From Virgisporangium aurantiacum (GTDB taxonomy: Bacteria > Actinomycetota > Actinomycetes > Mycobacteriales > Micromonosporaceae): a stretch of DNA of 64,000 bases. Where the stretch lies: assembly GCF_016863635.1 (NCBI RefSeq), contig NZ_BOPG01000012.1, forward strand, positions 248,001 through 312,000, written 5' to 3'. Positions 1 to 64,000 of the stretch are shown one piece after another (the stretch's first letter is position 1; every line of letters starts with the position of its first letter). A model generated the notes under the pieces. It searched no databases, was not told where the DNA came from, and saw only the letters and a program-made list of their open reading frames with translations. The translations under genes and the position numbers were made by a program.

Positions 1-83
1 GGGATGCCGGAGTCGGTGGACACGCCGGCGCCGGTGAGCACCGCCACCCGCGACACACCTGCCGCCCACGCGTAGCTGTTCAT
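1..83 (-). CDS. Sirtuin (NAD-dependent protein deacylase), N-terminus only
   Basis: Only the first 27 codons lie in the window; the gene runs off the left edge. The translation begins MNSYAWAAGVSRVAVLTGAG and continues VSTDSGIP. The GAG-x-S-x-x-SGIP motif is the NAD-binding signature at the start of Sir2/CobB enzymes. These enzymes remove acetyl or other acyl groups from lysines using NAD and release nicotinamide. The ATG at 83 is chosen because the motif follows within about 20 residues, as is usual for short bacterial sirtuins. No strong ribosome binding site is seen. The catalytic histidine and zinc cysteines lie outside the window, so activity cannot be judged. Confidence 0.82.
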   Translation of the reverse strand, partial: MNSYAWAAGVSRVAVLTGAGVSTDSGI

Positions 84-126
84 GGTCGCCGATGGTAGGC
101 AGCGACCCGGTCGGCGGGCGAGGCGA

Positions 127-417
127 TTATTTCGGCCTGGTCGCCTTGCCGTCCAACCACAGCGTGTCAGAATCGTCCCGGTGCGCGCCGGCCGCACCCA
201 CATGCTTGGTGCTGATCGTCGGCCCATTCTTGATGACGTGGTACAGCGCCATCGCGTGCCCCCGTCCGAGCCCGTAGTCCTCCTTCAGCCACTCGGCCAC
301 GGCGCCGGCCTTCACGGTCGGCCCGGTCAACCCGCGCTCGGCCGCCTCCGCGAGGAGCGCACGCGGCGTCCTCCCGGTCTTGTCCTCGATCGTGTCCAGA
401 TACGCCTGAAACGACAT
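127..417 (-). CDS. DUF4287 domain protein
   Basis: A 96-residue cytoplasmic protein starting MSFQAYLDTIEDKTGRTP, typical of the short DUF4287 family in actinobacteria, whose function is unknown. The start at 417 is supported by a purine-rich GGAAGGGGACAG just upstream. A longer in-frame extension exists but crosses an inverted repeat and has unlike composition, so it is rejected. The C-terminus is basic (DGKATRPK). The protein has no signal peptide or membrane segment. It is followed on the same strand by the sirtuin gene after about 40 bases, so co-transcription is possible. The family call rests on the N-terminal motif and length. Confidence 0.8.
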   Translation of the reverse strand: MSFQAYLDTIEDKTGRTPRALLAEAAERGLTGPTVKAGAVAEWLKEDYGLGRGHAMALYHVIKNGPTISTKHVGAAGAHRDDSDTLWLDGKATRPK

Positions 418-779
418 CACTGTCCCCTTCCGCAAAGTGCCTTCACGGAAGACAGCGAACGGCCGACCCGCAAATCGACAAACACTTCCGAGCAATCCTG
501 GACTTCTGCCTCGGTGTCGATCTTGCCGTTGTGGTGCCAGATAACGACGGAACTGCCCCGTTTTGATAGGCACCACAACTGCAAGATCGACGAAAACTGA
601 ACTCGTAACAGCAGCGGCCGCTCGCGCCGCACCGAATGCCATGACGTGTCTGACGGTCCAAGAACGGTGGAGCGGGCGGCCGGACACCCTCCGGCCGGCC
701 GCTGTCCGGCGGCGCGCCACCCGTCGCCGGTGTTCCCCCGGCGGCCTGCCACCGTGGCCGCCGGGGGGGTGGAATGCTT
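418..779. other. Intergenic region with an inverted-repeat element
   Basis: About 360 bases without a convincing gene. It holds the 516-591 inverted repeat. Around 676-702 there are also GC-rich complementary runs (GGCCGGA / TCCGGCC) that could terminate transcription of the leftward gene ending at 780. Short ORFs here read through the repeat arms and have no family resemblance. The segment nearest 418 should carry the promoter of the DUF4287 gene, but I see no clear -10/-35 pair. Confidence 0.6.
516..591. repeat. Long inverted repeat, copy 1 of 3 (CTTGCAGTTGTG family)
   Basis: Two 23-base arms (516-538 and 569-591) are complementary with one mismatch. The right-arm core reads GGCACCACAACTGCAAGATC. 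They flank a 30-base loop that contains CCGTTTT. The same arms recur at 40944-41017 and 62424-62493. The size and intergenic position fit a dispersed REP/MITE-like element or a factor-independent terminator. Confidence 0.85.
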
Positions 780-1766
780 CTACAGCTTCGCCGGGCCGGC
801 CGCGTCGGCCTCGGACTCCGCCGCCGACTTGCGGGCCGCCGCCTTGCCAGGAGCGGTTTCGGGACGGTCGGCAGCCGCCTTGCCACCGGCCGAGCGCGCC
901 GCGGCCGCCGCCGCTGCCTGCTCGCCGACGACGCCGCCGCGGATGCGGTTGTTCGCCGCCACCTGCGCCGCCGGGTTGTTGGCGCTCAGCTGCAACTGGC
1001 CGTTGATGATGTTGTCGTCGAGCGACACCCCGCCGGTGGTGTTCGAGATCACCACATCCTTGCCCCAGTAGCCGCCGGACGCGCAGCCGTCGAGCGAGCC
1101 GTTCGGGCCGAGCTGGACGCCGCCGAGGTTGCCGGCGAACGTCGCCTTGCCCCGCACCGCGCTGCCGCACACGACGCTGCCGGTCGCGTTGTTCAGCACC
1201 GACAGCGCACCGTCCACAAAGGAATCGTGGACGTCGGTGTAGTACGCGCCGGAGCTGTTGACGTTGCCGGTCACCTGGGTGTTGCGGTCGAGGCGGGCCT
1301 CACCGACGTTCACCGCGACGTTGCCGGTGATCGTCGAGTTTTCCACGAACAGGAAGCCCTCGATGGTGGTCGTCCCCTTGGGCCGCAGCGTCACCGTGCC
1401 GCTGCTGCCGTTCTTCAGGTAGACGCCGAAGCCGCCCGCGTTCAACACGATCTGCCCACCGACGCTGGTGCCCGACGCGTCGAGGTAGCCGTCAGCGGCC
1501 ACCCGGATCTCGCCGCTGATGGTGCCGTTGTTGACAACCAGGTTGGCGCCGGCGGCCACCTGGACGTTGCCGGTGATGGTGGTTCCCTCGAGCGAGCAGG
1601 ACTCGCCCGCCGGCACGTACAGGTCGTTCGGCACGGTCACCGCACCGCCCGTCCCGATGCAGTAGGTGATGAGATCGGCCCGCGCGGCCGGTGCGCTCGC
1701 GCCCACGACGGACGCGGTGACGACCGCGGTCAGCGCCGCGAGCCTGGCGACGGTTTTGCTCGGCAT
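780..1766 (-). CDS. Secreted beta-repeat (polymer-forming-like) protein
   Basis: A 328-residue exported protein. Residues 1-30 form a Sec signal peptide ending APAARA. Residues about 60-270 consist of irregular repeats of the type ITGNVxV...GAxL (for example TITGNVQVAAGANLVV), the short-strand periodicity of a right-handed beta-solenoid. It resembles bactofilin or polymer-forming cytoskeletal modules but is secreted. Four cysteines (near 36, 57, 199 and 229) could form disulfides outside the cell. The last 45 residues are an Ala/Lys/Glu/Arg-rich low-complexity tail. The start has an AGGAGACCC binding site, and the gene lies 12 bases after the cupredoxin-Ig gene, so it is probably its operon partner. 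Function is unknown; a structural or wall-associated role is inferred. Confidence 0.75.
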   Translation of the reverse strand: MPSKTVARLAALTAVVTASVVGASAPAARADLITYCIGTGGAVTVPNDLYVPAGESCSLEGTTITGNVQVAAGANLVVNNGTISGEIRVAADGYLDASGTSVGGQIVLNAGGFGVYLKNGSSGTVTLRPKGTTTIEGFLFVENSTITGNVAVNVGEARLDRNTQVTGNVNSSGAYYTDVHDSFVDGALSVLNNATGSVVCGSAVRGKATFAGNLGGVQLGPNGSLDGCASGGYWGKDVVISNTTGGVSLDDNIINGQLQLSANNPAAQVAANNRIRGGVVGEQAAAAAAARSAGGKAAADRPETAPGKAAARKSAAESEADAAGPAKL

Positions 1767-1778
1767 CAGGGTCTCCTA

Positions 1779-3893
1779 TTAGGCGAAGGCGTGGAAGCTG
1801 CGGGATCCGATGGTCGACGCGGCGGCGGCCCGGACGATGGCCCCCTGGTCGCGGCGGGTGATGACGCCGTTGGTCACCAACGGCGCGGTGACCGACTGGA
1901 CGTGCCGCACGAACGTGGCGTGGTCGGGGTACTCCGCGTTCTCGGCGATCAAATCGTTGATGGTGCAGCCGTTTCCGGTGTCGACGTTGGCGACGCCGGT
2001 GTCGACGCCGTCGATGACGACGGTGGGGCGGGTGTCGGAGTTGGGGCACGCGTCCGACCCGGGCGCCACGACGGTGAACGTGACGGTCTGCTCGGCCGCG
2101 ACGTTCCCCGCGTTGTCGGTGGCCCGGTACTTCACCGCGTGCGGCCCGGTCGTGGTGACGCTGACCGGTCCGCTGTAGGCGATGTACGGCCCGGCGTCGA
2201 GCGCGTACTCGATGCTCCGCACCCCGGACTGCGCGTCGGTGGCGGTGACCGTGACGGTCGCCGAGCCGATGTAGCTGCCGTTACCGTCGCGGTTCCCGCT
2301 GACCGTCGCGGACGTCGTCGGCGCCGTGGTGTCCGGCACCGGCCGCCGCACGACCGTGAAGTTCACGAGACCCACGAGCGAGGTGTTGCCGGCGTTGTCG
2401 GTGGCACGGAACGACACCGTGTGCGCGCCGAGCGAACTCACCACGACCGGCACGGTGTACGTCGTGAACGAACCACCGTCGACCGCGTACTGCACGGTCG
2501 CCACACCCGACTCGGCGTCGGACGCGGTCACCGTGACCGTCGCCGAGTCGAGGTAGTTGCCGTTGGCGTCGCGGTCCCCCGTCACCGAACCGGAAACCGT
2601 CGGCGGTGCGGTGTCACCGGTCACCACCGTGAAGCTCACCGAGCCCTCGGGCGAGGTGTTGCCGGCGTTGTCGGTGGCCCGGAACCGCACCGTGTGCGCG
2701 CCGGCCGTACTCACCACGATCGGCGCGGGGTACCTGGTGAACGCGCCACCGTCGAGCGAATACTCCACGATCGCCACACCCGACCCGGTGTCGGACGCGG
2801 TCACCGTCACGAACGCCGACCCGACGTAGTTGCCATTGACGTCGCGGGTGCCCGACACCGAACCGCTGACGGTCGGCGGCGTGGTGTCGGCGGCCACGAC
2901 CGTGAAGCCCACCATGCCCTCCGGCGACTGGTTGCCGGCGTTGTCGACGGCCCGGTAGTGCACCATGTGCGCACCCGCCGAACTCACCACGACCGGCGCG
3001 GTGTACACGGTGAACGCACCACCGTCGACCGACGTTTCGATCCGGGCGACGCCGGAGTCGTCGTCGGTCGCGGTGACGGTCACCGTCGCGCTGCCGACAT
3101 ACCGGCCCTGCGCGTCCCGGTTCCCGCTGACGGCCGCGTTCACCGTCGGCGGCGTGGTGTCCTCGTCGTCGGGTTCGACGACGCGGAACTGCACGGAGCC
3201 GACAGCCGACACGTTGCCGGCGACGTCGGTGGCCCGGTACTGCACCGAGTGGTCGCCGATCGCCGTCACCACGACCGGCTGGGTGTACGGCACGAAACTC
3301 GTATCGTCGAGCTGGTACTCCACCGACGCCACCCCGGAACCGCCGGCGTCGGACGCGCCGACGGTGACCGTCGCCGATCCCACGTAGTTGCCGGCGGTGT
3401 CGCGGGTACCGGACACCGAACCGGAAACCGTCGGCGGCGTGGTGTCGACCGGGCCACCGGCCACCGTGAACTCGCCGACCATCGAGCTGTGGCCGGGGAT
3501 CGAGCAGAAGTACCGGTACCGGCCCGGTGTCAGGGTGACGGTGGCGGTGTGCCGGCCGTTGTTGGCGTCGAACGGGTTGGCCAGGATGTTGAGGTTGACG
3601 TCGTGGTTGTAGCCCTCCGTCGACGTGTCGAACGTGAGCGTGTGCGGCATGCCGGTGGTGTTGCCGGTCGCCTCGCTGTTCTCGAAGACGATCGTCGTCT
3701 CACCGGCGACCGCCGTCGTCGGCGCGGTCTTGTACCGGGTGATCTCGTTGTCCGTCGTCCACGTCAACGTCTGCGCCAACTGGACGACGGGCCGGCTCCG
3801 CGGCGTCGACGAAGCCGACGCCGGGGAGACCAGAACCGGTACGAGTGCTACAACGACGCCGGCTAACGCCAGCCATCGGCGGTGCAGATTCAC
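1779..3893 (-). CDS. Secreted cupredoxin with five Ig-like repeats
   Basis: A 704-residue exported protein starting at a GTG whose bases overlap the upstream stop (GTGA), which indicates translational coupling. A longer frame upstream lies inside the neighbouring gene. After a signal peptide (residues 1-28) comes a plastocyanin-like domain (about 40-147). Its type-1 copper ligands are visible: H84 in MPHTLTF, C130, H135 and M138 in FCSIPGHSSM. Five repeats of about 90 residues follow, each opening near DTTPPTVSGSVSG, with Y-x-GSATVTV and FRATDNAGN motifs (OmpL47/bacterial Ig type). The last 92 residues are a Cys-containing domain shared with the C-terminal part of the neighbouring 1325-residue protein. 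The likely role is an extracellular one-electron carrier on an extended stalk. The redox partner is inferred from context. Confidence 0.85.
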   Translation of the reverse strand: MNLHRRWLALAGVVVALVPVLVSPASASSTPRSRPVVQLAQTLTWTTDNEITRYKTAPTTAVAGETTIVFENSEATGNTTGMPHTLTFDTSTEGYNHDVNLNILANPFDANNGRHTATVTLTPGRYRYFCSIPGHSSMVGEFTVAGGPVDTTPPTVSGSVSGTRDTAGNYVGSATVTVGASDAGGSGVASVEYQLDDTSFVPYTQPVVVTAIGDHSVQYRATDVAGNVSAVGSVQFRVVEPDDEDTTPPTVNAAVSGNRDAQGRYVGSATVTVTATDDDSGVARIETSVDGGAFTVYTAPVVVSSAGAHMVHYRAVDNAGNQSPEGMVGFTVVAADTTPPTVSGSVSGTRDVNGNYVGSAFVTVTASDTGSGVAIVEYSLDGGAFTRYPAPIVVSTAGAHTVRFRATDNAGNTSPEGSVSFTVVTGDTAPPTVSGSVTGDRDANGNYLDSATVTVTASDAESGVATVQYAVDGGSFTTYTVPVVVSSLGAHTVSFRATDNAGNTSLVGLVNFTVVRRPVPDTTAPTTSATVSGNRDGNGSYIGSATVTVTATDAQSGVRSIEYALDAGPYIAYSGPVSVTTTGPHAVKYRATDNAGNVAAEQTVTFTVVAPGSDACPNSDTRPTVVIDGVDTGVANVDTGNGCTINDLIAENAEYPDHATFVRHVQSVTAPLVTNGVITRRDQGAIVRAAAASTIGSRSFHAFA

Positions 3894-6800
3894 AGGGTCC
3901 TCACTCTGACGTTGCGCAGTTCCATGAGGTCGTTGCTGCCGTGGTTCTGCAGCCCGATGAACCCGCTGAGGAACTGGCGGAGATCGGTCGGCGGATCGCC
4001 GGCCCGCGAAGACTGCTTGCCGGGCGTGTTGTCGAACTCGTTGATGACGACGCCGTTGCGGGTCATCGTGTAGTGCTGGCCGACCACGCGGATCTCGTAG
4101 TCGCTCCACACGCCCTTCGGCGTGGCACCGGCCTGCGGCAGCGTGAGGACGGGGTCGAAGTTGTAGACCGACCCGGTCTTCTGCGGCTCACCGGTCTCAC
4201 CGTCGTACATCTGGATCTCGTGTCCACAGTAGATGGCCACCCAGGCCTGCGACGTTCGCGCCGAACCGATGGTGCCGCAACTGCCCGCGGGCCGCTGGTC
4301 GAGCGGAATGCGCGGATCCGGGAACCGGACGAACGCGCCGCTGTTGGCACGGGTCGGATCCACCGAGACGTCGCGGAACTGCACCTTCAGGGAGAAGTTG
4401 GCGTACTCCTTGGCGGCGTACCAGAGCATGCCCAGCCCGCCCTGTGACAGCAGCGATCCGTCGGGTTGCAGCTTGAACGATCCGGACGGCGCCTGCACCC
4501 AGCCGGTCAACGACTCGGGTGTGCCGTCGAAGATCGCCTCGTACCCGGTGTGCCCGGTGCGGCCGATCGGCGACGCCGCCGCCGCGCGGGTCAACGCGCC
4601 GCTCTCGCGCCCGTTGAGGAAACCGTCGCGCTGCAGCCGGTCGGCCACCGCGGTGACGTGCCGCACGAAGCTGTCGTGGTCGGCCCACGTGCTGTCGTCG
4701 TCGATCAGGTCGTCGACGGTGCAGCCGCCGCCCACGGCACGGTTGGCCACGCCGGTGTCGGTGTCGCCGATGGTCACGGTGGCACCGCGGTCGGGCACCT
4801 GGCAGCCGACGGTCACCGTCGTGCTGACCTCGGCGACCTCACCGTCGGCGTACGTGACGGTCAGCCGCGCCGTGTACGTGCCCACGCGGGCGTAGGTGTG
4901 CCGCGGGTTCGCCTCCGTCGACGTGGCACCGTCCCCGAAGCTCCACTCCCACTTGATGCCGCCGGAGCGCGAACCGTTGAACGCGTACGTCAACGGCTTG
5001 TTCTGGACGGCCACCGCGAGCGCCGCCGGCGCCGGCGTCGCCGGTCCACCCTGGTAGGTCACCCGGACCATCTTCTGGTTCGAGTGCAGGGTGAAGAAAC
5101 CGCCGCCGTAGTCGAGCAGGTAGAGCGCGCCGTCGTTGCCGAACTTCGCGTCCATCCAGCTCTGCACCGTCGTCGAACTGCCGCCGGCCGGGATGATGGC
5201 CCGCAGCGACTCGGCGAACACCGGCGGCGCCGCCGTCGCCACACCGCTCGGATCGATGGTGACCGCGACGCGGTTGGTGGAGTTGGACTCGTCACCGATG
5301 AACCACTTGTTGTCCCAGTACGCCGGCCACGCGACGCCGCTGTTGGTGTTCACCTTCGAGCGGAGGTACGTCGGGCCGGACATCACGGCCTGGCCGCCGC
5401 CGCGCAGGTACGGCTGCGTGTAGGTGGCGTCGGCCGCGTTGTACGTCGGGATGTTGCTGCCGGGACGGTTCGGGAAGACCGGGCCGCCGCCGTCGGGCGA
5501 GTACCAGATCATGTTGTTCTTCACCGGCGGCAGGTCGACCAGGCCGGTGTTGCGCGGCGAGTTGTTCTTCGGGTTGTCGCAGTCGTACCACCCGGTGAGC
5601 ACCGTCGCGTCGGTGTTGCTGCGGTCGCGGTACGGCTGCTTGTTGCCCATGCAGTACGGCCAGCCGTGGTTGCCGGCCTCCGTGATCACCGTCGCCGTCT
5701 CGTACTTCGCCGGTCCCAGTTCGGGGTTCGGCGCCGCGGCGTCGGGGCCCACCCAACCGGCGGTGAGCCAGTTGTGCACCGGGTCCCACTGCAGGCGGGC
5801 GATGTTGCGCACGCCCATCACGTAGATCTCGGGGCGGGTCTTCGCCGTGCCGGGCGGGAACAGGTTGCCCGACGGGATCGTGTAGGTGCCGTCGGTCTCC
5901 GGGTGGATCCGGATGATCTTGCCGGCGAGGTCGTTGGTGTTGCCGGACGTGCGACGGGCGTCCTGGAAGCTGATGCCCGCGAACTCGGCCGTCCAGTTGT
6001 TGCCGGAGTAGCCGCTCGACCCCTCGGACGAGTTGTTGTCGCCGGAACCGACGTACAGGTTGCCGTTGTTGTCGAACGTCATGCCGCCACCGGCGTGGCA
6101 GCAGCTGTGGATCTGCACCGGGAACTGGAGCAGATCCTTGCGGGTCGACTGGTCGATCGTGTTGTTCACCTTGTCGTAGGTGAACCGGGAGATCGTCCGC
6201 TGGCCGACGCGCGTCGTGCGGTCGATCGACGCGTGCGGCATCCAGTAGACGTAGATCCAGTTGTTCGTCGTGAAGTTGGGGTCGGTGACGACGCCGAGCA
6301 GACCCTCCTCGTTCTTCACCAGTTCCCCGCCGCTGCCCCGGTTGCCCATGACCGCCAACGTGGTCAGCAGCTTCGTGGTCTTCGTCGCCGGGTCGTAGCG
6401 GTGGATCGTGCCGCAGCCGAGGCCGACGTTCGGGTCGTTCCAGTCGACGATCGCCCCGCTCGGGCAGGCCGCCTTGCCGACGTAGAAGATCGCGTTGTCC
6501 TGGGCGACGGTCATGCCGTGCGGCTCGCCGATCTGGTCGAGCTGCCCGGTCTGGTTGGCCGCGGTCAGCCGCTCGACCTTGTAGTTCGACGCGATCGTCG
6601 CCTGGCAGTCACCGCGCTCGATGCCGGTGGTCCAGCGCAGCGCGCCGGCGAGGTGCGTGCGGAACGCGGCCTCGTCGTAGCTGCCGACGGTGTGGCCCAT
6701 GCCGGTGTAGAAGGACCGGCCGCCCTCGAAGTCACGGCACCACGACACCGGGTGGAACGCGCCGTTGCCGCCCTGACCCGGGTTGTGCTTCCACTCCTCG

Positions 6801-7867
6801 ACCTGGGCGACCGTGTGCACGGTGCCGATCGGGTTCGGATCCCAGTTGTACCAACGGTCGGAGCGGGTCACCTTGAGCGGAAGCTCGGCGGTGGCCGGGT
6901 GCTGCCGGTCGAGGATGTCGACGACGCTCTGCTGCACGGCCGGTGGCGGCGGCGGTTCCGCGCTGCCCGCGAACAGCCGCAGGTCGGCGAGCTGGATGAT
7001 CGGCTCGCCGGAGTTCGCGGTGACGTTGAGCCGGTAGTGCGCGTACGTCGTGGTGTTGGCGACGTCGAACACGCGGGTCTGGAAGCGCTCGGCGAACGTC
7101 TGGCCCGTGCGGCGGTCGACGTCGACCCAGTCGGTGCCGTTCTGGGAGCCCTGCAGCGTCCAGTCGCGCGGGTCGCGGCCCGGGAAGTCGTTGGCCGACG
7201 TGAGCGCGTAGCCGTTCACCGCGGCCGGCGTGGTGAGTCGGAACGCGGCCCATCCGGTGGTGGCGAACGTCAGCCACTTCGTCCCGGAGTTGTTGTCGAT
7301 GAGCTTCTCTTTGGTCTCGTTCGGCGGGTTCTCCGCGCTGGCGGTCACCGCGGACACCGGCAGGGCCGCACGGATCGCACCGACGGGACGGGTGCCGATG
7401 AGACTGGTGAACCAGGTCGACTCCGGCTGCGCCTTCGCCGCGTCGGCGACGCCGAGGAACCCGTTGCCGGCCTTGATGTAGTTCTGCAGCGCGGTCTCCT
7501 GATCGCCGGTCAGCACCGCGCCGGCCGAGGACAGGAACACCACGCCGCGGTAGTTCGCGAGGTTGGCCGGGCTGAACACGGCCGGGTCCTCGGAGACCGT
7601 CACCGTGACGCCGTTGGCCTCGCCGACCTCGGTGATCTCGTCGGCGGCCTTGAGCACCGGGTCCTGCTGCTCACCGGCCGGGCCGTGGAAGACCAGCACC
7701 TGTACGGCGGTGTCGGCGGCGCCGGCGGGCTCGCGCACCGGTGTGGGCGCGGCGGACACGGGTGCCAGCGGCAGGCCCACGGTCACGGCCAGCACGGTCG
7801 CGGCGGCCAGCACGGGCCGCCACCTCCTGCGCCGGAAGCCGGATAGCGGGGGAAGCGTTCGCTCCAT
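3890..7867 (-). CDS. Secreted ThuA-F5/8C-sorbosone dehydrogenase-PKD-DUF1080 protein
   Basis: A 1325-residue exported multidomain protein with an Arg-rich signal peptide (1-39). Domains in order: a ThuA-like half (about 55-190); an F5/8 type C (discoidin) sugar-binding domain (about 195-305); the second ThuA half (about 310-430, with HPVSWCRDFEGGRSFYTGMG); a glucose/sorbosone-dehydrogenase six-bladed propeller (about 440-910, with IHSCCHAGGGMTFDNNGNLY); a PKD domain (about 945-1021, WSFGDGATSTEANPRHTY); an 87-residue domain shared with the next gene (1022-1108); and a DUF1080 lectin-like fold (1109-1325) related to 3-keto-disaccharide hydrolases. The start has AAGGAG. The family suggests oxidation of sugars or glycosides outside the cell, probably PQQ-dependent. 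Substrate and cofactor are not proven by the sequence. Confidence 0.88.
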   Translation of the reverse strand: MERTLPPLSGFRRRRWRPVLAAATVLAVTVGLPLAPVSAAPTPVREPAGAADTAVQVLVFHGPAGEQQDPVLKAADEITEVGEANGVTVTVSEDPAVFSPANLANYRGVVFLSSAGAVLTGDQETALQNYIKAGNGFLGVADAAKAQPESTWFTSLIGTRPVGAIRAALPVSAVTASAENPPNETKEKLIDNNSGTKWLTFATTGWAAFRLTTPAAVNGYALTSANDFPGRDPRDWTLQGSQNGTDWVDVDRRTGQTFAERFQTRVFDVANTTTYAHYRLNVTANSGEPIIQLADLRLFAGSAEPPPPPAVQQSVVDILDRQHPATAELPLKVTRSDRWYNWDPNPIGTVHTVAQVEEWKHNPGQGGNGAFHPVSWCRDFEGGRSFYTGMGHTVGSYDEAAFRTHLAGALRWTTGIERGDCQATIASNYKVERLTAANQTGQLDQIGEPHGMTVAQDNAIFYVGKAACPSGAIVDWNDPNVGLGCGTIHRYDPATKTTKLLTTLAVMGNRGSGGELVKNEEGLLGVVTDPNFTTNNWIYVYWMPHASIDRTTRVGQRTISRFTYDKVNNTIDQSTRKDLLQFPVQIHSCCHAGGGMTFDNNGNLYVGSGDNNSSEGSSGYSGNNWTAEFAGISFQDARRTSGNTNDLAGKIIRIHPETDGTYTIPSGNLFPPGTAKTRPEIYVMGVRNIARLQWDPVHNWLTAGWVGPDAAAPNPELGPAKYETATVITEAGNHGWPYCMGNKQPYRDRSNTDATVLTGWYDCDNPKNNSPRNTGLVDLPPVKNNMIWYSPDGGGPVFPNRPGSNIPTYNAADATYTQPYLRGGGQAVMSGPTYLRSKVNTNSGVAWPAYWDNKWFIGDESNSTNRVAVTIDPSGVATAAPPVFAESLRAIIPAGGSSTTVQSWMDAKFGNDGALYLLDYGGGFFTLHSNQKMVRVTYQGGPATPAPAALAVAVQNKPLTYAFNGSRSGGIKWEWSFGDGATSTEANPRHTYARVGTYTARLTVTYADGEVAEVSTTVTVGCQVPDRGATVTIGDTDTGVANRAVGGGCTVDDLIDDDSTWADHDSFVRHVTAVADRLQRDGFLNGRESGALTRAAAASPIGRTGHTGYEAIFDGTPESLTGWVQAPSGSFKLQPDGSLLSQGGLGMLWYAAKEYANFSLKVQFRDVSVDPTRANSGAFVRFPDPRIPLDQRPAGSCGTIGSARTSQAWVAIYCGHEIQMYDGETGEPQKTGSVYNFDPVLTLPQAGATPKGVWSDYEIRVVGQHYTMTRNGVVINEFDNTPGKQSSRAGDPPTDLRQFLSGFIGLQNHGSNDLMELRNVRVRTL

Positions 7868-7928
7868 GCCTGGCTCCTTCTGTGTGGGGAGGGGTGTGCG
7901 GCCTCGCGGCTCGCGCCGCGCGGCCGCG

Positions 7929-9026
7929 TCAGTCGCCGTGCGTGTGCGCCCGTGCGGGGTCGGGGCCGTGCACCTCGGGCGGGGCGATGAACTGGGGTGC
8001 CGCCAGGCCGTGCGCGTCGGCCGTCGCCTGCTGCATGGCGGCGTGGTTGGCGCCGTGATACCGGTCGATGGCCTCCTGCGCGCCGGGCGGCATGCTGCCG
8101 TCGGCGTTGCGCACGAGGAACAGGCCGACCATGCCGGTGTCGGAGTGCGACTGGACGTGGCAGTGGTACATCCACACGCCCGGGCCGACGCCCTCTCCGG
8201 CGAGCACCTGGAACCCGAACGAGTTGCCCGGGTTGAGATCCTTGTTGTCGACGACCTGGCTGGGGTCGGTCGTGCTCTCGAGCATGCCGGTGCGGTTGTC
8301 GGCCCACCGGTGGGCGTGGAGGTGGAACGTGTGGAACAGGCTGCCGTGCCCGATCGCGATCCACTCGACCCGCTGGCCCAGGTTGGCCTCGAACATCGGC
8401 GCGTTCGGGGCGATCTTGTTGTTGATCATCTGGTCGTTGAAGACGACCGTGAACTGCTTCTCCGGCAGGATGTCACCGCGCCGGCGGACGATCAGCCCGC
8501 CGTACAGGCCACGGATGAGGCCGCCGGTGCCGTGGTCGGTGCCCATCGCGTGGTCGTGGTAGTGCCAGTAGCCGGCGCTGCCGGGCATGAAACGCCGGCC
8601 GGCGGCTGCGGACATCTCCCGCGACCGCCACGTGTAGACCCGGGTCTCGCCGGGGTTGTTGAAGGACAGGTGCAGCGGGCTGCCGTCGGACTCGGTGCTG
8701 TAGTCGACGCCGTGCGGATGGATCGACAACCGCTGCGTGGTGTTGTTGACGAGGGTGACCTCCAGGGTGTCGCCCTCGTACATCTCCAGCAGCGGGCCGG
8801 GAATCGTCGCCTGTCCGGGTGCGAGGCCGTAGCCGTACAGGTTGCCCGGCAACGCCTCCGCGTAGATGGTGACCCGGCGGGTGGCCCCCGCGGCCTTGGC
8901 GGGTGGCGGGTTCCCGGTCATCACGCTGCCGAGCGCCGCCGCCGGGAGAGTGGCCGCCGCCGCGCCGGTGACCAGCACCGAACGCCGCGACAGGAGCCTG
9001 CGTAACAGATCGGCGTGCTGGCCCAT
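7929..9026 (-). CDS. Two-domain multicopper oxidase (small laccase type), Tat-exported
   Basis: A 365-residue enzyme. Residues 9-21 (RRLLSRRSVLVTG) plus a hydrophobic run form a Tat signal, as expected for a copper enzyme folded before export. All four copper motifs are present: HPHG (103-106), HYHDH (155-159), HTFHLHAH (232-239) and HCHVQSHSDTGM (288-299). The length and motif layout match the trimeric small laccases (SLAC) of streptomycetes, which oxidise phenols or other donors and reduce oxygen to water. The C-terminus is His/Pro-rich. The start follows AAGGGGGACGG. It lies 61 bases upstream of the sugar-dehydrogenase gene on the same strand, so the copper and sugar-oxidation genes may be co-expressed. 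Confidence 0.92.
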   Translation of the reverse strand: MGQHADLLRRLLSRRSVLVTGAAAATLPAAALGSVMTGNPPPAKAAGATRRVTIYAEALPGNLYGYGLAPGQATIPGPLLEMYEGDTLEVTLVNNTTQRLSIHPHGVDYSTESDGSPLHLSFNNPGETRVYTWRSREMSAAAGRRFMPGSAGYWHYHDHAMGTDHGTGGLIRGLYGGLIVRRRGDILPEKQFTVVFNDQMINNKIAPNAPMFEANLGQRVEWIAIGHGSLFHTFHLHAHRWADNRTGMLESTTDPSQVVDNKDLNPGNSFGFQVLAGEGVGPGVWMYHCHVQSHSDTGMVGLFLVRNADGSMPPGAQEAIDRYHGANHAAMQQATADAHGLAAPQFIAPPEVHGPDPARAHTHGD

Positions 9027-9390
9027 CCGTCCCCCTTACATCTGCGTGAGGTGCGACTGGCCGCGTGAGGCACGCACGGTTGAGCCACGCTTGGCCCAGT
9101 GGCCAGAAGGACGCCCGAACTGCGCATGCCGGCGGTAGCCGCGCCGCTGGAAAGTGGTTCTACGAGGAACTTTGGGGGTTCTGGGAGAAACTTATGTACT
9201 GACCGATCAAAAGTAAAGAGCTTCATCAATAAAGTCCGGCATCAGTACGATCGACCTCGATCTCCGCGTTCGAATCGCATCGACAGCCTTTCGACGCTCA
9301 GCGTAGCGACGGCGCTCGATAAGGCGCGCCGACACGCGGAGACCAGCACGAATGCCTCATCGGGCAGTGAGGTCTGGTGGACCAGACCAT
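9027..9390. other. Non-coding stretch upstream of the laccase
   Basis: About 360 bases with no supported gene. The middle (about 9190-9235) is relatively AT-rich (AAAGTAAAGAGC, CATCAATAAAG), unlike its surroundings. It could hold the laccase promoter, but no convincing spaced hexamers are visible. The right end carries a short hairpin at the 3' end of the ABC operon. ORFs here have no recognisable features. Confidence 0.5.
9371..9388 (-). terminator. Hairpin after the ABC exporter operon
   Basis: GGTCTGG and CCAGACC form a 7-bp stem with a TGGA loop three bases beyond the stop codon of the leftward ATPase gene at 9391. There is no U-tract, as is common in actinobacteria. The position makes a termination or 3'-end role likely. 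Confidence 0.5.
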
Positions 9391-10011
9391 TCAGACCGGT
9401 TCGATATGACCTGAACGCAGGCGGAGCACGTCGTCGGCGACGTCGATGATGCGCTCGTCGTGGGTGGCCACGAGCACCAGCGTCCCGCCGGCGACGGCCG
9501 CCTTCAGCGCGTCGATCACCATGCCGACGTGCTCGTCGTCCTGGTGGCCGGTCGGCTCGTCGAGCACCGCGACCGCCGATCCCAGTACCAGCGCCCGGGC
9601 CAACGCCGTGCGCTGCTGCTCGCCCTGCGACGTCTGGTGCACCGGACGCCCCGCGATCCCGGCCAGCCCGAGCCGCTCCAGCAGCTCCGGGTCGGGCGTG
9701 CGGCGGCGGATCCGGGCCGGCAGCAACGCGTTCTCGGCCACGGTCAACTCGGTGGCCAGGGCGAGCCGCTGCGGCAGCAGCGACACCGTCGCCCAGTCAC
9801 GCACCCGGTGCGCCGGCCGGCCGTCGACGCGCACGGTGCCCGCGGTCGGCGTCATCACGCCGGCGACCAGGTGGCACAGCGTCGACTTGCCCGACCCCGA
9901 CCGCCCGGCGAGCACGGCCAGCCGCCCCGGCCGCAGCTCCACAGAGATGTCGTGCAGCACGGTCGTCGACCCGCGCGTGTGCGAAACCCCGGACGCCTCG
10001 ACAAGACTCAC
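9391..10011 (-). CDS. ABC exporter ATPase (LolD/MacB type)
   Basis: A 206-residue ATP-binding protein. Walker A is AGRSGSGKST, Walker B is AVLDEPTG, and the H-loop is ATHDER. The signature region reads TSQGEQQRTALARAL, with Gln in place of the usual second Gly-side residue of SGGEQQ. The GTG start at 10011 overlaps the stop of the preceding ATPase gene (GTGA). The longer in-frame extension runs inside that gene and is rejected. Together with the next two genes it forms an FtsX-type export system, in which ATPases drive lipoprotein, peptide or lipid extraction rather than classical uptake. Substrate is unknown. Two different ATPases beside one permease suggest a heterodimeric ATPase pair. Confidence 0.86.
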   Translation of the reverse strand: MSLVEASGVSHTRGSTTVLHDISVELRPGRLAVLAGRSGSGKSTLCHLVAGVMTPTAGTVRVDGRPAHRVRDWATVSLLPQRLALATELTVAENALLPARIRRRTPDPELLERLGLAGIAGRPVHQTSQGEQQRTALARALVLGSAVAVLDEPTGHQDDEHVGMVIDALKAAVAGGTLVLVATHDERIIDVADDVLRLRSGHIEPV

Positions 10012-10823
10012 GGGTGCAGCTCCACGTGGCCGTCCCGCACGGTCACCACGACCTGGCCGGCCGGGAACAGCGCCAGCGCGGCGGCCGGCAACTGGATGCG
10101 GCCCTGACCGTCGATCGCGGTCGCGTGCGCCCGGCCGTTGTCGGTCTGCGAGGTGGTCCCGGACAGCACGCCCCGGCTCAGGTGCAGCACGGTGTCTGCG
10201 AACGCGACCGCCCGCGCGTCGTGCGTGGCCATCACGACGCCCGCCCCCGCCGTCGCGCACGAGCGCAGGTGCGCCAGCACCAGTTCGGCGGTGTCGTCGT
10301 CGAGTTCGGCCGTCGGTTCGTCGGCGACGATCAGCGCCGGCGGCCCGACCGCCGCCGCGGCCACGGCGAGGCGCTGCTGTTCCCCGCCCGACATCGCGGC
10401 CAGCCGGGCGCCGGCGCGCGCGGTCAGGTCGAGGGCGCGCAGGGCCGCGTCGGGATCCGGGTGGACGCGGCGCAGGCGCGCCACCTGCGTCAGCTGCCGC
10501 CGAGCGGTCAACTGCGGGAACAGGCAGTGGCCGGGCACCTGCGCGATCCAGCCGATCTCGCGGCGACGGATCCGGTGCAGGTCGCGCCGGCCGAGCGCCG
10601 ACACCGCACGGCCGCGCCAGCGCAACTCGCCGCCGGCCGGCCGCTCGCGCAGCGCCAGGATCGCCAGCAGGGTGGACTTCCCGCTGCCGGACGGCCCGGT
10701 GATCGCGGTGACCCGGCCCGGCCGCACCACGACGTCGACGCCGCGCAGCGCCTGCGTCGCACCGGTCGGCGCCGGATACAACTGCAGCAGTTCGGCACCG
10801 GCGAGAAGCCCCTCATCAGCCAC
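10008..10823 (-). CDS. ABC exporter ATPase with AbrB-like C-terminal extension
   Basis: A 271-residue ATPase. Walker A is GPSGSGKST, the signature is MSGGEQQRLAVAAA, Walker B is ALIVADEPTAELDD and the H-loop is ATHDAR. The ATPase core ends near residue 215. About 45 further residues include AIDGQGRIQLPAAALALFP and VTVRDGHVELHP, which looks like the GR-x-x-LP beta-hairpin of AbrB/SpoVT/MazE swapped-hairpin domains. The first 8 bases overlap the 3' end of the permease gene, so the three genes are translationally linked. Such a tail could dimerise the protein or contact DNA. This is inference from a short motif. The ATPase call is firm and the tail call tentative. Confidence 0.86.
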   Translation of the reverse strand: MADEGLLAGAELLQLYPAPTGATQALRGVDVVVRPGRVTAITGPSGSGKSTLLAILALRERPAGGELRWRGRAVSALGRRDLHRIRRREIGWIAQVPGHCLFPQLTARRQLTQVARLRRVHPDPDAALRALDLTARAGARLAAMSGGEQQRLAVAAAAVGPPALIVADEPTAELDDDTAELVLAHLRSCATAGAGVVMATHDARAVAFADTVLHLSRGVLSGTTSQTDNGRAHATAIDGQGRIQLPAAALALFPAGQVVVTVRDGHVELHP

Positions 10824-13560
10824 GGAACGCCTCCTCCTCCCGCGCCGACGAGCGCACGATCACCAGAAGAACGGCCAGCGCCGCCGCCACCACCGCAACC
10901 CCCAGGGTGACGCCCACCGCCGACGCCGGCACGCCGAACCGCAGCACCGGCACCTGATCCGGCACCGGGTCGAGCAGCCGCGCCGCCATCGGACGCAGCA
11001 CCGCCAGCCCGCCCACCGCGCACGCCAACGCCACCACGACCAGCGTGACGAGTTCCGCGACCCGGGCACCCACGACCTTCGCGCGTCCGACACCGACGCG
11101 GGCGAGCATCAGGTCACCGGGCCGGGCGGCCACCGCCGTCCGGTCGGCGTGCAGCGCCAGCGCGACGATCGCCAGCAGCGCCAGGTACGCCGCGACGGCC
11201 AGTTCGTAGCCGCGGGACTGGCGGGCCGCCACGTAGTCCGCGTCCTGCCGGTACTGCTCGATCGTCGAGACCAGGCCGGCGTCGACCGACCGCGGCGCCA
11301 CCACCTCGTCGATGCCACGCTGCCCGGTCGAGCTCCACAGCTCGGTGCGGGCGAAACTGGGCGCGCCGCCGGTCGGGCGCAGCCGCGGATCGTCGCGCCC
11401 CAGATGGCGGAACATGGCCGCGTCCGGCACGACGTACAGCGCGCGGTTCCCGAGCCCGGGGAACGCCGGCAGCTTCGCGATCACCAGCATCTGCCCGTTC
11501 CACCCGGCGAGGTTCACCGGCACGTCGTCGACGCGCGCGAGCGACGGATCGCCGACCACGATCGCCGGAACCTTCGATCCGGACACGTCCGCGGTCGCCA
11601 GTCGCCGCAACGCATTCCGGGCGGCGGCGAGGTCGGCGCCGCGACCCCAGTCGGCGACCCGCAGGAACGACTCCGGCTCGACCACGACGAGGTCGCGAAG
11701 CCCGTCGTCGTAGGGCGTCGTGGCGTCGAGCCGCCACACCAACGCGGCGTGTGCGGGCAGCGGCGGCGTGCGCACGCCGGGCACCAGGCCCTCCGGCGCC
11801 GGCCCGTCCTCCGGTTTCGGCTCGGGCGGCCGGTTCACCGCCTGGTCGTCGAGCACCCAGGAGCCCGGAATCGTGGCGACCGCGGCGGCACCGGCCGACG
11901 TCGCCACCCGGTCGTCGATGTTCACCGCCACGGTGTCCACGGCCGACACGGTGAACACCAGCATTCCGAGGCCGGTGGCCAGCAGCACCACGGTCAGCAC
12001 CCGTTCGCCGCCGGCCGCGAGCCGGCGGCGCAGCAGCCAGCCGACAACCATCGGCCTGCGGTCCGTGGTGGTCGTTCCTTTCAGCAGGGACGCGAGCCGC
12101 ACGGCCAGCGTGCCGCCGAGCACCCCGGCCGCGGCGAACACCAGCATCGGGACGACACGGTCGACGCCCCGCGCCTGCGTGGTGCCCCACATCCCGACCC
12201 CGGCGACCGCCGCCGCCACGATCACGAGCAGCCCCCACGGCCGCGCCCGCCGCGGCGAGACCGGTACGGCCGGCCGCACGCGTCGCGCCGCCGACAGCGC
12301 GGCCACCGCCGCGACCGTCACCGGACCGGCGAGCGCGGCAAGTCCGGCCGCGACCAGAGCCGGCCGCAGCGAGACGGCCGTGACCGGACCGGGCGGCCCG
12401 AACCGCTCGACCAGCACCCGCGCCAGCGCCCAGCCCGCGACCGCCGCGGGCACCGCCGGCACGAGGTGCTCCACGAACCACAGAATGCCCACAGTGGACG
12501 GTGCCAGCCCCGACCCGACGCTGTGCCGCAGTTCGAGCCGCCGTCGCCGCACCGCGAGGAGGCCGATCGCGAGCACCGACGCGAGCCCGACTGCCAGCGC
12601 CGCCCAGCCGGATACCCGGGTCCGCCGCTGCACCGCCTCCGCCGTCCCGGACGCGTCGGCGACCACCTGCGCGATCCCGCTGGCCACCCGCGGCGTCACC
12701 GGGCCGGCGTCGACCATGCGGCCGAGGTAGCGGCGCCGGACCTCTTCGACCTCGCGCGCGGCCGTGCGCGCCTCGACCAGGGTGGTGCCGGGCGTGAGCT
12801 TCGCGTCGGCCCACCACAGCATGCGGTCGCCGCTCGCCTTGGCCAGCCGTTCGATCGTGTCGATGTCGCCGATGAGCAGGTGCGCCTTCAACGTCGACGC
12901 CTGCGTGTCACCCGGAAAGTCGCGCTGCTCCCGCGCCCACGACGCGGCACCGCCGGGCGGGTCGGCCGGCAACCGGCTGCCGGCGACCGCGTAGACCCCG
13001 GCGATCCGCACCGCGACCCCGTCCGGGTTCGCGCCCAGGGTGTCGATCCGGTAGGTGACGGTGTCGCCGGCCCGCACCCCGAGATCGGTGGCCAGCGGCT
13101 CCGGCAACCAGACCCCGTCGCTTCCGGCCTCCCCGACCGGCACCAGCCGCGCGGTCGGATCCGTGACGGCGAGCAGTCGCGCGGTCAGCGCCCGCCCGCC
13201 GGCCGTCACCGTCGCCTCCCACCGCTTCGGCCGCACCGACTCCATGCCGACCGAGGCCCCACCCAACGTCGGCTCCGACAGGTGCCGCACCCCGCGCAGG
13301 TCCGCGATCGCTGTCTGCTGGTCGGCGCTGTTCGGCGACGCGGAGGCGGTGAGCCGCACCGCCACGTCCTCACCCTGGCTGGCCGTCGGCGAGATCGCCG
13401 CCAGCCGGCTGGCGAAGACCGCGTTGTCCGACGCCTCGTCAAAGATCGGCGCGGACGCCGCGGCGAGCGACGCCACGGTGAACACGGCCAGCACGAGGAC
13501 GGTCCACGGCCCCTGCCGCAACCACCCCGTCACCACGGCCGCCACCAATGGCCAGCGCAC
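10816..13560 (-). CDS. FtsX/MacB-type ABC transporter permease
   Basis: A large integral membrane protein (914 residues from this start). It has an N-terminal membrane helix (VLVLAVFTVASLAAASAP), a long extracytoplasmic region, a central group of helices (about residues 310-500) and a C-terminal group ending near residue 900. This duplicated FtsX-type layout is common in actinobacterial exporters. The GTG at 13560 is preferred because GGGGAGGT lies seven bases upstream. A GTG at 13623 would add 21 Gly-rich residues. It is the first gene of the three-gene operon and overlaps the downstream ATPase by 8 bases. The substrate cannot be told from the sequence. Confidence 0.83.
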   Translation of the reverse strand: MRWPLVAAVVTGWLRQGPWTVLVLAVFTVASLAAASAPIFDEASDNAVFASRLAAISPTASQGEDVAVRLTASASPNSADQQTAIADLRGVRHLSEPTLGGASVGMESVRPKRWEATVTAGGRALTARLLAVTDPTARLVPVGEAGSDGVWLPEPLATDLGVRAGDTVTYRIDTLGANPDGVAVRIAGVYAVAGSRLPADPPGGAASWAREQRDFPGDTQASTLKAHLLIGDIDTIERLAKASGDRMLWWADAKLTPGTTLVEARTAAREVEEVRRRYLGRMVDAGPVTPRVASGIAQVVADASGTAEAVQRRTRVSGWAALAVGLASVLAIGLLAVRRRRLELRHSVGSGLAPSTVGILWFVEHLVPAVPAAVAGWALARVLVERFGPPGPVTAVSLRPALVAAGLAALAGPVTVAAVAALSAARRVRPAVPVSPRRARPWGLLVIVAAAVAGVGMWGTTQARGVDRVVPMLVFAAAGVLGGTLAVRLASLLKGTTTTDRRPMVVGWLLRRRLAAGGERVLTVVLLATGLGMLVFTVSAVDTVAVNIDDRVATSAGAAAVATIPGSWVLDDQAVNRPPEPKPEDGPAPEGLVPGVRTPPLPAHAALVWRLDATTPYDDGLRDLVVVEPESFLRVADWGRGADLAAARNALRRLATADVSGSKVPAIVVGDPSLARVDDVPVNLAGWNGQMLVIAKLPAFPGLGNRALYVVPDAAMFRHLGRDDPRLRPTGGAPSFARTELWSSTGQRGIDEVVAPRSVDAGLVSTIEQYRQDADYVAARQSRGYELAVAAYLALLAIVALALHADRTAVAARPGDLMLARVGVGRAKVVGARVAELVTLVVVALACAVGGLAVLRPMAARLLDPVPDQVPVLRFGVPASAVGVTLGVAVVAAALAVLLVIVRSSAREEEAFRG

Positions 13561-13650
13561 CCGTTCGACCTCCCCCGCCGACAGCCCGCCCACATCCTGC
13601 CCCGGGCCACCCCCAAGGTCCACTGAACGCCGATCCCAACCGGGTACCCA

Positions 13651-14133
13651 CTACGGCGCCAGCCACCAGTTCAGCGGTTTGTCGTCGGCGTCGTAGACGT
13701 TCCCGTAGCTCCAGGGGCACTCATGATCAGCGGTCCAGTGATCGACGATTTCCTCGATCGCGGGGAAGCCCGCCGACACCGGCACCGTGATCACGATGAA
13801 CCTCCGGTGCACCGGCGTCTCGACGATTCCGCCGAGGCGCTCGAACGCGGTGGTCAGAACGGTGATGTCCGGGTCGGCCGGTGGTGCGGCGGGCCAGATC
13901 ACGAGGCAGAGGTTGCCGCCGCGTCGCAGCACCTCGAAGGTTCCGTCCTCGGTGACCCGGATCCGGTCGCCCGCCGCGCAGTCGTAGACCAGCGCCGGGC
14001 TGGCGAGAACGTCGTACACACCGGGCGACACCACCGTTGCCGGCACCTGCTCGTGAACGGGCTGCCCCTCCGCTGTCCCACCGGCCAACAGCATGACGTG
14101 CGTATGCTCGCGCTCGACCTTCTCGACCTCCAC
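13651..14133 (-). CDS. DUF4265 domain protein
   Basis: A 160-residue soluble protein. Features of the DUF4265 family are the beta-rich N-terminal half (VYDVLASPALVYDCAAGD, VLRRGGNLCLVIW) and the C-terminal WSYGNVYDADDKPLNWWLAP. Members are small cytoplasmic proteins of unknown role, sometimes near toxin-immunity genes, but no toxin is seen here. It lacks a signal peptide. It is transcribed leftward and separated from the permease gene by about 90 bases, so it may have its own transcript or share a weak read-through. Family confidence is moderate to good and functional knowledge is nil. Confidence 0.78.
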   Translation of the reverse strand: MEVEKVEREHTHVMLLAGGTAEGQPVHEQVPATVVSPGVYDVLASPALVYDCAAGDRIRVTEDGTFEVLRRGGNLCLVIWPAAPPADPDITVLTTAFERLGGIVETPVHRRFIVITVPVSAGFPAIEEIVDHWTADHECPWSYGNVYDADDKPLNWWLAP

Positions 14134-14152
14134 GGCCGCGATTCTTCCACCC

Positions 14153-14314
14153 TTACGTCAGCGCGCGATCCGCGTCTCGTCGGGCCGCCCGCCGGCGGTA
14201 GCGGCGAAGGTCGACGAGCAGGTCCTCGTAGTCCTCCGGTGACAGCAGGAGGCATGGGCGCGAGCGCGAGAGGCGAAGAAACGCCTCGTCGAGCCGGCCT
14301 GCCCTGCGGTGCAC
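14153..14314 (-). CDS. Possible small ORF, basic helical peptide
   Basis: A 53-residue reading frame from a GTG. Its sequence looks protein-like (SRPCLLLSPEDYEDLLVDLR followed by RYRRRAARRDADRAL): an acidic-amphipathic helix then a basic tail. No ribosome binding site precedes the GTG and no family is recognised. The frame continues upstream without a stop into the thioesterase gene. It could be a small antitoxin-like protein, a decayed gene end or chance coding in GC-rich DNA. It fills the otherwise empty 230-base gap between the DUF4265 and thioesterase genes. Confidence 0.3.
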   Translation of the reverse strand: MHRRAGRLDEAFLRLSRSRPCLLLSPEDYEDLLVDLRRYRRRAARRDADRALT

Positions 14315-14367
14315 CGGAAGTCGAACATCCGCGTAGCAAGATCTGCGAACCGGGCATACGCCGGCTG

Positions 14368-14790
14368 CTACGCGAGGCCGAGGAGGTCCGGGCGATCCGC
14401 GACCGCGCGCCAGCGGGCACCCGGGTCGTCGACCAGCCGGCGGGTGTCCAGGTCGAGCAGCCCGGTGACCGTGCTGACCTCCGCCACCAGCGCGCCCTCG
14501 CGGTTGTGGAACTCGCGATGGACCCGGAACGTCCGGCCCTCGCCCCACGCGAACGCGCAAGAGACGGTCACCTCGTCGCCGCCGCGGAGTTCGCGGTGGT
14601 ATCGGATGGTGGTCTCGATGTTGACCGGGCCGACGCCGGAGCGCAGCAGTGCGTCGACGTCGACGCCGGCCGCCCGTACGCAGGCGTACAGCGCGTGGTC
14701 GGCGTACTGGACGTACACCGCGCCGTTGGCGTGACCCTGCGGGTCGAGTTCGTACGACCGCACCTCGATCGGCACGGAGAAGGTGCTCAT
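14368..14790 (-). CDS. Acyl-CoA thioesterase, hot-dog fold (4-hydroxybenzoyl-CoA thioesterase-like)
   Basis: A 140-residue protein with the hot-dog thioesterase pattern. VRSYELDPQGHANGAVYVQY contains the D-x-x-GHxN-x-x-xY active-site motif of the YbgC/FcbC group, followed by IETTIRYHRELRGGDEV and RVHREFHNREGALVAE. These enzymes hydrolyse acyl-CoA thioesters in the cytoplasm. The ATG at 14790 overlaps the stop of the preceding 98-residue gene (ATGA), so the two are translationally coupled. The chain length preference cannot be inferred. Regulation is probably from the promoter and palindrome upstream of the coupled gene. Confidence 0.88.
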   Translation of the reverse strand: MSTFSVPIEVRSYELDPQGHANGAVYVQYADHALYACVRAAGVDVDALLRSGVGPVNIETTIRYHRELRGGDEVTVSCAFAWGEGRTFRVHREFHNREGALVAEVSTVTGLLDLDTRRLVDDPGARWRAVADRPDLLGLA

Positions 14791-15083
14791 GCCGTCCGCT
14801 CCCGCAGCCACTCCCGCGACCGGGCGCTGGCGTACCGGAGCCCGTCGCGGGTCTCGATCCAGTCGCCGCGCGCCCAGCCGCCCGCGGTCTGCGGTGCGAA
14901 CCCGTGCCGGCGGAACAGCGCGCTCGCCTCCTCGCGCGTCAGTCCGCGCGATCCCCATTCGTCGAGCACCGCGGCGATGCGGTCGTCCTCCGGCACGGCC
15001 GGTTCGTCGTCGAGCGCGTCGGCCAGGTCGGTGAAGCCGCGCGCGATGAGCCGCAGGGCCGCGGCGGCGGCACGGGTGTCCAT
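14787..15083 (-). CDS. Hypothetical protein coupled to the thioesterase
   Basis: A 98-residue cytoplasmic protein of unknown function. The N-terminal half is Ala-rich helical (RAAAAALRLIARGFTDLADAL), followed by an acidic linker. The second half (GLTREEASALFRRHGFAPQT, then GGWARGDWIETRDGLRYASARSREWL) resembles a small helical plus beta-wing arrangement. A winged-helix role is possible but unproven. Its stop overlaps the start of the thioesterase gene. A strong palindrome lies directly upstream within what looks like its promoter, so if this is a DNA-binding protein it could regulate itself. The start is the only good ATG and has GGAG close by. Confidence 0.68.
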   Translation of the reverse strand: MDTRAAAAALRLIARGFTDLADALDDEPAVPEDDRIAAVLDEWGSRGLTREEASALFRRHGFAPQTAGGWARGDWIETRDGLRYASARSREWLRERTA

Positions 15084-15091
15084 GCTCCGAT

Positions 15092-15122
15092 CGTATACCG
15101 ATCGCTAGCGATCGGATAGCAA
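15092..15122 (-). promoter_or_regulatory. Promoter with an 18-bp palindromic operator in the spacer
   Basis: Read leftward, TTGCTA (15122-15117) and TATACG (15097-15092) are separated by 19 bases. The spacer contains a perfect 18-bp palindrome, CCGATCGCTAGCGATCGG (15098-15115). The -10 ends eight bases before the ATG at 15083, so the transcript would be nearly leaderless. A palindrome between -35 and -10 is the classic position for TetR- or MarR-type repression. The stop codon of the upstream hydrolase lies inside the palindrome. Confidence 0.6.
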
Positions 15123-15836
15123 TAGGAACGGCGCGACGACGGCCGCGAACCGGTCCGGCGCCAGGCTGTGAATGCGGTGACCGACCGGGATCGTCACGAA
15201 CTCCGCGCCCGGGATCCGGGCCGCCGCGTCGGCGAGGCGGTCCGGCGGGAGGTGACTCGTCGGTCCGCCCGAGAGGACCAGTGTCGGCGCGGTGATCGCG
15301 GGCAGCCGGTCCCACCACCCGGGGTCGGGCCGGCGCAGTTCGCGGATGGCCGAGGTCAACGCCGTCGGGTGGTAGCGGCGCCGGCGGAGCAACGCGCCGG
15401 CGAAGAGCAACGTGACCCGCGCGGGCGACAGCACCGCGGTCGCGACGCCGTCCCGGGCCGGCGCGGGCGGGTCCTCGAGCACGAGCCGGCTGACCCCGTC
15501 GGGCCGCTCCTGCGCGACGAGTGACGCCGTGTGCGCGCCGAGCGAGTGCCCCACCAGCGCCGGCCGGTCCAGCGCGAGCACGTCCAGCAGCCCGGTGACC
15601 GCGTCCCGGTAGCCGGCCAGCGAATAGCTCCGGAACCGGGCGGTGCCGCCGTGACCGGGCAGGTCGGGCGCGATGACCCGGCGCCCGGCCGCGGCGAGCA
15701 CGCCGGCGAACCGGTCCCAGGTCGACGCGTCGCTGCCGCCGCCGTGCAGCAGCACGACGGCCGGCCCGCCGGCGTCACCCGTCTCGCGGTAGCTCATCCG
15801 CGATCCGCCGACCTCGACCACCCGAACCTTGATCAC
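15105..15836 (-). CDS. Alpha/beta hydrolase
   Basis: A 243-residue cytoplasmic hydrolase. AVVLLHGGGSDASTWDRF holds the oxyanion HG motif, VIAPDLPGHGGT the typical loop, and LVGHSLGAHTA the nucleophile elbow G-H-S-L-G. The acid and histidine appear near the C-terminus (TLVLSGGPTSHLPPDRL and FVTIPVGHRIHSLAPDRF). The GTG at 15836 gives the expected short beta-strand start (VIKVRVVEVGGSRMSYRE). The longer extension is Arg-rich and crosses into the divergent gene's promoter region. The substrate is unknown; esterase, lactonase or haloalkane-type activities all share this pattern. It lies upstream of the thioesterase pair on the same strand. Confidence 0.88.
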   Translation of the reverse strand: MIKVRVVEVGGSRMSYRETGDAGGPAVVLLHGGGSDASTWDRFAGVLAAAGRRVIAPDLPGHGGTARFRSYSLAGYRDAVTGLLDVLALDRPALVGHSLGAHTASLVAQERPDGVSRLVLEDPPAPARDGVATAVLSPARVTLLFAGALLRRRRYHPTALTSAIRELRRPDPGWWDRLPAITAPTLVLSGGPTSHLPPDRLADAAARIPGAEFVTIPVGHRIHSLAPDRFAAVVAPFLLLSDR

Positions 15837-15898
15837 GCCGCAGCCTAACGGCGGCCGGGGCACGGACCCGCGCGGCCGCCCGCCGCGTACCACCGGGC

Positions 15899-17446
15899 GT
15901 GACAACGAGCACCGCTCCGACCACCGCGCCGACCACCGCCGGCGGCATGACAACCCCCGTGGTGCGGCGGTCCGTGCTGCTCGGCGGCACCGGCGTCGTG
16001 CTCGCCACGGTCGTGGCGCTGGCGGTCTCCGCGCGCGACACGGCCGAGAACGCGCGCATGGCCGACGTGCTCGGGCTCGACCTCGGCTGGGCGCCGTGGC
16101 TGGTGCCCGTCGCCGGCACCGCCGGGACGTTGTCGGCGGTCGCGGTCGTCGGTCTGTTGCTCTCCGCCGGGTTCCTGTCGGGGGGACGCCCGCGGCCGGT
16201 CGCGGTCGCGGCCCTCGTCTGGACGGCGGTGACGGCGGTCCGGATCTGCGCCGGCACGGCCGAGGTGTTCGGCGTCCCGGTGCGGCAGGCGCTGCACCCC
16301 AAGGCGGTGTGGTTCTTCGTCACCGAGGTACCCACCGGCCAGGCGCTGCTCATGACGCTCGTGCTGGCCGCCGTGGTGGCCGCCGGCTGCCGCTTCGCAA
16401 CCAGCGCCGACGGGGCCGCCGTGCTCATGGCGCTCGCGGTGGTCGCGGTCCTCCCGCCGGTGGCCGCCGGGCACGCCAGCACCGCCGGCAACCACCAGGT
16501 GATCACGTCGGCGCTCATGCTGCACGCGGCGGCGGCCGTGGTGTGGACCGGCGGGCTGCTCGCGCTGGTGCTCGGCGCGCGGCAACCGGCGGTGGCCGTG
16601 GAGCGGTTCTCCGGCATCGCCCTGTGGTGCTTCGCGGTCACCGTGGCCACCGGCGTGGTCGGCGCCGCCGCCCGCGTCGAGCGGTGGTCGGACTTCACGT
16701 CGACCCGCTACGGCGCGATCCTCCTCACGAAGGCCGCCGCCCTCGTGGTGCTGGGCGCGTTCGGGTGGTGGCACCGCCGCCGGTCGCTGCCGGCGCTCGC
16801 CGCCGGACGTCCCCGCGTGTTCGCCCGGGTCGCGGGCGTGGAACTCCTCGTGCTCGCCGCGACCATGGGGCTCGCGGTGGCGTTGGCGCGCTCGGCGCCG
16901 CCGAACGAACTCGGCGCGGTCGTGTTCGACACCCCGCTCACCCCGGCGGTGCGCTGGATCCCCGAACCGGTGCTGCTGCTCCTCGCGGTGGTCGTGGTCA
17001 CCGCGTACGTGGCCGGCGTCCGTAGCGTCCCGGGCTGGTCGGGTCGACGAACGGCCGCCTGGGTGTCCGGGTGGTCGCTGCTGGTCGCGGCCGGCACCCT
17101 GCGTTTCGCGACGGTGGACGCGTCGGCGACGGTCGCCGTGCTGCAGCCGCTCGTGGCGGCGTTCGTGGTGCCGGCGCTGCTGGTGGCCGGCAGCCCGGCC
17201 GGGCTGGCCCGCGCCGCGGGTGCCGACCGGCTCGCCGCCGCCGCCGACAGCCGCCCGCTGCGGGTGCTGCGCCGGCCCGACCTCGCGGTGACGCTGTACG
17301 CGGCCGCCGGGTTCGGGCTGGCGGTGGGCGTCGTCGAGGACTGGGCCGCCACCCGCCACGGCGTCCACCTGTTGTCGTACCTCGCCGTCGTCGCCGCCGG
17401 CTGCCTGGTCTGGTCACCGGCAAGGCCGAGCCCCCGCACAGGTTGA
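15899..17446 (+). CDS. CopD-like membrane protein with degenerate CtaG-like C-terminus
   Basis: A 515-residue polytopic membrane protein with about a dozen hydrophobic segments. The central part matches CopD copper-resistance proteins (MLHAAAAVVWTGGLLALVLG, then RYGAILLTKAAALVVLGAF). The C-terminal 130 residues resemble the CtaG cytochrome-oxidase copper chaperone in PALLVAGSPAGLARAAGADR and the following helices. However, the usual metal-binding histidine pairs are absent (AVLQPLVAAF where CtaG has HMVQHM), and the domain stops early. The first 16 residues are Thr/Ala/Pro-rich, and a second ATG at 15947 is a possible start. Role: probable copper import or delivery across the membrane. Its neighbours include a laccase, a cupredoxin and a His-rich exported protein. 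Confidence 0.78.
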   Translation: MTTSTAPTTAPTTAGGMTTPVVRRSVLLGGTGVVLATVVALAVSARDTAENARMADVLGLDLGWAPWLVPVAGTAGTLSAVAVVGLLLSAGFLSGGRPRPVAVAALVWTAVTAVRICAGTAEVFGVPVRQALHPKAVWFFVTEVPTGQALLMTLVLAAVVAAGCRFATSADGAAVLMALAVVAVLPPVAAGHASTAGNHQVITSALMLHAAAAVVWTGGLLALVLGARQPAVAVERFSGIALWCFAVTVATGVVGAAARVERWSDFTSTRYGAILLTKAAALVVLGAFGWWHRRRSLPALAAGRPRVFARVAGVELLVLAATMGLAVALARSAPPNELGAVVFDTPLTPAVRWIPEPVLLLLAVVVVTAYVAGVRSVPGWSGRRTAAWVSGWSLLVAAGTLRFATVDASATVAVLQPLVAAFVVPALLVAGSPAGLARAAGADRLAAAADSRPLRVLRRPDLAVTLYAAAGFGLAVGVVEDWAATRHGVHLLSYLAVVAAGCLVWSPARPSPRTG

Positions 17447-17503
17447 CGCCGGTCGTTCGCCGTTCATCCGCGCGTCGCTGTGTGCTCACCGGCCATCGGT
17501 AGC

Positions 17504-17527
17504 TTCTGCCCGTCACCGACGGCAGAA
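17504..17527 (+). terminator. Hairpin between the CopD-like and PHP genes
   Basis: TTCTGCC and GGCAGAA form a 7-bp stem around a 10-base loop, 58 bases after the CopD-like stop and 17 bases before the PHP start. It may end the first transcript or shape the leader of the second. Position alone does not decide. Confidence 0.4.
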
Positions 17528-17543
17528 CCGAAATGAGAACGCG

Positions 17544-19274
17544 ATGGGTCACGGTCATCACCACCACGGCCACGATGTGCCGTTCGCGCCGGACGACGTG
17601 CCGGCGGTGCTGGACACCTCGGTCCCGGACAGTGAACTGTCGCCCGACGAGGTGACCCGGCGCGGGTTCCTGCGCAACGCCGGCCTGCTCGGGGCCGGCG
17701 CCGCTACCGGAAGCGTGTTCGCCGGCGCCGGCGCCGCATCAGCCGACGCTGGCAGCAGCCGGTCTGTCGCCGAGGGAGGCGACGGTGGTCACCGCGACGA
17801 CGACCGCAGCCGGCCCGGCAACCTGCGTTGGCTCGCCGGCGACCACCACATCCACACCCAGTACAGCTCCGACGCGATGTACCGGGTGATCGACCAGGCC
17901 CAGCACGCCGCCGCGTACGGGCTGGACTGGATGGTCGTCACCGACCACGGCAGTGTGGCGCACGCGAAGATCGGCGTCGACAAGGTCAACCCGAACATCG
18001 TCGCGGCCCGCGAAGAGCTGCCGGACATGCTCATCTTCCAGGGCCTGGAGTGGAACATCCCGGCCGCCGAGCACGGCACGGTGTTCGTCACGCCGGGCCG
18101 CAACGAGGTCGCCGTCCTCAAGGAGTTCGAGAACGCCTTCGACGGCACGGTCACCAACACGAGCGGGTCGACGCCGGCCAACGAGGCGCACGCGATCGCC
18201 GGTCTGAACTTCCTCGCCGACGCGGTCAAGCGCCGTCGGGTCGAGCACGCCCTGTTCCTCGCGAACCACCCGGCCCGCCGCGGCGTCGACTCGCCGCACG
18301 AGTTCCGCGGCTGGCGCGAGGCGGCTCCCGGCGTCGCGGTCGGCATGGAGGGCGCGCCCGGTCACCAGGCCGCCGGCATCCCGGCGCCGCACGGACCGGG
18401 CAGCGGACGCGGCTTCTACGACAACGCCCCGTCGGCCGCGTCGTTCCCCGGCTACCCGCTGGAGAGCTACCGCACCTGGGGCGGCTTCGACTTCTTCACC
18501 GCGACCGTCGGCGGGCTGTGGGACAGCCTGCTCGCCGAGGGCCGGCCGTGGTGGGTCACCGCGAACTCCGACGCGCACACCATCTACCTCGACACGGCCG
18601 TGCGCGGCCCGAACAGCGACTTCAACGCCAACGGCGCCTACAACGACCCGGTGCACGGCGGGGTGCCGAACGGGGCGGCCGGCGACTTCTGGCCGGGCTA
18701 TTACAGCAAGACCCACGTCGGCGCCGCCGGCGCGAGCTACCGGGCCGTGATGGAGGGCATCCGGGACGGGCGCATCTGGGTCGACCACGGCGGCCTGATC
18801 CGCAACCTCGACGTCCGCGTCAAGGTCCAGGGTGACCGCGACGGCGGCACCACGCTCGGCGGGGCGCTGAGCGTCCGGCGCGGCTCCTCCGTCGAACTGA
18901 CCATCGACATCGACCTGGCCACCACGCCGAACTGGGCGCAGATCCTGCCGGTCCTCACGCGCGTCGACGTCATCGCCGGCGCGGTGACCGGACCGGCCGC
19001 CGACAAGGACGTCTTCACCGCGCCGGGCACGAAGGTCGTCAAGTCGTTCGAGGTGACCGCCGGGAAGAAGCGGGTCTCGTTCACGCACCGCTTCCCACGC
19101 GTCGACGCCCCGTTCTACGTGCGGGTGCGCGGCACCGACGGCAACCGCACCGCGGCGGGCTTCAACGGCGCCGCGGTCGACCCGGTCGGCCCGGCGATGG
19201 ACGTCGTCGGCAGCGCCGACCCGTGGGGCGACCTGTGGTTCTACGCGAACCCGATCTGGGTCCTCCCCCGGTGA
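17544..19274 (+). CDS. Tat-exported PHP-domain metallophosphoesterase with His-rich N-terminus
   Basis: A 576-residue protein. It starts MGHGHHHHGHDV, an unusual histidine cluster ahead of a Tat signal (TRRGFLRNAGLLGAGAATG, residues 39-57). The PHP domain begins at about 98 with GDHHIHTQYSSD (H102, H104) and VVTDHGS (D134, H135). Later metal-site motifs include GLEWNIPAAEH and TANSDAH. PHP enzymes use two or three metal ions for phosphoester hydrolysis. Exported members are uncommon and their substrates are not established. The C-terminal 150 residues form a beta-rich domain. The last bases overlap the next gene (GTGA), indicating coupling. The N-terminal histidines might buffer metal, given the copper-related neighbour. 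Confidence 0.87.
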   Translation: MGHGHHHHGHDVPFAPDDVPAVLDTSVPDSELSPDEVTRRGFLRNAGLLGAGAATGSVFAGAGAASADAGSSRSVAEGGDGGHRDDDRSRPGNLRWLAGDHHIHTQYSSDAMYRVIDQAQHAAAYGLDWMVVTDHGSVAHAKIGVDKVNPNIVAAREELPDMLIFQGLEWNIPAAEHGTVFVTPGRNEVAVLKEFENAFDGTVTNTSGSTPANEAHAIAGLNFLADAVKRRRVEHALFLANHPARRGVDSPHEFRGWREAAPGVAVGMEGAPGHQAAGIPAPHGPGSGRGFYDNAPSAASFPGYPLESYRTWGGFDFFTATVGGLWDSLLAEGRPWWVTANSDAHTIYLDTAVRGPNSDFNANGAYNDPVHGGVPNGAAGDFWPGYYSKTHVGAAGASYRAVMEGIRDGRIWVDHGGLIRNLDVRVKVQGDRDGGTTLGGALSVRRGSSVELTIDIDLATTPNWAQILPVLTRVDVIAGAVTGPAADKDVFTAPGTKVVKSFEVTAGKKRVSFTHRFPRVDAPFYVRVRGTDGNRTAAGFNGAAVDPVGPAMDVVGSADPWGDLWFYANPIWVLPR

Positions 19275-19801
19275 CGTCCGTCTACATCGGACTCGACGCC
19301 GGCCACGGCACGGTGTCGGAGGCGGAGCACTGGCTCGACGACGTGCTCACCGCCACCGGCCTCGACGCCGAGGACGGCGTGGTCGCCTGCACCCACCTGG
19401 TCCGGGCACCGTGGCCGCACGTCGCGGTCAGCATCGCCGTGCCCGGGCCGGACGTGCCGGCGGGCCTCCCCGAGGTGCCGGAACCGCTGGCCCGCGCCGC
19501 CGAGCAGGCCCGCGCCGAGCACGTCGCGGGCCGGTCCGGTCGCGCGTCGCACTTCCCGGGCCGCGACAACCTCACGGGGACGCTCACCGTGGCCGATCTG
19601 GTCGCCGGCAGCGCGATCGACGCGGTGGTGGTGCTCGGCGCGCCGCCACCGGCACCGGACACGGTCGTCGACACCCGCGACTTCGTCCGTCCACAGTGGA
19701 GGGACGGCCGGTTGACGCTGGTGACCACGCCGGCGCCGGACGGCCGGGTCGCGCCGTTCGAGGTCCCCAACCCGACCCCCTGCTGCGCCGACCACGCTTA
19801 A
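19271..19801 (+). CDS. Hypothetical protein coupled to the PHP protein
   Basis: A 176-residue protein starting at a GTG that overlaps the PHP stop codon (VTSVYIGLDAGHGTVSEAEH). No signal peptide or membrane helix is seen, so it is probably cytoplasmic. It has a mixed alpha/beta pattern with a C-terminal CC pair (NPTPCCADHA) and histidines that could bind metal. I do not recognise the family. The coupling suggests it works with, or matures, the exported phosphoesterase. Its stop TAA shares bases with the stop of the converging DUF4407 gene, leaving no intergenic space. The palindrome TCCACAGTGGA lies inside it. Confidence 0.72.
   Translation: MTSVYIGLDAGHGTVSEAEHWLDDVLTATGLDAEDGVVACTHLVRAPWPHVAVSIAVPGPDVPAGLPEVPEPLARAAEQARAEHVAGRSGRASHFPGRDNLTGTLTVADLVAGSAIDAVVVLGAPPPAPDTVVDTRDFVRPQWRDGRLTLVTTPAPDGRVAPFEVPNPTPCCADHA
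19690..19700. repeat. TCCACAGTGGA palindrome, site 1
   Basis: An exact 11-base palindrome inside the coding region, read as CCA CAG TGG (Pro-Gln-Trp). One of at least six exact copies in the window. Confidence 0.8.
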
Positions 19802-20991
19802 CGCATCAGGGCGGTCATCCGGTCGTTGTGCTGGGCCTGGAGGCGGGCCAGCTTGAACTCGGTCTCGTACTCCAACGCCTGCTGGGCCACCCGGCGCTCG
19901 GCCAGGCTCCGCGACCGTTCGATGTCGGCGCGCAGCGTGGCGTCCTCGGAGATGCGTTCGTCGTGCTGCGCGCTGCGGATCTCCCGCTCGATCTCGAGTT
20001 GGTGCAGCAGGTCGCGGGCGCGTTCCCGGCGCTCCTGCTCGTACACGGTGTTACCGGTCATCAGCTTGCCGAGCACGGGCAGCAGGTCGACGGCGAGGAA
20101 CACGATCGTCACCATCAGCAGGAGCATCAGCGCGCCGTTGTCGTGGCGGACCAGGTCGACCATCGCCTCGTGGCGCGACAGCAGACCGGTGGCGCGGTGC
20201 ACGTCGGTCGCCTGCGTGTCGGCGGTCGCGGCGGTCGCCTGCGCCTCGTCGGCCACTTCGGCGCGGCGTTTGTCCAGGGTGGACTGTGCGGTCGCCAGGT
20301 CGGCCGCGGCCTTGTCGCGGTTGGCCCGGACCGTGTCGGCGTGCGCCTGCTTGCGCTGCCACACCTGGCCCTGGCCGATCAGCCGGGTTCCGCCGGTGCC
20401 GCGCATCTCCGCGTCGGCGGCCTGCTGGGCGGAGGCGTACTCGGCCTCCAGCAGGCGCAGCGCCTCGGCGCGTTGCCGGACCGCCTCCTCCTCCACGACG
20501 AGCTTGCTCTCCCGGGCCTGCTGCTCGGTCTGGACGACGGCGGTGTAGCGGCTGGCGTTCGTCTCGGCCAGGCGCGCCTCGATGTCCGGCGCGAACAGCA
20601 CCATGCAGGCGAAGTCGGCGACGACGATGCCGACGAAGACGCTCACCAGCATCCGGCCCACGTACGGGATCACCGAGGTGAGCCCGCCGATGTCGACCCG
20701 CCGCGGCGCGCCGAGGATGACCCCGCGGTCGAACGCGAACAGGGTGAGGCCCCAGAACAGGCCGATCGGCACGATGAGCCACCACGCCAGGTCGGTCGCG
20801 GTCGCGATCGCGCTGATCGACGTCGCCGCGGCGATGACGCCCACCGCGATGACCGTGACGCCGAGGGCGGCGTACACGCCGCGCTCGCCGGTGCGGGTGG
20901 CGAGGGCGGGTTCGGCGTTCCCCGCGACGATCAGGGCGTCGCCGACGGCCGACCGGCGGCCGGCCGGCTCAGGCTCGTCCAGCAGAGTCAT
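19798..20991 (-). CDS. DUF4407 membrane protein with coiled coils
   Basis: A 397-residue protein of the DUF4407 family. Three membrane helices lie in the first 135 residues (GVTVIAVGVIAAATSIS; WWLIVPIGLFWGLTLFAFDR; MLVSVFVGIVVADF). A long charged coiled-coil region (about 145-280) follows, then a fourth helix (ALMLLLMVTIVFLAVDLL) and a second coiled coil to the end. The FDRG motif after the second helix is characteristic of the family. Function is unknown; the architecture suggests a membrane scaffold. The start follows AGAGGATGATCG. Its stop overlaps that of the converging gene. A downstream partner is not evident. Confidence 0.85.
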   Translation of the reverse strand: MTLLDEPEPAGRRSAVGDALIVAGNAEPALATRTGERGVYAALGVTVIAVGVIAAATSISAIATATDLAWWLIVPIGLFWGLTLFAFDRGVILGAPRRVDIGGLTSVIPYVGRMLVSVFVGIVVADFACMVLFAPDIEARLAETNASRYTAVVQTEQQARESKLVVEEEAVRQRAEALRLLEAEYASAQQAADAEMRGTGGTRLIGQGQVWQRKQAHADTVRANRDKAAADLATAQSTLDKRRAEVADEAQATAATADTQATDVHRATGLLSRHEAMVDLVRHDNGALMLLLMVTIVFLAVDLLPVLGKLMTGNTVYEQERRERARDLLHQLEIEREIRSAQHDERISEDATLRADIERSRSLAERRVAQQALEYETEFKLARLQAQHNDRMTALMR

Positions 20992-21057
20992 CGATCATCC
21001 TCTGGCTGTGGGGCCGGCTGGCTGTTGGCGGCCGCTGGCCGCGGGCGCAGGCTCAGG

Positions 21058-22230
21058 CTACGTCGGCGCGCCCGGCGGGCGCTGGCGAATGCGCATCCGC
21101 GTGACGACCTCGCGCCACAGCACCAACTGCGCGACGGCGAGCACGGTGGCGAACGGCAGCAGCGTCCAGACGCCGACGCCCTGGGCGAGCGCGCCCGCGA
21201 GCCACGGGAACAGCGCGCCGCCCAGCACGGAGAAGCCGTTGACGACGCCGATGGCCGTCGGGACCAGCCGGGGCTCGACGACGTCGGGCAGCACCGCGAT
21301 CGCCGTCGGGAACAGCGGGCCCAGGAAGCACCCCATCACCACCAGCGCCACGCTCACCACCGCACCGGTCGGCGCGACCCAGCCGAGCAGCGCTGCGCCC
21401 GTCACCCCGAAAAGGCACACGAAGGACGTGCCCGCCGCCGACAGACCCACCCGGCCCGCGACGGGGCTGATGACGAACCGGCCGAGCGTCAGGCCGAGCC
21501 AGTAGGCACTGACCGACCACCCGGCGAGGAGCGGGCCCTGGCCGTGCTCCTCGGTGAGGAGGGTGTAGGCCCAGTTACCGACGCCGATCTCCAGACCGAC
21601 GTACACGGTGAGGAACGCGCCGGCGAACAGCACCGCCGGAACCCGGGCCGCGCGGCCGAGCAGACCGGGCCGCTGCTCCCCCTCCGCCGGCGGCTCCTGC
21701 CGCGGATAGACGAGCAGGTACCCGACCACCACCGGCATCGCGACCACCGCCAGCACCAGCCACACCATCGGCCACGTGGTGAACCCCAGCATCCAGGCGG
21801 CCAGCAGCGGACCGATCAGCGCGCCCACGCCGAAGAACGCGTGCAGGCGGTTGAGCAGCGTGGTCGCGTTCGGCAGCCCGGTGAGGTAGACGTTCAGCAC
21901 CGACTCGATCACGCCGGTGCCGAACCCGGCCGTCACCTGCACCGCCAGGAAGAGGACGAACACCGGCCGGGTGGCGAGGAAGAGCCACGAGAGGACGGCC
22001 GCCGACCCGCCGAGCACGAGCGTGGCCCGCATGCCGATGCGGTGCAGCAGCGGGCCGGAGGCGGCGCCGGCCAGCAGGAACCCGGCCGCGAACGCGAAGA
22101 ACGTCAACCCGATGACGGCCTTGTCGACCCCGTAGTCGTCGATCTGCGCGGGCAGGAGCACGCCGCTGACCCCGGCGGACAGCCCGGCCAGCACGAACCC
22201 GGCGTAGGCCAGCAGGACCGGCATGCTCAC
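21058..22230 (-). CDS. MFS transporter
   Basis: A 390-residue protein with twelve predicted membrane helices in two halves, a short cytoplasmic middle loop (YPRQEPPAEGEQRPG) and a fairly polar C-terminus rich in Arg/Pro. Features such as GVSGVLLPAQIDDYGVDKAV in the first helix pair and RIGMRATLVLGGSAAVL between helices 2 and 3 fit the major facilitator superfamily. It resembles sugar-porter or drug-efflux-like actinobacterial members (fucose-permease-like fold). The substrate is not predictable. It lies 66 bases from the DUF4407 gene on the same strand and is divergent from the ECF sigma gene, with 95 bases between their starts. Confidence 0.86.
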   Translation of the reverse strand: MSMPVLLAYAGFVLAGLSAGVSGVLLPAQIDDYGVDKAVIGLTFFAFAAGFLLAGAASGPLLHRIGMRATLVLGGSAAVLSWLFLATRPVFVLFLAVQVTAGFGTGVIESVLNVYLTGLPNATTLLNRLHAFFGVGALIGPLLAAWMLGFTTWPMVWLVLAVVAMPVVVGYLLVYPRQEPPAEGEQRPGLLGRAARVPAVLFAGAFLTVYVGLEIGVGNWAYTLLTEEHGQGPLLAGWSVSAYWLGLTLGRFVISPVAGRVGLSAAGTSFVCLFGVTGAALLGWVAPTGAVVSVALVVMGCFLGPLFPTAIAVLPDVVEPRLVPTAIGVVNGFSVLGGALFPWLAGALAQGVGVWTLLPFATVLAVAQLVLWREVVTRMRIRQRPPGAPT

Positions 22231-22325
22231 ACTCCCGGGGTCGTATCGACGAAGATCCTGAGCGGAAATCGAACCACGTGCAACAGAATTGCCACCCGCC
22301 GGGCACCTAGATGCGAGGAGGTGCG

Positions 22326-22853
22326 ATGCCGAGCGGGGACCCGGAAGAGCACAGACAGTTCCGCGAGTACTTCGCGGCCCGGCGTGACACGGTGCGCCGG
22401 ACCGCCTACATGTTGTGCGGCGACTGGCACTGGGCCGACGACTTGACCCAGAACGCGTTCATGCGCCTGGCGGTGAGCTGGCGCAAGGTGAACGACCGGC
22501 AGGCGCTCGACGCCTTCGTCCGGACCTGCCTGGTGCGCGCATACTTCGCCGACCTTCGGCGGGTGTGGCGCCGCCGCGAGCGCAGCGTCGCCGAGCCACC
22601 CGACGTCGCGGTGCCGGCCGACAGCGGTTCCACCGATCGGGCCGCGTTCCTGGCCGCCCTGCGGCGGCTGCCGCCGCGCCAGCGGGCGGTGCTGGTCTGC
22701 CGCTACTACCAGGACCTCGACGTGGCCGCGACCGCGCAGACCCTGGGGTGTTCGGAGGGGACGGTCCGCAGCCAGGCCGCGCGCGGGCTGGCGAAGCTCC
22801 GCGACCTGCTGGCGGAGAACGGGGACCTGACGACGGTGGAGGGCACGTGGTGA
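22326..22853 (+). CDS. SigE-family ECF RNA polymerase sigma factor
   Basis: A 175-residue group 4 sigma factor. Region 2 spans about 10-80 (YMLCGDWHWADDLTQNAFMR, the helix contacting the -10 element and core). Region 4 spans about 110-165 (LPPRQRAVLVCRYYQDLDVA and CSEGTVRSQAARGLAKL, the -35-binding HTH). It matches the SigE/SigM-like family common in streptomycetes and relatives. The ATG at 22326 is preferred because GAGGAGG lies six bases upstream. The in-frame ATG at 22311 sits in front of that site. Its stop overlaps the GTG of the next gene, which encodes a membrane-anchored propeller and takes the usual place of an anti-sigma factor. Confidence 0.92.
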   Translation: MPSGDPEEHRQFREYFAARRDTVRRTAYMLCGDWHWADDLTQNAFMRLAVSWRKVNDRQALDAFVRTCLVRAYFADLRRVWRRRERSVAEPPDVAVPADSGSTDRAAFLAALRRLPPRQRAVLVCRYYQDLDVAATAQTLGCSEGTVRSQAARGLAKLRDLLAENGDLTTVEGTW

Positions 22854-24172
22854 ACCGGATCTACGAACGCTTCATGGACGCGGCCGACGGGGACATGCCG
22901 CCGAGCCGGCTCACCGCCGACGAGGTGTACGCCGCGGCGTGGCGACGGCGGCAGCGGCGGGTCGAGGTGTGGACGGCCGTCGCGGTGGTGGCCCTCCTGG
23001 TGGCGACGATCGTGGGCATGCAGGTGCGCAAACCCCCGGCCGGGCACGAGGTGGCCGTGCCGCCGACACCGACACCGACGCCGTCACCCCTCGGCGGCTT
23101 GCCGAACGGAACCCGCGACGGTGGCGTGGTCTTCGCCGCCGCCACCGACGCCGACCACCTCTACGCGGTGATCACCCGCTGCCCCGGGACCGACTGCACC
23201 ACCCAGTTGCTCGGCTCGGACGACGCCGGAGCCACCTGGACCCTGCGCTCGACCGACCTGGGCGACCCGTCCAACGACTACTACGTGACCGCGCCGGCCG
23301 CCGGGGTGCTCTACCGGACGGTCGAGCGGACCGACGTCGTGGAGAGCGGTCCGGTCACGAAGGTCCGGATCCCGAAGATCAGCACGGACGGCGGCCGGTC
23401 CTGGACGGACGTGCAGGCCACCACCACGCCGGTGACCTCGGTGCCGGCGAACGGCTGGCTCGAGTGCCGGAACATACCGAGCCAGCACCCGTGCCCGGGC
23501 CTGGTCGTCGTCGACCCGGCCACCGCCCGCTCGGCGCCGCTGGCCACGCCGCCCGGGTTCACGGTGAGCTCGGTGGTCAACGTCCCCGCGGCGGCGGGCT
23601 TCTGGGTGGAGGGCTACGACGAGGAGAAGAAGGCGCCGGCCGTCGCCGTGAGCACCGACCGCGGCCGATCCTGGACCGTGCACGCCTTCGCGGCCGAGCC
23701 GAGGGAGAGCGGCGTCACGGCGGCCAGCGTCGACGGCGTCACCGGGTACGCCGTCGTCAGCGAGTACCACGCGGGAAAGACGACCCGGGCGAATCCCACG
23801 CCCGGGCCGGCGAGCTCGACCCACCACGTCTACCGCACCGGGGACGCGGGACAGACCTGGCAACGCGTCGACTCCGGGACGGCGCTCTTCGGCAACCAGG
23901 TCGACCTCCAGGCATCCTTCGTCGCCCGGGACGGCACCCACTTCGTGATGACGGTGTCGGGCTGGGTGCAGCAGTGGTACGTGAGCCGCGACAACGGGCA
24001 CAGCTACGAGCCGGCCGGACCGACCGGGCTCACCCCCTACCTGGGCCTCGCCAACGCACCGATGTTCGGTGTCGTCACCCACGCACCGGGCCTCTACCTG
24101 GCGTTCGACGTCGATTCCGTCTACCGGTCCACCGACGGGCTCCGATTCACCAGGCACCCGGTGAGGATCTAG
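22850..24172 (+). CDS. Membrane-anchored Asp-box (BNR/sialidase-like) beta-propeller, possible sigma-factor partner
   Basis: A 440-residue protein starting at a GTG overlapping the sigma-factor stop. The N-terminal 38 residues are cytoplasmic and charged (YERFMDAADGDMPPSRLTAD). Residues 39-57 form one membrane helix, then a Pro/Thr linker leads to an extracytoplasmic propeller. Six Asp-box repeats are visible: SDDAGATWTL, STDGGRSWTDV, STDRGRSWTVH, TGDAGQTWQRV, SRDNGHSYEPA and STDGLRFTR. No catalytic sialidase Arg triad is evident, so binding rather than hydrolysis is likely. The arrangement suggests an envelope sensor whose short cytoplasmic segment contacts the sigma factor. A zinc anti-sigma motif is absent. 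The role is inferred from coupling and topology. Confidence 0.83.
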   Translation: MNRIYERFMDAADGDMPPSRLTADEVYAAAWRRRQRRVEVWTAVAVVALLVATIVGMQVRKPPAGHEVAVPPTPTPTPSPLGGLPNGTRDGGVVFAAATDADHLYAVITRCPGTDCTTQLLGSDDAGATWTLRSTDLGDPSNDYYVTAPAAGVLYRTVERTDVVESGPVTKVRIPKISTDGGRSWTDVQATTTPVTSVPANGWLECRNIPSQHPCPGLVVVDPATARSAPLATPPGFTVSSVVNVPAAAGFWVEGYDEEKKAPAVAVSTDRGRSWTVHAFAAEPRESGVTAASVDGVTGYAVVSEYHAGKTTRANPTPGPASSTHHVYRTGDAGQTWQRVDSGTALFGNQVDLQASFVARDGTHFVMTVSGWVQQWYVSRDNGHSYEPAGPTGLTPYLGLANAPMFGVVTHAPGLYLAFDVDSVYRSTDGLRFTRHPVRI

Positions 24173-24196
24173 GACCGGTGATACACAATCTGTTCC

Positions 24197-24436
24197 GTGA
24201 GCGATCAGGAGTGGGTCGTCATCGCGGAGGCGCGGCGTCCGTCCGACGCCCGGTCAGACGCCCTGAGCTGGTTCACCGACGCCGGGTTCAAGCTGGTCTC
24301 GCACCCCGGCCGGGGTGGCTTCGGTGTCGAGGGCATCGACGACGTTCAGATCAAGGTGGACGCGCTGTTCAACGGCACGTGGTGGCGCATCAGCGTGCTG
24401 CGGTCGGCGCTCGGTGAGGCGGCGCCACCGGCCTGA
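24197..24436 (+). CDS. Small hypothetical protein
   Basis: A 79-residue protein starting at a GTG (VSDQEWVVIAEARRPSDARS), with two Trp-rich beta segments (ALSWFTDAGFKLVSHPGR and FNGTWWRISVLRSAL). It has no signal peptide. The composition and codon use look coding, and it ends in a strong terminator hairpin that overlaps its stop codon. It lies 24 bases after the propeller gene and could belong to the same operon as the sigma factor. I do not recognise a family. Confidence 0.65.
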   Translation: MSDQEWVVIAEARRPSDARSDALSWFTDAGFKLVSHPGRGGFGVEGIDDVQIKVDALFNGTWWRISVLRSALGEAAPPA

Positions 24437-24455
24437 TCCCCCAGGCCGGTGGCGC
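24422..24455. terminator. Bidirectional terminator hairpin
   Basis: A perfect 14-bp stem, GCGCCACCGGCCTG (24422-24435) with its complement at 24442-24455, and a 6-base loop. It lies between two converging genes and overlaps the stop of the rightward one. Confidence 0.85.
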
Positions 24456-24469
24456 TCAGCTCGTTCCGG

Positions 24470-26089
24470 TCAACACCAGCTCAGGGTCGAGTTGACGCGG
24501 GTGACGTTGCGCACGACGTTGTTGGCGCCGCCGCACGGGTTCTGGGTGATGTTCGTATTCGTGACGGTGAGGTTCTGGAACGTGATCCCCGACGAGATCG
24601 GGAACTCGGTGCGGGCCGCGACGCGGACCTCGCCACCGCCGGTCACCGTGCCGGACACGCCGGCGATCGTCACGTTGTAGCAGTTCTCGATCAGGATCGA
24701 GTTGTTGCCAGTGTTGTTGATCGTCACGCGGTCGATCACGGCGCCGCCGCTCTCCGAGACGCAGAAGATGCCCCGGCCGCCGCCGCTGGCGATGACGGTG
24801 CCGACCCGGATGTTCGTCGGGTAGCTGCTGCCGACACGGCCGTTGCGATTGGCCATGCGGAACGCCGCGTACCCGGTGCCGGTGCCGGCGTTCTGCGCGT
24901 CGACGGTGCCGACCGTGGCGTTGATGGTGTCGTTGAACAGCAGCCCGGACTCGCCGACGTTGCGGGCCGTCACCGTGCCGATGGTGATGCCGTCGACGCC
25001 GTAGGTCTCCACGCCGTGCGAGCTGGTGCCCTGCGCGTACACGGTGTCGATGCGGATGTTGCGGACCTTCACCGCGCGGTCGCCGCCGTGGTTGTCGATG
25101 CGCACGCCGAGGCCGCTGCTCACCCGCATGTCGATGCGGCCCAGCGTCAGGTTGTTCACGTTGCGCATGAAGATGCCGTAGACGGGCGTGCCGGTGAGGG
25201 TCAGGTTCTGGATCTCGACGTCGGTGGTGCCGCGCGAGTAGACCGGTGCCATGTCACCGGATCCGGACCCGGTGACGTTGATCGTCCCGCACACGTCGAG
25301 CACCGTGTAGCTCGGCAGCGACAGCCTGCTCGCCGCGCTCACCGAGCCCGACCCGCGCACGACCACGCGTTGCTTGCTGGTGCGGCCGGAACTCAGGCTG
25401 TTCACCGCGCCCTGCATCGCCGACAGCATGCTGGTGCCGGTGTACACGGTGGAGCTTCCGTTGCGGGCGGTCCAGGTGCTGCCGCTGACGGTCACCTCGG
25501 CATTGAACGACCCGGAGCCGCAGCCGGTGCCGGGGGCCGCGGTCACCGGGACCAGCTGCCACTGCTGGTTGTTGCCGCCGAGGTCGTCGAACTGGGAGAC
25601 GCGTCCACCGTCCGCTGTGGACCATTCCCACACCTCGAGGGCGAGGTTGCTGTTGCGGTTGATCAGCCGCACGTAGCCGCCGGCCGAGTCGGCCAGCCGG
25701 AACTGCTGGTTGAATCCGTTGGCGTCGGCCCACTGGACGACGTTGGCGCCGCCGGCGGTGGAGTGCTCGAAGATGTCGAGCACCTTGCCGCTGTGGCGCG
25801 ACTTCAAGCGGTAGTAGCCGCCGCCGGAGTCGACGAACTGCCACTGCTGCTGGTTCCCGTCGTTACGGGCCCACTGGACGATCGGCGCGCCGTCGGTGGT
25901 GGCGAAGTTGTACAGGTCGAGCGCCTTGCCGCTGTGCCGGTTCACCAGTACGTACCAGGCGTTGGTGTCGACCGTGGCGGCGGCGGCCCGGTTCGGAACG
26001 ATCGCCAACGCGGCGAGCAGCACGGTGAGGACGGCGCCGAGCGCCCCGATCCACCGTGCGGCCGATCGGGAGTGGGTGGCGGGCAGCAT
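24470..26089 (-). CDS. Secreted ricin-lectin plus right-handed beta-helix protein
   Basis: A 539-residue exported protein. The ATG at 26089 is preceded by AAGGAG; the upstream in-frame ATG is rejected. A signal peptide (about 1-38) precedes a ricin-type beta-trefoil (CBM13-like, about 40-180). Its three repeats contain NQQQWQFVDSGGGYYRLKSR, FNQQFRLADSAGGYVRLINR and NNQQWQLVPV. The remainder is a parallel beta-helix with many TV-x-x-x-N turns (for example VTARNVGESGLLFNDTINAT), as in pectate-lyase-fold proteins. Cysteines near the end (NPCGGANN, LSWC) may form a disulfide. The likely role is binding and perhaps cleaving a plant or microbial polysaccharide. A LacI operator lies 61 bases upstream, linking it to the furanose regulon more than 20 kb away. 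Confidence 0.86.
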   Translation of the reverse strand: MLPATHSRSAARWIGALGAVLTVLLAALAIVPNRAAAATVDTNAWYVLVNRHSGKALDLYNFATTDGAPIVQWARNDGNQQQWQFVDSGGGYYRLKSRHSGKVLDIFEHSTAGGANVVQWADANGFNQQFRLADSAGGYVRLINRNSNLALEVWEWSTADGGRVSQFDDLGGNNQQWQLVPVTAAPGTGCGSGSFNAEVTVSGSTWTARNGSSTVYTGTSMLSAMQGAVNSLSSGRTSKQRVVVRGSGSVSAASRLSLPSYTVLDVCGTINVTGSGSGDMAPVYSRGTTDVEIQNLTLTGTPVYGIFMRNVNNLTLGRIDMRVSSGLGVRIDNHGGDRAVKVRNIRIDTVYAQGTSSHGVETYGVDGITIGTVTARNVGESGLLFNDTINATVGTVDAQNAGTGTGYAAFRMANRNGRVGSSYPTNIRVGTVIASGGGRGIFCVSESGGAVIDRVTINNTGNNSILIENCYNVTIAGVSGTVTGGGEVRVAARTEFPISSGITFQNLTVTNTNITQNPCGGANNVVRNVTRVNSTLSWC

Positions 26090-26149
26090 GAAGTTCTCCT
26101 TGGGCTGAGCCGGGGACCCGCTCGACGAACCCGCTCCCACCGCCACGGA

Positions 26150-26163
26150 TGTGAACGTTCACA
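26150..26163. promoter_or_regulatory. LacI-type operator upstream of the ricin/beta-helix gene
   Basis: TGTGAACGTTCACA is a perfect 14-bp palindrome with the central CG typical of LacI-family sites. It is nearly identical to sites at 49511, 50736 and 54855. Confidence 0.8.
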
Positions 26164-26370
26164 ACACCCTGACACGCGCTGATCGATTCAGGTCTATGCG
26201 TTGGACCGATTCTGGTGGCCCGCCGTGGCGTGTGTCAATGTTCCGACACCCGACCCGTGTGTCGCTGGAAATCGAAAAACGGTGCAACCATGCGCGCGAT
26301 GTTTTCGTACCTGTCGATGTACCTGAGGGTTCATCGCCTGATACGTCTGTGTTCACGATTCGGGGGATAG

Positions 26371-27147
26371 ATGGCACCGGTTCACCATTTCGCGTACGGG
26401 TCGGTCAATCCCGTCCTGGCGTTCGTCTTGTCTTTCATCGGTTCGTTGTTGAGCCTGATCCTCGCCCGGCAGGCCCGTGATGCCCGCGGTTCCCAGCGGG
26501 TGCGGTACCTGATCCTTTCGGCGTTGTCGCTGGGTGGCACCGGGATCTGGTTGATGCACTTCATGGCCATGGTGGGTTTCGACGTGCCGGATTCACCGGT
26601 GCGTTACGACCTGCCGATCACCGCGTTGAGTTTCGCGATCGCGGTGGTCATCGTGGCCGTCGGCCTGTTCACGGCGATCTTCACCCGGCCCGGCACCTTG
26701 AAGGTCGTCACCGGTGGCGTCATCACCGGCATCGGCGTCGCCGCGATGCACTACACCGGCATGCTCTCGATGCAGGTCGGCGGAAAGATCTCGTTCGACC
26801 TGAAGTACGTGGCCGCGTCGGTGGGCGTGGCCGTCGTCGCCGCGACCGTGGCGCTGTGGTTCGCCGCCGTCCTGCGCGGAACGACGGCCATGGTCGGCGC
26901 GGCCCTGATCATGGCGGTCGCGGTGTGCAGCATGCACTACACCGGCATGCTCGCGATCCGGGTGCGGCTCACCGATCCAGGCGCCCGGGTGGAGGGGCTG
27001 GAGACGTTCGAACTGCTCGCGCCGATCGCCATCATCGCCTGCGTAATGATCATGGGCCTGGCGTACGCGACGGTGAGCAGCACCCCGAGCATGGAGGAGG
27101 CCCCGGCCGGGGCGCACCACCGGCGCGTCGTCGCCGACCGGACCTGA
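26371..27147 (+). CDS. Stand-alone MHYT-domain membrane sensor
   Basis: A 258-residue integral membrane protein with seven hydrophobic segments. The three MHYT-type motifs are WLMHFMAM, AAMHYTGM and CSMHYTGM, placed at the outer ends of helices as in the MHYT sensor family. Those domains have been proposed to bind copper or sense a diatomic gas. In most proteins MHYT is joined to a GGDEF/EAL or kinase output. Here the protein ends in a short charged tail (MEEAPAGAHHRRVVADRT) with no output domain, so a partner protein would be needed for signalling. It is a single gene with a terminator 15 bases after its stop. Confidence 0.9.
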   Translation: MAPVHHFAYGSVNPVLAFVLSFIGSLLSLILARQARDARGSQRVRYLILSALSLGGTGIWLMHFMAMVGFDVPDSPVRYDLPITALSFAIAVVIVAVGLFTAIFTRPGTLKVVTGGVITGIGVAAMHYTGMLSMQVGGKISFDLKYVAASVGVAVVAATVALWFAAVLRGTTAMVGAALIMAVAVCSMHYTGMLAIRVRLTDPGARVEGLETFELLAPIAIIACVMIMGLAYATVSSTPSMEEAPAGAHHRRVVADRT

Positions 27148-27161
27148 CCACGGCGGCCGTG

Positions 27162-27190
27162 GGCGGCCGGCCCGACAAGGGCCGGCCGCC
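27162..27190. terminator. Bidirectional terminator hairpin
   Basis: A perfect 12-bp stem, GGCGGCCGGCCC with its complement, and a GACAA loop. It sits 15 bases after the MHYT gene and 7 bases from the stop of the converging beta-prism gene. Confidence 0.85.
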
Positions 27191-27196
27191 AGGCTC

Positions 27197-27625
27197 TCAG
27201 CGGTAGATGAAGTAGACGTAGGCGCCGCCCGCGCCGGCGTTGAGGTCGCCCGGAACGAGCTTCCAGCCGTCGGGCAGGGGCGGATCCTCGTTGTCACCCG
27301 CGACGACGGTCAGATCGTTGACCGGGTCGCCGGCGTCGGTGTCGCGCGTGTAGCAGAGATACACGTAGCTGCCGCCGGCGCCCTGGTTGAGGTCGACGTT
27401 GAGCACCGTGAACCCGGGCGGCACGTGGGGTTCGGCATCGGACTGGACCGACACGAACAGTCCGCGGATCGGAGTGCCCTCGTCACGCAGGTAGGCCGCG
27501 AAGATGTACTTGCCGCCGGCGCCCTGGTTGAGGTCGACCGCGATGCGGGTGTACCGCGGATCGGGCGGATAGACGTACGGCGTGCTCGACGGGTCGAGGA
27601 TCATGATGTCGGATACGGCGGTCAT
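27197..27625 (-). CDS. MABP-like beta-prism repeat protein
   Basis: A 142-residue protein built from three repeats of about 45 residues. Each ends in a conserved block: DLNQGAGGKYIFAAYLR, DLNQGAGGSYVYLCYTR and DLNAGAGGAYVYFIYR. The pattern D-L-N-x-GAGG followed by a hydrophobic strand matches the MABP/Vps62 beta-prism, known from eukaryotic ESCRT-associated proteins and found in bacterial proteins near membrane-active toxins. The start at 27625 has GGGAGACC upstream. There is no signal peptide, so it is cytoplasmic or exported by another route. It may bind membranes or glycans; this is inferred from the fold. It is followed by a terminator and preceded by the LAL regulator gene. Confidence 0.78.
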   Translation of the reverse strand: MTAVSDIMILDPSSTPYVYPPDPRYTRIAVDLNQGAGGKYIFAAYLRDEGTPIRGLFVSVQSDAEPHVPPGFTVLNVDLNQGAGGSYVYLCYTRDTDAGDPVNDLTVVAGDNEDPPLPDGWKLVPGDLNAGAGGAYVYFIYR

Positions 27626-27694
27626 GGTGGTCTCCCAACCAGCAGAGGGAATCAACGAAGACTCCATTGACCGCCACCACCGGGGTGCCGCGAA

Positions 27695-30454
27695 TCAGGG
27701 GCGCACCCTAGTCGTCTCCAGGGCCGCCCCCAGGTCGGCCCGCGACGTGATGCCCAGCTTCCGGTAGACGTGGCTGAGGTGGTACTCGACCGTCTTCGTG
27801 CTGACGAACAGCCGCTCGGCCGTCTGCCGGTTGCTGGCACCGGTCTCGACCACGAGGGCGACCTGCAGTTCCTGCGGCGTCAGCAAATCGGCGCCGCGGT
27901 GCAGCCGGGCCGGTAGCTCCACCCCGGTGGCCCGCAGTTCCCGGTGCGCCCGCTCGGCCCAGCCCTCCGCGCCGAGCGCGGCGAACGTCTCCCAGGCGGC
28001 CCGGAGCTGGGTGCGGGCCTCGGCGCGGGAGCGCTGGCGGCGCAGCCGCTGGCCGTACGCCAACCGGGTGCGGGCGGTTTCGAACGGACGCCCGGCGCAC
28101 TCGTGCAGGCTCAGCGCCTCCTCGAAGTGGTCGGCGAACAGCGGGTCGACCAGCCCGCGGCACCGGGCGGCCAGCGCGCCGGTGAGCGGCCGGCCGGTGA
28201 GCGCCGCCTGCGCCTCCAGCGCCTCGACCACCGGCTCGGCGTCCGCCGTCCGTCCACAGTGGACATACGCCTCGACGAGGTCGGCCGCCCACGGGAAGTG
28301 CATCGCCTCCTGGAAACCGGTCTCGGTCGCCAGCCGGCGCGCCGTCTCCAGCGGCGCCAGCGCCGCGTCGGGCCGGCCGAGGCCCAGTTCCAGCCCGCCG
28401 AGCAGCCCCTGCACCAGCAGGTCGAGCACCACCGTCCCGGACGCGCGGGACTGTTCCAGCACCAGGTTGGCGTACCGGACGCACTCGGTGCGGTGACCGC
28501 GCGCGGCGGCGATCCCGGCCCGCAGGTGACGGGTGTTGGCGATCTCGTTGACCAGACCGGTGTCGATCGCCAACTGCTCCGCCTCCAGGATCCCGGCGTA
28601 CGCCTCGCGCCAGTGCCCGCGCCGGAAGTCGACCAGCGCCTGCTCGCCGATCGGCCAGACCATCAGCCCGACCGCCGACCGTTCGCGGGCGATGCGCTTG
28701 AGCCGGTCGTGCAGCTCGGTGGCCCGGTCGAACGCGTCGAGCACCGCGTACCCGTAGGCCATGTCGGCGATCAGCGGCAGCGCCTCGGCCGGCAGGTCAC
28801 CGTCCAATGTGGACCCGACCAGCTCGTGGTCGAGCTCCTTCGCGTCGGTGGCCTCGCCCAGCAGCGTCCGCACGATGATCGCCGCGCACCGGCAGTAGAC
28901 GGCGAGCGGGCCCGGGTCGTCGGCGATGAGCGCGGTCGCCTCGTGGATCACCGCCAACGCGTCGTGGCCCCGGCCGGAGTACACCGCCGCCCCGAACGCC
29001 GCGGCGAGGATCTTCACGGCCAGGTCTGGCCGGTGCCCGCGGACCCGGTCCGCCTCGGCCACCAGCCGGTCGAACGTCGCGCCGGTGTCGCCGCTGCGCG
29101 TCTGTACGCGTCCCAGCAGTGCCTCGACCTCGGCGCGGATCTCCTCCGCCGCCGGCGCCGCGGCGCGGGCGGCAGCCAGCAGGCGGGCGCTGCGGTCGGT
29201 CCGGCCGGCGTTGAACGCGGCCGCCGCCGCGGCGAACAGGCGCCCGGCCCGCACCTCCGGGCCGGCGGACAGCTGCGCGGCCCGCTCGTACGCGGCCGAC
29301 GCCGACGCGTACCCGGACGCCAGGACCGCCCGGTCGGCCGTCTCGTGCAGGGCCGCCGCGGCGGACTCGTCCAGCCCGTACGCCGCCGAGGCCAGGTGCC
29401 ACGCCCGGCGGGCCCGGCCGTGCACGCTCGCGTCGTCGGCGAGCGCGCCGGCGATCACCGCGTGCGCGGCCCGGCGGTCGCTGTGCGGCACCCGCTGCAC
29501 GCACGCCGAACGCACCAGCGGATGCCGGAACCGCACGCCCGCGGGCGTCACCGTGACGAGCCCGGCGTCCTCGGCGGCGGCGAGCACCGTCCCGTCGGCG
29601 CCGTCGCTCGCCAGCGCCGCGAACAGCGTCGCGGTGTCGGCGTCGTGCAACAGCGCGGTGACGAGCAGCGCCCGCCGGGTCGCCGCCGGCAGCCGGTCGA
29701 TCCGCTCGCCGTACGCGTCGGCGAGCACGATGCCGATCGGAAGCGGCTCCGCCGGGCCGTCGATCAGGTCCGGCGCCAGCCCGGGCAGGTCGACCAGCGC
29801 GAGCGGGTTCCCGCCGGTCAGCGCGACCAGGCGGTCGACACGGTCGGGCGGCACCGGGATCCCGCGCTCGGCCAGGAGGTCGGTGGTCGCAGGCCCGTCG
29901 AGGCCGGCGAGGTCGATCCGTGGAAGATCCCGGACGCCGTCGGCGCCGCGCCCGGCGAACAGCAGCGCGACGGCGTCGTGGGCCAGCCGGCGCGCCACGA
30001 ACCCGAGTGCCGCCAGCGACGGCTCGTCGATCCACTGCACGTCGTCGAGGACGGCCACCACGGGCCGGTCCCGGGCCAGCGTCGTGAGCACGGTGAGCAG
30101 CCCGGCACCGACGGCGAACCGGTCGACGCCGCCGGTTGGCAGGTCGGCGGTGGCCAGCGCCGCCGCGAGCGCGGCCCGTTGCGGCACCGGCAGGTCGAGC
30201 GGATCGAGGTCGACCGGGCGCAGCAGCATGTCGAGCACGCCGAACGGCAGGTCGCGCTCGGACCGGACGCCGCGGCCGACGAGCACGCGTGCCCCGGCCG
30301 CGGCCCGGTGCGCGCCGTACTCCAGCAGCGCCGACTTGCCGATGCCGGGTTCGCCGACGAACGCGAGGACGGCTCCGCGCCCGTCGGCGGCGGTCGCCAG
30401 CAGTTCGTCGATTGCGAGGCACTCCGCTGAGCGGCCGTGCAGTCGGGTAGTCAT
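27695..30454 (-). CDS. LAL-type LuxR-family transcriptional regulator
   Basis: A 919-residue ATP-dependent regulator of the LAL (large ATP-binding LuxR) class. Walker A lies at 34-41 (GEPGIGKS) and a Walker B-like segment is VVAVLDDVQWIDEP. The middle 500 residues are helical TPR-like repeats. The C-terminal HTH (about 855-915) reads LTPQELQVALVVETGASNRQ and FVSTKTVEYHLSHVYRKLGI. Such proteins activate pathway genes in response to ligands bound by the helical region. No adjacent gene is an obvious target. The beta-prism gene downstream is only 69 bases away on the same strand. A TCCACAGTGGA palindrome lies within the gene at 28252. Confidence 0.93.
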   Translation of the reverse strand: MTTRLHGRSAECLAIDELLATAADGRGAVLAFVGEPGIGKSALLEYGAHRAAAGARVLVGRGVRSERDLPFGVLDMLLRPVDLDPLDLPVPQRAALAAALATADLPTGGVDRFAVGAGLLTVLTTLARDRPVVAVLDDVQWIDEPSLAALGFVARRLAHDAVALLFAGRGADGVRDLPRIDLAGLDGPATTDLLAERGIPVPPDRVDRLVALTGGNPLALVDLPGLAPDLIDGPAEPLPIGIVLADAYGERIDRLPAATRRALLVTALLHDADTATLFAALASDGADGTVLAAAEDAGLVTVTPAGVRFRHPLVRSACVQRVPHSDRRAAHAVIAGALADDASVHGRARRAWHLASAAYGLDESAAAALHETADRAVLASGYASASAAYERAAQLSAGPEVRAGRLFAAAAAAFNAGRTDRSARLLAAARAAAPAAEEIRAEVEALLGRVQTRSGDTGATFDRLVAEADRVRGHRPDLAVKILAAAFGAAVYSGRGHDALAVIHEATALIADDPGPLAVYCRCAAIIVRTLLGEATDAKELDHELVGSTLDGDLPAEALPLIADMAYGYAVLDAFDRATELHDRLKRIARERSAVGLMVWPIGEQALVDFRRGHWREAYAGILEAEQLAIDTGLVNEIANTRHLRAGIAAARGHRTECVRYANLVLEQSRASGTVVLDLLVQGLLGGLELGLGRPDAALAPLETARRLATETGFQEAMHFPWAADLVEAYVHCGRTADAEPVVEALEAQAALTGRPLTGALAARCRGLVDPLFADHFEEALSLHECAGRPFETARTRLAYGQRLRRQRSRAEARTQLRAAWETFAALGAEGWAERAHRELRATGVELPARLHRGADLLTPQELQVALVVETGASNRQTAERLFVSTKTVEYHLSHVYRKLGITSRADLGAALETTRVRP
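28252..28264. repeat. GTCCACAGTGGAC palindrome, site 2
   Basis: An exact 13-base palindrome inside the LAL gene, read on the minus strand as GTC CAC TGT GGA (Val-His-Cys-Gly). Confidence 0.8.
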
Positions 30455-30636
30455 CGCCCAAATCCCCCGGAAGCGTTACGACTCCGTCCGGGGTACCACG
30501 CGCGGCGGGCCGCGTAGAACCCATCTGGCGGGGACCCGACCACTTTCGCTCCGGTGCCCGGAGCTTTACGGTGAACCCGTCAATTCGTAGATGCACATGA
30601 ACGAAAGTCGACCCCGCCCGACCGGAGGCATGCGCC

Positions 30637-31572
30637 ATGACCCGATCCCCGTCCGTCACCCGTCGCGGCGTCCTCGCCGCCGGAGCCGCCGCAACCGCCG
30701 CCACCGCCGCGACCACGCTCGGTGCGGGCCCGGCCCAGGCCGATCCCGAGGCCGCCGGCGGCGACCACGGCCGCGTCCCCCGCGACCGCATCAGCGTGCA
30801 GCTCTACACGCTGCGCGACCAGTTGCAGATCGACCTGCCCGGCAGCCTCGCCGAACTGCGGCGCATCGGGTACACGCGGATCGAGCACGCCGGCTTCGTC
30901 GGGCGCACCGCCGCCCAGTTCCGGGCCGCCCTCGACGCGGCGGGGCTGCGCGCCACGTCGGGACACGTCGGCATCCCCCAGCCGTTCGACGCCGCGGCCT
31001 GGCAGCGCGCCCTCGACGACGCCGCGATCGTCGGCAACCGGTACATCGTCCACCCGTTCTTCGGCATCGACGCCACCGGCCAGCCGATCCGCGACGGCGC
31101 CGTCTACGCCGCGTTCGCCCGCGACCTCAACAGGGCCGGCGCCCTGGCGAAGCGCGCCGGATTGAGCTTCGGCTACCACAACCACCATCTGGAGTTCTTC
31201 CCCCAGAACGGATCCGGCCGCCGCCGCACCGGCTACGACATCCTCACCGCCGAGACCGACCCCGACCTGGTGCACCTGGAGGTCGACCTGTTCTGGGCGT
31301 GGCGCGGCACGGCCGACCCGGTCGACCTGATCCAGAAGCACCGCGGCCGCATCCGGCAGGTACACGTGAAGGACCTCGACGTCAACGCCAGCTTCGCCGA
31401 CCCCGGTTCCGGCCTGATCGACTTCGGCCGCGTCTTCCAACACGCCCGCACGGCGGGCCTGGCCGAGTACATCGTCGAACGCGACGACGCCGGCACCCCG
31501 CCGAGAACCCCCGCCCAGGCGTTGGACACCGCCCGGAACGGCTTCCGCTACCTCGACGCTCTCCGCTTCTGA
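30637..31572 (+). CDS. Tat-exported sugar phosphate isomerase/epimerase-like TIM barrel
   Basis: A 311-residue protein. A Tat signal (VTRRGVLAAGAAATAATAAT, ending near residue 36) is followed by an AP-endonuclease-2/xylose-isomerase-like barrel: RISVQLYTLRDQLQIDLPG, SGHVGIPQPF, FGYHNHHLEFFP and VHLEVDLFWAWRG. The metal-binding His, Glu and Asp positions (YHNHH, EVD, HVKD) are present. Exported members of this family occur in saprophytes with glycoside 3-oxidation genes, where relatives act as 3-keto-glycoside lyases or isomerases. The DUF1080 protein elsewhere in the window would fit such a pathway. The start follows GGAGGCATGCGCC. It is a single gene with a terminator directly at its stop. 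Confidence 0.85.
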   Translation: MTRSPSVTRRGVLAAGAAATAATAATTLGAGPAQADPEAAGGDHGRVPRDRISVQLYTLRDQLQIDLPGSLAELRRIGYTRIEHAGFVGRTAAQFRAALDAAGLRATSGHVGIPQPFDAAAWQRALDDAAIVGNRYIVHPFFGIDATGQPIRDGAVYAAFARDLNRAGALAKRAGLSFGYHNHHLEFFPQNGSGRRRTGYDILTAETDPDLVHLEVDLFWAWRGTADPVDLIQKHRGRIRQVHVKDLDVNASFADPGSGLIDFGRVFQHARTAGLAEYIVERDDAGTPPRTPAQALDTARNGFRYLDALRF

Positions 31573-31595
31573 GGCGTTGCGACGTCGCAACGCCT
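31572..31595. terminator. Bidirectional terminator palindrome
   Basis: AGGCGTTGCGAC is followed immediately by its exact complement (24 bp in all). It spans the two stop codons of converging genes. Confidence 0.8.
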
Positions 31596-32172
31596 AGGCG
31601 CGCTGCCGCGCGGACTCGGCGGTGTCGATCATCCCCAACGCCACCTCCAGCGCGGCGGCGGACAACTCGTCGTCGGTGTGCTTGTCGTCGCCGTCGAACA
31701 GGAACAGGCCGACGTGCATCGACATGATCGACAGCGCGCTCTGGATCTTCACCGGTAGCGGGTCGTCGGGCTCGACCAGGACGGCGAACACGTTCATCAT
31801 CGCCTCTTTCAGCCCTTCGCCGCGGGACTGGTCGCGCAGCGCGGTCCGGTTCCGCTCGGCGAACCGCATGATGTTCGAGTGCTTGACGTCCTGCAGTTGA
31901 GCGGCGTACCGCCGGACCACCTCCCGCCGGAGGTCCGGCGTGCGGGGTTGCGCCTGCGCCCAGTCGACCAGTTCGCGCAGCAGCGTCAGCCGATCGTCGA
32001 TCAGGCTGCCGATGATCTCTTCCTTGGTCTTGAAGTGGTAGTAGAGCGCCGCCTTCGTGACGCCCAGCCGCTCGGCGATCTCGCGCAACGAGGTCGCCTC
32101 GTACCCCTGCTCGGTGAACAGTTCGAGGGCGACCTCCTGAATGCGCCGACGCGTGTTCGATTGCTCCCTCAT
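31594..32172 (-). CDS. TetR-family repressor of the adjacent efflux pump
   Basis: A 192-residue TetR regulator. The N-terminal HTH includes NTRRRIQEVALELFTEQGYE and REIAERLGVTKAALYYHFKT. The C-terminal helical ligand domain (about 60-190) is divergent, as usual. It is transcribed away from a DHA2 MFS pump. The 105-base gap holds two operator-like palindromes, a typical drug-sensing repressor-pump pair with autoregulation. The ligand is unknown. The start has GGGCGGAGCAG upstream. Confidence 0.92.
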   Translation of the reverse strand: MREQSNTRRRIQEVALELFTEQGYEATSLREIAERLGVTKAALYYHFKTKEEIIGSLIDDRLTLLRELVDWAQAQPRTPDLRREVVRRYAAQLQDVKHSNIMRFAERNRTALRDQSRGEGLKEAMMNVFAVLVEPDDPLPVKIQSALSIMSMHVGLFLFDGDDKHTDDELSAAALEVALGMIDTAESARQRA

Positions 32173-32190
32173 CTGCTCCGCCCTCGATTA

Positions 32191-32255
32191 CTTACTTGAC
32201 GGCCGGCTAGTACCGCGCCTACCGTTCGAAGCATACTAGCCGGCCGGCAAGTAAG
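32191..32255. promoter_or_regulatory. Paired TetR operators between the regulator and pump genes
   Basis: Two 22-base arms (32191-32212 and 32234-32255) are inverted copies with one mismatch, 21 bases apart. Each arm is itself close to a palindrome, TACTAGCCGGCCGGCAAGTA in the right copy. Two tandem dyads in the shared promoter region fit binding of two TetR dimers controlling both genes. Confidence 0.8.
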
Positions 32256-32277
32256 TCGGCTCGTCCATCCGGGGGTA

Positions 32278-33831
32278 ATGATGTCCGCACCCGCACCGGC
32301 CCGCCGCCGGGAGGTCATGGCCGTGTTGCCGGGCCTCATGCTGGCGATGCTGCTGGCCATGCTCGACAACATGATCGTCAGCACCGCGATGCCCCGCATC
32401 GTCGGTGACCTGCACGGTCTGTCCCACCTCTCCTGGGTGGTCACCGCCTACGTCCTCGGCACGACCGTCTCCACCCCGATCTGGGGGAAGATCGGCGACC
32501 TCTACGGCCGCAAGAACATCTTCCTCACCTCGATCGTGATCTTCCTGATCGGGTCCGCGCTCTCCGGCGCCGCACAGACCATGGGCGAGCTGATCGGGTT
32601 CCGGGCCCTCCAGGGCCTAGGCGCCGGCGGCCTGATGGTCGGCGTCATGGCGATCATCGGCGACCTGGTGCCGCCCCGCGAACGCGGGCAGTACCAGGGT
32701 TTCATGGCGGCGACCATGGCGGCGGCGACCGTCGCCGGGCCGCTCGTCGGCGGCTACATCACCGACCACCTGAGCTGGCGGTGGGCGTTCTACATCAACC
32801 TGCCGCTGGGCGGCCTGGCCCTGGTGATGCTCGCCCTGCAACTGAAGCTGCCCACCCGGCGCACCGAACACCGCATCGACTGGCTCGGCTCCGGCCTCCT
32901 CGCCGGCGGCATCACCGGGCTGGTCCTGATCACCACCTGGGGCGGCACCGAGTACGCCTGGGGTTCGTGGCAGATCCTCACGCTCGCGGCGCTGGCGGTC
33001 GTGCTGCTGGGCGCGTTCGCGCTCGTCGAACGGCGCGCCGCCGAGCCGGTGCTGTCGTTGGAGCTGTTCAAGAACCGCAACTTCACACTGTCGACGGTCA
33101 TCGTCTTCCTGCTCGGCTTCTCGATGTTCGGCGCGATCAACTTCCTGCCGCTGTACCAGCAGACCGTGCAGGGTGCCTCCGCGACGAACTCCGGGCTCCT
33201 GCTGCTGCCGATGATGGCGGGCATGCTCGTCACCTCGCTGGTGGCCGGGCAGCTCATCACCCGCACCGGTCGCTACAAGGCGTTCCCGGTCATCGGCGGG
33301 GTGCTGGTCTTCGCCGGGATGGCGCTGCTGGCCACCGTCGACATCGACACGAGCCGGCTGCGCACGTCGCTGTTCATGGTCGCGCTCGGCGCGGGCATGG
33401 GCCTGCTCATGCAGACGACGATGCTGATCGCGCAGAACAGCGTCGATCAACGCAACCTGGGCGTGGCGAGCAGCACCACCACGTTCTTCCGCTCCATCGG
33501 CGGCTCGTTCGGGGTGTCGCTGTTCGGCGCCGTCTTCAACCGGGCGCTCGAAAACGATCTCACCAAGCACCTCGGATCCGCCGCGTCCGACGTCGCGTCC
33601 GGTGCGGGCGTCGCCGGCCTGACCCCGGAGAAGCTCGCCACCATGCCGTCCGAGGTGGTGTCCGCGCTCCTGCACGGCATCGCCGACTCCACCGCGGCCG
33701 TGTTCCTCTGCGCCGCGGTGATCGCCGTCGTGGTGCCGGTGGCCGCGGCGTTCATCCGGCACGAACCGCTGCGCGGAGCGGAACCCGCGCCGGCCGAACA
33801 GGAAGCCGAGACCACCGGCGTCAAAGCCTAA
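32278..33831 (+). CDS. DHA2-family MFS multidrug efflux pump
   Basis: A 517-residue transporter with about fourteen membrane helices. It has the family's motif A after helix 2 (GKIGDLYGRKNIFLTSIVIF) and motif D1/C features in helices 1 and 5 (LDNMIVSTAMPRIVGDL; GPLVGGYITDHLSWRWAFYI). EmrB/QacA-type pumps export drugs or metabolites with proton antiport. Two adjacent ATG codons (32278, 32281) could start translation. It is divergent from the TetR gene and should be repressed through the double operator. Its stop abuts the stop of the converging TPR gene. Confidence 0.93.
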   Translation: MMSAPAPARRREVMAVLPGLMLAMLLAMLDNMIVSTAMPRIVGDLHGLSHLSWVVTAYVLGTTVSTPIWGKIGDLYGRKNIFLTSIVIFLIGSALSGAAQTMGELIGFRALQGLGAGGLMVGVMAIIGDLVPPRERGQYQGFMAATMAAATVAGPLVGGYITDHLSWRWAFYINLPLGGLALVMLALQLKLPTRRTEHRIDWLGSGLLAGGITGLVLITTWGGTEYAWGSWQILTLAALAVVLLGAFALVERRAAEPVLSLELFKNRNFTLSTVIVFLLGFSMFGAINFLPLYQQTVQGASATNSGLLLLPMMAGMLVTSLVAGQLITRTGRYKAFPVIGGVLVFAGMALLATVDIDTSRLRTSLFMVALGAGMGLLMQTTMLIAQNSVDQRNLGVASSTTTFFRSIGGSFGVSLFGAVFNRALENDLTKHLGSAASDVASGAGVAGLTPEKLATMPSEVVSALLHGIADSTAAVFLCAAVIAVVVPVAAAFIRHEPLRGAEPAPAEQEAETTGVKA

Positions 33832-36642
33832 CTACAACCGCTCGAGGAAGTCCGCCACACTGTCGGCCAGGTCCTCCCGACCGGCCGCGGTGTGGCGGCC
33901 GAGCAGCGCGGTCAGCCGGGTACGGGCGTCGCCGGACCGGCCCAGCCGCTCCTCCAGCATCGCGGCCGTGAACATGCTCTGGGTCGCGCTGCCCGGTTCG
34001 TCGAGCCCGAAGAAGCCGTCGGCGGCCGCGTCGGCCAGGTCGACGGCGCGGGCGGCCAGCTTCTCCGGACGCTCGTCCGGCGGCCAGTTCAGCACCAGGT
34101 GCGCCGCCTGCCGCAGCGTCTCGAAGTACTCGTACCCCGAATCGGGAACCGCCGCCGCCTCCAGCATCTCCAGCGCGCCCGGCCAGTCCGGCTCCTCGCG
34201 CTGCACCAGCGTCCAGGCGTGGCCGCGGATCGCCCGCACCTCGGCGTCGCGGTCGCCGACCTCGCGCCACACCTCGGCGGCCCGCTCGAACGTGCGACCG
34301 GCGTCGTCGGACATCCCGGCGCCGTCGAGCGCGTTGGCCGCGGCGTGCACCAGCGAGGCGTGCTCGCGCCGGTCGGCGGTCATGCGGGCCGCGGCGATCA
34401 GTTCCTCCGCCGCCGTCCGGAACTCGCCGATGTCGGCCAGGCACTCGCCGTAGACCTGGCGCACGTGCACGATCTCGTGCTCGTCGCCGCGCCGGTCGAC
34501 GTCCGGGAGCATCGACTCCAGCAGCGCCACCGCCTCCGCCGGGCGGCCGGTGCGCCGGAACGCGAACACCGCGACCATCCGGGCCCGGGCCGCGACCGGC
34601 GGGTCCACGTCGTCGAGCAGGTGCGCCGCGCTCAACGCGGTGGACACCGCCTCGGTGTCGCGCCCGCCCAGCATCACGTAGATCTCGGCCCGCAGGGCGG
34701 CCAACCGGCCCCGGCTCTCGGCGTCGAGCCGGTCGCCGCCGACCGTCAGGGCCCGGTCGAGGTGCGCCTCCGCCGCGGCCGGGTCACCGCCGCGCATGGT
34801 CACCTCGGCCAGGAGCTGCAGCGACTCGGCCGCCCGGTGCGGCACTCCGGCCGCGACGAACGCCTCGGCCGCGCCCGCGAGCAGGTCCGGCGCGGGCTCG
34901 GGGTCACCGGCCGACAGCGTCAGCTGGGCGCTGATGTGCAGCACCGAGCCCTTCTCGTAGGGCCGATCGGCGGCCGCCGCCAGCAGCGTCGCCAGCAGGC
35001 GGTCGAGGCCGGCCTTCGCCGGGCTGTCCGGGTTCCGCGCCTCCGGCCCCCGCAACCAGTCGAGGAACAGGGCCTGCACGTGGCAGAACCGGACCGTCCA
35101 CAGCACCGCGTCGGTGGCCTCGGGCAGCGCGGTGACCTCGGCCAGCACCGTCGCCGGGTCGGTGCCGGGCGGCGGTTCGTCGCCGTCGATCAGCGCGCCC
35201 AGGCCGGCCCGGGCCCGGTTGACCGCGTCGCGCCCGGCGTCGCCGGCCAGCGCGAACTCGCGGGCGACCGTCCGGAAGTCCTCGACGGTACCGGCCGGGT
35301 CGGCCACGGCCTTCGCCATCACCCGGCTCTCCGCGATCCGCGCCCGCACCGGCGGCGGCAGGTCGGCCCCGCTGGCCGCGACGCGTTCCCACACCTCGGC
35401 CGCCCGCGGGTCGTGCGCCTCGGCGAGCCGGGTCGCCTCCGCGATCAGCGCGTCGGCGTCATCCGGGGCTTCCGGCTCCGGTTCGGTCTTTTTGATGACG
35501 GGCACAGCGCCGCCCGGTGTACCACGGAGCCCGAGCGGCAACTCCGCGAGCAGCGGCTCCTGCGCCCGGCGGGTCGACGACCGCCCGCTCACCGCCGCCG
35601 TCCCGTTGCGCTCGTCGAACGTCGCCACGATGCCGTCGACCTCCGCCTCGACGGCCGGCAGCAGCGCCGCCACGGTGGTGGTCGGCCGGTCAGCGCGTGG
35701 GGTCGGCACCTCCAGGTCACCCTGACCGAGCGCCACCAGCCGGCGCAGCAGCACCACGACGGCCTCCAGGAAGAACAGCCGGTACCGCACCGGTTCGCCG
35801 GCGGCGAGCGTGAGCCAGCCGGCGTGCTCGGCGAGGATCTCCAGCGCCCGCGCCTCGTTGCCGGTCAGCGCCGCGAACTCCAGGTGCTCGGCGACGCTCG
35901 CCCGCAGCGCCGGGTTGCCCCGCACCATCCGGTACCCGCGCAGGTGGTTGGCGCGCGCCTCCTCGGCCCGACCCAGGCGCAGCAACGGCAGCAGCGTCCG
36001 GGCGAGCACCCGGTGCGGCTCCTCCGCGCACGTCAGGTGCCCGTCGGTGACCGCCTGCCAGATGCGCACCGCCTCCTCGTCCTGCCCCTGCGTGGTCAGC
36101 CAGTCGCCGCGGTTGTGCCGTTCGCAGGCCTCGCAGTCGGCCATGTCGTCGCGTTCGGCGGTGATCCAGCGGTCGAAGTGCGTGGCCGCCACCGCGGTGT
36201 CGCCGACGTGGACGGCCACGTAGTGCCGGCAGGCGTGCACCGCCTGCGAGTTGTGACCGGCGAGCCGGTACCGGCGCTCCATCTCGTCGAGCCAGCGCCC
36301 GATCGTCGCCAACGGCACGTTCGGCTGCCAGATCAGGCCGGCGCTGACCCACTTGAAGTGCCAGTGCAGGCTGTGCGCGGAGTACTCGTCGAAGTCCTCC
36401 GGCCGCTCGTCCCACATCTTCAGCACCCGCGCGAACGGCACCAGCATGCGGTCGGACGAGCCGTCGTACTCGTAGGCGGTGATGAGGGCCTGCAACGCGT
36501 GGATCAGCATCGGGCGGTCGCCGGTCTGCGCCGCCTGCTCCACCAGCTGCTCCGCGCGGGCGCTGCGGGCCGGCCCGTAGGGCCTGGACGCGTTGTCCTT
36601 CAGCGCCTCGTGTACTTCTTCCGTGCTTGACGGACTGTCCAT
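33832..36642 (-). CDS. Large TPR-repeat protein coupled to HSP90
   Basis: A 936-residue cytoplasmic protein made almost entirely of helix pairs of tetratricopeptide type (for example RAAEVWERVAASGADLPPPV and GDPAAAEAHLDRALTVGGDR). There is no catalytic or DNA-binding motif. A central Pro/Glu linker (KKTEPEPEAPDDADAL, about residue 390) divides it. The ATG overlaps the HSP90 stop (ATGA), so the two are translated together. The much longer open frame upstream is a shadow of the HSP90 gene. TPR proteins bind HSP90 C-termini in eukaryotes. A bacterial co-chaperone role is a reasonable inference, though the eukaryotic MEEVD tail is absent from this HSP90. It may instead act on a shared client. Confidence 0.85.
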   Translation of the reverse strand: MDSPSSTEEVHEALKDNASRPYGPARSARAEQLVEQAAQTGDRPMLIHALQALITAYEYDGSSDRMLVPFARVLKMWDERPEDFDEYSAHSLHWHFKWVSAGLIWQPNVPLATIGRWLDEMERRYRLAGHNSQAVHACRHYVAVHVGDTAVAATHFDRWITAERDDMADCEACERHNRGDWLTTQGQDEEAVRIWQAVTDGHLTCAEEPHRVLARTLLPLLRLGRAEEARANHLRGYRMVRGNPALRASVAEHLEFAALTGNEARALEILAEHAGWLTLAAGEPVRYRLFFLEAVVVLLRRLVALGQGDLEVPTPRADRPTTTVAALLPAVEAEVDGIVATFDERNGTAAVSGRSSTRRAQEPLLAELPLGLRGTPGGAVPVIKKTEPEPEAPDDADALIAEATRLAEAHDPRAAEVWERVAASGADLPPPVRARIAESRVMAKAVADPAGTVEDFRTVAREFALAGDAGRDAVNRARAGLGALIDGDEPPPGTDPATVLAEVTALPEATDAVLWTVRFCHVQALFLDWLRGPEARNPDSPAKAGLDRLLATLLAAAADRPYEKGSVLHISAQLTLSAGDPEPAPDLLAGAAEAFVAAGVPHRAAESLQLLAEVTMRGGDPAAAEAHLDRALTVGGDRLDAESRGRLAALRAEIYVMLGGRDTEAVSTALSAAHLLDDVDPPVAARARMVAVFAFRRTGRPAEAVALLESMLPDVDRRGDEHEIVHVRQVYGECLADIGEFRTAAEELIAAARMTADRREHASLVHAAANALDGAGMSDDAGRTFERAAEVWREVGDRDAEVRAIRGHAWTLVQREEPDWPGALEMLEAAAVPDSGYEYFETLRQAAHLVLNWPPDERPEKLAARAVDLADAAADGFFGLDEPGSATQSMFTAAMLEERLGRSGDARTRLTALLGRHTAAGREDLADSVADFLERL

Positions 36643-38474
36643 CACGCCTCCGTGGTCCGGGTCCGGTCGGCCGCCCACGTGAGCAGGTCGCCGAGGGCGC
36701 GGTTGAGCAACGCCGACTCGGTCGTCCGCAGTGGACGGTGGGTCATCAGCAGGGCCTGTCCGTACAGCGCGTCGACGGCGGTGGCGCGCAGTTCGGGGTC
36801 GGCGAGCCCGGTCACCCTGCGGACCACCGGGTTGAGATCGTTGAGGACGAGCTGGGCGCGCGGGGCGGTGGCGCGCAGGTTCGACAGGATCTCCGTCCAC
36901 AGTGGATCGGCGTCGGCCTCGGCCTGCGCGCGCGAGCGCTCGTGCAGCGCCTCGCGGCTGTCGAGGTACAGGGCCGGCACCGACACCGGATGGAACGTGC
37001 GCAGCACCACGTCGCAGTCGAGCCGGTCGAGCCGGGCCCGGGCCGCGGCGAGGAAGGCGGCCACGGCGAGTTCGCGGTCGGCGGGCACGGCGTCGAGGTG
37101 CGCGACCACCGCGTCGGCGGCCAGCGGCACCACCGACGTGCCCGGCGCCACCGACGGAAGCTTGTCGACCAGTGCGGCGTCGTAGGTGTACCCGCCGTTG
37201 ACCACGCCGAGCCCCTGCGCCGACGCGATCGCCGCGACCTGGCGGAACTCCTCGACGGTGCGGGCGAGGTGCACCATCGGGTGCCGGCGGGCGAGTTCGG
37301 CGAGGCTCACCCGGCCGGCGGTGGTCTCGAACCGCAGCCACGGCAGCATCGTGCGCAGCAGCTCGTCGTCGTGCACCGCGAGGGCCTTGACGCCGAGCTG
37401 GTGCACGGCGAGGAACCGCTCCAGCCGCTCGGGGTCGGTGGCGGCGAGCCCGGTGAGCCAGTCGCGGATGCGGTCGCCGAGCGCGTCGCGCACCGCGGCG
37501 AGCGTCTCGTCGTCGTAGAGCGCCTCGCGGGACGCGGTGGGCCGCAACGCCTCCGCGTCGACGATGCAGCGGGCGAAGAACGCCCACTCCGGCAGCAGCT
37601 TGCTGGCCGACTCCGACAGCAGCATGCCCTTGAGGTAAACCCGGTGCCCGCCGCGCTCCAACGGGTTCGACGCGACCGGCAGCACGTACGCGGCGCCGCG
37701 CACGCCGACGAGGGGCAGGTCGAGGTCGACGACGTCGAGGGCGGCGAAGCCCAGCGTCTCCTGTCCGTAGGCGAGCAGCGCCGCGCGACGCGTGTCGGGC
37801 GTGGCGTGGTCGCGGTCCCAGACCGGCGGCGTGGTGTTCACCTTCGTGGTGACGCCCTGCGCCTCGACGAGGATGTCGTACCGCAGCAGCGCGCCGAAGC
37901 TGCCCGCCAGGTCCCGGACGCACTCGGCGGTGAACCACTGCTCGGCGCCGCGCCGGGCCGTCACCGTGACCGTCGTGCCGGCCTCCGGCCGCGCGTCGTC
38001 GGGCAGCGTGCGCACCGTGTACGCGCCGTCGGACGTCGCCCGCCACTCCACCGGCACCGCGGCCGGATCCGTCGCCGACCGGCTCACCACGGTGATCTCG
38101 TCGGCGACCACGAAACAGGCGAGCAGGCCGATGCCGAACTGTCCGAGGAACTCCCGCCGGGCCACCTCGACGCCGGCCAGGTCGTCACGCTTGGAGCTGC
38201 TGCCGATCGTGGCGAGGAACCGGTGCACGTCGGCCTCGGAGAGCCCGATGCCCGGATCGTCGACCCGCAACGCGCCGGGGAGAACCGTCAACCGGATCTC
38301 CCCTGGCGTCCCGTCCTGCCGCTTGTTCTGTCGTGCGGTGACCGCGTCGACCGCGTTCTGCAACAACTCACGCACGTAGACGCGCGGGCTCGAGTACAGG
38401 TGGTGGGAGAGCAGATCCACCAACCCGCGCAGATCGACCTGGAACGTGTGTGACGGCTGCTCGTGCACCTGCAC
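36642..38474 (-). CDS. htpG: HSP90-family chaperone (HtpG-like)
   Basis: A 610-residue GHKL-type ATPase chaperone. The Bergerat motifs are clear: ELLQNAVDA (E36, N40), DPGIG (73-77) and GQFGIGLLACF (111-121). The middle segment carries the conserved ASREALYDDE-type region (RPTASREALYDDETL) that contributes to ATP hydrolysis. The protein is slightly shorter than E. coli HtpG (624) and quite diverged, as in the actinobacterial HSP90 group. It is followed by a translationally coupled TPR protein. No heat-shock inverted repeat (CIRCE or HAIR) is evident upstream. A TCCACAGTGGA palindrome lies at 36896. Confidence 0.9.
   Translation of the reverse strand: MQVHEQPSHTFQVDLRGLVDLLSHHLYSSPRVYVRELLQNAVDAVTARQNKRQDGTPGEIRLTVLPGALRVDDPGIGLSEADVHRFLATIGSSSKRDDLAGVEVARREFLGQFGIGLLACFVVADEITVVSRSATDPAAVPVEWRATSDGAYTVRTLPDDARPEAGTTVTVTARRGAEQWFTAECVRDLAGSFGALLRYDILVEAQGVTTKVNTTPPVWDRDHATPDTRRAALLAYGQETLGFAALDVVDLDLPLVGVRGAAYVLPVASNPLERGGHRVYLKGMLLSESASKLLPEWAFFARCIVDAEALRPTASREALYDDETLAAVRDALGDRIRDWLTGLAATDPERLERFLAVHQLGVKALAVHDDELLRTMLPWLRFETTAGRVSLAELARRHPMVHLARTVEEFRQVAAIASAQGLGVVNGGYTYDAALVDKLPSVAPGTSVVPLAADAVVAHLDAVPADRELAVAAFLAAARARLDRLDCDVVLRTFHPVSVPALYLDSREALHERSRAQAEADADPLWTEILSNLRATAPRAQLVLNDLNPVVRRVTGLADPELRATAVDALYGQALLMTHRPLRTTESALLNRALGDLLTWAADRTRTTEA
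36896..36906. repeat. TCCACAGTGGA palindrome, site 3
   Basis: An exact palindrome in the HSP90 gene, read on the minus strand as CCA CTG TGG (Pro-Leu-Trp). This is a different frame from sites 2 and 4. Confidence 0.8.
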
Positions 38475-38506
38475 ATGCTACGAGGGTTGGATTCCCGGTG
38501 GTGCCC

Positions 38507-38521
38507 GGCCCGCGTCGGGCC
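38507..38521 (-). terminator. Short hairpin after the subtilase gene
   Basis: GGCCCG and CGGGCC form a 6-bp stem with a CGT loop, a few bases beyond the stop of the leftward subtilase gene. It is weak but well placed. Confidence 0.4.
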
Positions 38522-38525
38522 CCGG

Positions 38526-40268
38526 TCAGGACCAGCCGCAGCCGCTCCACGTGCGGGCCGACCACGTACGGGCGGACCAGGTCCGGGCCGACCACGTACG
38601 CCCGTCCCAGACGGCGTCGCTCCAGGTGCGGGCGGTCCAGCTCACGCCCGTCCAATTGTTTCCGGTCCAGGTGGCGCCCGACCACGTCCGTGACGTCCAC
38701 GACGAGCCCGACCACGACGAGCCCGACCAGGTGCGGCCGTTCCACACCCCGCCCACCCAGGCCCGGGCCGTGATGCTCTTCGTCCACGCCGCGCCCATGA
38801 TGTCGCGCTCGCCGGTCAGCTCGATCCCGGACACCGGGTCGGTGACGTGCGCCGACCCGCGGGCGCCCTCGAGCGTGCCGGTGCCCAGCGACGCCGACCA
38901 CGTCTGCGTGTACGCCGGGGTCGGCGCGGCGGCCGCGGCCGCGATGTTGAGCTGGCCCGCGCCGGCCGAGATCGGGTCGGCGGCCGGCATCGTGTCCGTG
39001 GTGGTCGTCAGCAGCCGCTTGACCTGGTCCGGGGTGAGGTTCGGCCGCTGCTGCAGGAGCAGCGCCGCCGCGCCGGAGACCACCGCGGTCGCCTGCGACG
39101 TGCCCGACCCGCGGAACAGCCGCTGGTCCTTGTCGGTGGGCAGCAGCCCGGTCGGGTAGTTGCTGTCGATGTACGAGCCGGGTACGCGCAGCGACACCAC
39201 CGACTTCCCGGCGGCCAGCAGGTCGGCGTGCCGGGTGGCGTTGCCGCGGGTGCTGAAGTCGCCGACGATGTCGTCGGTGCGGGTGGTGGTGCCGCGGGGG
39301 TCGGCGCCGCCGACCGCGATCACGTACGGGTTGGCCGCCGGCATCGAGACGCGCGTCGCGGCGGCGCCGTCGTTGCCGACCGCGACCACCACCACGATGC
39401 CCGCCCGCCAGGCCGCCTCGACGGCGTGCGACAGCGGGTCGAGCCGGGGATCCTGGGCCGAGTCGGTGCCGAACGAGAGGTTCAGGACGCGGATGTTCAG
39501 CCCCGGGTCGTTCCGGTGCGCCACCGCCCAGTCGATCGCGGCGATCACCTGCGAGACGTCCACGGCGCCGTCGGCGGCCGCGACCTTGAGGTTGATCAGC
39601 GTCGCGTCCGGCGCGACACCGGTGAACAGCTTGGGGTCGTCCTCCTTGCCGGCCTTCACCTTGGTGTCCCGGCCGGCGATGATCCCCGCCATGTGGGTGC
39701 CGTGCCCGAACGTGTCCAGGTACCGCGTCGCCGCGCCGTTCGACTCGAACGACAGGTCCGGGCCGTTGACGACCTTGCCCGCCGCGGTCAGCCCCTCGAC
39801 CGGCGCGATCCCGGAGTCGATCAGCGCGACGCCGATACCCTTGCCGGTGACGGTGCGCCCGGTGGCATCCGTGGTCGTCCACACCTGCTGGGCGCCGTTG
39901 CCCGCCTCGATGTTGTAGAGCGAGTTCTCGTCGTTGTCGGCGCGCCACTTGGCTGCCTTCAACCGTACGGTGCCGTCCGGCGTCACCGACCGTACGCCGG
40001 CGGAGGTGCTGATCCTCGTGAGGGCGTCGGCGGGCACGGTCGCGGCGACGCTGTCGACGAGGTCGAGGCGGCGCGTGGTGGTCCCGCCGGCCGCCGCGAC
40101 CGCCCGCTCCGCGGCCGCCGCGTCGGTGTAGCCGACGATGACGTCGGTCTGCGGGCCGTCATGGGTCCCGGCCGCGTTCGCGATCGTCGACGGCGTGAGC
40201 GCGACCAACGCGACCACGGTCGGTACGGCGAGCAGACGTGCCCACCAGCCTCGTGCCTGTGCAGCCAT
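38526..40268 (-). CDS. Secreted subtilisin-like protease with a period-5 tryptophan tail
   Basis: A 580-residue exported S8 peptidase. The ATG at 40268 has GGAGGAC upstream. A signal peptide (1-33) is followed by an I9-like propeptide (about 40-105). The catalytic domain has D151 (ALIDSGIAP), H189 (FGHGTHMAGIIAG), the oxyanion Asn near 299 (VAVGNDG) and S391 (GSGTSQATAVVSGAA). After residue 500 the sequence changes. From W504 to W579 sixteen tryptophans occur exactly every fifth residue in units like GRTWS, GSSWT and ARTWS, ending GCGWS. The tail may be a beta-structured wall- or glycan-binding element, or be cleaved on maturation. This tail pattern is not part of the classic S8 fold. Confidence 0.93.
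   Translation of the reverse strand: MAAQARGWWARLLAVPTVVALVALTPSTIANAAGTHDGPQTDVIVGYTDAAAAERAVAAAGGTTTRRLDLVDSVAATVPADALTRISTSAGVRSVTPDGTVRLKAAKWRADNDENSLYNIEAGNGAQQVWTTTDATGRTVTGKGIGVALIDSGIAPVEGLTAAGKVVNGPDLSFESNGAATRYLDTFGHGTHMAGIIAGRDTKVKAGKEDDPKLFTGVAPDATLINLKVAAADGAVDVSQVIAAIDWAVAHRNDPGLNIRVLNLSFGTDSAQDPRLDPLSHAVEAAWRAGIVVVVAVGNDGAAATRVSMPAANPYVIAVGGADPRGTTTRTDDIVGDFSTRGNATRHADLLAAGKSVVSLRVPGSYIDSNYPTGLLPTDKDQRLFRGSGTSQATAVVSGAAALLLQQRPNLTPDQVKRLLTTTTDTMPAADPISAGAGQLNIAAAAAAPTPAYTQTWSASLGTGTLEGARGSAHVTDPVSGIELTGERDIMGAAWTKSITARAWVGGVWNGRTWSGSSWSGSSWTSRTWSGATWTGNNWTGVSWTARTWSDAVWDGRTWSARTWSARTWSARTWSGCGWS
38532..38759 (-). repeat. Tandem 15-bp coding repeat (Trp pentapeptides)
   Basis: Sixteen 15-base units, each with one TGG codon, encode the C-terminal tail of the subtilase. 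Units are diverged, but the last four are nearly identical (ARTWS), consistent with recent slippage or duplication. Confidence 0.85.
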
Positions 40269-40410
40269 GAACCCGTCCTCCGGTGTCGGCTCCGACAACG
40301 GATCCAGCGTGCGGGAGCGGGTCGTACGCCGTCGTCGGCCCGCGGGCCGGTGCCCGTCGCGGGCCGGCGGACAGTCCGGTGCGGCCCCGGTTGCCGGCCG
40401 GTTGCGTCCG

Positions 40411-40890
40411 CTACACCGCCTTCACGTACCGGTGCGCCGGCACCCGGACCGCACCCGGGGCGTCCGGCGCGTGGTGGTCGAACAGCCCCTCGTCGACCCA
40501 GCCCTGACGCTCGTAGAACCGGCGCGCCCGGGTGTTACCGGCGACCACGGCCAGCCACGCCGCCCCGTGCCCGGCGGCCGCCACCTGCCGCTCGGCCTCT
40601 GCGAGCAGCACGCCCGCCACACCGCTCCCCCGGTGCGCGCCGGACACGTAGACCTGCTCCACCTCGTCGCCGACCACCATGACGAACCCGGCCACCTCCC
40701 CGTCGACGGTGGCCACCGTGGTACCGCCGGTCCGCTCGACGGCCCGGGTACCGAACGACTCCGCGGTGCGGATCGCCACCAGCTCCTCGGGCACGTGGCC
40801 GAGGTGACCGTCGCGCCACCCGTCCCGCCAGATCCGGGCCACCACGTCCGCGTCACCGGCCACCGCCGGCCGCACCAGCACCTCTCCCAC
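40411..40890 (-). CDS. GNAT-family N-acetyltransferase
   Basis: A 159-residue enzyme. The GNAT acetyl-CoA motif A is visible as VEQVYVSGAHRGSGVAGVLL (R-G-S-G-V-A), motif B as NTRARRFYERQGWVDEG, and the N-terminal strand-helix as VLVRPAVAGDADVVARIW. It acetylates an unknown amine, such as an antibiotic, metabolite or protein terminus. The start is the ATG giving VRPA near residue 6, as is usual. It is a single leftward gene; upstream lies inverted-repeat copy 2. Confidence 0.88.
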   Translation of the reverse strand: MGEVLVRPAVAGDADVVARIWRDGWRDGHLGHVPEELVAIRTAESFGTRAVERTGGTTVATVDGEVAGFVMVVGDEVEQVYVSGAHRGSGVAGVLLAEAERQVAAAGHGAAWLAVVAGNTRARRFYERQGWVDEGLFDHHAPDAPGAVRVPAHRYVKAV

Positions 40891-40943
40891 CCCCCGACCC
40901 TACCGACAGCCCGTCCCGCTCATCCGCGAACGCCAAGCCCCAA

Positions 40944-41017
40944 GTCGATCTTGCAGTTGTGCCCGCCCTTTCGCCGGAATTCACCCGTTTTTCGGCGAGC
41001 ACAACTGCAAGATCGAC
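40944..41017. repeat. Long inverted repeat, copy 2 of 3 (CTTGCAGTTGTG family)
   Basis: Perfect 19-base arms (40944-40962 and 40999-41017; core CTTGCAGTTGTGC) flank a 36-base loop. The loop contains CCGTTTTTC and a small inner TCGCCG/CGGCGA stem. It lies 27 bases beyond the stop of the leftward phosphatase gene. Confidence 0.88.
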
Positions 41018-41043
41018 GCCGAGGGCGCCGCAGCCAGGCGGGC

Positions 41044-43041
41044 TCAGACGGACGTGAGGATTGCCACGCAGGCGTCGTCGTCGGTCGGGTCGGCGGGGAG
41101 CATGCCGGCCAGCACAAGGTCCAGCAGATCGCGCGCGGACGCCGTGCCGGCCTCGCGGTGCGACCGCGCCAGCACGTGGAGCAGGCGCCGGATCTCGGTG
41201 CCGACCCCGTCGTCGCGGCGGTCGACCAGCCCGTCGGTGTACAGGCACAGCGCGGCGCCCGGCCGCATCGGCAGCTCCTCGACCGGATACTTCGGCACCG
41301 GCGTCACGCCGAGGGCCGGCCCCGGCCAGCCGGTCGGAATCACGTCCGGGTCGTTGTCCGGACCGCCCGGCAGCACCAGCAGCGGCGCGAGGTGCCCGGC
41401 GCTGGCGACGCGGAGCAGGCCGGCGTCGGGGTCGAAGTGGACGACCGCGGCGGTCGCGTGCGCGGTGTCGCGGAACGTCGCGGTCATGAACCGGTTGAGC
41501 CGGGCCAGGATCCGGCCCGGGTTCGGGTCCTCGATCGCGTACGCGCGCAGGGCCGCGCGCACCGGTCCCATCACCGCGACCTCGTGCCGGCCGTGCGCGA
41601 CCACCCCGCCCACCGCGACCACCATGCCCCCGCCCGGCGCGGCCAGCGCGTCGTACCAGTCGCCGCCGGAGTCCAGCCGGTCGGGCACGGCCCGGTAGGC
41701 GGCGGCGACCCGCGCGCCCCGCACGTCCGGCAGGCGGTCGGGCAGCAACTCGCGGTGGAACCGGTCCACGAGACGGCGTTCGGCCCGGCGATCGGCGGTG
41801 ACGGCGGCGTCGATCCGGACGTCCTCGATGCCGGTGACGTCGTGCGCGACGCCCCACACCGGATCGTCCACAGTGGACGGCCGGCACGAGACGACGAAGT
41901 GGCGCACCACGCCGTCCCGCCCGGCCAGCCGCAGCGGGAAGCGCCGGTCCCGCCCGGTACGCATCGCGCCCGCCACCACGGCCGTCGCGCGGCGGGCGTC
42001 GGCCGGATGCGCGCGCCGCCACAGGTCGCCCGGGCTCAGCATCGCGGCCGGCAGCCCGAGCAGGTCGGCCAACCGTCCACTGAGGACGATCAGGCCGGTG
42101 CGACGGTCGAACTCCCAGCCGCCCGCGATCGTCACCCGCTCGGTCTCGGCCAGCCGGTCGGCCAGGTCGGCCGCGTGCCGCCGCACCGCGTCCAGGTGGC
42201 CGGACGTCACGGCACCGGGCCGGGTCCGCATCGTCCCGGTCACGTCCTCCACCACGGCGACCAGGTCACCGGCCGACGAGTCGGTGGTCGGGTGCAGGCG
42301 CACGTCGAGCCAGCGCGGACCGAGGCCGACGCGGCGCGCGGCGACCCGGTAGGCCCGCCCTCCCCGCGGCACGCCGGCCGTCACGACGCCGTGCAGGCGC
42401 TCCCGGTCGGCCGCGTCGAGCCACGCCAGCCAGCCGTGCCCGAGCAGACACTCGACCGGCAGCCCGGCGATCTCGGCCAGGCGCGGGTTGACGTACGTCG
42501 CGGTCGCGTCGCTGTTCGCGAGCACCACGCCGACGCGGGTCGACTCGACCACCGCGCGCAGCCGGTCCTCCAACCGCGTCAACGCCGTGGACTTCTGCAG
42601 CAGCTTGCGCTTGAGCGCCCGCCGGTGCTCGTCGACGAACGGCTCGACGCTCATCACCGGCGACTCCGCGGAGCCGGACAGCAGCGCGTCGATCGTCGCC
42701 AGCACCACGGCCGGCCGCGCCGGTTTCACGATGACGTCGCGCACGCCGCACGCCCGCGCCAGCGTCTCGATCTCCTGCTCGTCGTAGTGGGCGGTGCTGA
42801 ACGCGATCGGCACGTGCCGCGTCGCCGGGCTGCTGCGCAGGAGCCGGGCCAGTTCGTACCCGTCCAGGTCGCCGGGCATGATGATGTCGGTGATCACCGC
42901 GTCGGGCGGATCGGTCTCGGCGAGCCGCACGGCCGTGCCGCCGTCGGCCGCCTCCCGCACCTTGTGTCCACGATGGACCAGCAGCGTCCGCAGGTAGGTG
43001 CGGTTCGTGGCGTCGTCGTCGACGACGAGTACGGTCGCCAT
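41044..43041 (-). CDS. Receiver-PAS-PAS-PP2C (SpoIIE/RsbU-type) phosphatase
   Basis: A 665-residue cytoplasmic signalling protein. Residues 1-115 are a receiver domain with acidic D8/D9, phospho-acceptor D52 (VITDIIMPG) and K106 (VIVKPARP). Two PAS domains follow (about 145-255, with GVVLANSDATATYVN; and about 290-395, with GWEFDRRTGLIVLSG). The C-terminal 240 residues are a SpoIIE-type PP2C phosphatase (LDSGGDWYDALAAPGGGMVV; DDDACVAILTSV). It should dephosphorylate an anti-sigma-factor antagonist when its receiver is phosphorylated. The start at 43041 has GCGGAGACGG upstream. It is divergent from a PAS histidine kinase and response regulator, a plausible upstream partner. No anti-sigma or antagonist gene is adjacent. 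Confidence 0.9.
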   Translation of the reverse strand: MATVLVVDDDATNRTYLRTLLVHRGHKVREAADGGTAVRLAETDPPDAVITDIIMPGDLDGYELARLLRSSPATRHVPIAFSTAHYDEQEIETLARACGVRDVIVKPARPAVVLATIDALLSGSAESPVMSVEPFVDEHRRALKRKLLQKSTALTRLEDRLRAVVESTRVGVVLANSDATATYVNPRLAEIAGLPVECLLGHGWLAWLDAADRERLHGVVTAGVPRGGRAYRVAARRVGLGPRWLDVRLHPTTDSSAGDLVAVVEDVTGTMRTRPGAVTSGHLDAVRRHAADLADRLAETERVTIAGGWEFDRRTGLIVLSGRLADLLGLPAAMLSPGDLWRRAHPADARRATAVVAGAMRTGRDRRFPLRLAGRDGVVRHFVVSCRPSTVDDPVWGVAHDVTGIEDVRIDAAVTADRRAERRLVDRFHRELLPDRLPDVRGARVAAAYRAVPDRLDSGGDWYDALAAPGGGMVVAVGGVVAHGRHEVAVMGPVRAALRAYAIEDPNPGRILARLNRFMTATFRDTAHATAAVVHFDPDAGLLRVASAGHLAPLLVLPGGPDNDPDVIPTGWPGPALGVTPVPKYPVEELPMRPGAALCLYTDGLVDRRDDGVGTEIRRLLHVLARSHREAGTASARDLLDLVLAGMLPADPTDDDACVAILTSV
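41866..41878. repeat. GTCCACAGTGGAC palindrome, site 4
   Basis: An exact 13-base palindrome in the phosphatase gene, read on the minus strand as TCC ACT GTG GAC (Ser-Thr-Val-Asp). It uses the ACT codon, which should be rare in such GC-rich DNA. Confidence 0.8.
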
Positions 43042-43204
43042 CCGTCTCCGCTCCCCCTGCCGCATCGGTCGCTGCGAAGCATGACGGGTGGTCACCGGCG
43101 TTGGGAACGGTGGTCACCTGATCGGGGCATCCGGCGGGCATTTCCGGGACGCGCACCGCGCCCTCGGGGCACACTCCGCCACTGGATCCCCAGGAGGTGT
43201 GCCG

Positions 43205-44344
43205 ATGCATGTCCCGACGCAGCGCATCACCTCGCCGCCGCACTCCGACGACGGCGGGGCCAAGTGGTGGGCGATGCTGGAGGCCGCGCCGGACGCGATC
43301 GTGGCGGTCGACCGCACCGGCCGCATCACGGTCGTCAACGCGCAGACCGAGCGGCTGTTCGGCTACGACCGCGACGAGCTCGTCGGGCAGCTCGTCGAGG
43401 TGCTCGTGCCGCCGCAGGCGCGCGACGTCCACCCGTCCCATCGCCAGCGCTATCTCGCCGAGCCGAAACCGCGCCCGATGGGCGCGGGGATAGAGCTGTC
43501 CGCGATGCGCCGCGACGGAACCCAGTTCCCGGCGGAGATCTCGCTGTCGGCCATCGAGACCGCCGACGGCGCGCTCGTCGCGGCGGCGATCCGCGACGTG
43601 TCCGAACGGGTCCGGTTCGAGCGCCAGCTCCGCGAGAAGAACCTGGAACTGGAGAAGGCCAACAAGGCCAAGGACGCGTTCCTCGCCAGCATGAGCCACG
43701 AACTGCGGACGCCGTTGAACGCGATCATCGGCTTCACCGGCACCCTGCTGATGGGCCTGCCCGGCCCGCTCAACGAGGCGCAGGAGCGCCAGCTCCGGCT
43801 GGTCGAGACCAGCGGGCAGCACCTGCTGTCGCTGATCAACGACCTGCTCGACCTGGCGAAGATCGAGTCGGGCAAGGTCGAGATCAGCCCGCAGACCATC
43901 GACTGCCGGTCGGTGCTCGAGGAGGTCGTGCAGTCGATGCGGCCGATGGCCGAGCAGAAGGGCATCACGCTGGAGGCCGACGTGCCCGCGACCGGGTGCC
44001 TGGTGACCGCCGACCGGCGCGCCCTCGGCCAGATCCTCATCAACCTGGTGCACAACGCGATCAAGTTCACCGACTCCGGCGGCGTGCGGATCGGACTGAC
44101 CCCGCCGGAGCATGACCTGCCGTGGTCGGTGACGGTGGCCGACACCGGTCCCGGCATCGATCCCGGCGACCAGGGCCGCATCTTCGGCGCCTTCGAGCGG
44201 AGCTCGAAGGGCGAACGGGAAAGCGCCGAGGGGACCGGGCTGGGGCTCTACATTTCGCACAAGTTGGCCGAGCTGATGGGCATGCGCATCGCGGTCGACA
44301 GCCGCACCGGCGAGGGCAGCGTGTTCCGCGTCGGGCCGGAGTGA
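43205..44344 (+). CDS. PAS-domain sensor histidine kinase
   Basis: A 379-residue soluble kinase. The ATG at 43205 is preceded by AGGAGG. Residues about 20-135 form a PAS domain (DAIVAVDRTGRITVVNAQTE). A short coiled coil (EKNLELEKANKAKDAFL) leads to the HisKA box with H165 in MSHELRTPLNAIIGF. The ATPase domain shows the N box (LINLVHNAIKF), G1 (VADTGPGID) and G2 (GTGLGLYISHKLAELM). With no membrane helix it senses a cytoplasmic signal. Its stop overlaps the start of a single-domain response regulator, and it is divergent from a receiver-PP2C phosphatase. It may phosphorylate either or both receivers. Confidence 0.93.
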   Translation: MHVPTQRITSPPHSDDGGAKWWAMLEAAPDAIVAVDRTGRITVVNAQTERLFGYDRDELVGQLVEVLVPPQARDVHPSHRQRYLAEPKPRPMGAGIELSAMRRDGTQFPAEISLSAIETADGALVAAAIRDVSERVRFERQLREKNLELEKANKAKDAFLASMSHELRTPLNAIIGFTGTLLMGLPGPLNEAQERQLRLVETSGQHLLSLINDLLDLAKIESGKVEISPQTIDCRSVLEEVVQSMRPMAEQKGITLEADVPATGCLVTADRRALGQILINLVHNAIKFTDSGGVRIGLTPPEHDLPWSVTVADTGPGIDPGDQGRIFGAFERSSKGERESAEGTGLGLYISHKLAELMGMRIAVDSRTGEGSVFRVGPE

Positions 44345-44802
44345 CGGCGGTGGGTGCCCGCATCCTGATCGTCGAGGACAACCCGCAGAGCCTCGAACTC
44401 ATGAGCTACCTCCTCGGCGCCCACGGCTACGAGGTGTGCTGCGCGGCCACCGGCGCCACCGCGGTCGACGCCGGTGGGTCGGTCACCGTCGACCTGGTGC
44501 TGCTCGACCTGCAACTGCCCGACATCGACGGTTACCAGGTCCTCCGCGAACTCCGCGCCCGCGGCACCGCCGTGAAGATCATCGCCGTCACGGCGGTGGC
44601 GATGGTCGGTGACCGGGAACGCACGCTCGCCGCCGGCTTCGACCACTACATCCCCAAGCCGATCAACCCTCGCACGTTCGTCGGTGAGGTCGAGGCGTGG
44701 CTGCCCCCGGCGCTGCGCGGCCGCCGCGCCGGACCCGCGGCGGCTAGCCGCCGGCGCTCCGGGCCCGCGGGGTGGCGCCCGTCAGGCGCTGCAACAGGAT
44801 GA
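44341..44802 (+). CDS. Single-domain response regulator
   Basis: A 153-residue receiver protein starting at a GTG overlapping the kinase stop (GTGA). E12 and D13 (LIVEDNPQSLEL), phospho-acceptor D56 (VLLDLQLPDIDG), the T/S position in IIAVTAVAM and K106 (YIPKPINP) are all present. There is no output domain, only a basic, low-complexity tail of about 30 residues (RRAGPAAASRRRSGPAGWRP). It probably acts as a phosphoryl shuttle or binds a partner. The tail region overlaps the end of the converging YjfF-like permease gene by 59 bases on the opposite strand. Confidence 0.9.
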   Translation: MTAVGARILIVEDNPQSLELMSYLLGAHGYEVCCAATGATAVDAGGSVTVDLVLLDLQLPDIDGYQVLRELRARGTAVKIIAVTAVAMVGDRERTLAAGFDHYIPKPINPRTFVGEVEAWLPPALRGRRAGPAAASRRRSGPAGWRPSGAATG

Positions 44803-45751
44803 ACGCGAACAGCAGCCCGCCGATCACGATGCGCGTCCACCACGAGTTGAGGGTGCCGTCGAACGTGATGAGGGTCTGGATGACGCCCAGCACGAGCACG
44901 CCCAGCACGGTGCCGAACACGTAGCCGGAGCCGCCGGTGAGCAGCGTTCCACCGATCACCACCGCCGCGATGACGTCGAGTTCCATGCCGATCGCGATCA
45001 GCGAGTCGCCGGACAGCGTGTAGAAGCTCAGCAGGATGCCGCCGATCGCCGAGCAGAACCCGCTGATCGTGTAGACCGCGATCTTCGTCCGCCCGACCGG
45101 CAGGCCCATCAGCATTGCCGACTGCTGGTCGCCGCCGATCGCGTAGACGTTGCGCCCGAACCGGGTGTACGCGAGCACGGCCGCGCCGATCAGGACCACG
45201 ACGAACACCACGATCACGCTCGGCGAGATGAAGTTGTCGCCGAACCGGATCCGCGACTGCGCGGCCTTGACCCAGAACTCGTTCTTGATCGGGATGGCCT
45301 CGTCGCTGATGAACGTGCACATGCCGCGGGCGAAGAACATCCCGGCCAGCGTCACGATGAACGGCTGGATCTCGAAGTAGTGGATGATGCAGCCCATCAG
45401 GAAACCGAGCGTCGGCCCGATCGCCAGCGCGATCACCAGCACCACACCGGCCGGGACGCTGCCGCTCTCGAGCAGCCACGCCGACACCATCGCGGTCATC
45501 GCGACGACGGATCCGACCGACAGGTCGATGCCGCCGGTCAGCAGCACGAACGTCATGCCGACCGCGACCACAAGCACGAACCCGCGGTCGATGAAGATGT
45601 TGAGCAGGACCTGCGGGTCGGAGAACGCCTGGTACTGGGAGATGCCGATCACGTACATCACGACCAGCAGGACCGCGGTCGCGATCACCGGCACGAACCG
45701 GCGCGGCACGTGGAAACCGGGCTTCTGCCGGGTGGCCTCGACGGTGGTCAT
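44744..45751 (-). CDS. yjfF: CUT2 furanose ABC transporter permease (YjfF-like)
   Basis: A 335-residue permease with about nine to ten membrane helices and the CUT2 hallmark LTGGIDLSVGSVVAMTAMVS, plus the GGTLLTGGSGYVFGT loop near the C-terminus. The order binding protein, ATPase, permease, permease matches the E. coli ytfQ-ytfR-ytfT-yjfF galactofuranose operon. The ATG overlaps the stop of the upstream permease (ATGA). The gene's last 59 bases lie antisense to the tail of a response regulator gene. It should form a heterodimeric channel with the YtfT-like permease. Confidence 0.86.
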   Translation of the reverse strand: MTTVEATRQKPGFHVPRRFVPVIATAVLLVVMYVIGISQYQAFSDPQVLLNIFIDRGFVLVVAVGMTFVLLTGGIDLSVGSVVAMTAMVSAWLLESGSVPAGVVLVIALAIGPTLGFLMGCIIHYFEIQPFIVTLAGMFFARGMCTFISDEAIPIKNEFWVKAAQSRIRFGDNFISPSVIVVFVVVLIGAAVLAYTRFGRNVYAIGGDQQSAMLMGLPVGRTKIAVYTISGFCSAIGGILLSFYTLSGDSLIAIGMELDVIAAVVIGGTLLTGGSGYVFGTVLGVLVLGVIQTLITFDGTLNSWWTRIVIGGLLFAFILLQRLTGATPRARSAGG

Positions 45752-46821
45752 GCGTTCACTCCCACCTTGGTCAGGTCGGTCGTCGGCGCGGCGGTGGGTG
45801 GTCGCCGGCGACGGCGGCCCAGCGCCGCGCGGAACTTCGGCGCCTGGATCAGGCACACGGCGATGACGACGAGCGCCTTGAACAGCAACGAGGTCTGCGG
45901 GGAGATGTTCATCGCGTACACCGTGGTCGTCAGGGTCTGGATGAGCAGGGCGCCGAGCACCGTGCCGCTGATCGAGAACCGACCGCCGGCGAGCGACGTG
46001 CCGCCGATGACCACCGCCAGGATCGCGTCGAGTTCGATCCACAGGCCGGCGTTGTTGCCGTCGGCGCTGGACACGTTCGACGTCACCATGAACCCGGCGA
46101 TGCCGGCGCAGAACGCGCTGAACGCGTAGACGAACAGCATGAACCGCCGCGACCGGATGCCGGCGAGCCGGCTCGCCTCGGCGTTGCCGCCGACCGACTC
46201 GATGAGCATGCCGAGCGCGCTGCGGCGGGTCAGCGCCCACGTGAGCGCGGTGACCGCCGCCGCGATGAGGATCGCGAACGGGACGGCGAGCACGTAGCCG
46301 GCGCCGATCAGCTTGTACGGCGAGCTGTTGATCGTGATGATCTGGCCCTTGGTGATGAGCTGGGCCAGGCCGCGCCCGGCGACCATCAGGATCAGCGTGG
46401 CGATGATGGGCTGGATCCCGATGCCGGCGACGAGCACGCCGTTCCAGATGCCGAGCACCGTCGCCACCAGCAGGCCCAGCACCACGGCGATCAGTACACC
46501 GCCGACGGCGTTCTGGTCGGGCTGCTTGCTGATGTACAGGCATGCGATCGCGCCGGAGATCGCCACCACCGAGCCGACCGACAGGTCGATGCCGCCGGTG
46601 GCGATGACCATCGTCATCCCGAGCCCGACCAGGATCAGCGGCGCGCTCAGCCGCACGATGTCGATGAGGCTGCCGTACAGGTGACCGTCGCGCATCTCGA
46701 TCGACACGAAGCTCGGCCGGTAGATCACGTTGGCGACGATCAGCCCGACCAGCACCACGACCGGCCAGAACAGGTGGTGCGCGGACAGCACCTTCCAGCG
46801 GGCGCTCATTCGCTCGTTCAT
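45748..46821 (-). CDS. ytfT: CUT2 furanose ABC transporter permease (YtfT-like)
   Basis: A 357-residue permease with the CUT2 core IATGGIDLSVGSVVAISGAI and VIGGTSLAGGRFSISGTVLG, and about ten membrane helices. It overlaps the ATPase gene upstream and the second permease downstream by four bases each, giving tight translational coupling. By analogy with YtfT it pairs with the YjfF-like protein to pass a furanose sugar. The C-terminal tail is Arg-rich and cytoplasmic (RAALGRRRRRPPTAAP). Confidence 0.86.
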   Translation of the reverse strand: MNERMSARWKVLSAHHLFWPVVVLVGLIVANVIYRPSFVSIEMRDGHLYGSLIDIVRLSAPLILVGLGMTMVIATGGIDLSVGSVVAISGAIACLYISKQPDQNAVGGVLIAVVLGLLVATVLGIWNGVLVAGIGIQPIIATLILMVAGRGLAQLITKGQIITINSSPYKLIGAGYVLAVPFAILIAAAVTALTWALTRRSALGMLIESVGGNAEASRLAGIRSRRFMLFVYAFSAFCAGIAGFMVTSNVSSADGNNAGLWIELDAILAVVIGGTSLAGGRFSISGTVLGALLIQTLTTTVYAMNISPQTSLLFKALVVIAVCLIQAPKFRAALGRRRRRPPTAAPTTDLTKVGVNA

Positions 46822-48374
46822 GGTTGCGCCCCGCTCGCGATGACCTCCATGACGCGGTCGGCGTCGAGGGTGTCGTCGTTGGTCAGTTCACCGACCGCCG
46901 CGCGGTCGCGCATCACGACCACCTTGTGGCTCAACCTCAGTACCTCTTCCAGTTCCGCCGAGATGAACAGCACCGCCATGCCGCCGTCGGACAGTTCCAC
47001 CACGAGTTTCTGGATCTCGGCCTTGGCGCCGATGTCGATGCCGCGCGTCGGCTCGTCGAGGATCAGCAGCCGCGGCTCGGTGATCAGCCACCGCGCCAGC
47101 ACGACCTTCTGCTGGTTGCCCCCGCTGAGGTTGCGGACCGGCAGGTCGGGGTTGGCCGGACGGATGCTCAACGCCTTGATGTACTTGTCGACCAGCTCGT
47201 CCTGCCTGCGGCGGGGCACCGGACGCGCCCAGCCGCGCGCGGCCTGCAGCGCGAGGATGATGTTCTCCCGCACCGTCAACTCGGCGACGAGGCCCTCGGC
47301 GGCCCGGTTCTCCGAGCAGTACGCCACGTCGCGCCGGATCGCGGCGACCGGGGTGCGCAAAGCCACCTGCTTGCCGTCGATGCGCAGGTGTCCGGTGTCG
47401 GCCTTGTCGGCGCCGAAGAACAGCCGGGCCAGTTCCGTGCGGCCGGAGCCGAGCAGACCGGCGAGGCCCACCACCTGTCCTTTGTGGATGGTCAGGTTGA
47501 ACGGCGCCACCGCGCCCTTGCGCCCGAGGCCGTCGGCCTGCGCGACCACCTCGTCGCGTTCCAACGCGGCCGGTGGACGCTTGTCGGCCTCCTCGATCCG
47601 GTCGAGCACCTCGAGTTCCTTGCCGATCATCCGCTCCACGAGGGCGAGCTGCGGCAGGTCGGCGGTGGCGTACTCCCCCACCAGCCGGCCGTTGCGCAGC
47701 ACGGTGATCCGGTCGGAGACCTCGTAGACCTGGTCGAGGAAGTGGGTGACGAACAGGATCGCGATGCCGGCGTCCTTGAGGCTGCGCATGACCCGGAACA
47801 GCTGCGCCACCTCACCGGCGTCGAGGCTCGACGTCGGCTCGTCGAGGATCAGCACCTTCGGGTCGAGGTCGATGGCCCGCGCGATCGCGACCATCTGCTG
47901 GACGGCCAGCGAGTAGGTGTCGAGCCGCCGGTTCACGTCGAGGTCGAGTTCGAGCCGGCCGAGGAGCTCGCGGGCCTTGCGCCGCAGCGTGCCCCACCGG
48001 ATCCGGCCCAGCGACCGGGGCTGGCGGCCGAGGTAGATGTTCTCCGCCACCGACAGGTTCGGGCAGAGGTTGACCTCCTGGTAGACGGTGCTGATCCCGG
48101 CCGCCTGGGCCCGCAGCGGCCCCGTGAACCGCACGGGCTCGCCGGCGAGCACGATCGAGCCGGCGTCGGCCTCGTAGACGCCGGTGAGCACCTTGATGAG
48201 CGTCGACTTGCCGGCGCCGTTCTCACCCATCAGGGCGTGCACCTCGCCGGGCAGCAGCCGGAAGTCCACCCCGGTGAGGGCGGTGACGCCGGGGAACGTC
48301 TTGTCGATCCCCGTCATCGAGACGATCGGCATCGTGTCGGCAGGCATCGTGTCGGCCAGCGTCGTGTCGGCCAT
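46818..48374 (-). CDS. ytfR: CUT2 furanose ABC transporter ATPase, double NBD (YtfR-like)
   Basis: A 518-residue protein with two nucleotide-binding domains, as in sugar importers of the CUT2 class. The first has Walker A GENGAGKST and Walker B LILDEPTSSLD. The second has a degenerate Walker A region (GLLGSGRTELARLFF), the signature LSGGNQQKVVLARWL and Walker B LLILDEPTRGID. The N-terminus carries a short repeat (ADTTLADTMPADTMP), and an internal start near MPIVSMTG is possible, but GGAGGTCC precedes the ATG at 48374. It drives sugar uptake with the two permeases downstream. A 15-bp hairpin separates it from the binding-protein gene. Confidence 0.9.
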   Translation of the reverse strand: MADTTLADTMPADTMPIVSMTGIDKTFPGVTALTGVDFRLLPGEVHALMGENGAGKSTLIKVLTGVYEADAGSIVLAGEPVRFTGPLRAQAAGISTVYQEVNLCPNLSVAENIYLGRQPRSLGRIRWGTLRRKARELLGRLELDLDVNRRLDTYSLAVQQMVAIARAIDLDPKVLILDEPTSSLDAGEVAQLFRVMRSLKDAGIAILFVTHFLDQVYEVSDRITVLRNGRLVGEYATADLPQLALVERMIGKELEVLDRIEEADKRPPAALERDEVVAQADGLGRKGAVAPFNLTIHKGQVVGLAGLLGSGRTELARLFFGADKADTGHLRIDGKQVALRTPVAAIRRDVAYCSENRAAEGLVAELTVRENIILALQAARGWARPVPRRRQDELVDKYIKALSIRPANPDLPVRNLSGGNQQKVVLARWLITEPRLLILDEPTRGIDIGAKAEIQKLVVELSDGGMAVLFISAELEEVLRLSHKVVVMRDRAAVGELTNDDTLDADRVMEVIASGAQP

Positions 48375-48397
48375 GTGAACGGACCTCCAGCCCGGGT

Positions 48398-48430
48398 CCG
48401 GTGCCGCCCGCGGATCGCGGGCGGCACCGG
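48398..48430 (-). terminator. Strong intercistronic hairpin between binding-protein and ATPase genes
   Basis: CCGGTGCCGCCCGCG and its exact complement form a 15-bp stem with a GAT loop. The position between the first and second genes of an ABC operon fits partial termination or 3'-end protection, which would keep binding-protein mRNA in excess. Confidence 0.75.
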
Positions 48431-48439
48431 GTCGTTCGG

Positions 48440-49423
48440 TCAGTACTGACGGGTGGGCAGCGCGGCCTTCGCCTGCTCCTGCGTGAAGGTGGTCTCCTGG
48501 GTCTCGATCCGCGCCGGGACCGATTCACCCTTCTTGACCTTCTTCACGAGCTCCATCAGCTGTGGGCCGAGGAGCGGGCTGCACTCGGCGATGAAGTTGA
48601 ACTTGCCGTCGGCGAGCGCCTGCATGCCGTCCTTCACCGCGTCGATGGTGATGATCTTGATGTCCTTGCCGGGCACCTTGCCCGCGGCGGTGATCGCCTC
48701 GAGCGCGCCGAGACCCATGTCGTCGTTGTGCGCGAACAGCACGTCGATCTTCGGGTTGGCCTTCAGGAACTGCTCCATGACGGCCTTGCCGCCGGCCCGC
48801 TCGAAGTTACCGGTCTGCGAAGCAATGATCTTGAGCTTCGGGTTGGCGGCGATCGCGTCGGCGAAGCCCTTCTTGCGGTCGTTGGCCGGCGCGGAACCCG
48901 TGGTGCCCTGCAGTTCGACGATGTTGACGTCAGCCGTGGCGCCCTTCATCTCGTTGACCAGCCAGTCCCCGGAGGCCTTCCCCTCCTTCACGAAGTCGGA
49001 GCCGAGGAATGTCTTGTACAACGTCTTGTCCGGGGTGTCCACCGCCCGGTCGGTCAGGATCACCGGGATGCCGGCATCCTTGGCCTCCTTGAGCACGGTC
49101 TCGAAACCGGTCTCCACCTTGGGCGAGAACGCGATGACGTCGACCTTCTGCTGGATGAAGTTGCGGATCGCCGTGATCTGGTTCTCCTGCTTGCCCTGCG
49201 CGTCATCGAACTTGAGGTCGATGCCGGCCTTGGCCGCCGAATCCTTGATCGAGGTGGTGTTGGCGGTCCGCCAACCACTCTCCGCGCCGACCTGCGAGAA
49301 GCCGAGTGTGATCTTCTCGTCGGCCGCGGAACCCGAGTCGCCGCCGGTGTCGCTGTTGTTGCACGCCGCAAGGCTCATCGCGAGCAGGCCCAAAGCCACG
49401 CCCGCACAGACCTTCCTGAGCAT
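48440..49423 (-). CDS. ytfQ: Furanose-binding lipoprotein of a CUT2 importer (YtfQ-like)
   Basis: A 327-residue lipoprotein with signal peptide and lipobox LAAC (Cys near residue 21). The mature protein follows E. coli YtfQ closely by eye: ITLGFSQVGAESGWRTANTT, GKQENQITAIRNFIQQKVDV, SDFVKEGKASGDWLVNEM, VELQGTTGSAPANDRKKGFA and DVLFAHNDDMGLGALEAI. YtfQ binds the furanose form of galactose, and to a lesser degree arabinofuranose. The neighbouring GH51 and GH43 enzymes make arabinofuranose (or galactofuranose) a likely ligand. It is the first gene of the operon; a LacI operator lies 88 bases upstream. Confidence 0.92.
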   Translation of the reverse strand: MLRKVCAGVALGLLAMSLAACNNSDTGGDSGSAADEKITLGFSQVGAESGWRTANTTSIKDSAAKAGIDLKFDDAQGKQENQITAIRNFIQQKVDVIAFSPKVETGFETVLKEAKDAGIPVILTDRAVDTPDKTLYKTFLGSDFVKEGKASGDWLVNEMKGATADVNIVELQGTTGSAPANDRKKGFADAIAANPKLKIIASQTGNFERAGGKAVMEQFLKANPKIDVLFAHNDDMGLGALEAITAAGKVPGKDIKIITIDAVKDGMQALADGKFNFIAECSPLLGPQLMELVKKVKKGESVPARIETQETTFTQEQAKAALPTRQY

Positions 49424-49510
49424 TCCTACTCCTGTTCACGTCAGTGGGTGGTGTGGGCGGTCCAGCGACCGCCGACGCTGTTGCCGGCTCTGTCGCCGAG
49501 AGAGGCGACC

Positions 49511-49524
49511 TGTGAGCGTTCACA
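49511..49524. promoter_or_regulatory. LacI-type operator upstream of the furanose importer
   Basis: TGTGAGCGTTCACA differs from the perfect palindrome at 26150 by one base. It lies 88 bases before the binding-protein start, in the gap between that gene and the lacI-type gene. Confidence 0.78.
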
Positions 49525-49583
49525 GCGGGTGACGGAACTCCTCCTTCGTATCGGGGTGGCCGGTGGGTGGTGGGCCGCGGCCG

Positions 49584-50693
49584 TTACGCCGCCGCGGTGC
49601 GGGAACTTTCCCGCGGGATCAGGGTCGGTGTCAGCAGGATCCGCACCGGTTCGGCGCCGCGTTCCCGCTCTTTCCGGTCGCCGATCATGCGGACGAACAG
49701 GCCGATGCTCAACCGGCCCATCTCGGTGAAGTCCTGCTTGACCGTCGACAGTGGAGGGATCATGTAGGCCGCCTCGGGCACGTCGTCGAAACCGACGACG
49801 CCGACGTCGTTGGGTATCCGCCGGCCGGCCTCGAACAGCGCCCGGAGCAGGCCGAGCGCCATCTGGTCGTTGCCGCAGAACACCGCCGTCACCGAGCGGT
49901 CGGCGGCCAGCACACGGCCCAGTTCGTAGCCGGACCGCGCGCTCCAGTCGCCGGTGAGCGCGTCGGGTGTCGGCGCGCCGGCCTCGACGAGCGCCCGCCG
50001 CCACCCCAGCCGCCGCTCGCGGGCGTCGGGGTAGCCGACCGGGCCGCCGATGTGGTGCACCGTGCGGTGCCCCTGGGCGAGCAGGTGCCGGGTGGCGACC
50101 GCGGCACCGGAGACGTTGTCGACGCCCACGAACGGCACCGCCGCGCCGCTGCCGACCCCGACCGCCACCGTGATGACGCCCGAGGGCACGGCCACCAGCG
50201 CGTGGACCGCCTCGTCGTGCGGGACCACGCCCACGATCCCCTCGACCGACTGCTCCTCGAGCCGGGAGACCGCTTCGCGCACCGCCCGCTGGGTCAGCGT
50301 GTTGATGCTCGCGACGCTGACGAAGTAGCCGGCCGACCGGGCCGCCTGCTCGATCGCGTACACCATCGACGCCGGGCCGAACAGCGTGCTGTCGACCGTG
50401 ACGATGCCGATCGTGTTCGACCGACGGGTGACGAGCGTGCGGGCCGCCGAGTTGGGCTGGTAGTTGAGCTGACGCATCGCGTCGAGCACGCGTTGCCGCG
50501 TCTCGGCGCGCACGTTGGCGTGGGCGTTGACGACCCGGGAGACGGTCTGGTGGGAGACGCCGGCGAGCCGGGCGACGTCCATCATGACCGGCACGCGGGG
50601 CCGCCGCCCGTCGGTGAACGGCAACGGCGGGCCCGGAACGGCCGAGCCCGACACGGGCAGGCTCGGCACGGGCAGGCTCGTCGCACCGTCCAT
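49584..50693 (-). CDS. LacI-family regulator of the furanose regulon
   Basis: A 369-residue repressor. After an unusual 36-residue Pro-rich N-terminal extension comes the LacI HTH (MMDVARLAGVSHQTVSRVVN) and hinge helix (NYQPNSAARTLVTRRSNTIG). The periplasmic-binding-protein-like effector domain follows (about 95-360: CGNDQMALGLLRALFEAG, VGVVGFDDVPEAAYMIPPLS). The ATG at 50693 has GGAGGTCCGT, so the extension is probably translated. Its own promoter contains an operator copy, indicating autoregulation. The other copies precede the importer, the GH51-GH43 operon and the ricin/beta-helix gene. The inducer is probably the imported furanose or a derivative. Confidence 0.9.
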   Translation of the reverse strand: MDGATSLPVPSLPVSGSAVPGPPLPFTDGRRPRVPVMMDVARLAGVSHQTVSRVVNAHANVRAETRQRVLDAMRQLNYQPNSAARTLVTRRSNTIGIVTVDSTLFGPASMVYAIEQAARSAGYFVSVASINTLTQRAVREAVSRLEEQSVEGIVGVVPHDEAVHALVAVPSGVITVAVGVGSGAAVPFVGVDNVSGAAVATRHLLAQGHRTVHHIGGPVGYPDARERRLGWRRALVEAGAPTPDALTGDWSARSGYELGRVLAADRSVTAVFCGNDQMALGLLRALFEAGRRIPNDVGVVGFDDVPEAAYMIPPLSTVKQDFTEMGRLSIGLFVRMIGDRKERERGAEPVRILLTPTLIPRESSRTAAA

Positions 50694-50734
50694 ACGGACC
50701 TCCGGGCTGTTTCGGGGCTGTTACCGCCCCGTCA

Positions 50735-50763
50735 GTGTTAGCGTTCACACCTCGGCACGTCAA
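50735..50763 (-). promoter_or_regulatory. Promoter of the LacI gene with overlapping operator
   Basis: Read leftward, TTGACG (50763-50758) and TAACAC (50740-50735) are 17 bases apart, an excellent sigma-70-type spacing. The operator TGTTAGCGTTCACA (50736-50749, plus strand) covers the -10 and half of the spacer, so binding would block RNA polymerase. Confidence 0.72.
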
Positions 50764-50803
50764 GACACCGTCACACACTTGAAATCGACGACTACCAGCC
50801 CTC

Positions 50804-50841
50804 CCGTGGATCTTGGAGCGCCCCAACTCCAAGATCCACGG
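50804..50841 (-). terminator. Terminator hairpin after the GH43 gene
   Basis: CCGTGGATCTTGGAG and its exact complement form a 15-bp stem with an 8-base loop, 31 bases beyond the stop of the leftward GH43 gene and upstream of the lacI-type promoter. It insulates the two units. Confidence 0.85.
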
Positions 50842-50871
50842 TAACCGTTCGTGGCGGCCCGACCCGGGGTT

Positions 50872-52311
50872 TCAGCCGAGCCGGAACACCGTCGCCGCAC
50901 CGGTGGTCAGCCGGCCGCTCTCGTGCCGCAGGTACGTGTTCGCGTCCGCGACGACCTGCAGCGTCACCCCGCTGCCCGACGCGGTCCGCCGGAAGCTCGC
51001 CTGCCCGGCCCACGCGGCGCCGCTCTCCACCGGATCGATGCGCACCGTTGTCCCGGACACCCGGACGTAGCGGTTCGGGAAGTTGACCGACTGCAGCGAC
51101 TCCGTGCCCGCGCCGGCGAACCCGGGCACGAACCGGAACTGCGTGTCGGCCAGCTGCCGCACGCCCGCCTCCACCCGCAGCACGTAGTCGTAGTGCCGCA
51201 CGTGACTCGCCGGCGCGTCGGCCGGTGACAGCCGCACGATCGGCCCGCCCTTGCCCACCGGGACGCCGAACAGCGGCGTGCCGTCGGCGTGCCAGTACAG
51301 CCGCTGCACGCGGGTGTGCCGGTTCGGGTCGTAGAGCGGGTCACCGGTGATGTCGCGGTAGTCGCGGGCGTGGTAGACGAGCACGTCGGTCACGCCGTCC
51401 TCGGCGACGGTGAACGTGTTGTGTCCCGGCCCGTACTGCGACGTGTTGGCGTTGGTGCCGAACACCGGGTCGGGCGTCTTCACCCAGCTCGAGGTGCTGA
51501 GCAGGTTCGCTGAAGCCGACGCGGTGAGCAGCCCCATGCAGTACCGGGCGTCGGTGGCGCTGGCCGAGAACGTCAGGAACACCCGCCCGTTGCGGACGAT
51601 GACGGCCGGCCCCTCGTTCACCCGGAAACCCTGGATCTCCCAGCTTCTCGTCGGCGTCGCGATGCGCACCGGCTTGGTGGCCAGCGCCAGCGGCGAGCTC
51701 ATCCTGGCGATGTAGAGGCTGGAGTTGACGGCGATCTCCGGCTCGCTCTGCGCCCAGACGAGGTACCTCTGTCCATTGTGGGCGAACGTGGTGGCGTCGA
51801 GCGAGAAGCTGTCCCACTCGGTGACGATCTGGCCGCGCAGCACCCAGCCGGCCGCGTCGAGCGGGTCGGCCCGCGCGGACTCCAGCACGTACATGCGGAT
51901 CCGGAAGACGTTGTCCGAGTCGCCGGCCGCGAAGTAGATGTACCAGCGGTTGTCGATGCGGTGCAGCTCCGGTGCCCAGATGTGCCCGCCCATCCGGCCC
52001 GACGCCGGCCGCCGCCACACGACGGTCTCGGCCGCGTTCGTGAGACCCGCGAGCGTGGACGCGCCCCGCACGACGATCCGGTCGTACTCCGGCACCGAAC
52101 CGGTGAAGTAGTACATCCCGTTGGTGCGCGGCGTGATGAACGGGTCGGCCCGTTGCGTGACGAGCGGGTTCACGGTCGTCACCCCGTAGATCTCCGCGTC
52201 GGTCCGCAGCAGGGCCGGCGCCTCCGCGGACGACGGCCCGGTGAGAGCGCCCGCGGCCGCGACGCCGAGGCCGCCCTGCAGCACGAGGCGCCGGCTGATG
52301 TGTGGGTTCAT
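50872..52311 (-). CDS. Secreted GH43 arabinofuranosidase-like enzyme with CBM42 (AbfB)
   Basis: A 479-residue exported glycosidase. The N-terminus (MNPHISRRLVLQGGLGVAAA) looks Tat-like. The five-bladed GH43 propeller shows the catalytic base D56 (QRADPFITP), HIWAPELHRIDNRWYIYFA, the pKa-tuning D172 (SLDATTF) and the acid E233 (VNEGPAVIV). The C-terminal 130 residues resemble the AbfB arabinofuranose-binding trefoil (SLQSVNFPNRYVRVSGTTVR, ANTYLRHESGRL). It probably releases arabinofuranose side chains from xylan or arabinan outside the cell. It lies two bases after the GH51 gene and so is in one operon under the LacI operator at 54855. Confidence 0.9.
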   Translation of the reverse strand: MNPHISRRLVLQGGLGVAAAGALTGPSSAEAPALLRTDAEIYGVTTVNPLVTQRADPFITPRTNGMYYFTGSVPEYDRIVVRGASTLAGLTNAAETVVWRRPASGRMGGHIWAPELHRIDNRWYIYFAAGDSDNVFRIRMYVLESARADPLDAAGWVLRGQIVTEWDSFSLDATTFAHNGQRYLVWAQSEPEIAVNSSLYIARMSSPLALATKPVRIATPTRSWEIQGFRVNEGPAVIVRNGRVFLTFSASATDARYCMGLLTASASANLLSTSSWVKTPDPVFGTNANTSQYGPGHNTFTVAEDGVTDVLVYHARDYRDITGDPLYDPNRHTRVQRLYWHADGTPLFGVPVGKGGPIVRLSPADAPASHVRHYDYVLRVEAGVRQLADTQFRFVPGFAGAGTESLQSVNFPNRYVRVSGTTVRIDPVESGAAWAGQASFRRTASGSGVTLQVVADANTYLRHESGRLTTGAATVFRLG

Positions 52312-52313
52312 GG

Positions 52314-54836
52314 CTACCTCGTTCGGATCCGGAGGAACGTGACGGAGTTCGGCGGGTACGTGCGGGTGAACGCCGATCCCACCCGCACATTGCTGGTGAC
52401 CGGCTGGATCGGCTCGCCCGAGCGGGTGTTCTGCTCCCCCGGGTCACCGGTGATGACGGTCATCCGGGCGGTGTCGCGCACCCGCTGCCGACCCAGGTCG
52501 ATCCGCGTGACGGCCGGCGTGTCCTGCGCGTTGACCACCTTGACGATGAGCTCACCGGTGCGGTCGTCGCGCGTGACCACCTGTGCGAACGGCTGGCTCA
52601 CCTGGTCGTCGGTGAAGCTGCCCCACTCCTGCCCGTTGAGGAACAGCCGCACGGTCGTCCCGCGCACCTCGATCCGGATGTCGTACGTGACACCGGCTTC
52701 GACGGAGTTCGGCTTGGCGATGACGATCGACTTGCTGCCGCCGGCGCCCTTCTGGATCGCGCCCTGCGTGTTGTTCCAGCCGCCGAGGTTCCACCAGTAC
52801 AGTTCGCCGCTGTCCTGCACGCCGAACGCGACCAGGAAGCCCTCGGCACCGGAGAGCTTGGTGGCCTTGAGCGTCAGGTCGTAGTCGGTGGCGGTGATGT
52901 TGCCAGCCTTGACGAGCGTGTCGAGCGCGGCGGTGTCGGACTGCTGGTACTGGCCGTCGACGACGCTCCAGGCGCCGCGCGGCTCCACCGACGTCCACTG
53001 GCCGGCGCCGTTCGCGAAGTCGTCGCGGAACAGCACCGCGCCGTCGGTACCGGTCACCTGGACGTCGTCGTAGCGGGCGGCGGTGGCCCACGTCGACAGC
53101 CCGACCGCGCCGGTGATCCCGCGCGGCTGGATCACCGGGCCGGTGAACCGGCTGGGCACGGTGCGGTCGCCGACGTTGTTCATGAACAGCTTCTGCATCT
53201 GGTAACTGGTGGTGCCCCACGACTCGTCGTTGTCGAACCAGATCAGGTCCGGCCGCCACTGCACGTGGTCGATGTTGGCGAGCAGCGGCGCGTACGCGGC
53301 CATCTGCACGACGTCGGCGTTGCGTTCCAGGCCGGTCATGTAGTGCGCCTCGGCCAGCGAGTTGAACAGCTTGTTGTCCTGCGAGGCGAACTCGCCGAGG
53401 AACACCTTCGGACCGGCGCGGTCGTAGCTGTCGTAGCGCGCGTTGTTCTGCAGGAACCAGCCCGGGGTGTTGTAGTAGTGCTCGTCGACCATGTCGACGC
53501 CGGCCTCCCGGTTGAGCGCCCACAGCCGGTCGAACGTCGCGCCCGTGTCGTCCGGCCCGGAGTTGCCGACCACCGTCACCGTCGGGTACCTCGCCTCGAT
53601 CGCGGCGCGGAACCGCAGGAAGTTCGCGAAGTACTGGTCGGGCAGGTTCTCCTCGTTGCCGACCGCGACGTGGGTGAGGCCGAACGGCTTCGGGTGACCC
53701 ATCCGCGCCCGCAGGCCGCCCCAGGTGCTGCTCACCGGCCCGTTCGCGAACTCGACGAGATCGAGGGTGTCCTGGATGTGCCGTTGCAGCAGCGCCTCGT
53801 CGTTCGTCGCCCGGTTCTGCCCGCACCCGGTGACCAGGGCCGGCACCACCGGCAGCGGCATCGCGCCGATGTCCTCGGAGAACTGGAAGTACTCGAAGTA
53901 GCCCAGGCCGTAGGACTGGTTGTAACCCCAGAAGTTGCGGTTGGTGGCGCGCTCCTCGACCGGCCCGACCGTGTCCTTCCACTGGTACGACCGCGACCGC
54001 TCGTAGTTCGACGCGGCGTCGTACCCGTAGTGGCTGTTGGTGTTCACGAGGCAGCCGCCGGGGAAGCGCACGAAGCCCGGCTTCAGCGCGGCGATCTTCT
54101 CGGCGAGGTCGCGCCGCAGGCCGTTGGCCCGGTTGCGGAACGTGTCGCGGGGGAACAGCGAGATCATGTCGAGCTTCAGGGTGCCGGTTCCGGCCGCCCG
54201 CACCGAGAGGCGGCCGGCGTCGGTGTCGCGCCACGCGGTGAGCGTCCCCGTGTATTTGGACCAGGAATTGCCGCGCACCGTGAACGCGATCGGCGCGGCG
54301 AGCGCCGCGCCGGAAGTGTCGTGCAGGGTGACGCCCAGCGGCGTGCCCGCCGCGGCGTCGGTGCGCGCCCATACCGAGAAGTCGTAGCGGCCGCCCGCCT
54401 TCAGCGCGAACCCGGTGTTCCAGCCGGAGTTGGTGACGCCGTAGCCGCCGCCCTCCACAGTGGACAGTGCCAGGTTCAGGTAGGTGCGGTTGCGCTCGTT
54501 CAGCCGGGCGTCGTCGTTGACCGTGGTGGCGGTTCCGCCGGTGCCCACCGGCGTCCACGCGGTCAGGCCGGTGTACGCCTGGTTGTCGACCGGCAGGAAC
54601 TCGAACGACCGGTTGCGCACGAGCTCGCCGTACAGGCCGCCGTCGGCGGCGAAGTTGATGTCCTCGAAGAAGACGCCGTACATGGTGTCGGGGATCGCGG
54701 TTCCGGCACCGCGGGGGTCGACGGTGATCGTGTACGCGGGGTCCGGCTCGGGTGCCCGCGCCTGCGCCGGCACGGCTCCCACGGACCCGGCCAGGGCCAC
54801 GATCGCCAAACCGACAAGTCTTTTCGCCCGGGGCAT
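52314..54836 (-). CDS. Secreted multidomain GH51 alpha-L-arabinofuranosidase
   Basis: An 840-residue exported enzyme. The ATG at 54836 has GGAGGACC; the upstream ATG at 54893 would run through the operator. After the signal peptide (1-26) come the GH51 N-terminal strand (MYGVFFEDINFAADGGLYGE), a carbohydrate-binding beta-sandwich insertion (about 75-225), and the barrel. The barrel has acid/base E395 (AVGNEENLPD) and nucleophile E482 (FLGEFASQ). A concanavalin-like domain (about 615-770, RFRD-type start VLFRDDFANGAGQW) is inserted before the C-terminal GH51 beta-domain. Most intracellular GH51 enzymes are about 500 residues, so this is a long secreted form. It should act with the downstream GH43 enzyme to feed the YtfQ-type importer. 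Confidence 0.92.
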   Translation of the reverse strand: MPRAKRLVGLAIVALAGSVGAVPAQARAPEPDPAYTITVDPRGAGTAIPDTMYGVFFEDINFAADGGLYGELVRNRSFEFLPVDNQAYTGLTAWTPVGTGGTATTVNDDARLNERNRTYLNLALSTVEGGGYGVTNSGWNTGFALKAGGRYDFSVWARTDAAAGTPLGVTLHDTSGAALAAPIAFTVRGNSWSKYTGTLTAWRDTDAGRLSVRAAGTGTLKLDMISLFPRDTFRNRANGLRRDLAEKIAALKPGFVRFPGGCLVNTNSHYGYDAASNYERSRSYQWKDTVGPVEERATNRNFWGYNQSYGLGYFEYFQFSEDIGAMPLPVVPALVTGCGQNRATNDEALLQRHIQDTLDLVEFANGPVSSTWGGLRARMGHPKPFGLTHVAVGNEENLPDQYFANFLRFRAAIEARYPTVTVVGNSGPDDTGATFDRLWALNREAGVDMVDEHYYNTPGWFLQNNARYDSYDRAGPKVFLGEFASQDNKLFNSLAEAHYMTGLERNADVVQMAAYAPLLANIDHVQWRPDLIWFDNDESWGTTSYQMQKLFMNNVGDRTVPSRFTGPVIQPRGITGAVGLSTWATAARYDDVQVTGTDGAVLFRDDFANGAGQWTSVEPRGAWSVVDGQYQQSDTAALDTLVKAGNITATDYDLTLKATKLSGAEGFLVAFGVQDSGELYWWNLGGWNNTQGAIQKGAGGSKSIVIAKPNSVEAGVTYDIRIEVRGTTVRLFLNGQEWGSFTDDQVSQPFAQVVTRDDRTGELIVKVVNAQDTPAVTRIDLGRQRVRDTARMTVITGDPGEQNTRSGEPIQPVTSNVRVGSAFTRTYPPNSVTFLRIRTR
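54454..54464. repeat. TCCACAGTGGA palindrome, site 5
   Basis: An exact palindrome in the GH51 gene, read on the minus strand as TCC ACT GTG GAG (Ser-Thr-Val-Glu). Confidence 0.8.
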
Positions 54837-54854
54837 GGTGGTCCTCCGGTGTTT

Positions 54855-54868
54855 TGTGAACGTTAACA
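54855..54868. promoter_or_regulatory. LacI-type operator upstream of the GH51-GH43 operon
   Basis: TGTGAACGTTAACA differs from the perfect site at one position. It lies 19 bases before the GH51 start. Further upstream on the minus strand a TTGACG hexamer and a TACTGT hexamer 19 bases later could be the promoter, placing the operator downstream of the start point. Confidence 0.75.
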
Positions 54869-55015
54869 AGCGGGAACAGTATCCGCTGGCCATAGCCCGT
54901 CGTCAATGCTTTGACACGTATCTGCAAAGACACCGTTCGGGGTTCCACCGGTGCCGGGTGTTCCGAAGGATGGGACCAGGCAGCGCACCGGGCGCTGCGT
55001 CCCGAAAGGACGTGT

Positions 55016-55366
55016 ATGGAAATGTCACGGACGAGACGAGCACTCGCGGTCACCCTCGCGGCCGCAGCCGCGACAGTCGCGACCGCCCTTCCCGCCCGGG
55101 CCGACGGGGGCCCAAACACGACCGCAGCCTGCGTCGTCGGCTACCTGTGCATCCAGCCGGCCGGGGGCACCAGCCCGATCCTGGTGAAGGAGGGCGCGTC
55201 CCAGGAGTTCAAGGGCGGGCTCGTCGCCTCCTCGCTCACCAACCTCACCAAACTCGACTACTGCGTCACCGGCTCCCTCAACTTCGGGATCGCCTCCGGC
55301 GCCACGATCAACCGCATCACGACGGTCAACGCCGTGGCCCCGTCGAAGGGTGCCTGCCTGCACTGA
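55016..55366 (+). CDS. Small secreted cysteine-containing protein
   Basis: A 116-residue exported protein. The ATG at 55016 follows AAAGGA (a second ATG at 55022 is possible). The signal peptide spans about residues 1-29 (ALAVTLAAAAATVATALPARA). The mature part has four cysteines (ACVVGYLC, DYCVTG, GACLH), enough for two disulfides, and a CxxxxLC spacing like the start of secreted I36-type peptidase-inhibitor or similar domains, but the family is not certain. It is divergent from the GH51 gene and ends in a strong terminator. A role as an inhibitor or surface-active protein is speculative. Confidence 0.75.
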   Translation: MEMSRTRRALAVTLAAAAATVATALPARADGGPNTTAACVVGYLCIQPAGGTSPILVKEGASQEFKGGLVASSLTNLTKLDYCVTGSLNFGIASGATINRITTVNAVAPSKGACLH

Positions 55367-55371
55367 AAATC

Positions 55372-55406
55372 GATCCTGGAGCCTGCGACGTCCAGGCTCC
55401 AGGATC
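55372..55406. terminator. Bidirectional terminator hairpin
   Basis: GATCCTGGAGCCTG and its exact complement form a 14-bp stem with a 7-base loop between converging genes. It touches the stop codon of the leftward permease gene. Confidence 0.87.
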
Positions 55407-56233
55407 TACCCCTTCACGGCGCCCGAGGTCATGCCGGCCACGATGTGGCGGTTGAAGAACAGGAACATCAGCAGCGGGGGCACCGTGATCAGCAGGATGT
55501 TCATGAACAGCAGGTTGTACTGCGTCGTGTACTGGCTCTGGAAGTTGTAGAGCGTCAGCTGCACGGTCGCGTTCTGGTCGCCGGGCAGGAAGTACAGCGG
55601 GTACGTGAAGTCGTTGAAGACGGCCACCGACTGCACCACGATCACCGTGATCGCCACCGAGCGCAGCAACGGGAAGATCACCCGGAAGAACAGCCGCACC
55701 GGGCCGGCGCCGTCGATCGTCGCCGCCTCGTCGAGTTCGCGGGGAATCGTCGAGATGAACGCACGGAACAGCAGCGTGCTGAACGACAGGCCGAACGCGA
55801 TCTCCACCAGGATCAGCCCCGGCATCGTCTTGAACAGGCCCAGCCCCTGCAGAACCCAGATCGTCGGCACCACCGCCGGCGGGATGATCAGTCCACTGAG
55901 GACGAGGAAGTTCACCAGCCCGGTCCACCGGCTCGCCCGCCGTTGCAGCACGAACGCCGCCATCGCCGACAGCACCACCATCCCCGCCACGCTGCACACG
56001 GTGAGGATCGTGCTGTTGATGAACGCGATGACGAGCATGTAGTCGCGCGTCTCGAGGACGTCCATGAGGTTGTCGACCACGCGGAAGTGCTCGGGCCACG
56101 AGAAGTCGAGCAGCGACGCCTGTTGCTGGTCCTTCACGGCGGTGAGCACGATGAACGCGAACGGCACGATGAACACGACCACCGACACAAGGATCGACAC
56201 CGCGCTCAGGGCGACGTTGCGGCGCGGCCTCAC
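55406..56233 (-). CDS. CUT1 sugar ABC transporter permease (MalG-like)
   Basis: A 275-residue permease with six membrane helices and the EAA loop DEAATIDGAGPVRLFFRVIF that contacts the ATPase. The GTG at 56233 overlaps the upstream permease stop. The longer frame upstream is a shadow. It pairs with the MalF-like protein. As in many actinobacterial CUT1 operons, no ATPase gene is present; a shared MsiK-type ATPase elsewhere is expected. The operon also holds a binding protein and a GH78 rhamnosidase, so a rhamnose-containing oligosaccharide is the likely cargo. Confidence 0.9.
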   Translation of the reverse strand: MRPRRNVALSAVSILVSVVVFIVPFAFIVLTAVKDQQQASLLDFSWPEHFRVVDNLMDVLETRDYMLVIAFINSTILTVCSVAGMVVLSAMAAFVLQRRASRWTGLVNFLVLSGLIIPPAVVPTIWVLQGLGLFKTMPGLILVEIAFGLSFSTLLFRAFISTIPRELDEAATIDGAGPVRLFFRVIFPLLRSVAITVIVVQSVAVFNDFTYPLYFLPGDQNATVQLTLYNFQSQYTTQYNLLFMNILLITVPPLLMFLFFNRHIVAGMTSGAVKG

Positions 56234-57159
56234 CGTTCGACCTCCTTCCGGTTGAGGAACCAGAACAACGGGACGACGACCGCGGTGACGGTCAGGAACA
56301 GCACCACGTTCCCGGCCGTCGACAGCCCGTAGAAGCCCGCCTGGTACTGCTTGTAGATGACCGACGCGATGACGTCGGACGTGAACCCCGGCCCGCCGCG
56401 CGTCATCGCCCAGATGAGGTCGAACGAACGCAGGCCGCCGATCAGCGACAGGATCACCACGGTGACCGTGGCCGGGCGGGCCAGCGGCAGCACGATGTGC
56501 CGGAAGCTCGCGAACGACCCCGCGCCGTCCATCTTGGCCGCCTCGAAGTAGTCCTGCGGGATCGACACGATGCCGGCGATGTAGATGAGCGTCGCGAGCC
56601 CGACGCCCTTCCACACGTCGACCAGTGCCACCGACAGCAACGCGTACTTCGGATCGGTCAGCCAGCCCGGCCCGTCGACGCCGATCGCGGCGAGCGACTC
56701 GTTGATGAGCCCGCGTTCGGGGTTCATCAGGATCGTGAACGTGATGCCGACACCGATCGTGCTCACCAGCACCGGGAAGAACACCACCGACCGCAGGTAG
56801 CCGCGCGCGATGATGCGCGAGGTGAGCAGCACAGCCAGCAGCAGGCCGAGCACCACCTTCAGCCCCGACGTCACCACCGCGTAGATGAGCGTGTTGACGA
56901 AACCCTTCACCAGCGCGGGTTCCTGGAAGAAGTTGGTGAAGTTGTCGAGCCCGATGAACTTGTAGTCGAAGATCGTCCAGCGGGTGAGGCTGAAGAAGAA
57001 CGACGCGAACGTCGGCACGATGAACAGCGTCACGTAGACGATCGCCGCGGGAAGGTAGAACCAGTACGGGTACGGGCTCTTCCGCTTCTTCCGGCGCCCC
57101 GGGGTGTCCGGGGCGGACGAACCGCCCCGGACGTCCCGCTGTTCGACGGTGACAGCCAT
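56230..57159 (-). CDS. CUT1 sugar ABC transporter permease (MalF-like)
   Basis: A 309-residue permease. After a cytoplasmic basic segment (DTPGRRKKRKSPYPYWFY) come six helices and the EAA motif (YFEAAKMDGAGSFASFRHIV). The ATG at 57159 begins MAVTVEQRD, five bases after the binding-protein stop, with only a weak binding site, so it may depend on translation of the gene before it. It forms the first half of the channel with the MalG-like permease. Confidence 0.9.
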   Translation of the reverse strand: MAVTVEQRDVRGGSSAPDTPGRRKKRKSPYPYWFYLPAAIVYVTLFIVPTFASFFFSLTRWTIFDYKFIGLDNFTNFFQEPALVKGFVNTLIYAVVTSGLKVVLGLLLAVLLTSRIIARGYLRSVVFFPVLVSTIGVGITFTILMNPERGLINESLAAIGVDGPGWLTDPKYALLSVALVDVWKGVGLATLIYIAGIVSIPQDYFEAAKMDGAGSFASFRHIVLPLARPATVTVVILSLIGGLRSFDLIWAMTRGGPGFTSDVIASVIYKQYQAGFYGLSTAGNVVLFLTVTAVVVPLFWFLNRKEVER

Positions 57160-57164
57160 GAGGC

Positions 57165-58469
57165 CTACCAGCCGGGCAGGCCGAGTTGCTGGGCCTGCTT
57201 CTGCACGTCGCGGTCGTAGAGTTCGGCGCCGTCGGCCGCCTTGCGGATGCCGGACCCGACCTCCACGCAGATCTGCTCCAGCGCCGGGCCCTTCACCGGC
57301 GACAGGAACTCCAGCGCCGGTGTGGTGGCACGGGCGTCGAAGTACGGCTGCAGGTCCTTGATCGCCTGCGGCACGTCGGCCGGCAGCGTGCAGCCCTTCA
57401 CCACGTACGGACCGCTCGGCGCGACGGTCTTGCTCTGGACGTCGCAGCCCTCGGGGCTCGCGACGAACCCGAGGAATTTCTTCGCCGCGTCGAGCTTCGC
57501 GCCGCTGGTGGTCTTCGGGATGTAGATGCCACCGGGCTCCCACACGGTGAGGCCGTTCTTCGCCGCGTCGTCACCGGGCAGCGCGAAGAAGCCGACGTCC
57601 TTCACCTTGTCGGGCGAGTTCGCGGCGATCGTCGCGACCGCGAACGTGAGGATCGGGTAGTGCGCGCCGGTGCCGTCGGCGATCATCTTCAGCCCGTTCT
57701 CCAGTTGCGCCGAGGCGAAGTCGGAGTTCTGGTAGCCGGCGTCGTGCACCTCCTGCAGCCGCTGGAACCCGCGCAGCGCCGCCGGGGTGCTGGCCACCTT
57801 CACCTTGTTGGCCGTGTACTGGTCGGCGAAGGTCGGGTTCACGCTCGCCACGTTGTGGTAGTCGGCGAGGAAGATGACCTGCGACGTCCACGTCGTCTGG
57901 TAGGTCTGGATCACCGGGGCCACCCCGGCCGCCTTGATCTTCGCGTTGTTGGCCATGAAGTCGGCCCAGGTCTTGGGCACCTGCAGGCCGAGCCTGCTGT
58001 AGACGGCCCGGTTGTAGAGCATGCCGCCGCCGACCGTACCGCCGGTGGGCGCGCCGTACACCTTCCCGTTCGCGGTCACCGTCGTCTTGAACGCCGGGTC
58101 GAGGGTGCTGACGAACGCCTGGTCGTCGACCGCGGCGAGGTTCTGCTCCGGCTTGAGCGCCTGGAACAGCGATCCCGAGTTGTAGGCGAAGATGTCGGTC
58201 ATGTCCCCTGTGGACAGTCGGGTCTTGACGATGTTGTCGCCCTCGCCGCCCTGCGGGCGGGTCTCGACCTTGATGGACAGCTCGGGGTACTTGGCGTTGA
58301 ACGCCTTCGCCAGCGCCTCGGCCGTCTTGACCGTCGACGGTTCGTTGTCGACGAGGTACGACAGCGCCGTGCCGTCGCCGTCACTGTCGCCGAGGCTGCC
58401 GGGCGTGCACGCGGTGAGGGCGAGCAGACCGGATACGGCCGCCAGTAACGCGGTTCGTCCAATCTTCAT
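57165..58469 (-). CDS. CUT1 sugar-binding lipoprotein
   Basis: A 434-residue lipoprotein. The ATG at 58469 has GGAGGACC and a lipobox near LLALTAC. The mature region has the extracellular solute-binding type 1 pattern (AEALAKAFNAKYPELSIKVE, MTDIFAYNSGSLFQALKPEQ, GKVYGAPTGG). Ligand specificity is not visible, but the gene sits 22 bases after a GH78 rhamnosidase and just before two permeases, suggesting rhamnosylated oligosaccharides. The Cys pairs near the C-terminus (EGCDVQS, KGCTLP) may form a disulfide. Confidence 0.9.
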   Translation of the reverse strand: MKIGRTALLAAVSGLLALTACTPGSLGDSDGDGTALSYLVDNEPSTVKTAEALAKAFNAKYPELSIKVETRPQGGEGDNIVKTRLSTGDMTDIFAYNSGSLFQALKPEQNLAAVDDQAFVSTLDPAFKTTVTANGKVYGAPTGGTVGGGMLYNRAVYSRLGLQVPKTWADFMANNAKIKAAGVAPVIQTYQTTWTSQVIFLADYHNVASVNPTFADQYTANKVKVASTPAALRGFQRLQEVHDAGYQNSDFASAQLENGLKMIADGTGAHYPILTFAVATIAANSPDKVKDVGFFALPGDDAAKNGLTVWEPGGIYIPKTTSGAKLDAAKKFLGFVASPEGCDVQSKTVAPSGPYVVKGCTLPADVPQAIKDLQPYFDARATTPALEFLSPVKGPALEQICVEVGSGIRKAADGAELYDRDVQKQAQQLGLPGW

Positions 58470-58491
58470 GGGGGTCCTCCGGATGATGGTG

Positions 58492-61116
58492 TCAGAAGGG
58501 AGACGGTGGTGCGGGTGGTTTCGGGTCATCGGCCGGTGCGCGGAACGAGCAGGTGAACCGGTGTTCGCCGGACCCCACCTCGACCGGGGTGACCGAGGGG
58601 TTCGGCAGGTGCACCACGGCGGTGACGCCGGGCGGCACGGTGACGTCGACGTCGAGCCGCTCACTGTCGACGCCACTGCCGCGCCGCCACGACACCGCGA
58701 TGCGGCCGTAGGGGCTGTCGAACGCCGCCGACGCGTGGGTGAGCCCGCCGCCGGGCAGCGGCCGCACCGACACCCGCCGGTAGCCGGGCGCGGCCGGCGC
58801 GAGACCGGCCACCACGCGGTGCAGCCAGTCGGCGACCGCGCCGAACGCGTAGTGGTTGAACGACGTCATCTCGCCGGGGTTGACGGTGCCGTCGGGCAGC
58901 AGGCTGTCCCAGCGTTCCCAGATCGTCGTGGCGCCCATCGTCACCGGGTACAGCCACGACGGGCACTCGCGCTGCAGCACCAGGTGGTACGCGGAGTCGA
59001 CGGCTCCGACGGACGTGAGGGCGTCGCAGATCAGCGGCGTGCCGGCGAACCCCGTCCCGACGTGGTGGCCCTCGGCGGCCACCAGCTCCACCAGCCGCCG
59101 GCCGGCGCGCTCGCGCTGGTTCTCCTTGGCGAGCAGGTCGCCGGTGAGGGCCATCGCGTAGGCCGTCTGCGCGTCGCTGGCCAGGCGGCCGTTCGGGGTG
59201 ACGAACTCGTCGTCGAACGCGGCCGCGACGGCGTCGGCGAGGTCGGTGTAGCGGCGGTGGTCGGCCTCCTCGCCGAGCAGTTCCGCGATGCGGGCGAGGG
59301 TGCGGCTGCTGCCGGCGAGCGCCGCGGTGGCCACCAGGTTCGGGTCGGTACGCGCCGCCGCGGGCCGGTCCGGCGGCGCCGCGGGGTCGAGCCAGTCGCC
59401 GAACTGGAAACCGTCGTCCCACAACCGGTTCGCGCCGGCGATGTCGGCGATCTCGTCGACCCAGCCGCGCATGCTCGCGTACTGGGCGCGCAGCAACGCG
59501 ACGTCGGCGGTGCGCTCGTGCAGCACGGCCGGCGCGGTCACCGCGACGTCGCCCCACACCGCGGCCGGCTTCGGGTCGCCGAGCAGGCCGACCCACGGCA
59601 CGTAGAACGGCACCGTGCCGTACTCGCGTTGCTCGGCCGCGAGGTCGGCGAGCCACGAGGTGAGCAGGCCGGTGCAGTCGTAGAGGAACGCGGCCGTCGG
59701 TGCGAACACGGCCAGGTCGCCGGTCCAGCCGAGGCGTTCGTCGCGCTGGGGGCAGTCGGTGGGGACGTCGAGGAAGTTGCCGCGCATGCTCCAGACGACG
59801 TTCTCGTGCAACCGGTCGAGGAGCGGCTCGGAGCAGGTGAACCAGCCGGTGCGGGTCATGTCGGTGTGGCAGACGACCGCCTCGACGTCCTCGGCCGCGA
59901 TCTCGCCGAGCCAGCCGTCGATCTCGGCGTAGCGGAAGCCGTGCACGGTGAACCGCGGCTCCCACTCCTCCTTCCCGCCGGTGCCGCGCAGGGTGTACAC
60001 GTCGGTCGCCGCGGCCGACCGCAGCGGACGGACGCACAGGTCGCCGTCCTGCAACACCTCGGCGTGCCGCAGCGTCACCGTCGTGCCGGCCGGTCCGGAC
60101 GGGCGGATCCGCAGCCGACCGGTGATGTTCTGGCCGAAGTCCACAATGGAGCGTCCGGTCGGTGAGGTCCCGATCGACACCGGCCGGACGACCTCGGTGC
60201 GACGCACCGGCGGCCCGTCGGGTGCGACGAGCACCGCCGGGTCGAACGGTTGCTCCGCGGCCGGAGCCCAGGCTTTGTCGTCGAATCCGGGTGCCGACCA
60301 GCCGTCCGGTTCGAGCCGCGCGTCGTGGTGCTCGCCGTCGTACAGGCCGGTGACGACGACGGGGCCGGGCGCGGTGCGCCATTCCTCCCCGGTGCCGACG
60401 ACGACGGTGCTGCCGTCGGCGCAGGTCACCTCCAGCTGGGCCAGCAGGCCCGTCCGCTCGCCGTAGAGATCGCGGCGACCGCCGCGGAAGCCCAGCCGGC
60501 CCCGGAACCAGCCGTCGGCGAGCCAGCCGCCGACCGCGTTGGCGCCCGCGCGCAGCAGGCCGGTGACGTCGAACGTCTGGTAGCGCAGGCGGTTCCGGTA
60601 GCTGGTCCAGCCCGGGGCGAGCACGTGGTCGCCGACCCGCGCGCCGTTGAGTTCCAGTTCGTAGACGCCGTGCGCGGTGACATACAGCCGTGCGCTGACC
60701 GGTGCGGCCGGCAGGTCGAACTCCCGCCGCAGCAGCACGGCCGGCCCGTCGACGCCGGGCTCCGGCGCCGTCGCCGGTCCGATCATCCGCGCCGTCCAGT
60801 CGCCCGGCAGCAGCAGGCCCGCCTCCACGACCAGCGGTTCGCTCCACGGCGACGGTTCGTCCGTGTCGCGGCCGCGCACCCGGACCCGCACGGTCCGGCG
60901 TTGCCGGGACTCCAGCGGGGCGGCCGGCCACGGCACCAGCACCTGGTCGGGACCCTCCACAGTGGACACGGTGGAGTCGACGTCGATCTCGTAGTCGGAC
61001 TGGATCCAGCCCGGCCGGTCGGACTCCACCCGCCACGACAGGCGCGGCGACGCGGAGCCGATCCCCACCGGATCGCGGTGATGCTCGGCCCGCAGGCCGA
61101 CGACGCGTGATGACAC
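58492..61116 (-). CDS. GH78 alpha-L-rhamnosidase
   Basis: An 874-residue enzyme. The GTG at 61116 has GGAGGTTGC. N-terminal beta domains (about 1-350: PRLSWRVESDRPGWIQSDYE; LYVTAHGVYELELNGARVGD) precede the (alpha/alpha)6 barrel (about 360-770). The barrel contains the diagnostic VPTDCPQRDERLGWTGD with the catalytic acid and NPGEMTSFNHYAFGAVADWL near its end. A C-terminal beta domain closes the protein. With no signal peptide it is probably cytoplasmic and acts on imported rhamnosides. It is the first gene of the binding-protein/permease operon. A LacI-type operator lies 17 bases upstream, facing a divergent lacI-type gene. Confidence 0.93.
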   Translation of the reverse strand: MSSRVVGLRAEHHRDPVGIGSASPRLSWRVESDRPGWIQSDYEIDVDSTVSTVEGPDQVLVPWPAAPLESRQRRTVRVRVRGRDTDEPSPWSEPLVVEAGLLLPGDWTARMIGPATAPEPGVDGPAVLLRREFDLPAAPVSARLYVTAHGVYELELNGARVGDHVLAPGWTSYRNRLRYQTFDVTGLLRAGANAVGGWLADGWFRGRLGFRGGRRDLYGERTGLLAQLEVTCADGSTVVVGTGEEWRTAPGPVVVTGLYDGEHHDARLEPDGWSAPGFDDKAWAPAAEQPFDPAVLVAPDGPPVRRTEVVRPVSIGTSPTGRSIVDFGQNITGRLRIRPSGPAGTTVTLRHAEVLQDGDLCVRPLRSAAATDVYTLRGTGGKEEWEPRFTVHGFRYAEIDGWLGEIAAEDVEAVVCHTDMTRTGWFTCSEPLLDRLHENVVWSMRGNFLDVPTDCPQRDERLGWTGDLAVFAPTAAFLYDCTGLLTSWLADLAAEQREYGTVPFYVPWVGLLGDPKPAAVWGDVAVTAPAVLHERTADVALLRAQYASMRGWVDEIADIAGANRLWDDGFQFGDWLDPAAPPDRPAAARTDPNLVATAALAGSSRTLARIAELLGEEADHRRYTDLADAVAAAFDDEFVTPNGRLASDAQTAYAMALTGDLLAKENQRERAGRRLVELVAAEGHHVGTGFAGTPLICDALTSVGAVDSAYHLVLQRECPSWLYPVTMGATTIWERWDSLLPDGTVNPGEMTSFNHYAFGAVADWLHRVVAGLAPAAPGYRRVSVRPLPGGGLTHASAAFDSPYGRIAVSWRRGSGVDSERLDVDVTVPPGVTAVVHLPNPSVTPVEVGSGEHRFTCSFRAPADDPKPPAPPSPF
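60956..60966. repeat. TCCACAGTGGA palindrome, site 6
   Basis: An exact palindrome in the GH78 gene, read on the minus strand as TCC ACT GTG GAG (Ser-Thr-Val-Glu). Confidence 0.8.
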
Positions 61117-61132
61117 GCAACCTCCATGATGC

Positions 61133-61144
61133 TGAAACGATTCA
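61133..61144. promoter_or_regulatory. LacI-type operator upstream of the rhamnosidase operon
   Basis: TGAAACGATTCA is a 12-bp dyad with central CG and two mismatched positions, of the TGAAACGTTTCA type bound by many LacI regulators. It lies 17 bases before the rhamnosidase start. Confidence 0.6.
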
Positions 61145-61354
61145 TTCAATGGGTCGCAGAAGGCCCGGGCACGGGTGATCCAGGGAGGTCGCCGCGGGCT
61201 ACGGGCACGGAATGTGATGTGGGAGCGGCCCCGGGGGTGGGTGGGCCGGTGAGTTACGGCAACATTTCGTAGAGCGTTCCCCATTGTTGTGACGCGTCGC
61301 GCCGGATGTCAAGGCCGATCCTTGGGCTGCGTAACTTACAATCCCGATCTACGG

Positions 61355-61372
61355 TTGTAGTTCGTTCTACAA
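61355..61372. promoter_or_regulatory. Inverted repeat before the second LacI gene
   Basis: TTGTAG and CTACAA flank TTCGTT, 18 bases before the start of the lacI-type gene. It may be an autoregulatory site, but its sequence differs from the 61133 dyad, so two different proteins could be involved. Confidence 0.5.
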
Positions 61373-61390
61373 ACACCCATGGGAGTCTCC

Positions 61391-62425
61391 ATGAGCGCCG
61401 CACCGCGCCGGATCACCATCGCCGACGTCGCCGAGCGCGCGAACGTCTCCCCCGCCGCGGTGTCGAAGGTGCTGCGCAACGCGTACGGCGTCAGCCCGGC
61501 GATGCAGACCCGGGTACAGGAGGCGATCGCCGAACTCGGCTACCGGCCGCACGCCGCGGCGCGCGGGATGCGCGGGCAGACGTACACCGTCGGCGTCCTC
61601 GTCCCCGACGTGCGCAACCCGTTCTTCCCGGAACTGATCGAGGGCATGGTCGAGCACCTCGGCGCCACCAACTACCAGGTGCTGCTCGGCCCCGGCGGCA
61701 GCGAACCCGAGTCGCAGACCCGCAGCATCGACGCGATGGTCGACCGCCAGATGGACGGCCTGATCCTCATCGCGCCGATCGTCGCCCGCCGTTTCCTGGA
61801 GGAGACCGCCCGCGCCGTACCCACCGTGGTCATCGGCCGGCACGGCCGCTCGGCCGACTACGACGCGGTCGTCGACGACGACCAGGTGGGCGCCGGCCTG
61901 GTGGTCGACCACCTCGCCGACCTCGGCCACCTCCGCATCGCGCACATCGAGCACCGGTACACCCGCCGCGGCAGCCCGACCACGATGCCGCAGACCGTGC
62001 GCGCCGAGGGCTACCGCAACGCCATGGAACGCCGCGGCCTGGGCGACTACGTCGACGTGGTCGGCAGCACCTACACCGAGGAGGGCGGCTACACGGCGAC
62101 GAGGGAACTGCTCGACCGCCCGGTGCGCCCCACGGCCATCTTCGCCGGCGCCGACGCGGCCGCGATCGGCACGCTCCAGGCCGTCCACGAGGCGGGTCTG
62201 GCCGTGCCCGGCGACATCTCGGTCGCCGGCTACGACAACACGTCGATCGCCGCCCTGGGACCCATCTCCCTGACCAGCGTCGACCAGGACGGCCACCTGA
62301 TGGGCGTCAACGCCGCCCGGATGCTCCTCGAACGCGTGGAAGGCAAACGCGAACGCTCCGCGCTCCTCACGCTGTCCCCCACCCTCGTCCCCCGTCGCAG
62401 CACCGCACCCCCCAGCACCAGTTGA
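61391..62425 (+). CDS. LacI-family regulator of the rhamnosidase operon
   Basis: A 344-residue repressor starting MSAAPRRITIADVAERANVS. The HTH continues PAAVSKVLRNAYGV and the hinge is YRPHAAARGMRGQTYTVGVL. The effector domain has the usual RSADYDAVVDDDQVGAGLVV and SVAGYDNTSIAALGPISLTS. The ATG at 61391 is used because GGGAG precedes it; the ATG at 61379 is possible. It is divergent from the GH78 gene, so it is the natural candidate to control it through the 61133 dyad. The stop codon overlaps inverted-repeat copy 3. Confidence 0.92.
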   Translation: MSAAPRRITIADVAERANVSPAAVSKVLRNAYGVSPAMQTRVQEAIAELGYRPHAAARGMRGQTYTVGVLVPDVRNPFFPELIEGMVEHLGATNYQVLLGPGGSEPESQTRSIDAMVDRQMDGLILIAPIVARRFLEETARAVPTVVIGRHGRSADYDAVVDDDQVGAGLVVDHLADLGHLRIAHIEHRYTRRGSPTTMPQTVRAEGYRNAMERRGLGDYVDVVGSTYTEEGGYTATRELLDRPVRPTAIFAGADAAAIGTLQAVHEAGLAVPGDISVAGYDNTSIAALGPISLTSVDQDGHLMGVNAARMLLERVEGKRERSALLTLSPTLVPRRSTAPPSTS

Positions 62426-62493
62426 TCTTGCAGTTGTGGTGCCGGGATCACCCGTCATTGCCCGGTTTTGTGAGGCACCACAACTGCAAGATC
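62424..62493. repeat. Long inverted repeat, copy 3 of 3 (CTTGCAGTTGTG family)
   Basis: Perfect 20-base arms, GATCTTGCAGTTGTGGTGCC (62424-62443) and its complement (62474-62493), flank a 30-base loop containing CCGGTTTTG. The left arm begins on the lacI-type stop codon, so it may serve as that gene's terminator. Confidence 0.9.
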
Positions 62494-62525
62494 GACGAGG
62501 AGGGGCGGGGTGGGAGGATGGGGGC

Positions 62526-62915
62526 ATGGTTACTGGGCGTGGGGATTTGAGTGCGGAGGCTTTGGCCAGGGACATGGAGCGGGATACGCCGTTCCGGCGG
62601 TTCCGGCAGCGGCTGCAGGCCCGGCGGGGGGCACGGGTCGAGGAGACGCCCGAGGGGCCGGCCGGATGCGAACACCTGCTCGCCTTCCCGGCCCGTGACG
62701 TCGGCTCGCCCCAGGACTGCGACGACCACACCGAATCCGACGGACCGGTGGTGCACCTGCGTACCTGCCTGACGTGCGGATACGTGGGCTGCTGCGACTC
62801 GTCCAAGGGGCGGCACGCCACGGCGCACTCGGAGCACACCGGACATCCGGTGATGCAGTCGGCCGAACCGGGCGAGACGTGGCGGTGGTGCTACGTCCAC
62901 GAGCAGCTGGGTTAG
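62526..62915 (+). CDS. UBP-type zinc finger protein
   Basis: A 129-residue protein. The ATG at 62526 has GGGAGGATG upstream. The N-terminal 50 residues are charged (EALARDMERDTPFRRFRQRL). The rest is a ZnF-UBP domain: GCEHLLAF, RTCLTCGYVGCCDSSKGRHA, HSEHTGHPVM and the C-terminal EPGETWRWCYVHEQLG. All the zinc Cys/His positions are present. In eukaryotes this domain binds the free C-terminus of ubiquitin. The bacterial version is widespread in actinobacteria, and its ligand is not known to me. Its stop codon overlaps that of the converging winged-helix gene. Confidence 0.9.
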   Translation: MVTGRGDLSAEALARDMERDTPFRRFRQRLQARRGARVEETPEGPAGCEHLLAFPARDVGSPQDCDDHTESDGPVVHLRTCLTCGYVGCCDSSKGRHATAHSEHTGHPVMQSAEPGETWRWCYVHEQLG

Positions 62916-64000
62916 CCCAGCGTGCGCACCTCGGAACCCGGGGGCAGTTTCGCCCACCAGTGGCCGTACCGGCGGTAGACGGACGGGTCCCGGTCGGCCA
63001 GGAACTCCACCAGCGCGGCCGCCTCGGTCGCGAGTCCCTTCCACGCCCGCGCCGACAGCGGCCGGAACGCGGTCGCCTCGATCCCATTCCCCAACGGACG
63101 CCACACGCCGGCGACGTGGCCGTCGACGAGCAGGGTCGGCAGCACGTCGCCGTTGATCCGGGTCACCAGGGTGCGGTATTCGGGCGGGATCATCCGGCCG
63201 CGGTCGGCGTAGGCGAGCAGCGTGCTGTCCCACATCGGCAGCAGGCGCGGCGGCGCCGGGGTCCGGGCCGGCGGCAGCGGGGCGCCGGGGACGTCGTACA
63301 GGTCCGCGCCGTCGGGGCCGGTGCGGACCACGAGGTCGTCGCCGAGCGCGCGGACGGCGTCGCGGGCCGCCGTGCGGGTCAGCAGGGTGAACTGCGCGAT
63401 GTCGGCGATCGACGCCGGCCCGAAGCCGTCGAGGTACCGGCGGACCAGCCGCCGCGTCGAGTCCTCGCCGTGCGCGACCGGCAGCGGGTCGGCATACGTT
63501 CGGAACACCGGCCGCGTTCCGAACGACCACGGGCCGCCGGTGGGCACCTGCACCAGCGGCGCGAAGCAGCGCAGCGCCCACCACACGCCACGATGCCGGT
63601 GCCCCAGCCGCTCCTCGAACATGGCCTCGATGTCGGCCTTCGTGCGGGCGCCGGCGGCCGCGAACGCCAGCAGGTGAACGGCGAGCTCGTCGGCGTCCGA
63701 TATGGACAGTCCGCTGTCGGTGAACCGCGCGTGGCCGAGGCGCGGGCCGCGCAGCACCCGCAACAGCGCGTTGTGGAACACCGGATAGTCGGCGACGTGC
63801 ACCGCGTGCAGCGTGATGCGCATCAGCGTCGCCTTGACCACCTCGGCGCCGGCGAAGGCCGCGTCGAGGTCGGCGGCGGCGAAATCGGTGACGCGGTTCC
63901 AGAGCGCCAGGTACGGCGACGCGGGCTCCTGCGCCTGCAGCGCGACCACCCGCCGCACGGCGGCACCGACCGGCACCGGCTCCCGGTTCAGCAACAGCTG
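62912..64000 (-). CDS. Winged-helix DNA-binding domain protein (HTH_42 family), N-terminus outside window
   Basis: At least 363 residues; the frame stays open to the right edge (QLLLNREPV), so the N-terminus is missing. Typical segments are VVALQAQEPASPYLALWNRV, WALRCFAPLVQVPTG, VRRYLDGFGPASIADIAQFT and RLLPMWDSTLLAYADRGRMI. This family of about 380 residues contains several winged helices. Relatives include AlkX/YcaQ-type DNA glycosylases, but many actinobacterial members have no known role. The YcaQ QxD catalytic motif would lie in the QAQ segment; here it reads LQAQEP, so glycosylase activity is uncertain. Confidence 0.85.
   Translation of the reverse strand, partial: QLLLNREPVPVGAAVRRVVALQAQEPASPYLALWNRVTDFAAADLDAAFAGAEVVKATLMRITLHAVHVADYPVFHNALLRVLRGPRLGHARFTDSGLSISDADELAVHLLAFAAAGARTKADIEAMFEERLGHRHRGVWWALRCFAPLVQVPTGGPWSFGTRPVFRTYADPLPVAHGEDSTRRLVRRYLDGFGPASIADIAQFTLLTRTAARDAVRALGDDLVVRTGPDGADLYDVPGAPLPPARTPAPPRLLPMWDSTLLAYADRGRMIPPEYRTLVTRINGDVLPTLLVDGHVAGVWRPLGNGIEATAFRPLSARAWKGLATEAAALVEFLADRDPSVYRRYGHWWAKLPPGSEVRTLG

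Follow-up and report, generated by a model that had tools for sequence, protein, structure and literature searches.

A co-inherited small laccase, cupredoxin and ThuA-GSDH-DUF1080 gene module in soil actinobacteria suggests a path for electrons from sugar breakdown to extracellular oxygen

The small laccases of Streptomyces (SLAC, Ssl1), two-domain multicopper oxidases of type B, have repeatedly been the subject of crystallography and protein engineering, and have been studied as free phenol or lignin oxidases. Phenol oxidation by SLAC was observed in vitro (PMC3918160). A review calls the roles of the Streptomyces enzymes speculated (PMC7036934), and for most of the bacterial laccases characterised the physiological role is described as unknown (PMC3527528). 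The trimer of type B two-domain laccases has a central tunnel, which the T1 copper faces, and a type B enzyme from a superfamily other than that of SLAC is re-oxidised so slowly by O2 that its authors question O2 as the natural oxidant (PMC13151041).

Other described systems resemble further parts of the locus presented here. In copper nitrite reductases such as 2dv6 and 6tfd, a cupredoxin fused to the two-domain copper enzyme serves as its electron donor. The sGDH, aldose dehydrogenase and AA12 enzymes share a propeller fold and a catalytic His. In Caulobacter, the lactose 3-dehydrogenase LacABC oxidises glycosides outside the cytoplasm, and a proposed 3'-ketolactose hydrolase of the DUF1080 family, found beside this periplasmic dehydrogenase, would cleave the 3-keto product; the family also includes a 3-ketotrehalose hydrolase and a member listed as an endo-xanthanase/lichenase (PMC9007349).

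The locus lies in a window of 64,000 nucleotides from Virgisporangium aurantiacum and contains the following features.

780 to 1766, minus strand: fourth gene, secreted repeat protein of 328 aa, DUF5649 below cut-off (Pfam, locus comparison)
1779 to 3893, minus strand: secreted cupredoxin protein of 704 aa, type-1 cupredoxin, five OmpL47, X (Pfam, ligand conservation)
1782 to 2060, minus strand: domain X, cupredoxin-protein copy (sequence comparison)
2064 to 3443, minus strand: five OmpL47-type repeats, approximate limits (profile matches)
3429 to 3794, minus strand: type-1 cupredoxin domain (Pfam)
3890 to 3893, minus strand: GTGA overlap, joins the fusion stop with the cupredoxin start
3890 to 7867, minus strand: secreted fusion of 1325 aa, split ThuA, GSDH propeller, PKD, X, DUF1080 (Pfam; start behind AGGAG)
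3899 to 4546, minus strand: DUF1080 / 3-keto-disaccharide hydrolase domain (Pfam; PDB 3imm)
4547 to 4810, minus strand: domain X, fusion copy, two Cys (sequence comparison)
4811 to 5017, minus strand: PKD domain (Pfam)
5033 to 6607, minus strand: GSDH propeller region; carries a vicinal CysCys-His motif plus an insert of about 20 aa (Pfam, model, alignment)
6629 to 6943, minus strand: ThuA domain, second half (Pfam)
7007 to 7348, minus strand: F5/8 type C domain, inserted in ThuA (Pfam)
7373 to 7732, minus strand: ThuA domain, first half, approximate limits (Pfam)
7929 to 9026, minus strand: two-domain (SLAC-type) multicopper oxidase of 365 aa, twin-arginine signal (Pfam, solved relative)

The preliminary description had placed adjacent laccase, fusion and cupredoxin genes on one strand, the last two joined by a GTGA overlap, and both the positions and the overlap are real. 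It had read the fusion as a sorbosone dehydrogenase joined to DUF1080. Both parts are present, but the composition was incomplete, as Pfam matches ThuA, F5_F8_type_C, GSDH, PKD and 3keto-disac_hyd, with the ThuA domain split by the F5/8-C domain, and domain X follows PKD. The five OmpL47 repeats of the cupredoxin protein are a further addition, as is the fourth gene on the same strand, which starts 12 nt beyond the cupredoxin stop behind TAGGAG. A set of only three genes was rejected because of this gene and domain X. The fourth gene occurs in 17 of 49 loci and, in a separate count, in 7 of 20 family loci, and is probably co-transcribed with the module.

The laccase is, as had been proposed, a small enzyme of Tat-exported type, with a twin-arginine start (RRLLSRRSVLV) and the domains Cu-oxidase_2 and Cu-oxidase_3. 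It has two cupredoxin domains, the T1 Cys in the second, and the ten His ligands of type B two-domain laccases; its closest solved relative is 3t9w (446 bits). Ten His, which we take to be copper ligands, and the Cys are kept in 49/49 loci, and the Met in 47/49. The laccase of the S. chryseus locus matches 3cg8, presumably S. coelicolor SLAC, with 601 bits, and the Streptomyces module laccase is of the well-studied SLAC type. In the laccase tree, the enzymes of eleven loci with another gene order, and also that of L116, appear to fall on a separate branch, and the laccase was thus probably swapped, yet retained rather than lost.

The cupredoxin gene runs from a GTG start at 3893 to a stop ending at 1779. 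Its Copper-bind match is above the cut-off (24.6 versus 21.2 bits), and the His-Cys-His-Met ligands of plastocyanin and azurin, earlier described as intact, are kept in all 49 loci. The best solved match of its profile is the nitrite reductase 2dv6, which presumably bears a fused cupredoxin. Unlike in 2dv6 and 6tfd, the module parts are separate proteins, and a laccase with a trinuclear site replaces the nitrite reductase. Domain X (about 80-90 aa), common to the fusion and the cupredoxin protein, has no Pfam name, only a match below cut-off. Its predicted model (mean pLDDT 87.2) had no Foldseek match among solved structures at E ≤0.001, which we do not read as a new fold.

Co-conservation of the three genes, a check put forward in the preliminary description, was confirmed in relatives, and they behave as a single conserved unit. 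Cupredoxin, laccase and full fusion are all present in the same 22 of 101 relatives; in G007 (69% complete, 1080 contigs) fusion pieces were found, cupredoxin and laccase were not. Among 295 genomes inferred to be Streptomyces, the laccase was found in 187, the cupredoxin in 177, both in 175 and neither in 106, in a search that scored only the top hits of a permissive initial scan (6 or 14 per genome), with misses possible. Twelve of these genomes had only the laccase and two only the cupredoxin, one of which (G678) has laccase pieces. All 132 Streptomyces pairs with both positions listed are divergent and less than 6 kb apart. Ten of the 12 laccase-only genomes (11 loci) have no module gene nearby, although some of the laccase-only loci reach a contig end (L188, L190, L198), and two have remnants. 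The phylum draw also contained cupredoxin matches, five in all and weak (37-45 bits), in genomes that had no match to the laccase.

The laccase, ThuA-GSDH and DUF1080 are present in every one of the 76 annotated loci, of which 72 are distinct (L108=L043, L109=L048, L110=L068 and L111=L047). Since these loci were selected by their cupredoxin, they give on their own no count of laccases that lack one; this count came from the genome-wide laccase searches. Loci of 20 of the 21 other positive relatives were taken in (G035 was left out). Conservation of the gene order had also been named as a check; the set of genes is conserved but their order changes, with at least four orders among the 76 loci; those of L045, L073 and L077 may be artefacts of stop-to-stop frames. 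The domains are shuffled as well, and DUF1080 may belong to the propeller protein, to that of the cupredoxin or to both. A separate reading frame holds X-DUF1080 in L087, no X was seen in the cupredoxin protein of L066 and L117, and L116 has next to its cupredoxin a shorter propeller protein that lacks F5/8-C, PKD and X, with the full fusion on another contig. Because of the 76 conserved loci and the genome-wide co-occurrence in relatives and Streptomyces, chance adjacency of the module genes is very unlikely, and we rejected it. No other gene was seen to recur across genera in the flanks (nine loci compared with all 48). Two flank frames seemed to recur, but they only mirror, on the antisense strand, the region of the laccase gene.

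The propeller belongs to the GSDH family (Pfam GSDH, 4.9e-20). The top structural matches of its model are PQQ sugar dehydrogenases (3a9g, Z 31.8, rmsd 2.9, 333 aligned; Foldseek match 8re0, 1.8e-17), and the HHIP, NHL and DFPase propellers match likewise. HHIP is a non-redox protein. With sGDH, the aldose dehydrogenases and AA12 the module propeller shares the fold and the catalytic His (His144 equivalent, H171, in 40/40 module propellers), and in the PQQ/Ca site the equivalents of Arg-Asn and Gly-Pro likewise do not vary among the 40. It differs from them by vicinal CysCys before the catalytic His, by its fusion to ThuA and in most loci also to DUF1080, and by PQQ arginines that are apparently not kept. 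In a stretch where the alignment scored below threshold, the sGDH Arg406 position has Arg in none of 40 and the Arg408 position has Met in 40/40, with an Arg one residue before in 14/40; in paralogue C3 of the own genome, position 406 is Arg. A search for PqqC found nothing in the own genome, whose PqqE match (125 bits) is below the cut-off of 381. PqqC was found in only one of the 22 carriers among the 101 relatives; it is also present in only 13 of 79 non-carriers, and its rarity is therefore not peculiar to carriers. In 14 control genomes, PqqC matched none, and PqqE matched eight, none above cut-off. A simple PQQ assignment was set aside on these grounds, and with PqqC missing, PqqE below cut-off and PQQ contacts apparently altered, a redox role of the propeller is itself putative; PQQ as its cofactor appears doubtful.

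ThuA or GSDH parts occur on nine further contigs of the own genome, which flags a large propeller family. No cupredoxin or laccase lies in the flanks taken around eight own-genome GSDH paralogues (two reach a contig end), and the family therefore works without this pair. The insert of roughly 20 aa in the fusion propeller is absent from the eight larger paralogues. A small GSDH (L012, 4354-5583), intended as canonical PQQ reference, matches HHIP best and was therefore not used as such.

The DUF1080 domain matches PF06439 with 104.5 bits (curated cut-off 26.8), and together with ThuA it speaks for the oxidative cleavage of a glycoside instead of simple oxidation of a free sugar. We infer the substrate, the order of the reactions, the cofactor and each electron-transfer step. 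A glycoside would be bound by the ThuA-GSDH protein and oxidised by its propeller, most likely at a ring hydroxyl (C3 would fit), and the DUF1080 domain would then cleave the keto-glycoside. The cupredoxin would take up the propeller's electrons at its type-1 copper and hand them to that of the laccase, whose trinuclear site would reduce O2 to water, so that the small laccase would be the terminal oxidase of the unit. The OmpL47, PKD, F5/8-C and X domains could hold the parts together, or to the wall or substrate. In the module a GSDH-type propeller takes the place of LacABC, with copper proteins as probable carriers; the Pfam matches of its four proteins include no LacABC-type dehydrogenase. 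That the module is such an extracellular, copper-wired glycoside oxidation unit ending in the laccase seems to us an even call. Points against it are the tunnel-facing T1 copper of type B laccases and the slow re-oxidation described for one of them, the phenol oxidation by SLAC, the laccase-only genomes, the putative nature of the propeller's redox activity and the GSDH paralogues that have no such copper pair nearby. The togetherness of the three genes across soil actinobacteria suggests that small laccases pass electrons from sugar breakdown to extracellular O2. If true, this would be a second wiring, via copper proteins, for oxidative glycoside breakdown. The fullest version, in which SLAC-type laccases are physiologically the O2-reducing end of a secreted, copper-wired machine for glycoside oxidation instead of phenol oxidases, with a propeller from a large ThuA-linked family whose cofactor site differs from canonical PQQ (vicinal CysCys beside the catalytic His), is a tentative and rather doubtful proposal.

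Other readings of the module place its parts differently. The chain of the preliminary description, with a plain PQQ propeller using PQQ scavenged from neighbours, is possible, if somewhat doubtful, and is a variant compatible with our best explanation. The fold and the conserved His144 are consistent with it; not all prokaryotes make PQQ (PMC4133262), and AA12 enzymes bind it without a Lys377 equivalent (PMC6881789). The changed arginines and PqqC in only 1/22 carriers argue against it, although the former comparison relies on the weak alignment and the displaced Arg of 14/40 propellers lies nearby. Should the propeller instead act as a lectin or hydrolase-like part without redox function, in the manner of the HHIP and DFPase folds, the cupredoxin would have its donor elsewhere; the missing PqqC, the apparently changed PQQ residues and the HHIP, NHL and DFPase matches fit this, but the invariant His144, Arg-Asn and Gly-Pro equivalents and the sugar dehydrogenases as top matches make it decidedly unlikely.

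The copper proteins could also serve other ends. We consider it unlikely that the module runs two parallel reactions, in which phenolic aglycones, released from plant glycosides by propeller and DUF1080, are oxidised by the laccase, while the cupredoxin takes the electrons of the dehydrogenase elsewhere (respiratory chain). SLAC does oxidise phenols (PMC3918160), and the Caulobacter lactose dehydrogenase is also reported to act on the phenolic glucoside salicin (PMC9007349). However, in six of eight more distant loci a two-domain laccase adjoins a plastocyanin-type cupredoxin (four of the six with a beta-helix), and our queries found no ThuA-GSDH parts there, which points to a direct tie between cupredoxin and laccase. 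Multicopper oxidases of the CueO and CopA type act in copper handling or cuprous-ion detoxification. On this precedent, with NCBIfam matches far below cut-off, cupredoxin and laccase could have such a task in the envelope, the carbohydrate domains being mere anchors, and OmpL47, PKD and F5/8-C are likely adhesive. The full type-1 site with its Cys in 49/49 loci is that of electron transfer, the enzyme domains are kept, and no further gene recurs in the flanks compared, all of which leaves this role quite improbable.

That no system of this composition is described agrees with the literature we searched, mostly non-subscription, which yielded no account of the whole system, no paper tying small laccases to the fusion and cupredoxin and none on the S. 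coelicolor gene context of SLAC. For enzymes studied as free oxidases, the tight context with the fusion and cupredoxin genes thus names likely partners.

A LacI gene was seen near some of the laccases. None of the 15 loci from named Streptomyces, where the flanks are in part short, has it near the laccase, and five of the 13 laccase-only loci do. The LacI gene adjoins the laccase on a plasmid record (L199), and lies on the same strand, within 2.1 kb centre to centre, in four of the seven Streptomyces-type loci of the phylum draw (5.4 kb in L158). At most, this proximity hints at control by sugar.

The module genes almost certainly form one functional unit. Among 101 relatives, the cupredoxin was found in 22, the laccase in 22, and the full-length fusion (ThuA-GSDH propeller with DUF1080; at least 1909 bits) in 22, and these are the identical 22 genomes. 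The three-gene co-conservation on which the preliminary description had staked its proposal is therefore present. In the remaining relatives the best fusion match reached 410 bits, except for one genome (G007) with two fragments. A contig scan with the cupredoxin as query gave 48 named loci, spanning Actinoplanes/Paractinoplanes, Virgisporangium, Dactylosporangium, Catenuloplanes, Amycolatopsis, Actinophytocola, Streptomyces and others, and in all 48 the laccase, ThuA-GSDH and DUF1080 lie beside the cupredoxin (L087 has its DUF1080 in a frame of its own). The genus of G224 (by inference Streptomyces) contributed 295 genomes: 175 with laccase and cupredoxin, 12 with the laccase only, 2 with the cupredoxin only and 106 with neither (Fisher p ~2e-63, uncorrected for kinship). 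Both genes are divergent and less than 6 kb apart in all 132 genomes listed with both places. In a phylum draw of 396 genomes, the same seven inferred Streptomyces genomes were positive for both genes, all seven with the module; elsewhere, weak cupredoxin matches appeared in five genomes and the laccase in eight.

The genome holding the window is actinobacterial and 14.1 Mb in size (completeness 97.64%, contamination 9.05%). Its module is laid out as follows:

7929-9026, minus strand, laccase
3890-7867, minus strand, fusion
4547-4810, within the fusion, domain X (80-90 residues)
1779-3893, minus strand, cupredoxin protein
1782-2060, within the cupredoxin protein, domain X (80-90 residues)
780-1766, minus strand, fourth gene, a secreted repeat protein of 328 aa with a DUF5649 match below cut-off only

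The three adjacent genes on one strand (1779-9026) and the fusion/cupredoxin overlap had been described correctly. Laccase and fusion are 61 nt apart, fusion and cupredoxin overlap by 4 nt, and the fourth gene follows after another 12 nt; this order and spacing suggest a single transcript. The fourth gene is conserved in 17 of 49 loci. Elsewhere in the window, a 935-aa permease-like protein without a Pfam match (10816-13623) is followed downstream by two ABC ATPase genes, and has a relative near the module in 1 of the 48 loci (L043); a DUF4265 protein lies at 13651-14133 on the minus strand.

Conservation of the gene order, which had been suggested earlier as a check, holds only in part: the genes stay together, but they do so in several orders.

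Gene orders at 76 loci (72 distinct), all selected by the cupredoxin
laccase > fusion > cupredoxin > fourth gene: 22
laccase > fusion > cupredoxin, no fourth gene: 16
laccase < > ThuA-GSDH > cupredoxin-X-DUF1080: 20
cupredoxin-X-DUF1080 > laccase > fusion with its own DUF1080: 11
single patterns: 7

Across these arrangements, DUF1080 is located on the propeller protein, the cupredoxin protein, or both. In a FastTree phylogeny of 97 sequences, the laccases of the 11 cupredoxin-X-DUF1080-first loci and of L116 group with the distant L168 and L169. Since they fall off the window's branch, the laccase has probably been swapped in these loci, with the rest of the module retained. A comparison of the flanks of nine loci with all 48 revealed no further gene recurring across genera. 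Two frames of L070 without a Pfam family match 45 and 29 loci, but their matches overlap module frames, without being one, in 43/46 and 28/32 cases; we rejected them as antisense shadows of the laccase region. Some Streptomyces modules (L157, L160, L161, L162, L199) have a LacI-family regulator beside the laccase, in the same orientation.

The copper sites are intact across the window and the 48 named loci. The type-1 ligands of the cupredoxin, already noted in the window, are kept in 49/49 (His, Cys, His, Met). In the laccase, ten His and the Cys are likewise kept in 49/49, and the Met in 47/49. One more laccase His (46/49) is presumably no ligand, going by SLAC, the well-studied Streptomyces small laccase. 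The laccase is probably Tat-exported, as first proposed, with a twin-arginine pattern in 47/49 loci; the others are a truncated frame (L087) and RRSFNR, which lies outside the pattern used (L076).

The fusion begins with a signal and a ThuA domain split into two halves by F5/8-C, and continues with the GSDH propeller, PKD, X and DUF1080; the cupredoxin protein reads signal, type-1 cupredoxin, five OmpL47 repeats and X. Domain X has two Cys invariant in 42/42 aligned copies, and a third copy in the same genome (L017, frame 6084-8495). It gave a sub-cut-off Pfam match only; its predicted structure is confident (pLDDT 87.2), and Foldseek found no matching solved structure at E <= 0.001. Judged by its placement, terminal in the cupredoxin protein and between PKD and DUF1080 in the fusion, X would be a docking or anchoring part.

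The propeller model (pLDDT 77.6, pTM 0.87) best matches soluble glucose dehydrogenase (sGDH) and aldose dehydrogenases (3a9g, Z 31.8, rmsd 2.9, 333 aligned), with HHIP and AA12 among the next matches. Equivalents of sGDH His144, Arg228-Asn229 and Gly247-Pro248 are invariant in 40/40 module propellers; His144 is the catalytic residue, and the latter two pairs belong to the PQQ/Ca site. PQQ as cofactor is weakened by the apparent lack of Arg at the Arg406 position (0/40) and by Met at the Arg408 position (40/40). This evidence is limited, because the alignment stretch that places both positions scored below threshold, an Arg stands one residue before in 14/40, one of eight paralogues in the same genome has Arg at the 406 position (all eight have Met or Ile at 408), and AA12 binds PQQ though it lacks a Lys377 equivalent, according to PMC6881789. 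PqqC had no match in the window's genome and occurs in 14/101 relatives, G054 being the only module carrier among them. PqqE exceeds the cut-off in 13/101, again with G054 as the only carrier; the window's genome has one match, at 125 bits against a cut-off of 381.

A CysCys directly before the catalytic His is common to all eight larger paralogues and 40/40 module propellers. An insert of ~20 residues (...DWN.P.VG.G.G..H; the Trp, the His and all three Gly are conserved in 40/40), absent or nearly so in the paralogues, could mark the cupredoxin contact. The paralogues lie in L009-L015 (contigs C95, C3, C44, C53, C22, C11, C65); several adjoin or are fused to ThuA and DUF1080, and that on C3 bears OmpL47 repeats. 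Their fetched flanks contained no cupredoxin or laccase.

That the cupredoxin hands electrons to the laccase seems reasonably probable; the entire chain from propeller to O2 we regard as an even bet. The tunnel position of the T1 copper in type B two-domain laccases, described in PMC13151041, counts against direct transfer. The same paper reports slow turnover for its enzyme, of another superfamily than SLAC, suggests roles different from lignin breakdown, and asks whether O2 is the natural oxidant. The chances are likewise balanced that the substrate would be a glycoside, oxidised and then cleaved by DUF1080, by analogy with LacABC-DUF1080 of Caulobacter and with BT2157, a 3-ketotrehalose hydrolase (PMC9007349); caution is due because that paper also lists one DUF1080 protein as an endo-xanthanase.

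All the named module parts are members of known families. Searches of the open-licence literature gave no description of how they are combined, of the conservation of that combination or of a link to SLAC laccases, in agreement with the initial impression that no system of this composition had been described; in a public plasmid record the parts are labelled only as a multicopper oxidase, a ThuA protein and a 'family 16 glycoside hydrolase' protein.

Twelve genomes from the Streptomyces draw, with 13 loci between them, have the laccase only; they could represent either module loss or an old independent laccase line. No module genes lie near the laccase in 11 of the 13 loci, and fragments of ThuA and/or DUF1080 remain in L186 and L198. 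Because these laccases nest among module laccases in the 97-sequence tree, loss appears likelier. The laccase-cupredoxin pair also recurs without the propeller: in six of eight distant phylum-draw genomes a plastocyanin-type cupredoxin protein adjoins the laccase, the two being on opposite strands in L164, and no ThuA-GSDH part was found in the eight laccase stretches. Of the other two, L163 has a contig ending at the laccase, and L170 has its laccase near a contig end with no cupredoxin seen. Four of the six distant cupredoxin proteins carry a NosD/beta-helix part (L165, L166, L167, L169). A PIG-V-like mannosyltransferase lies nearby in L165 and L166, and also in L163.
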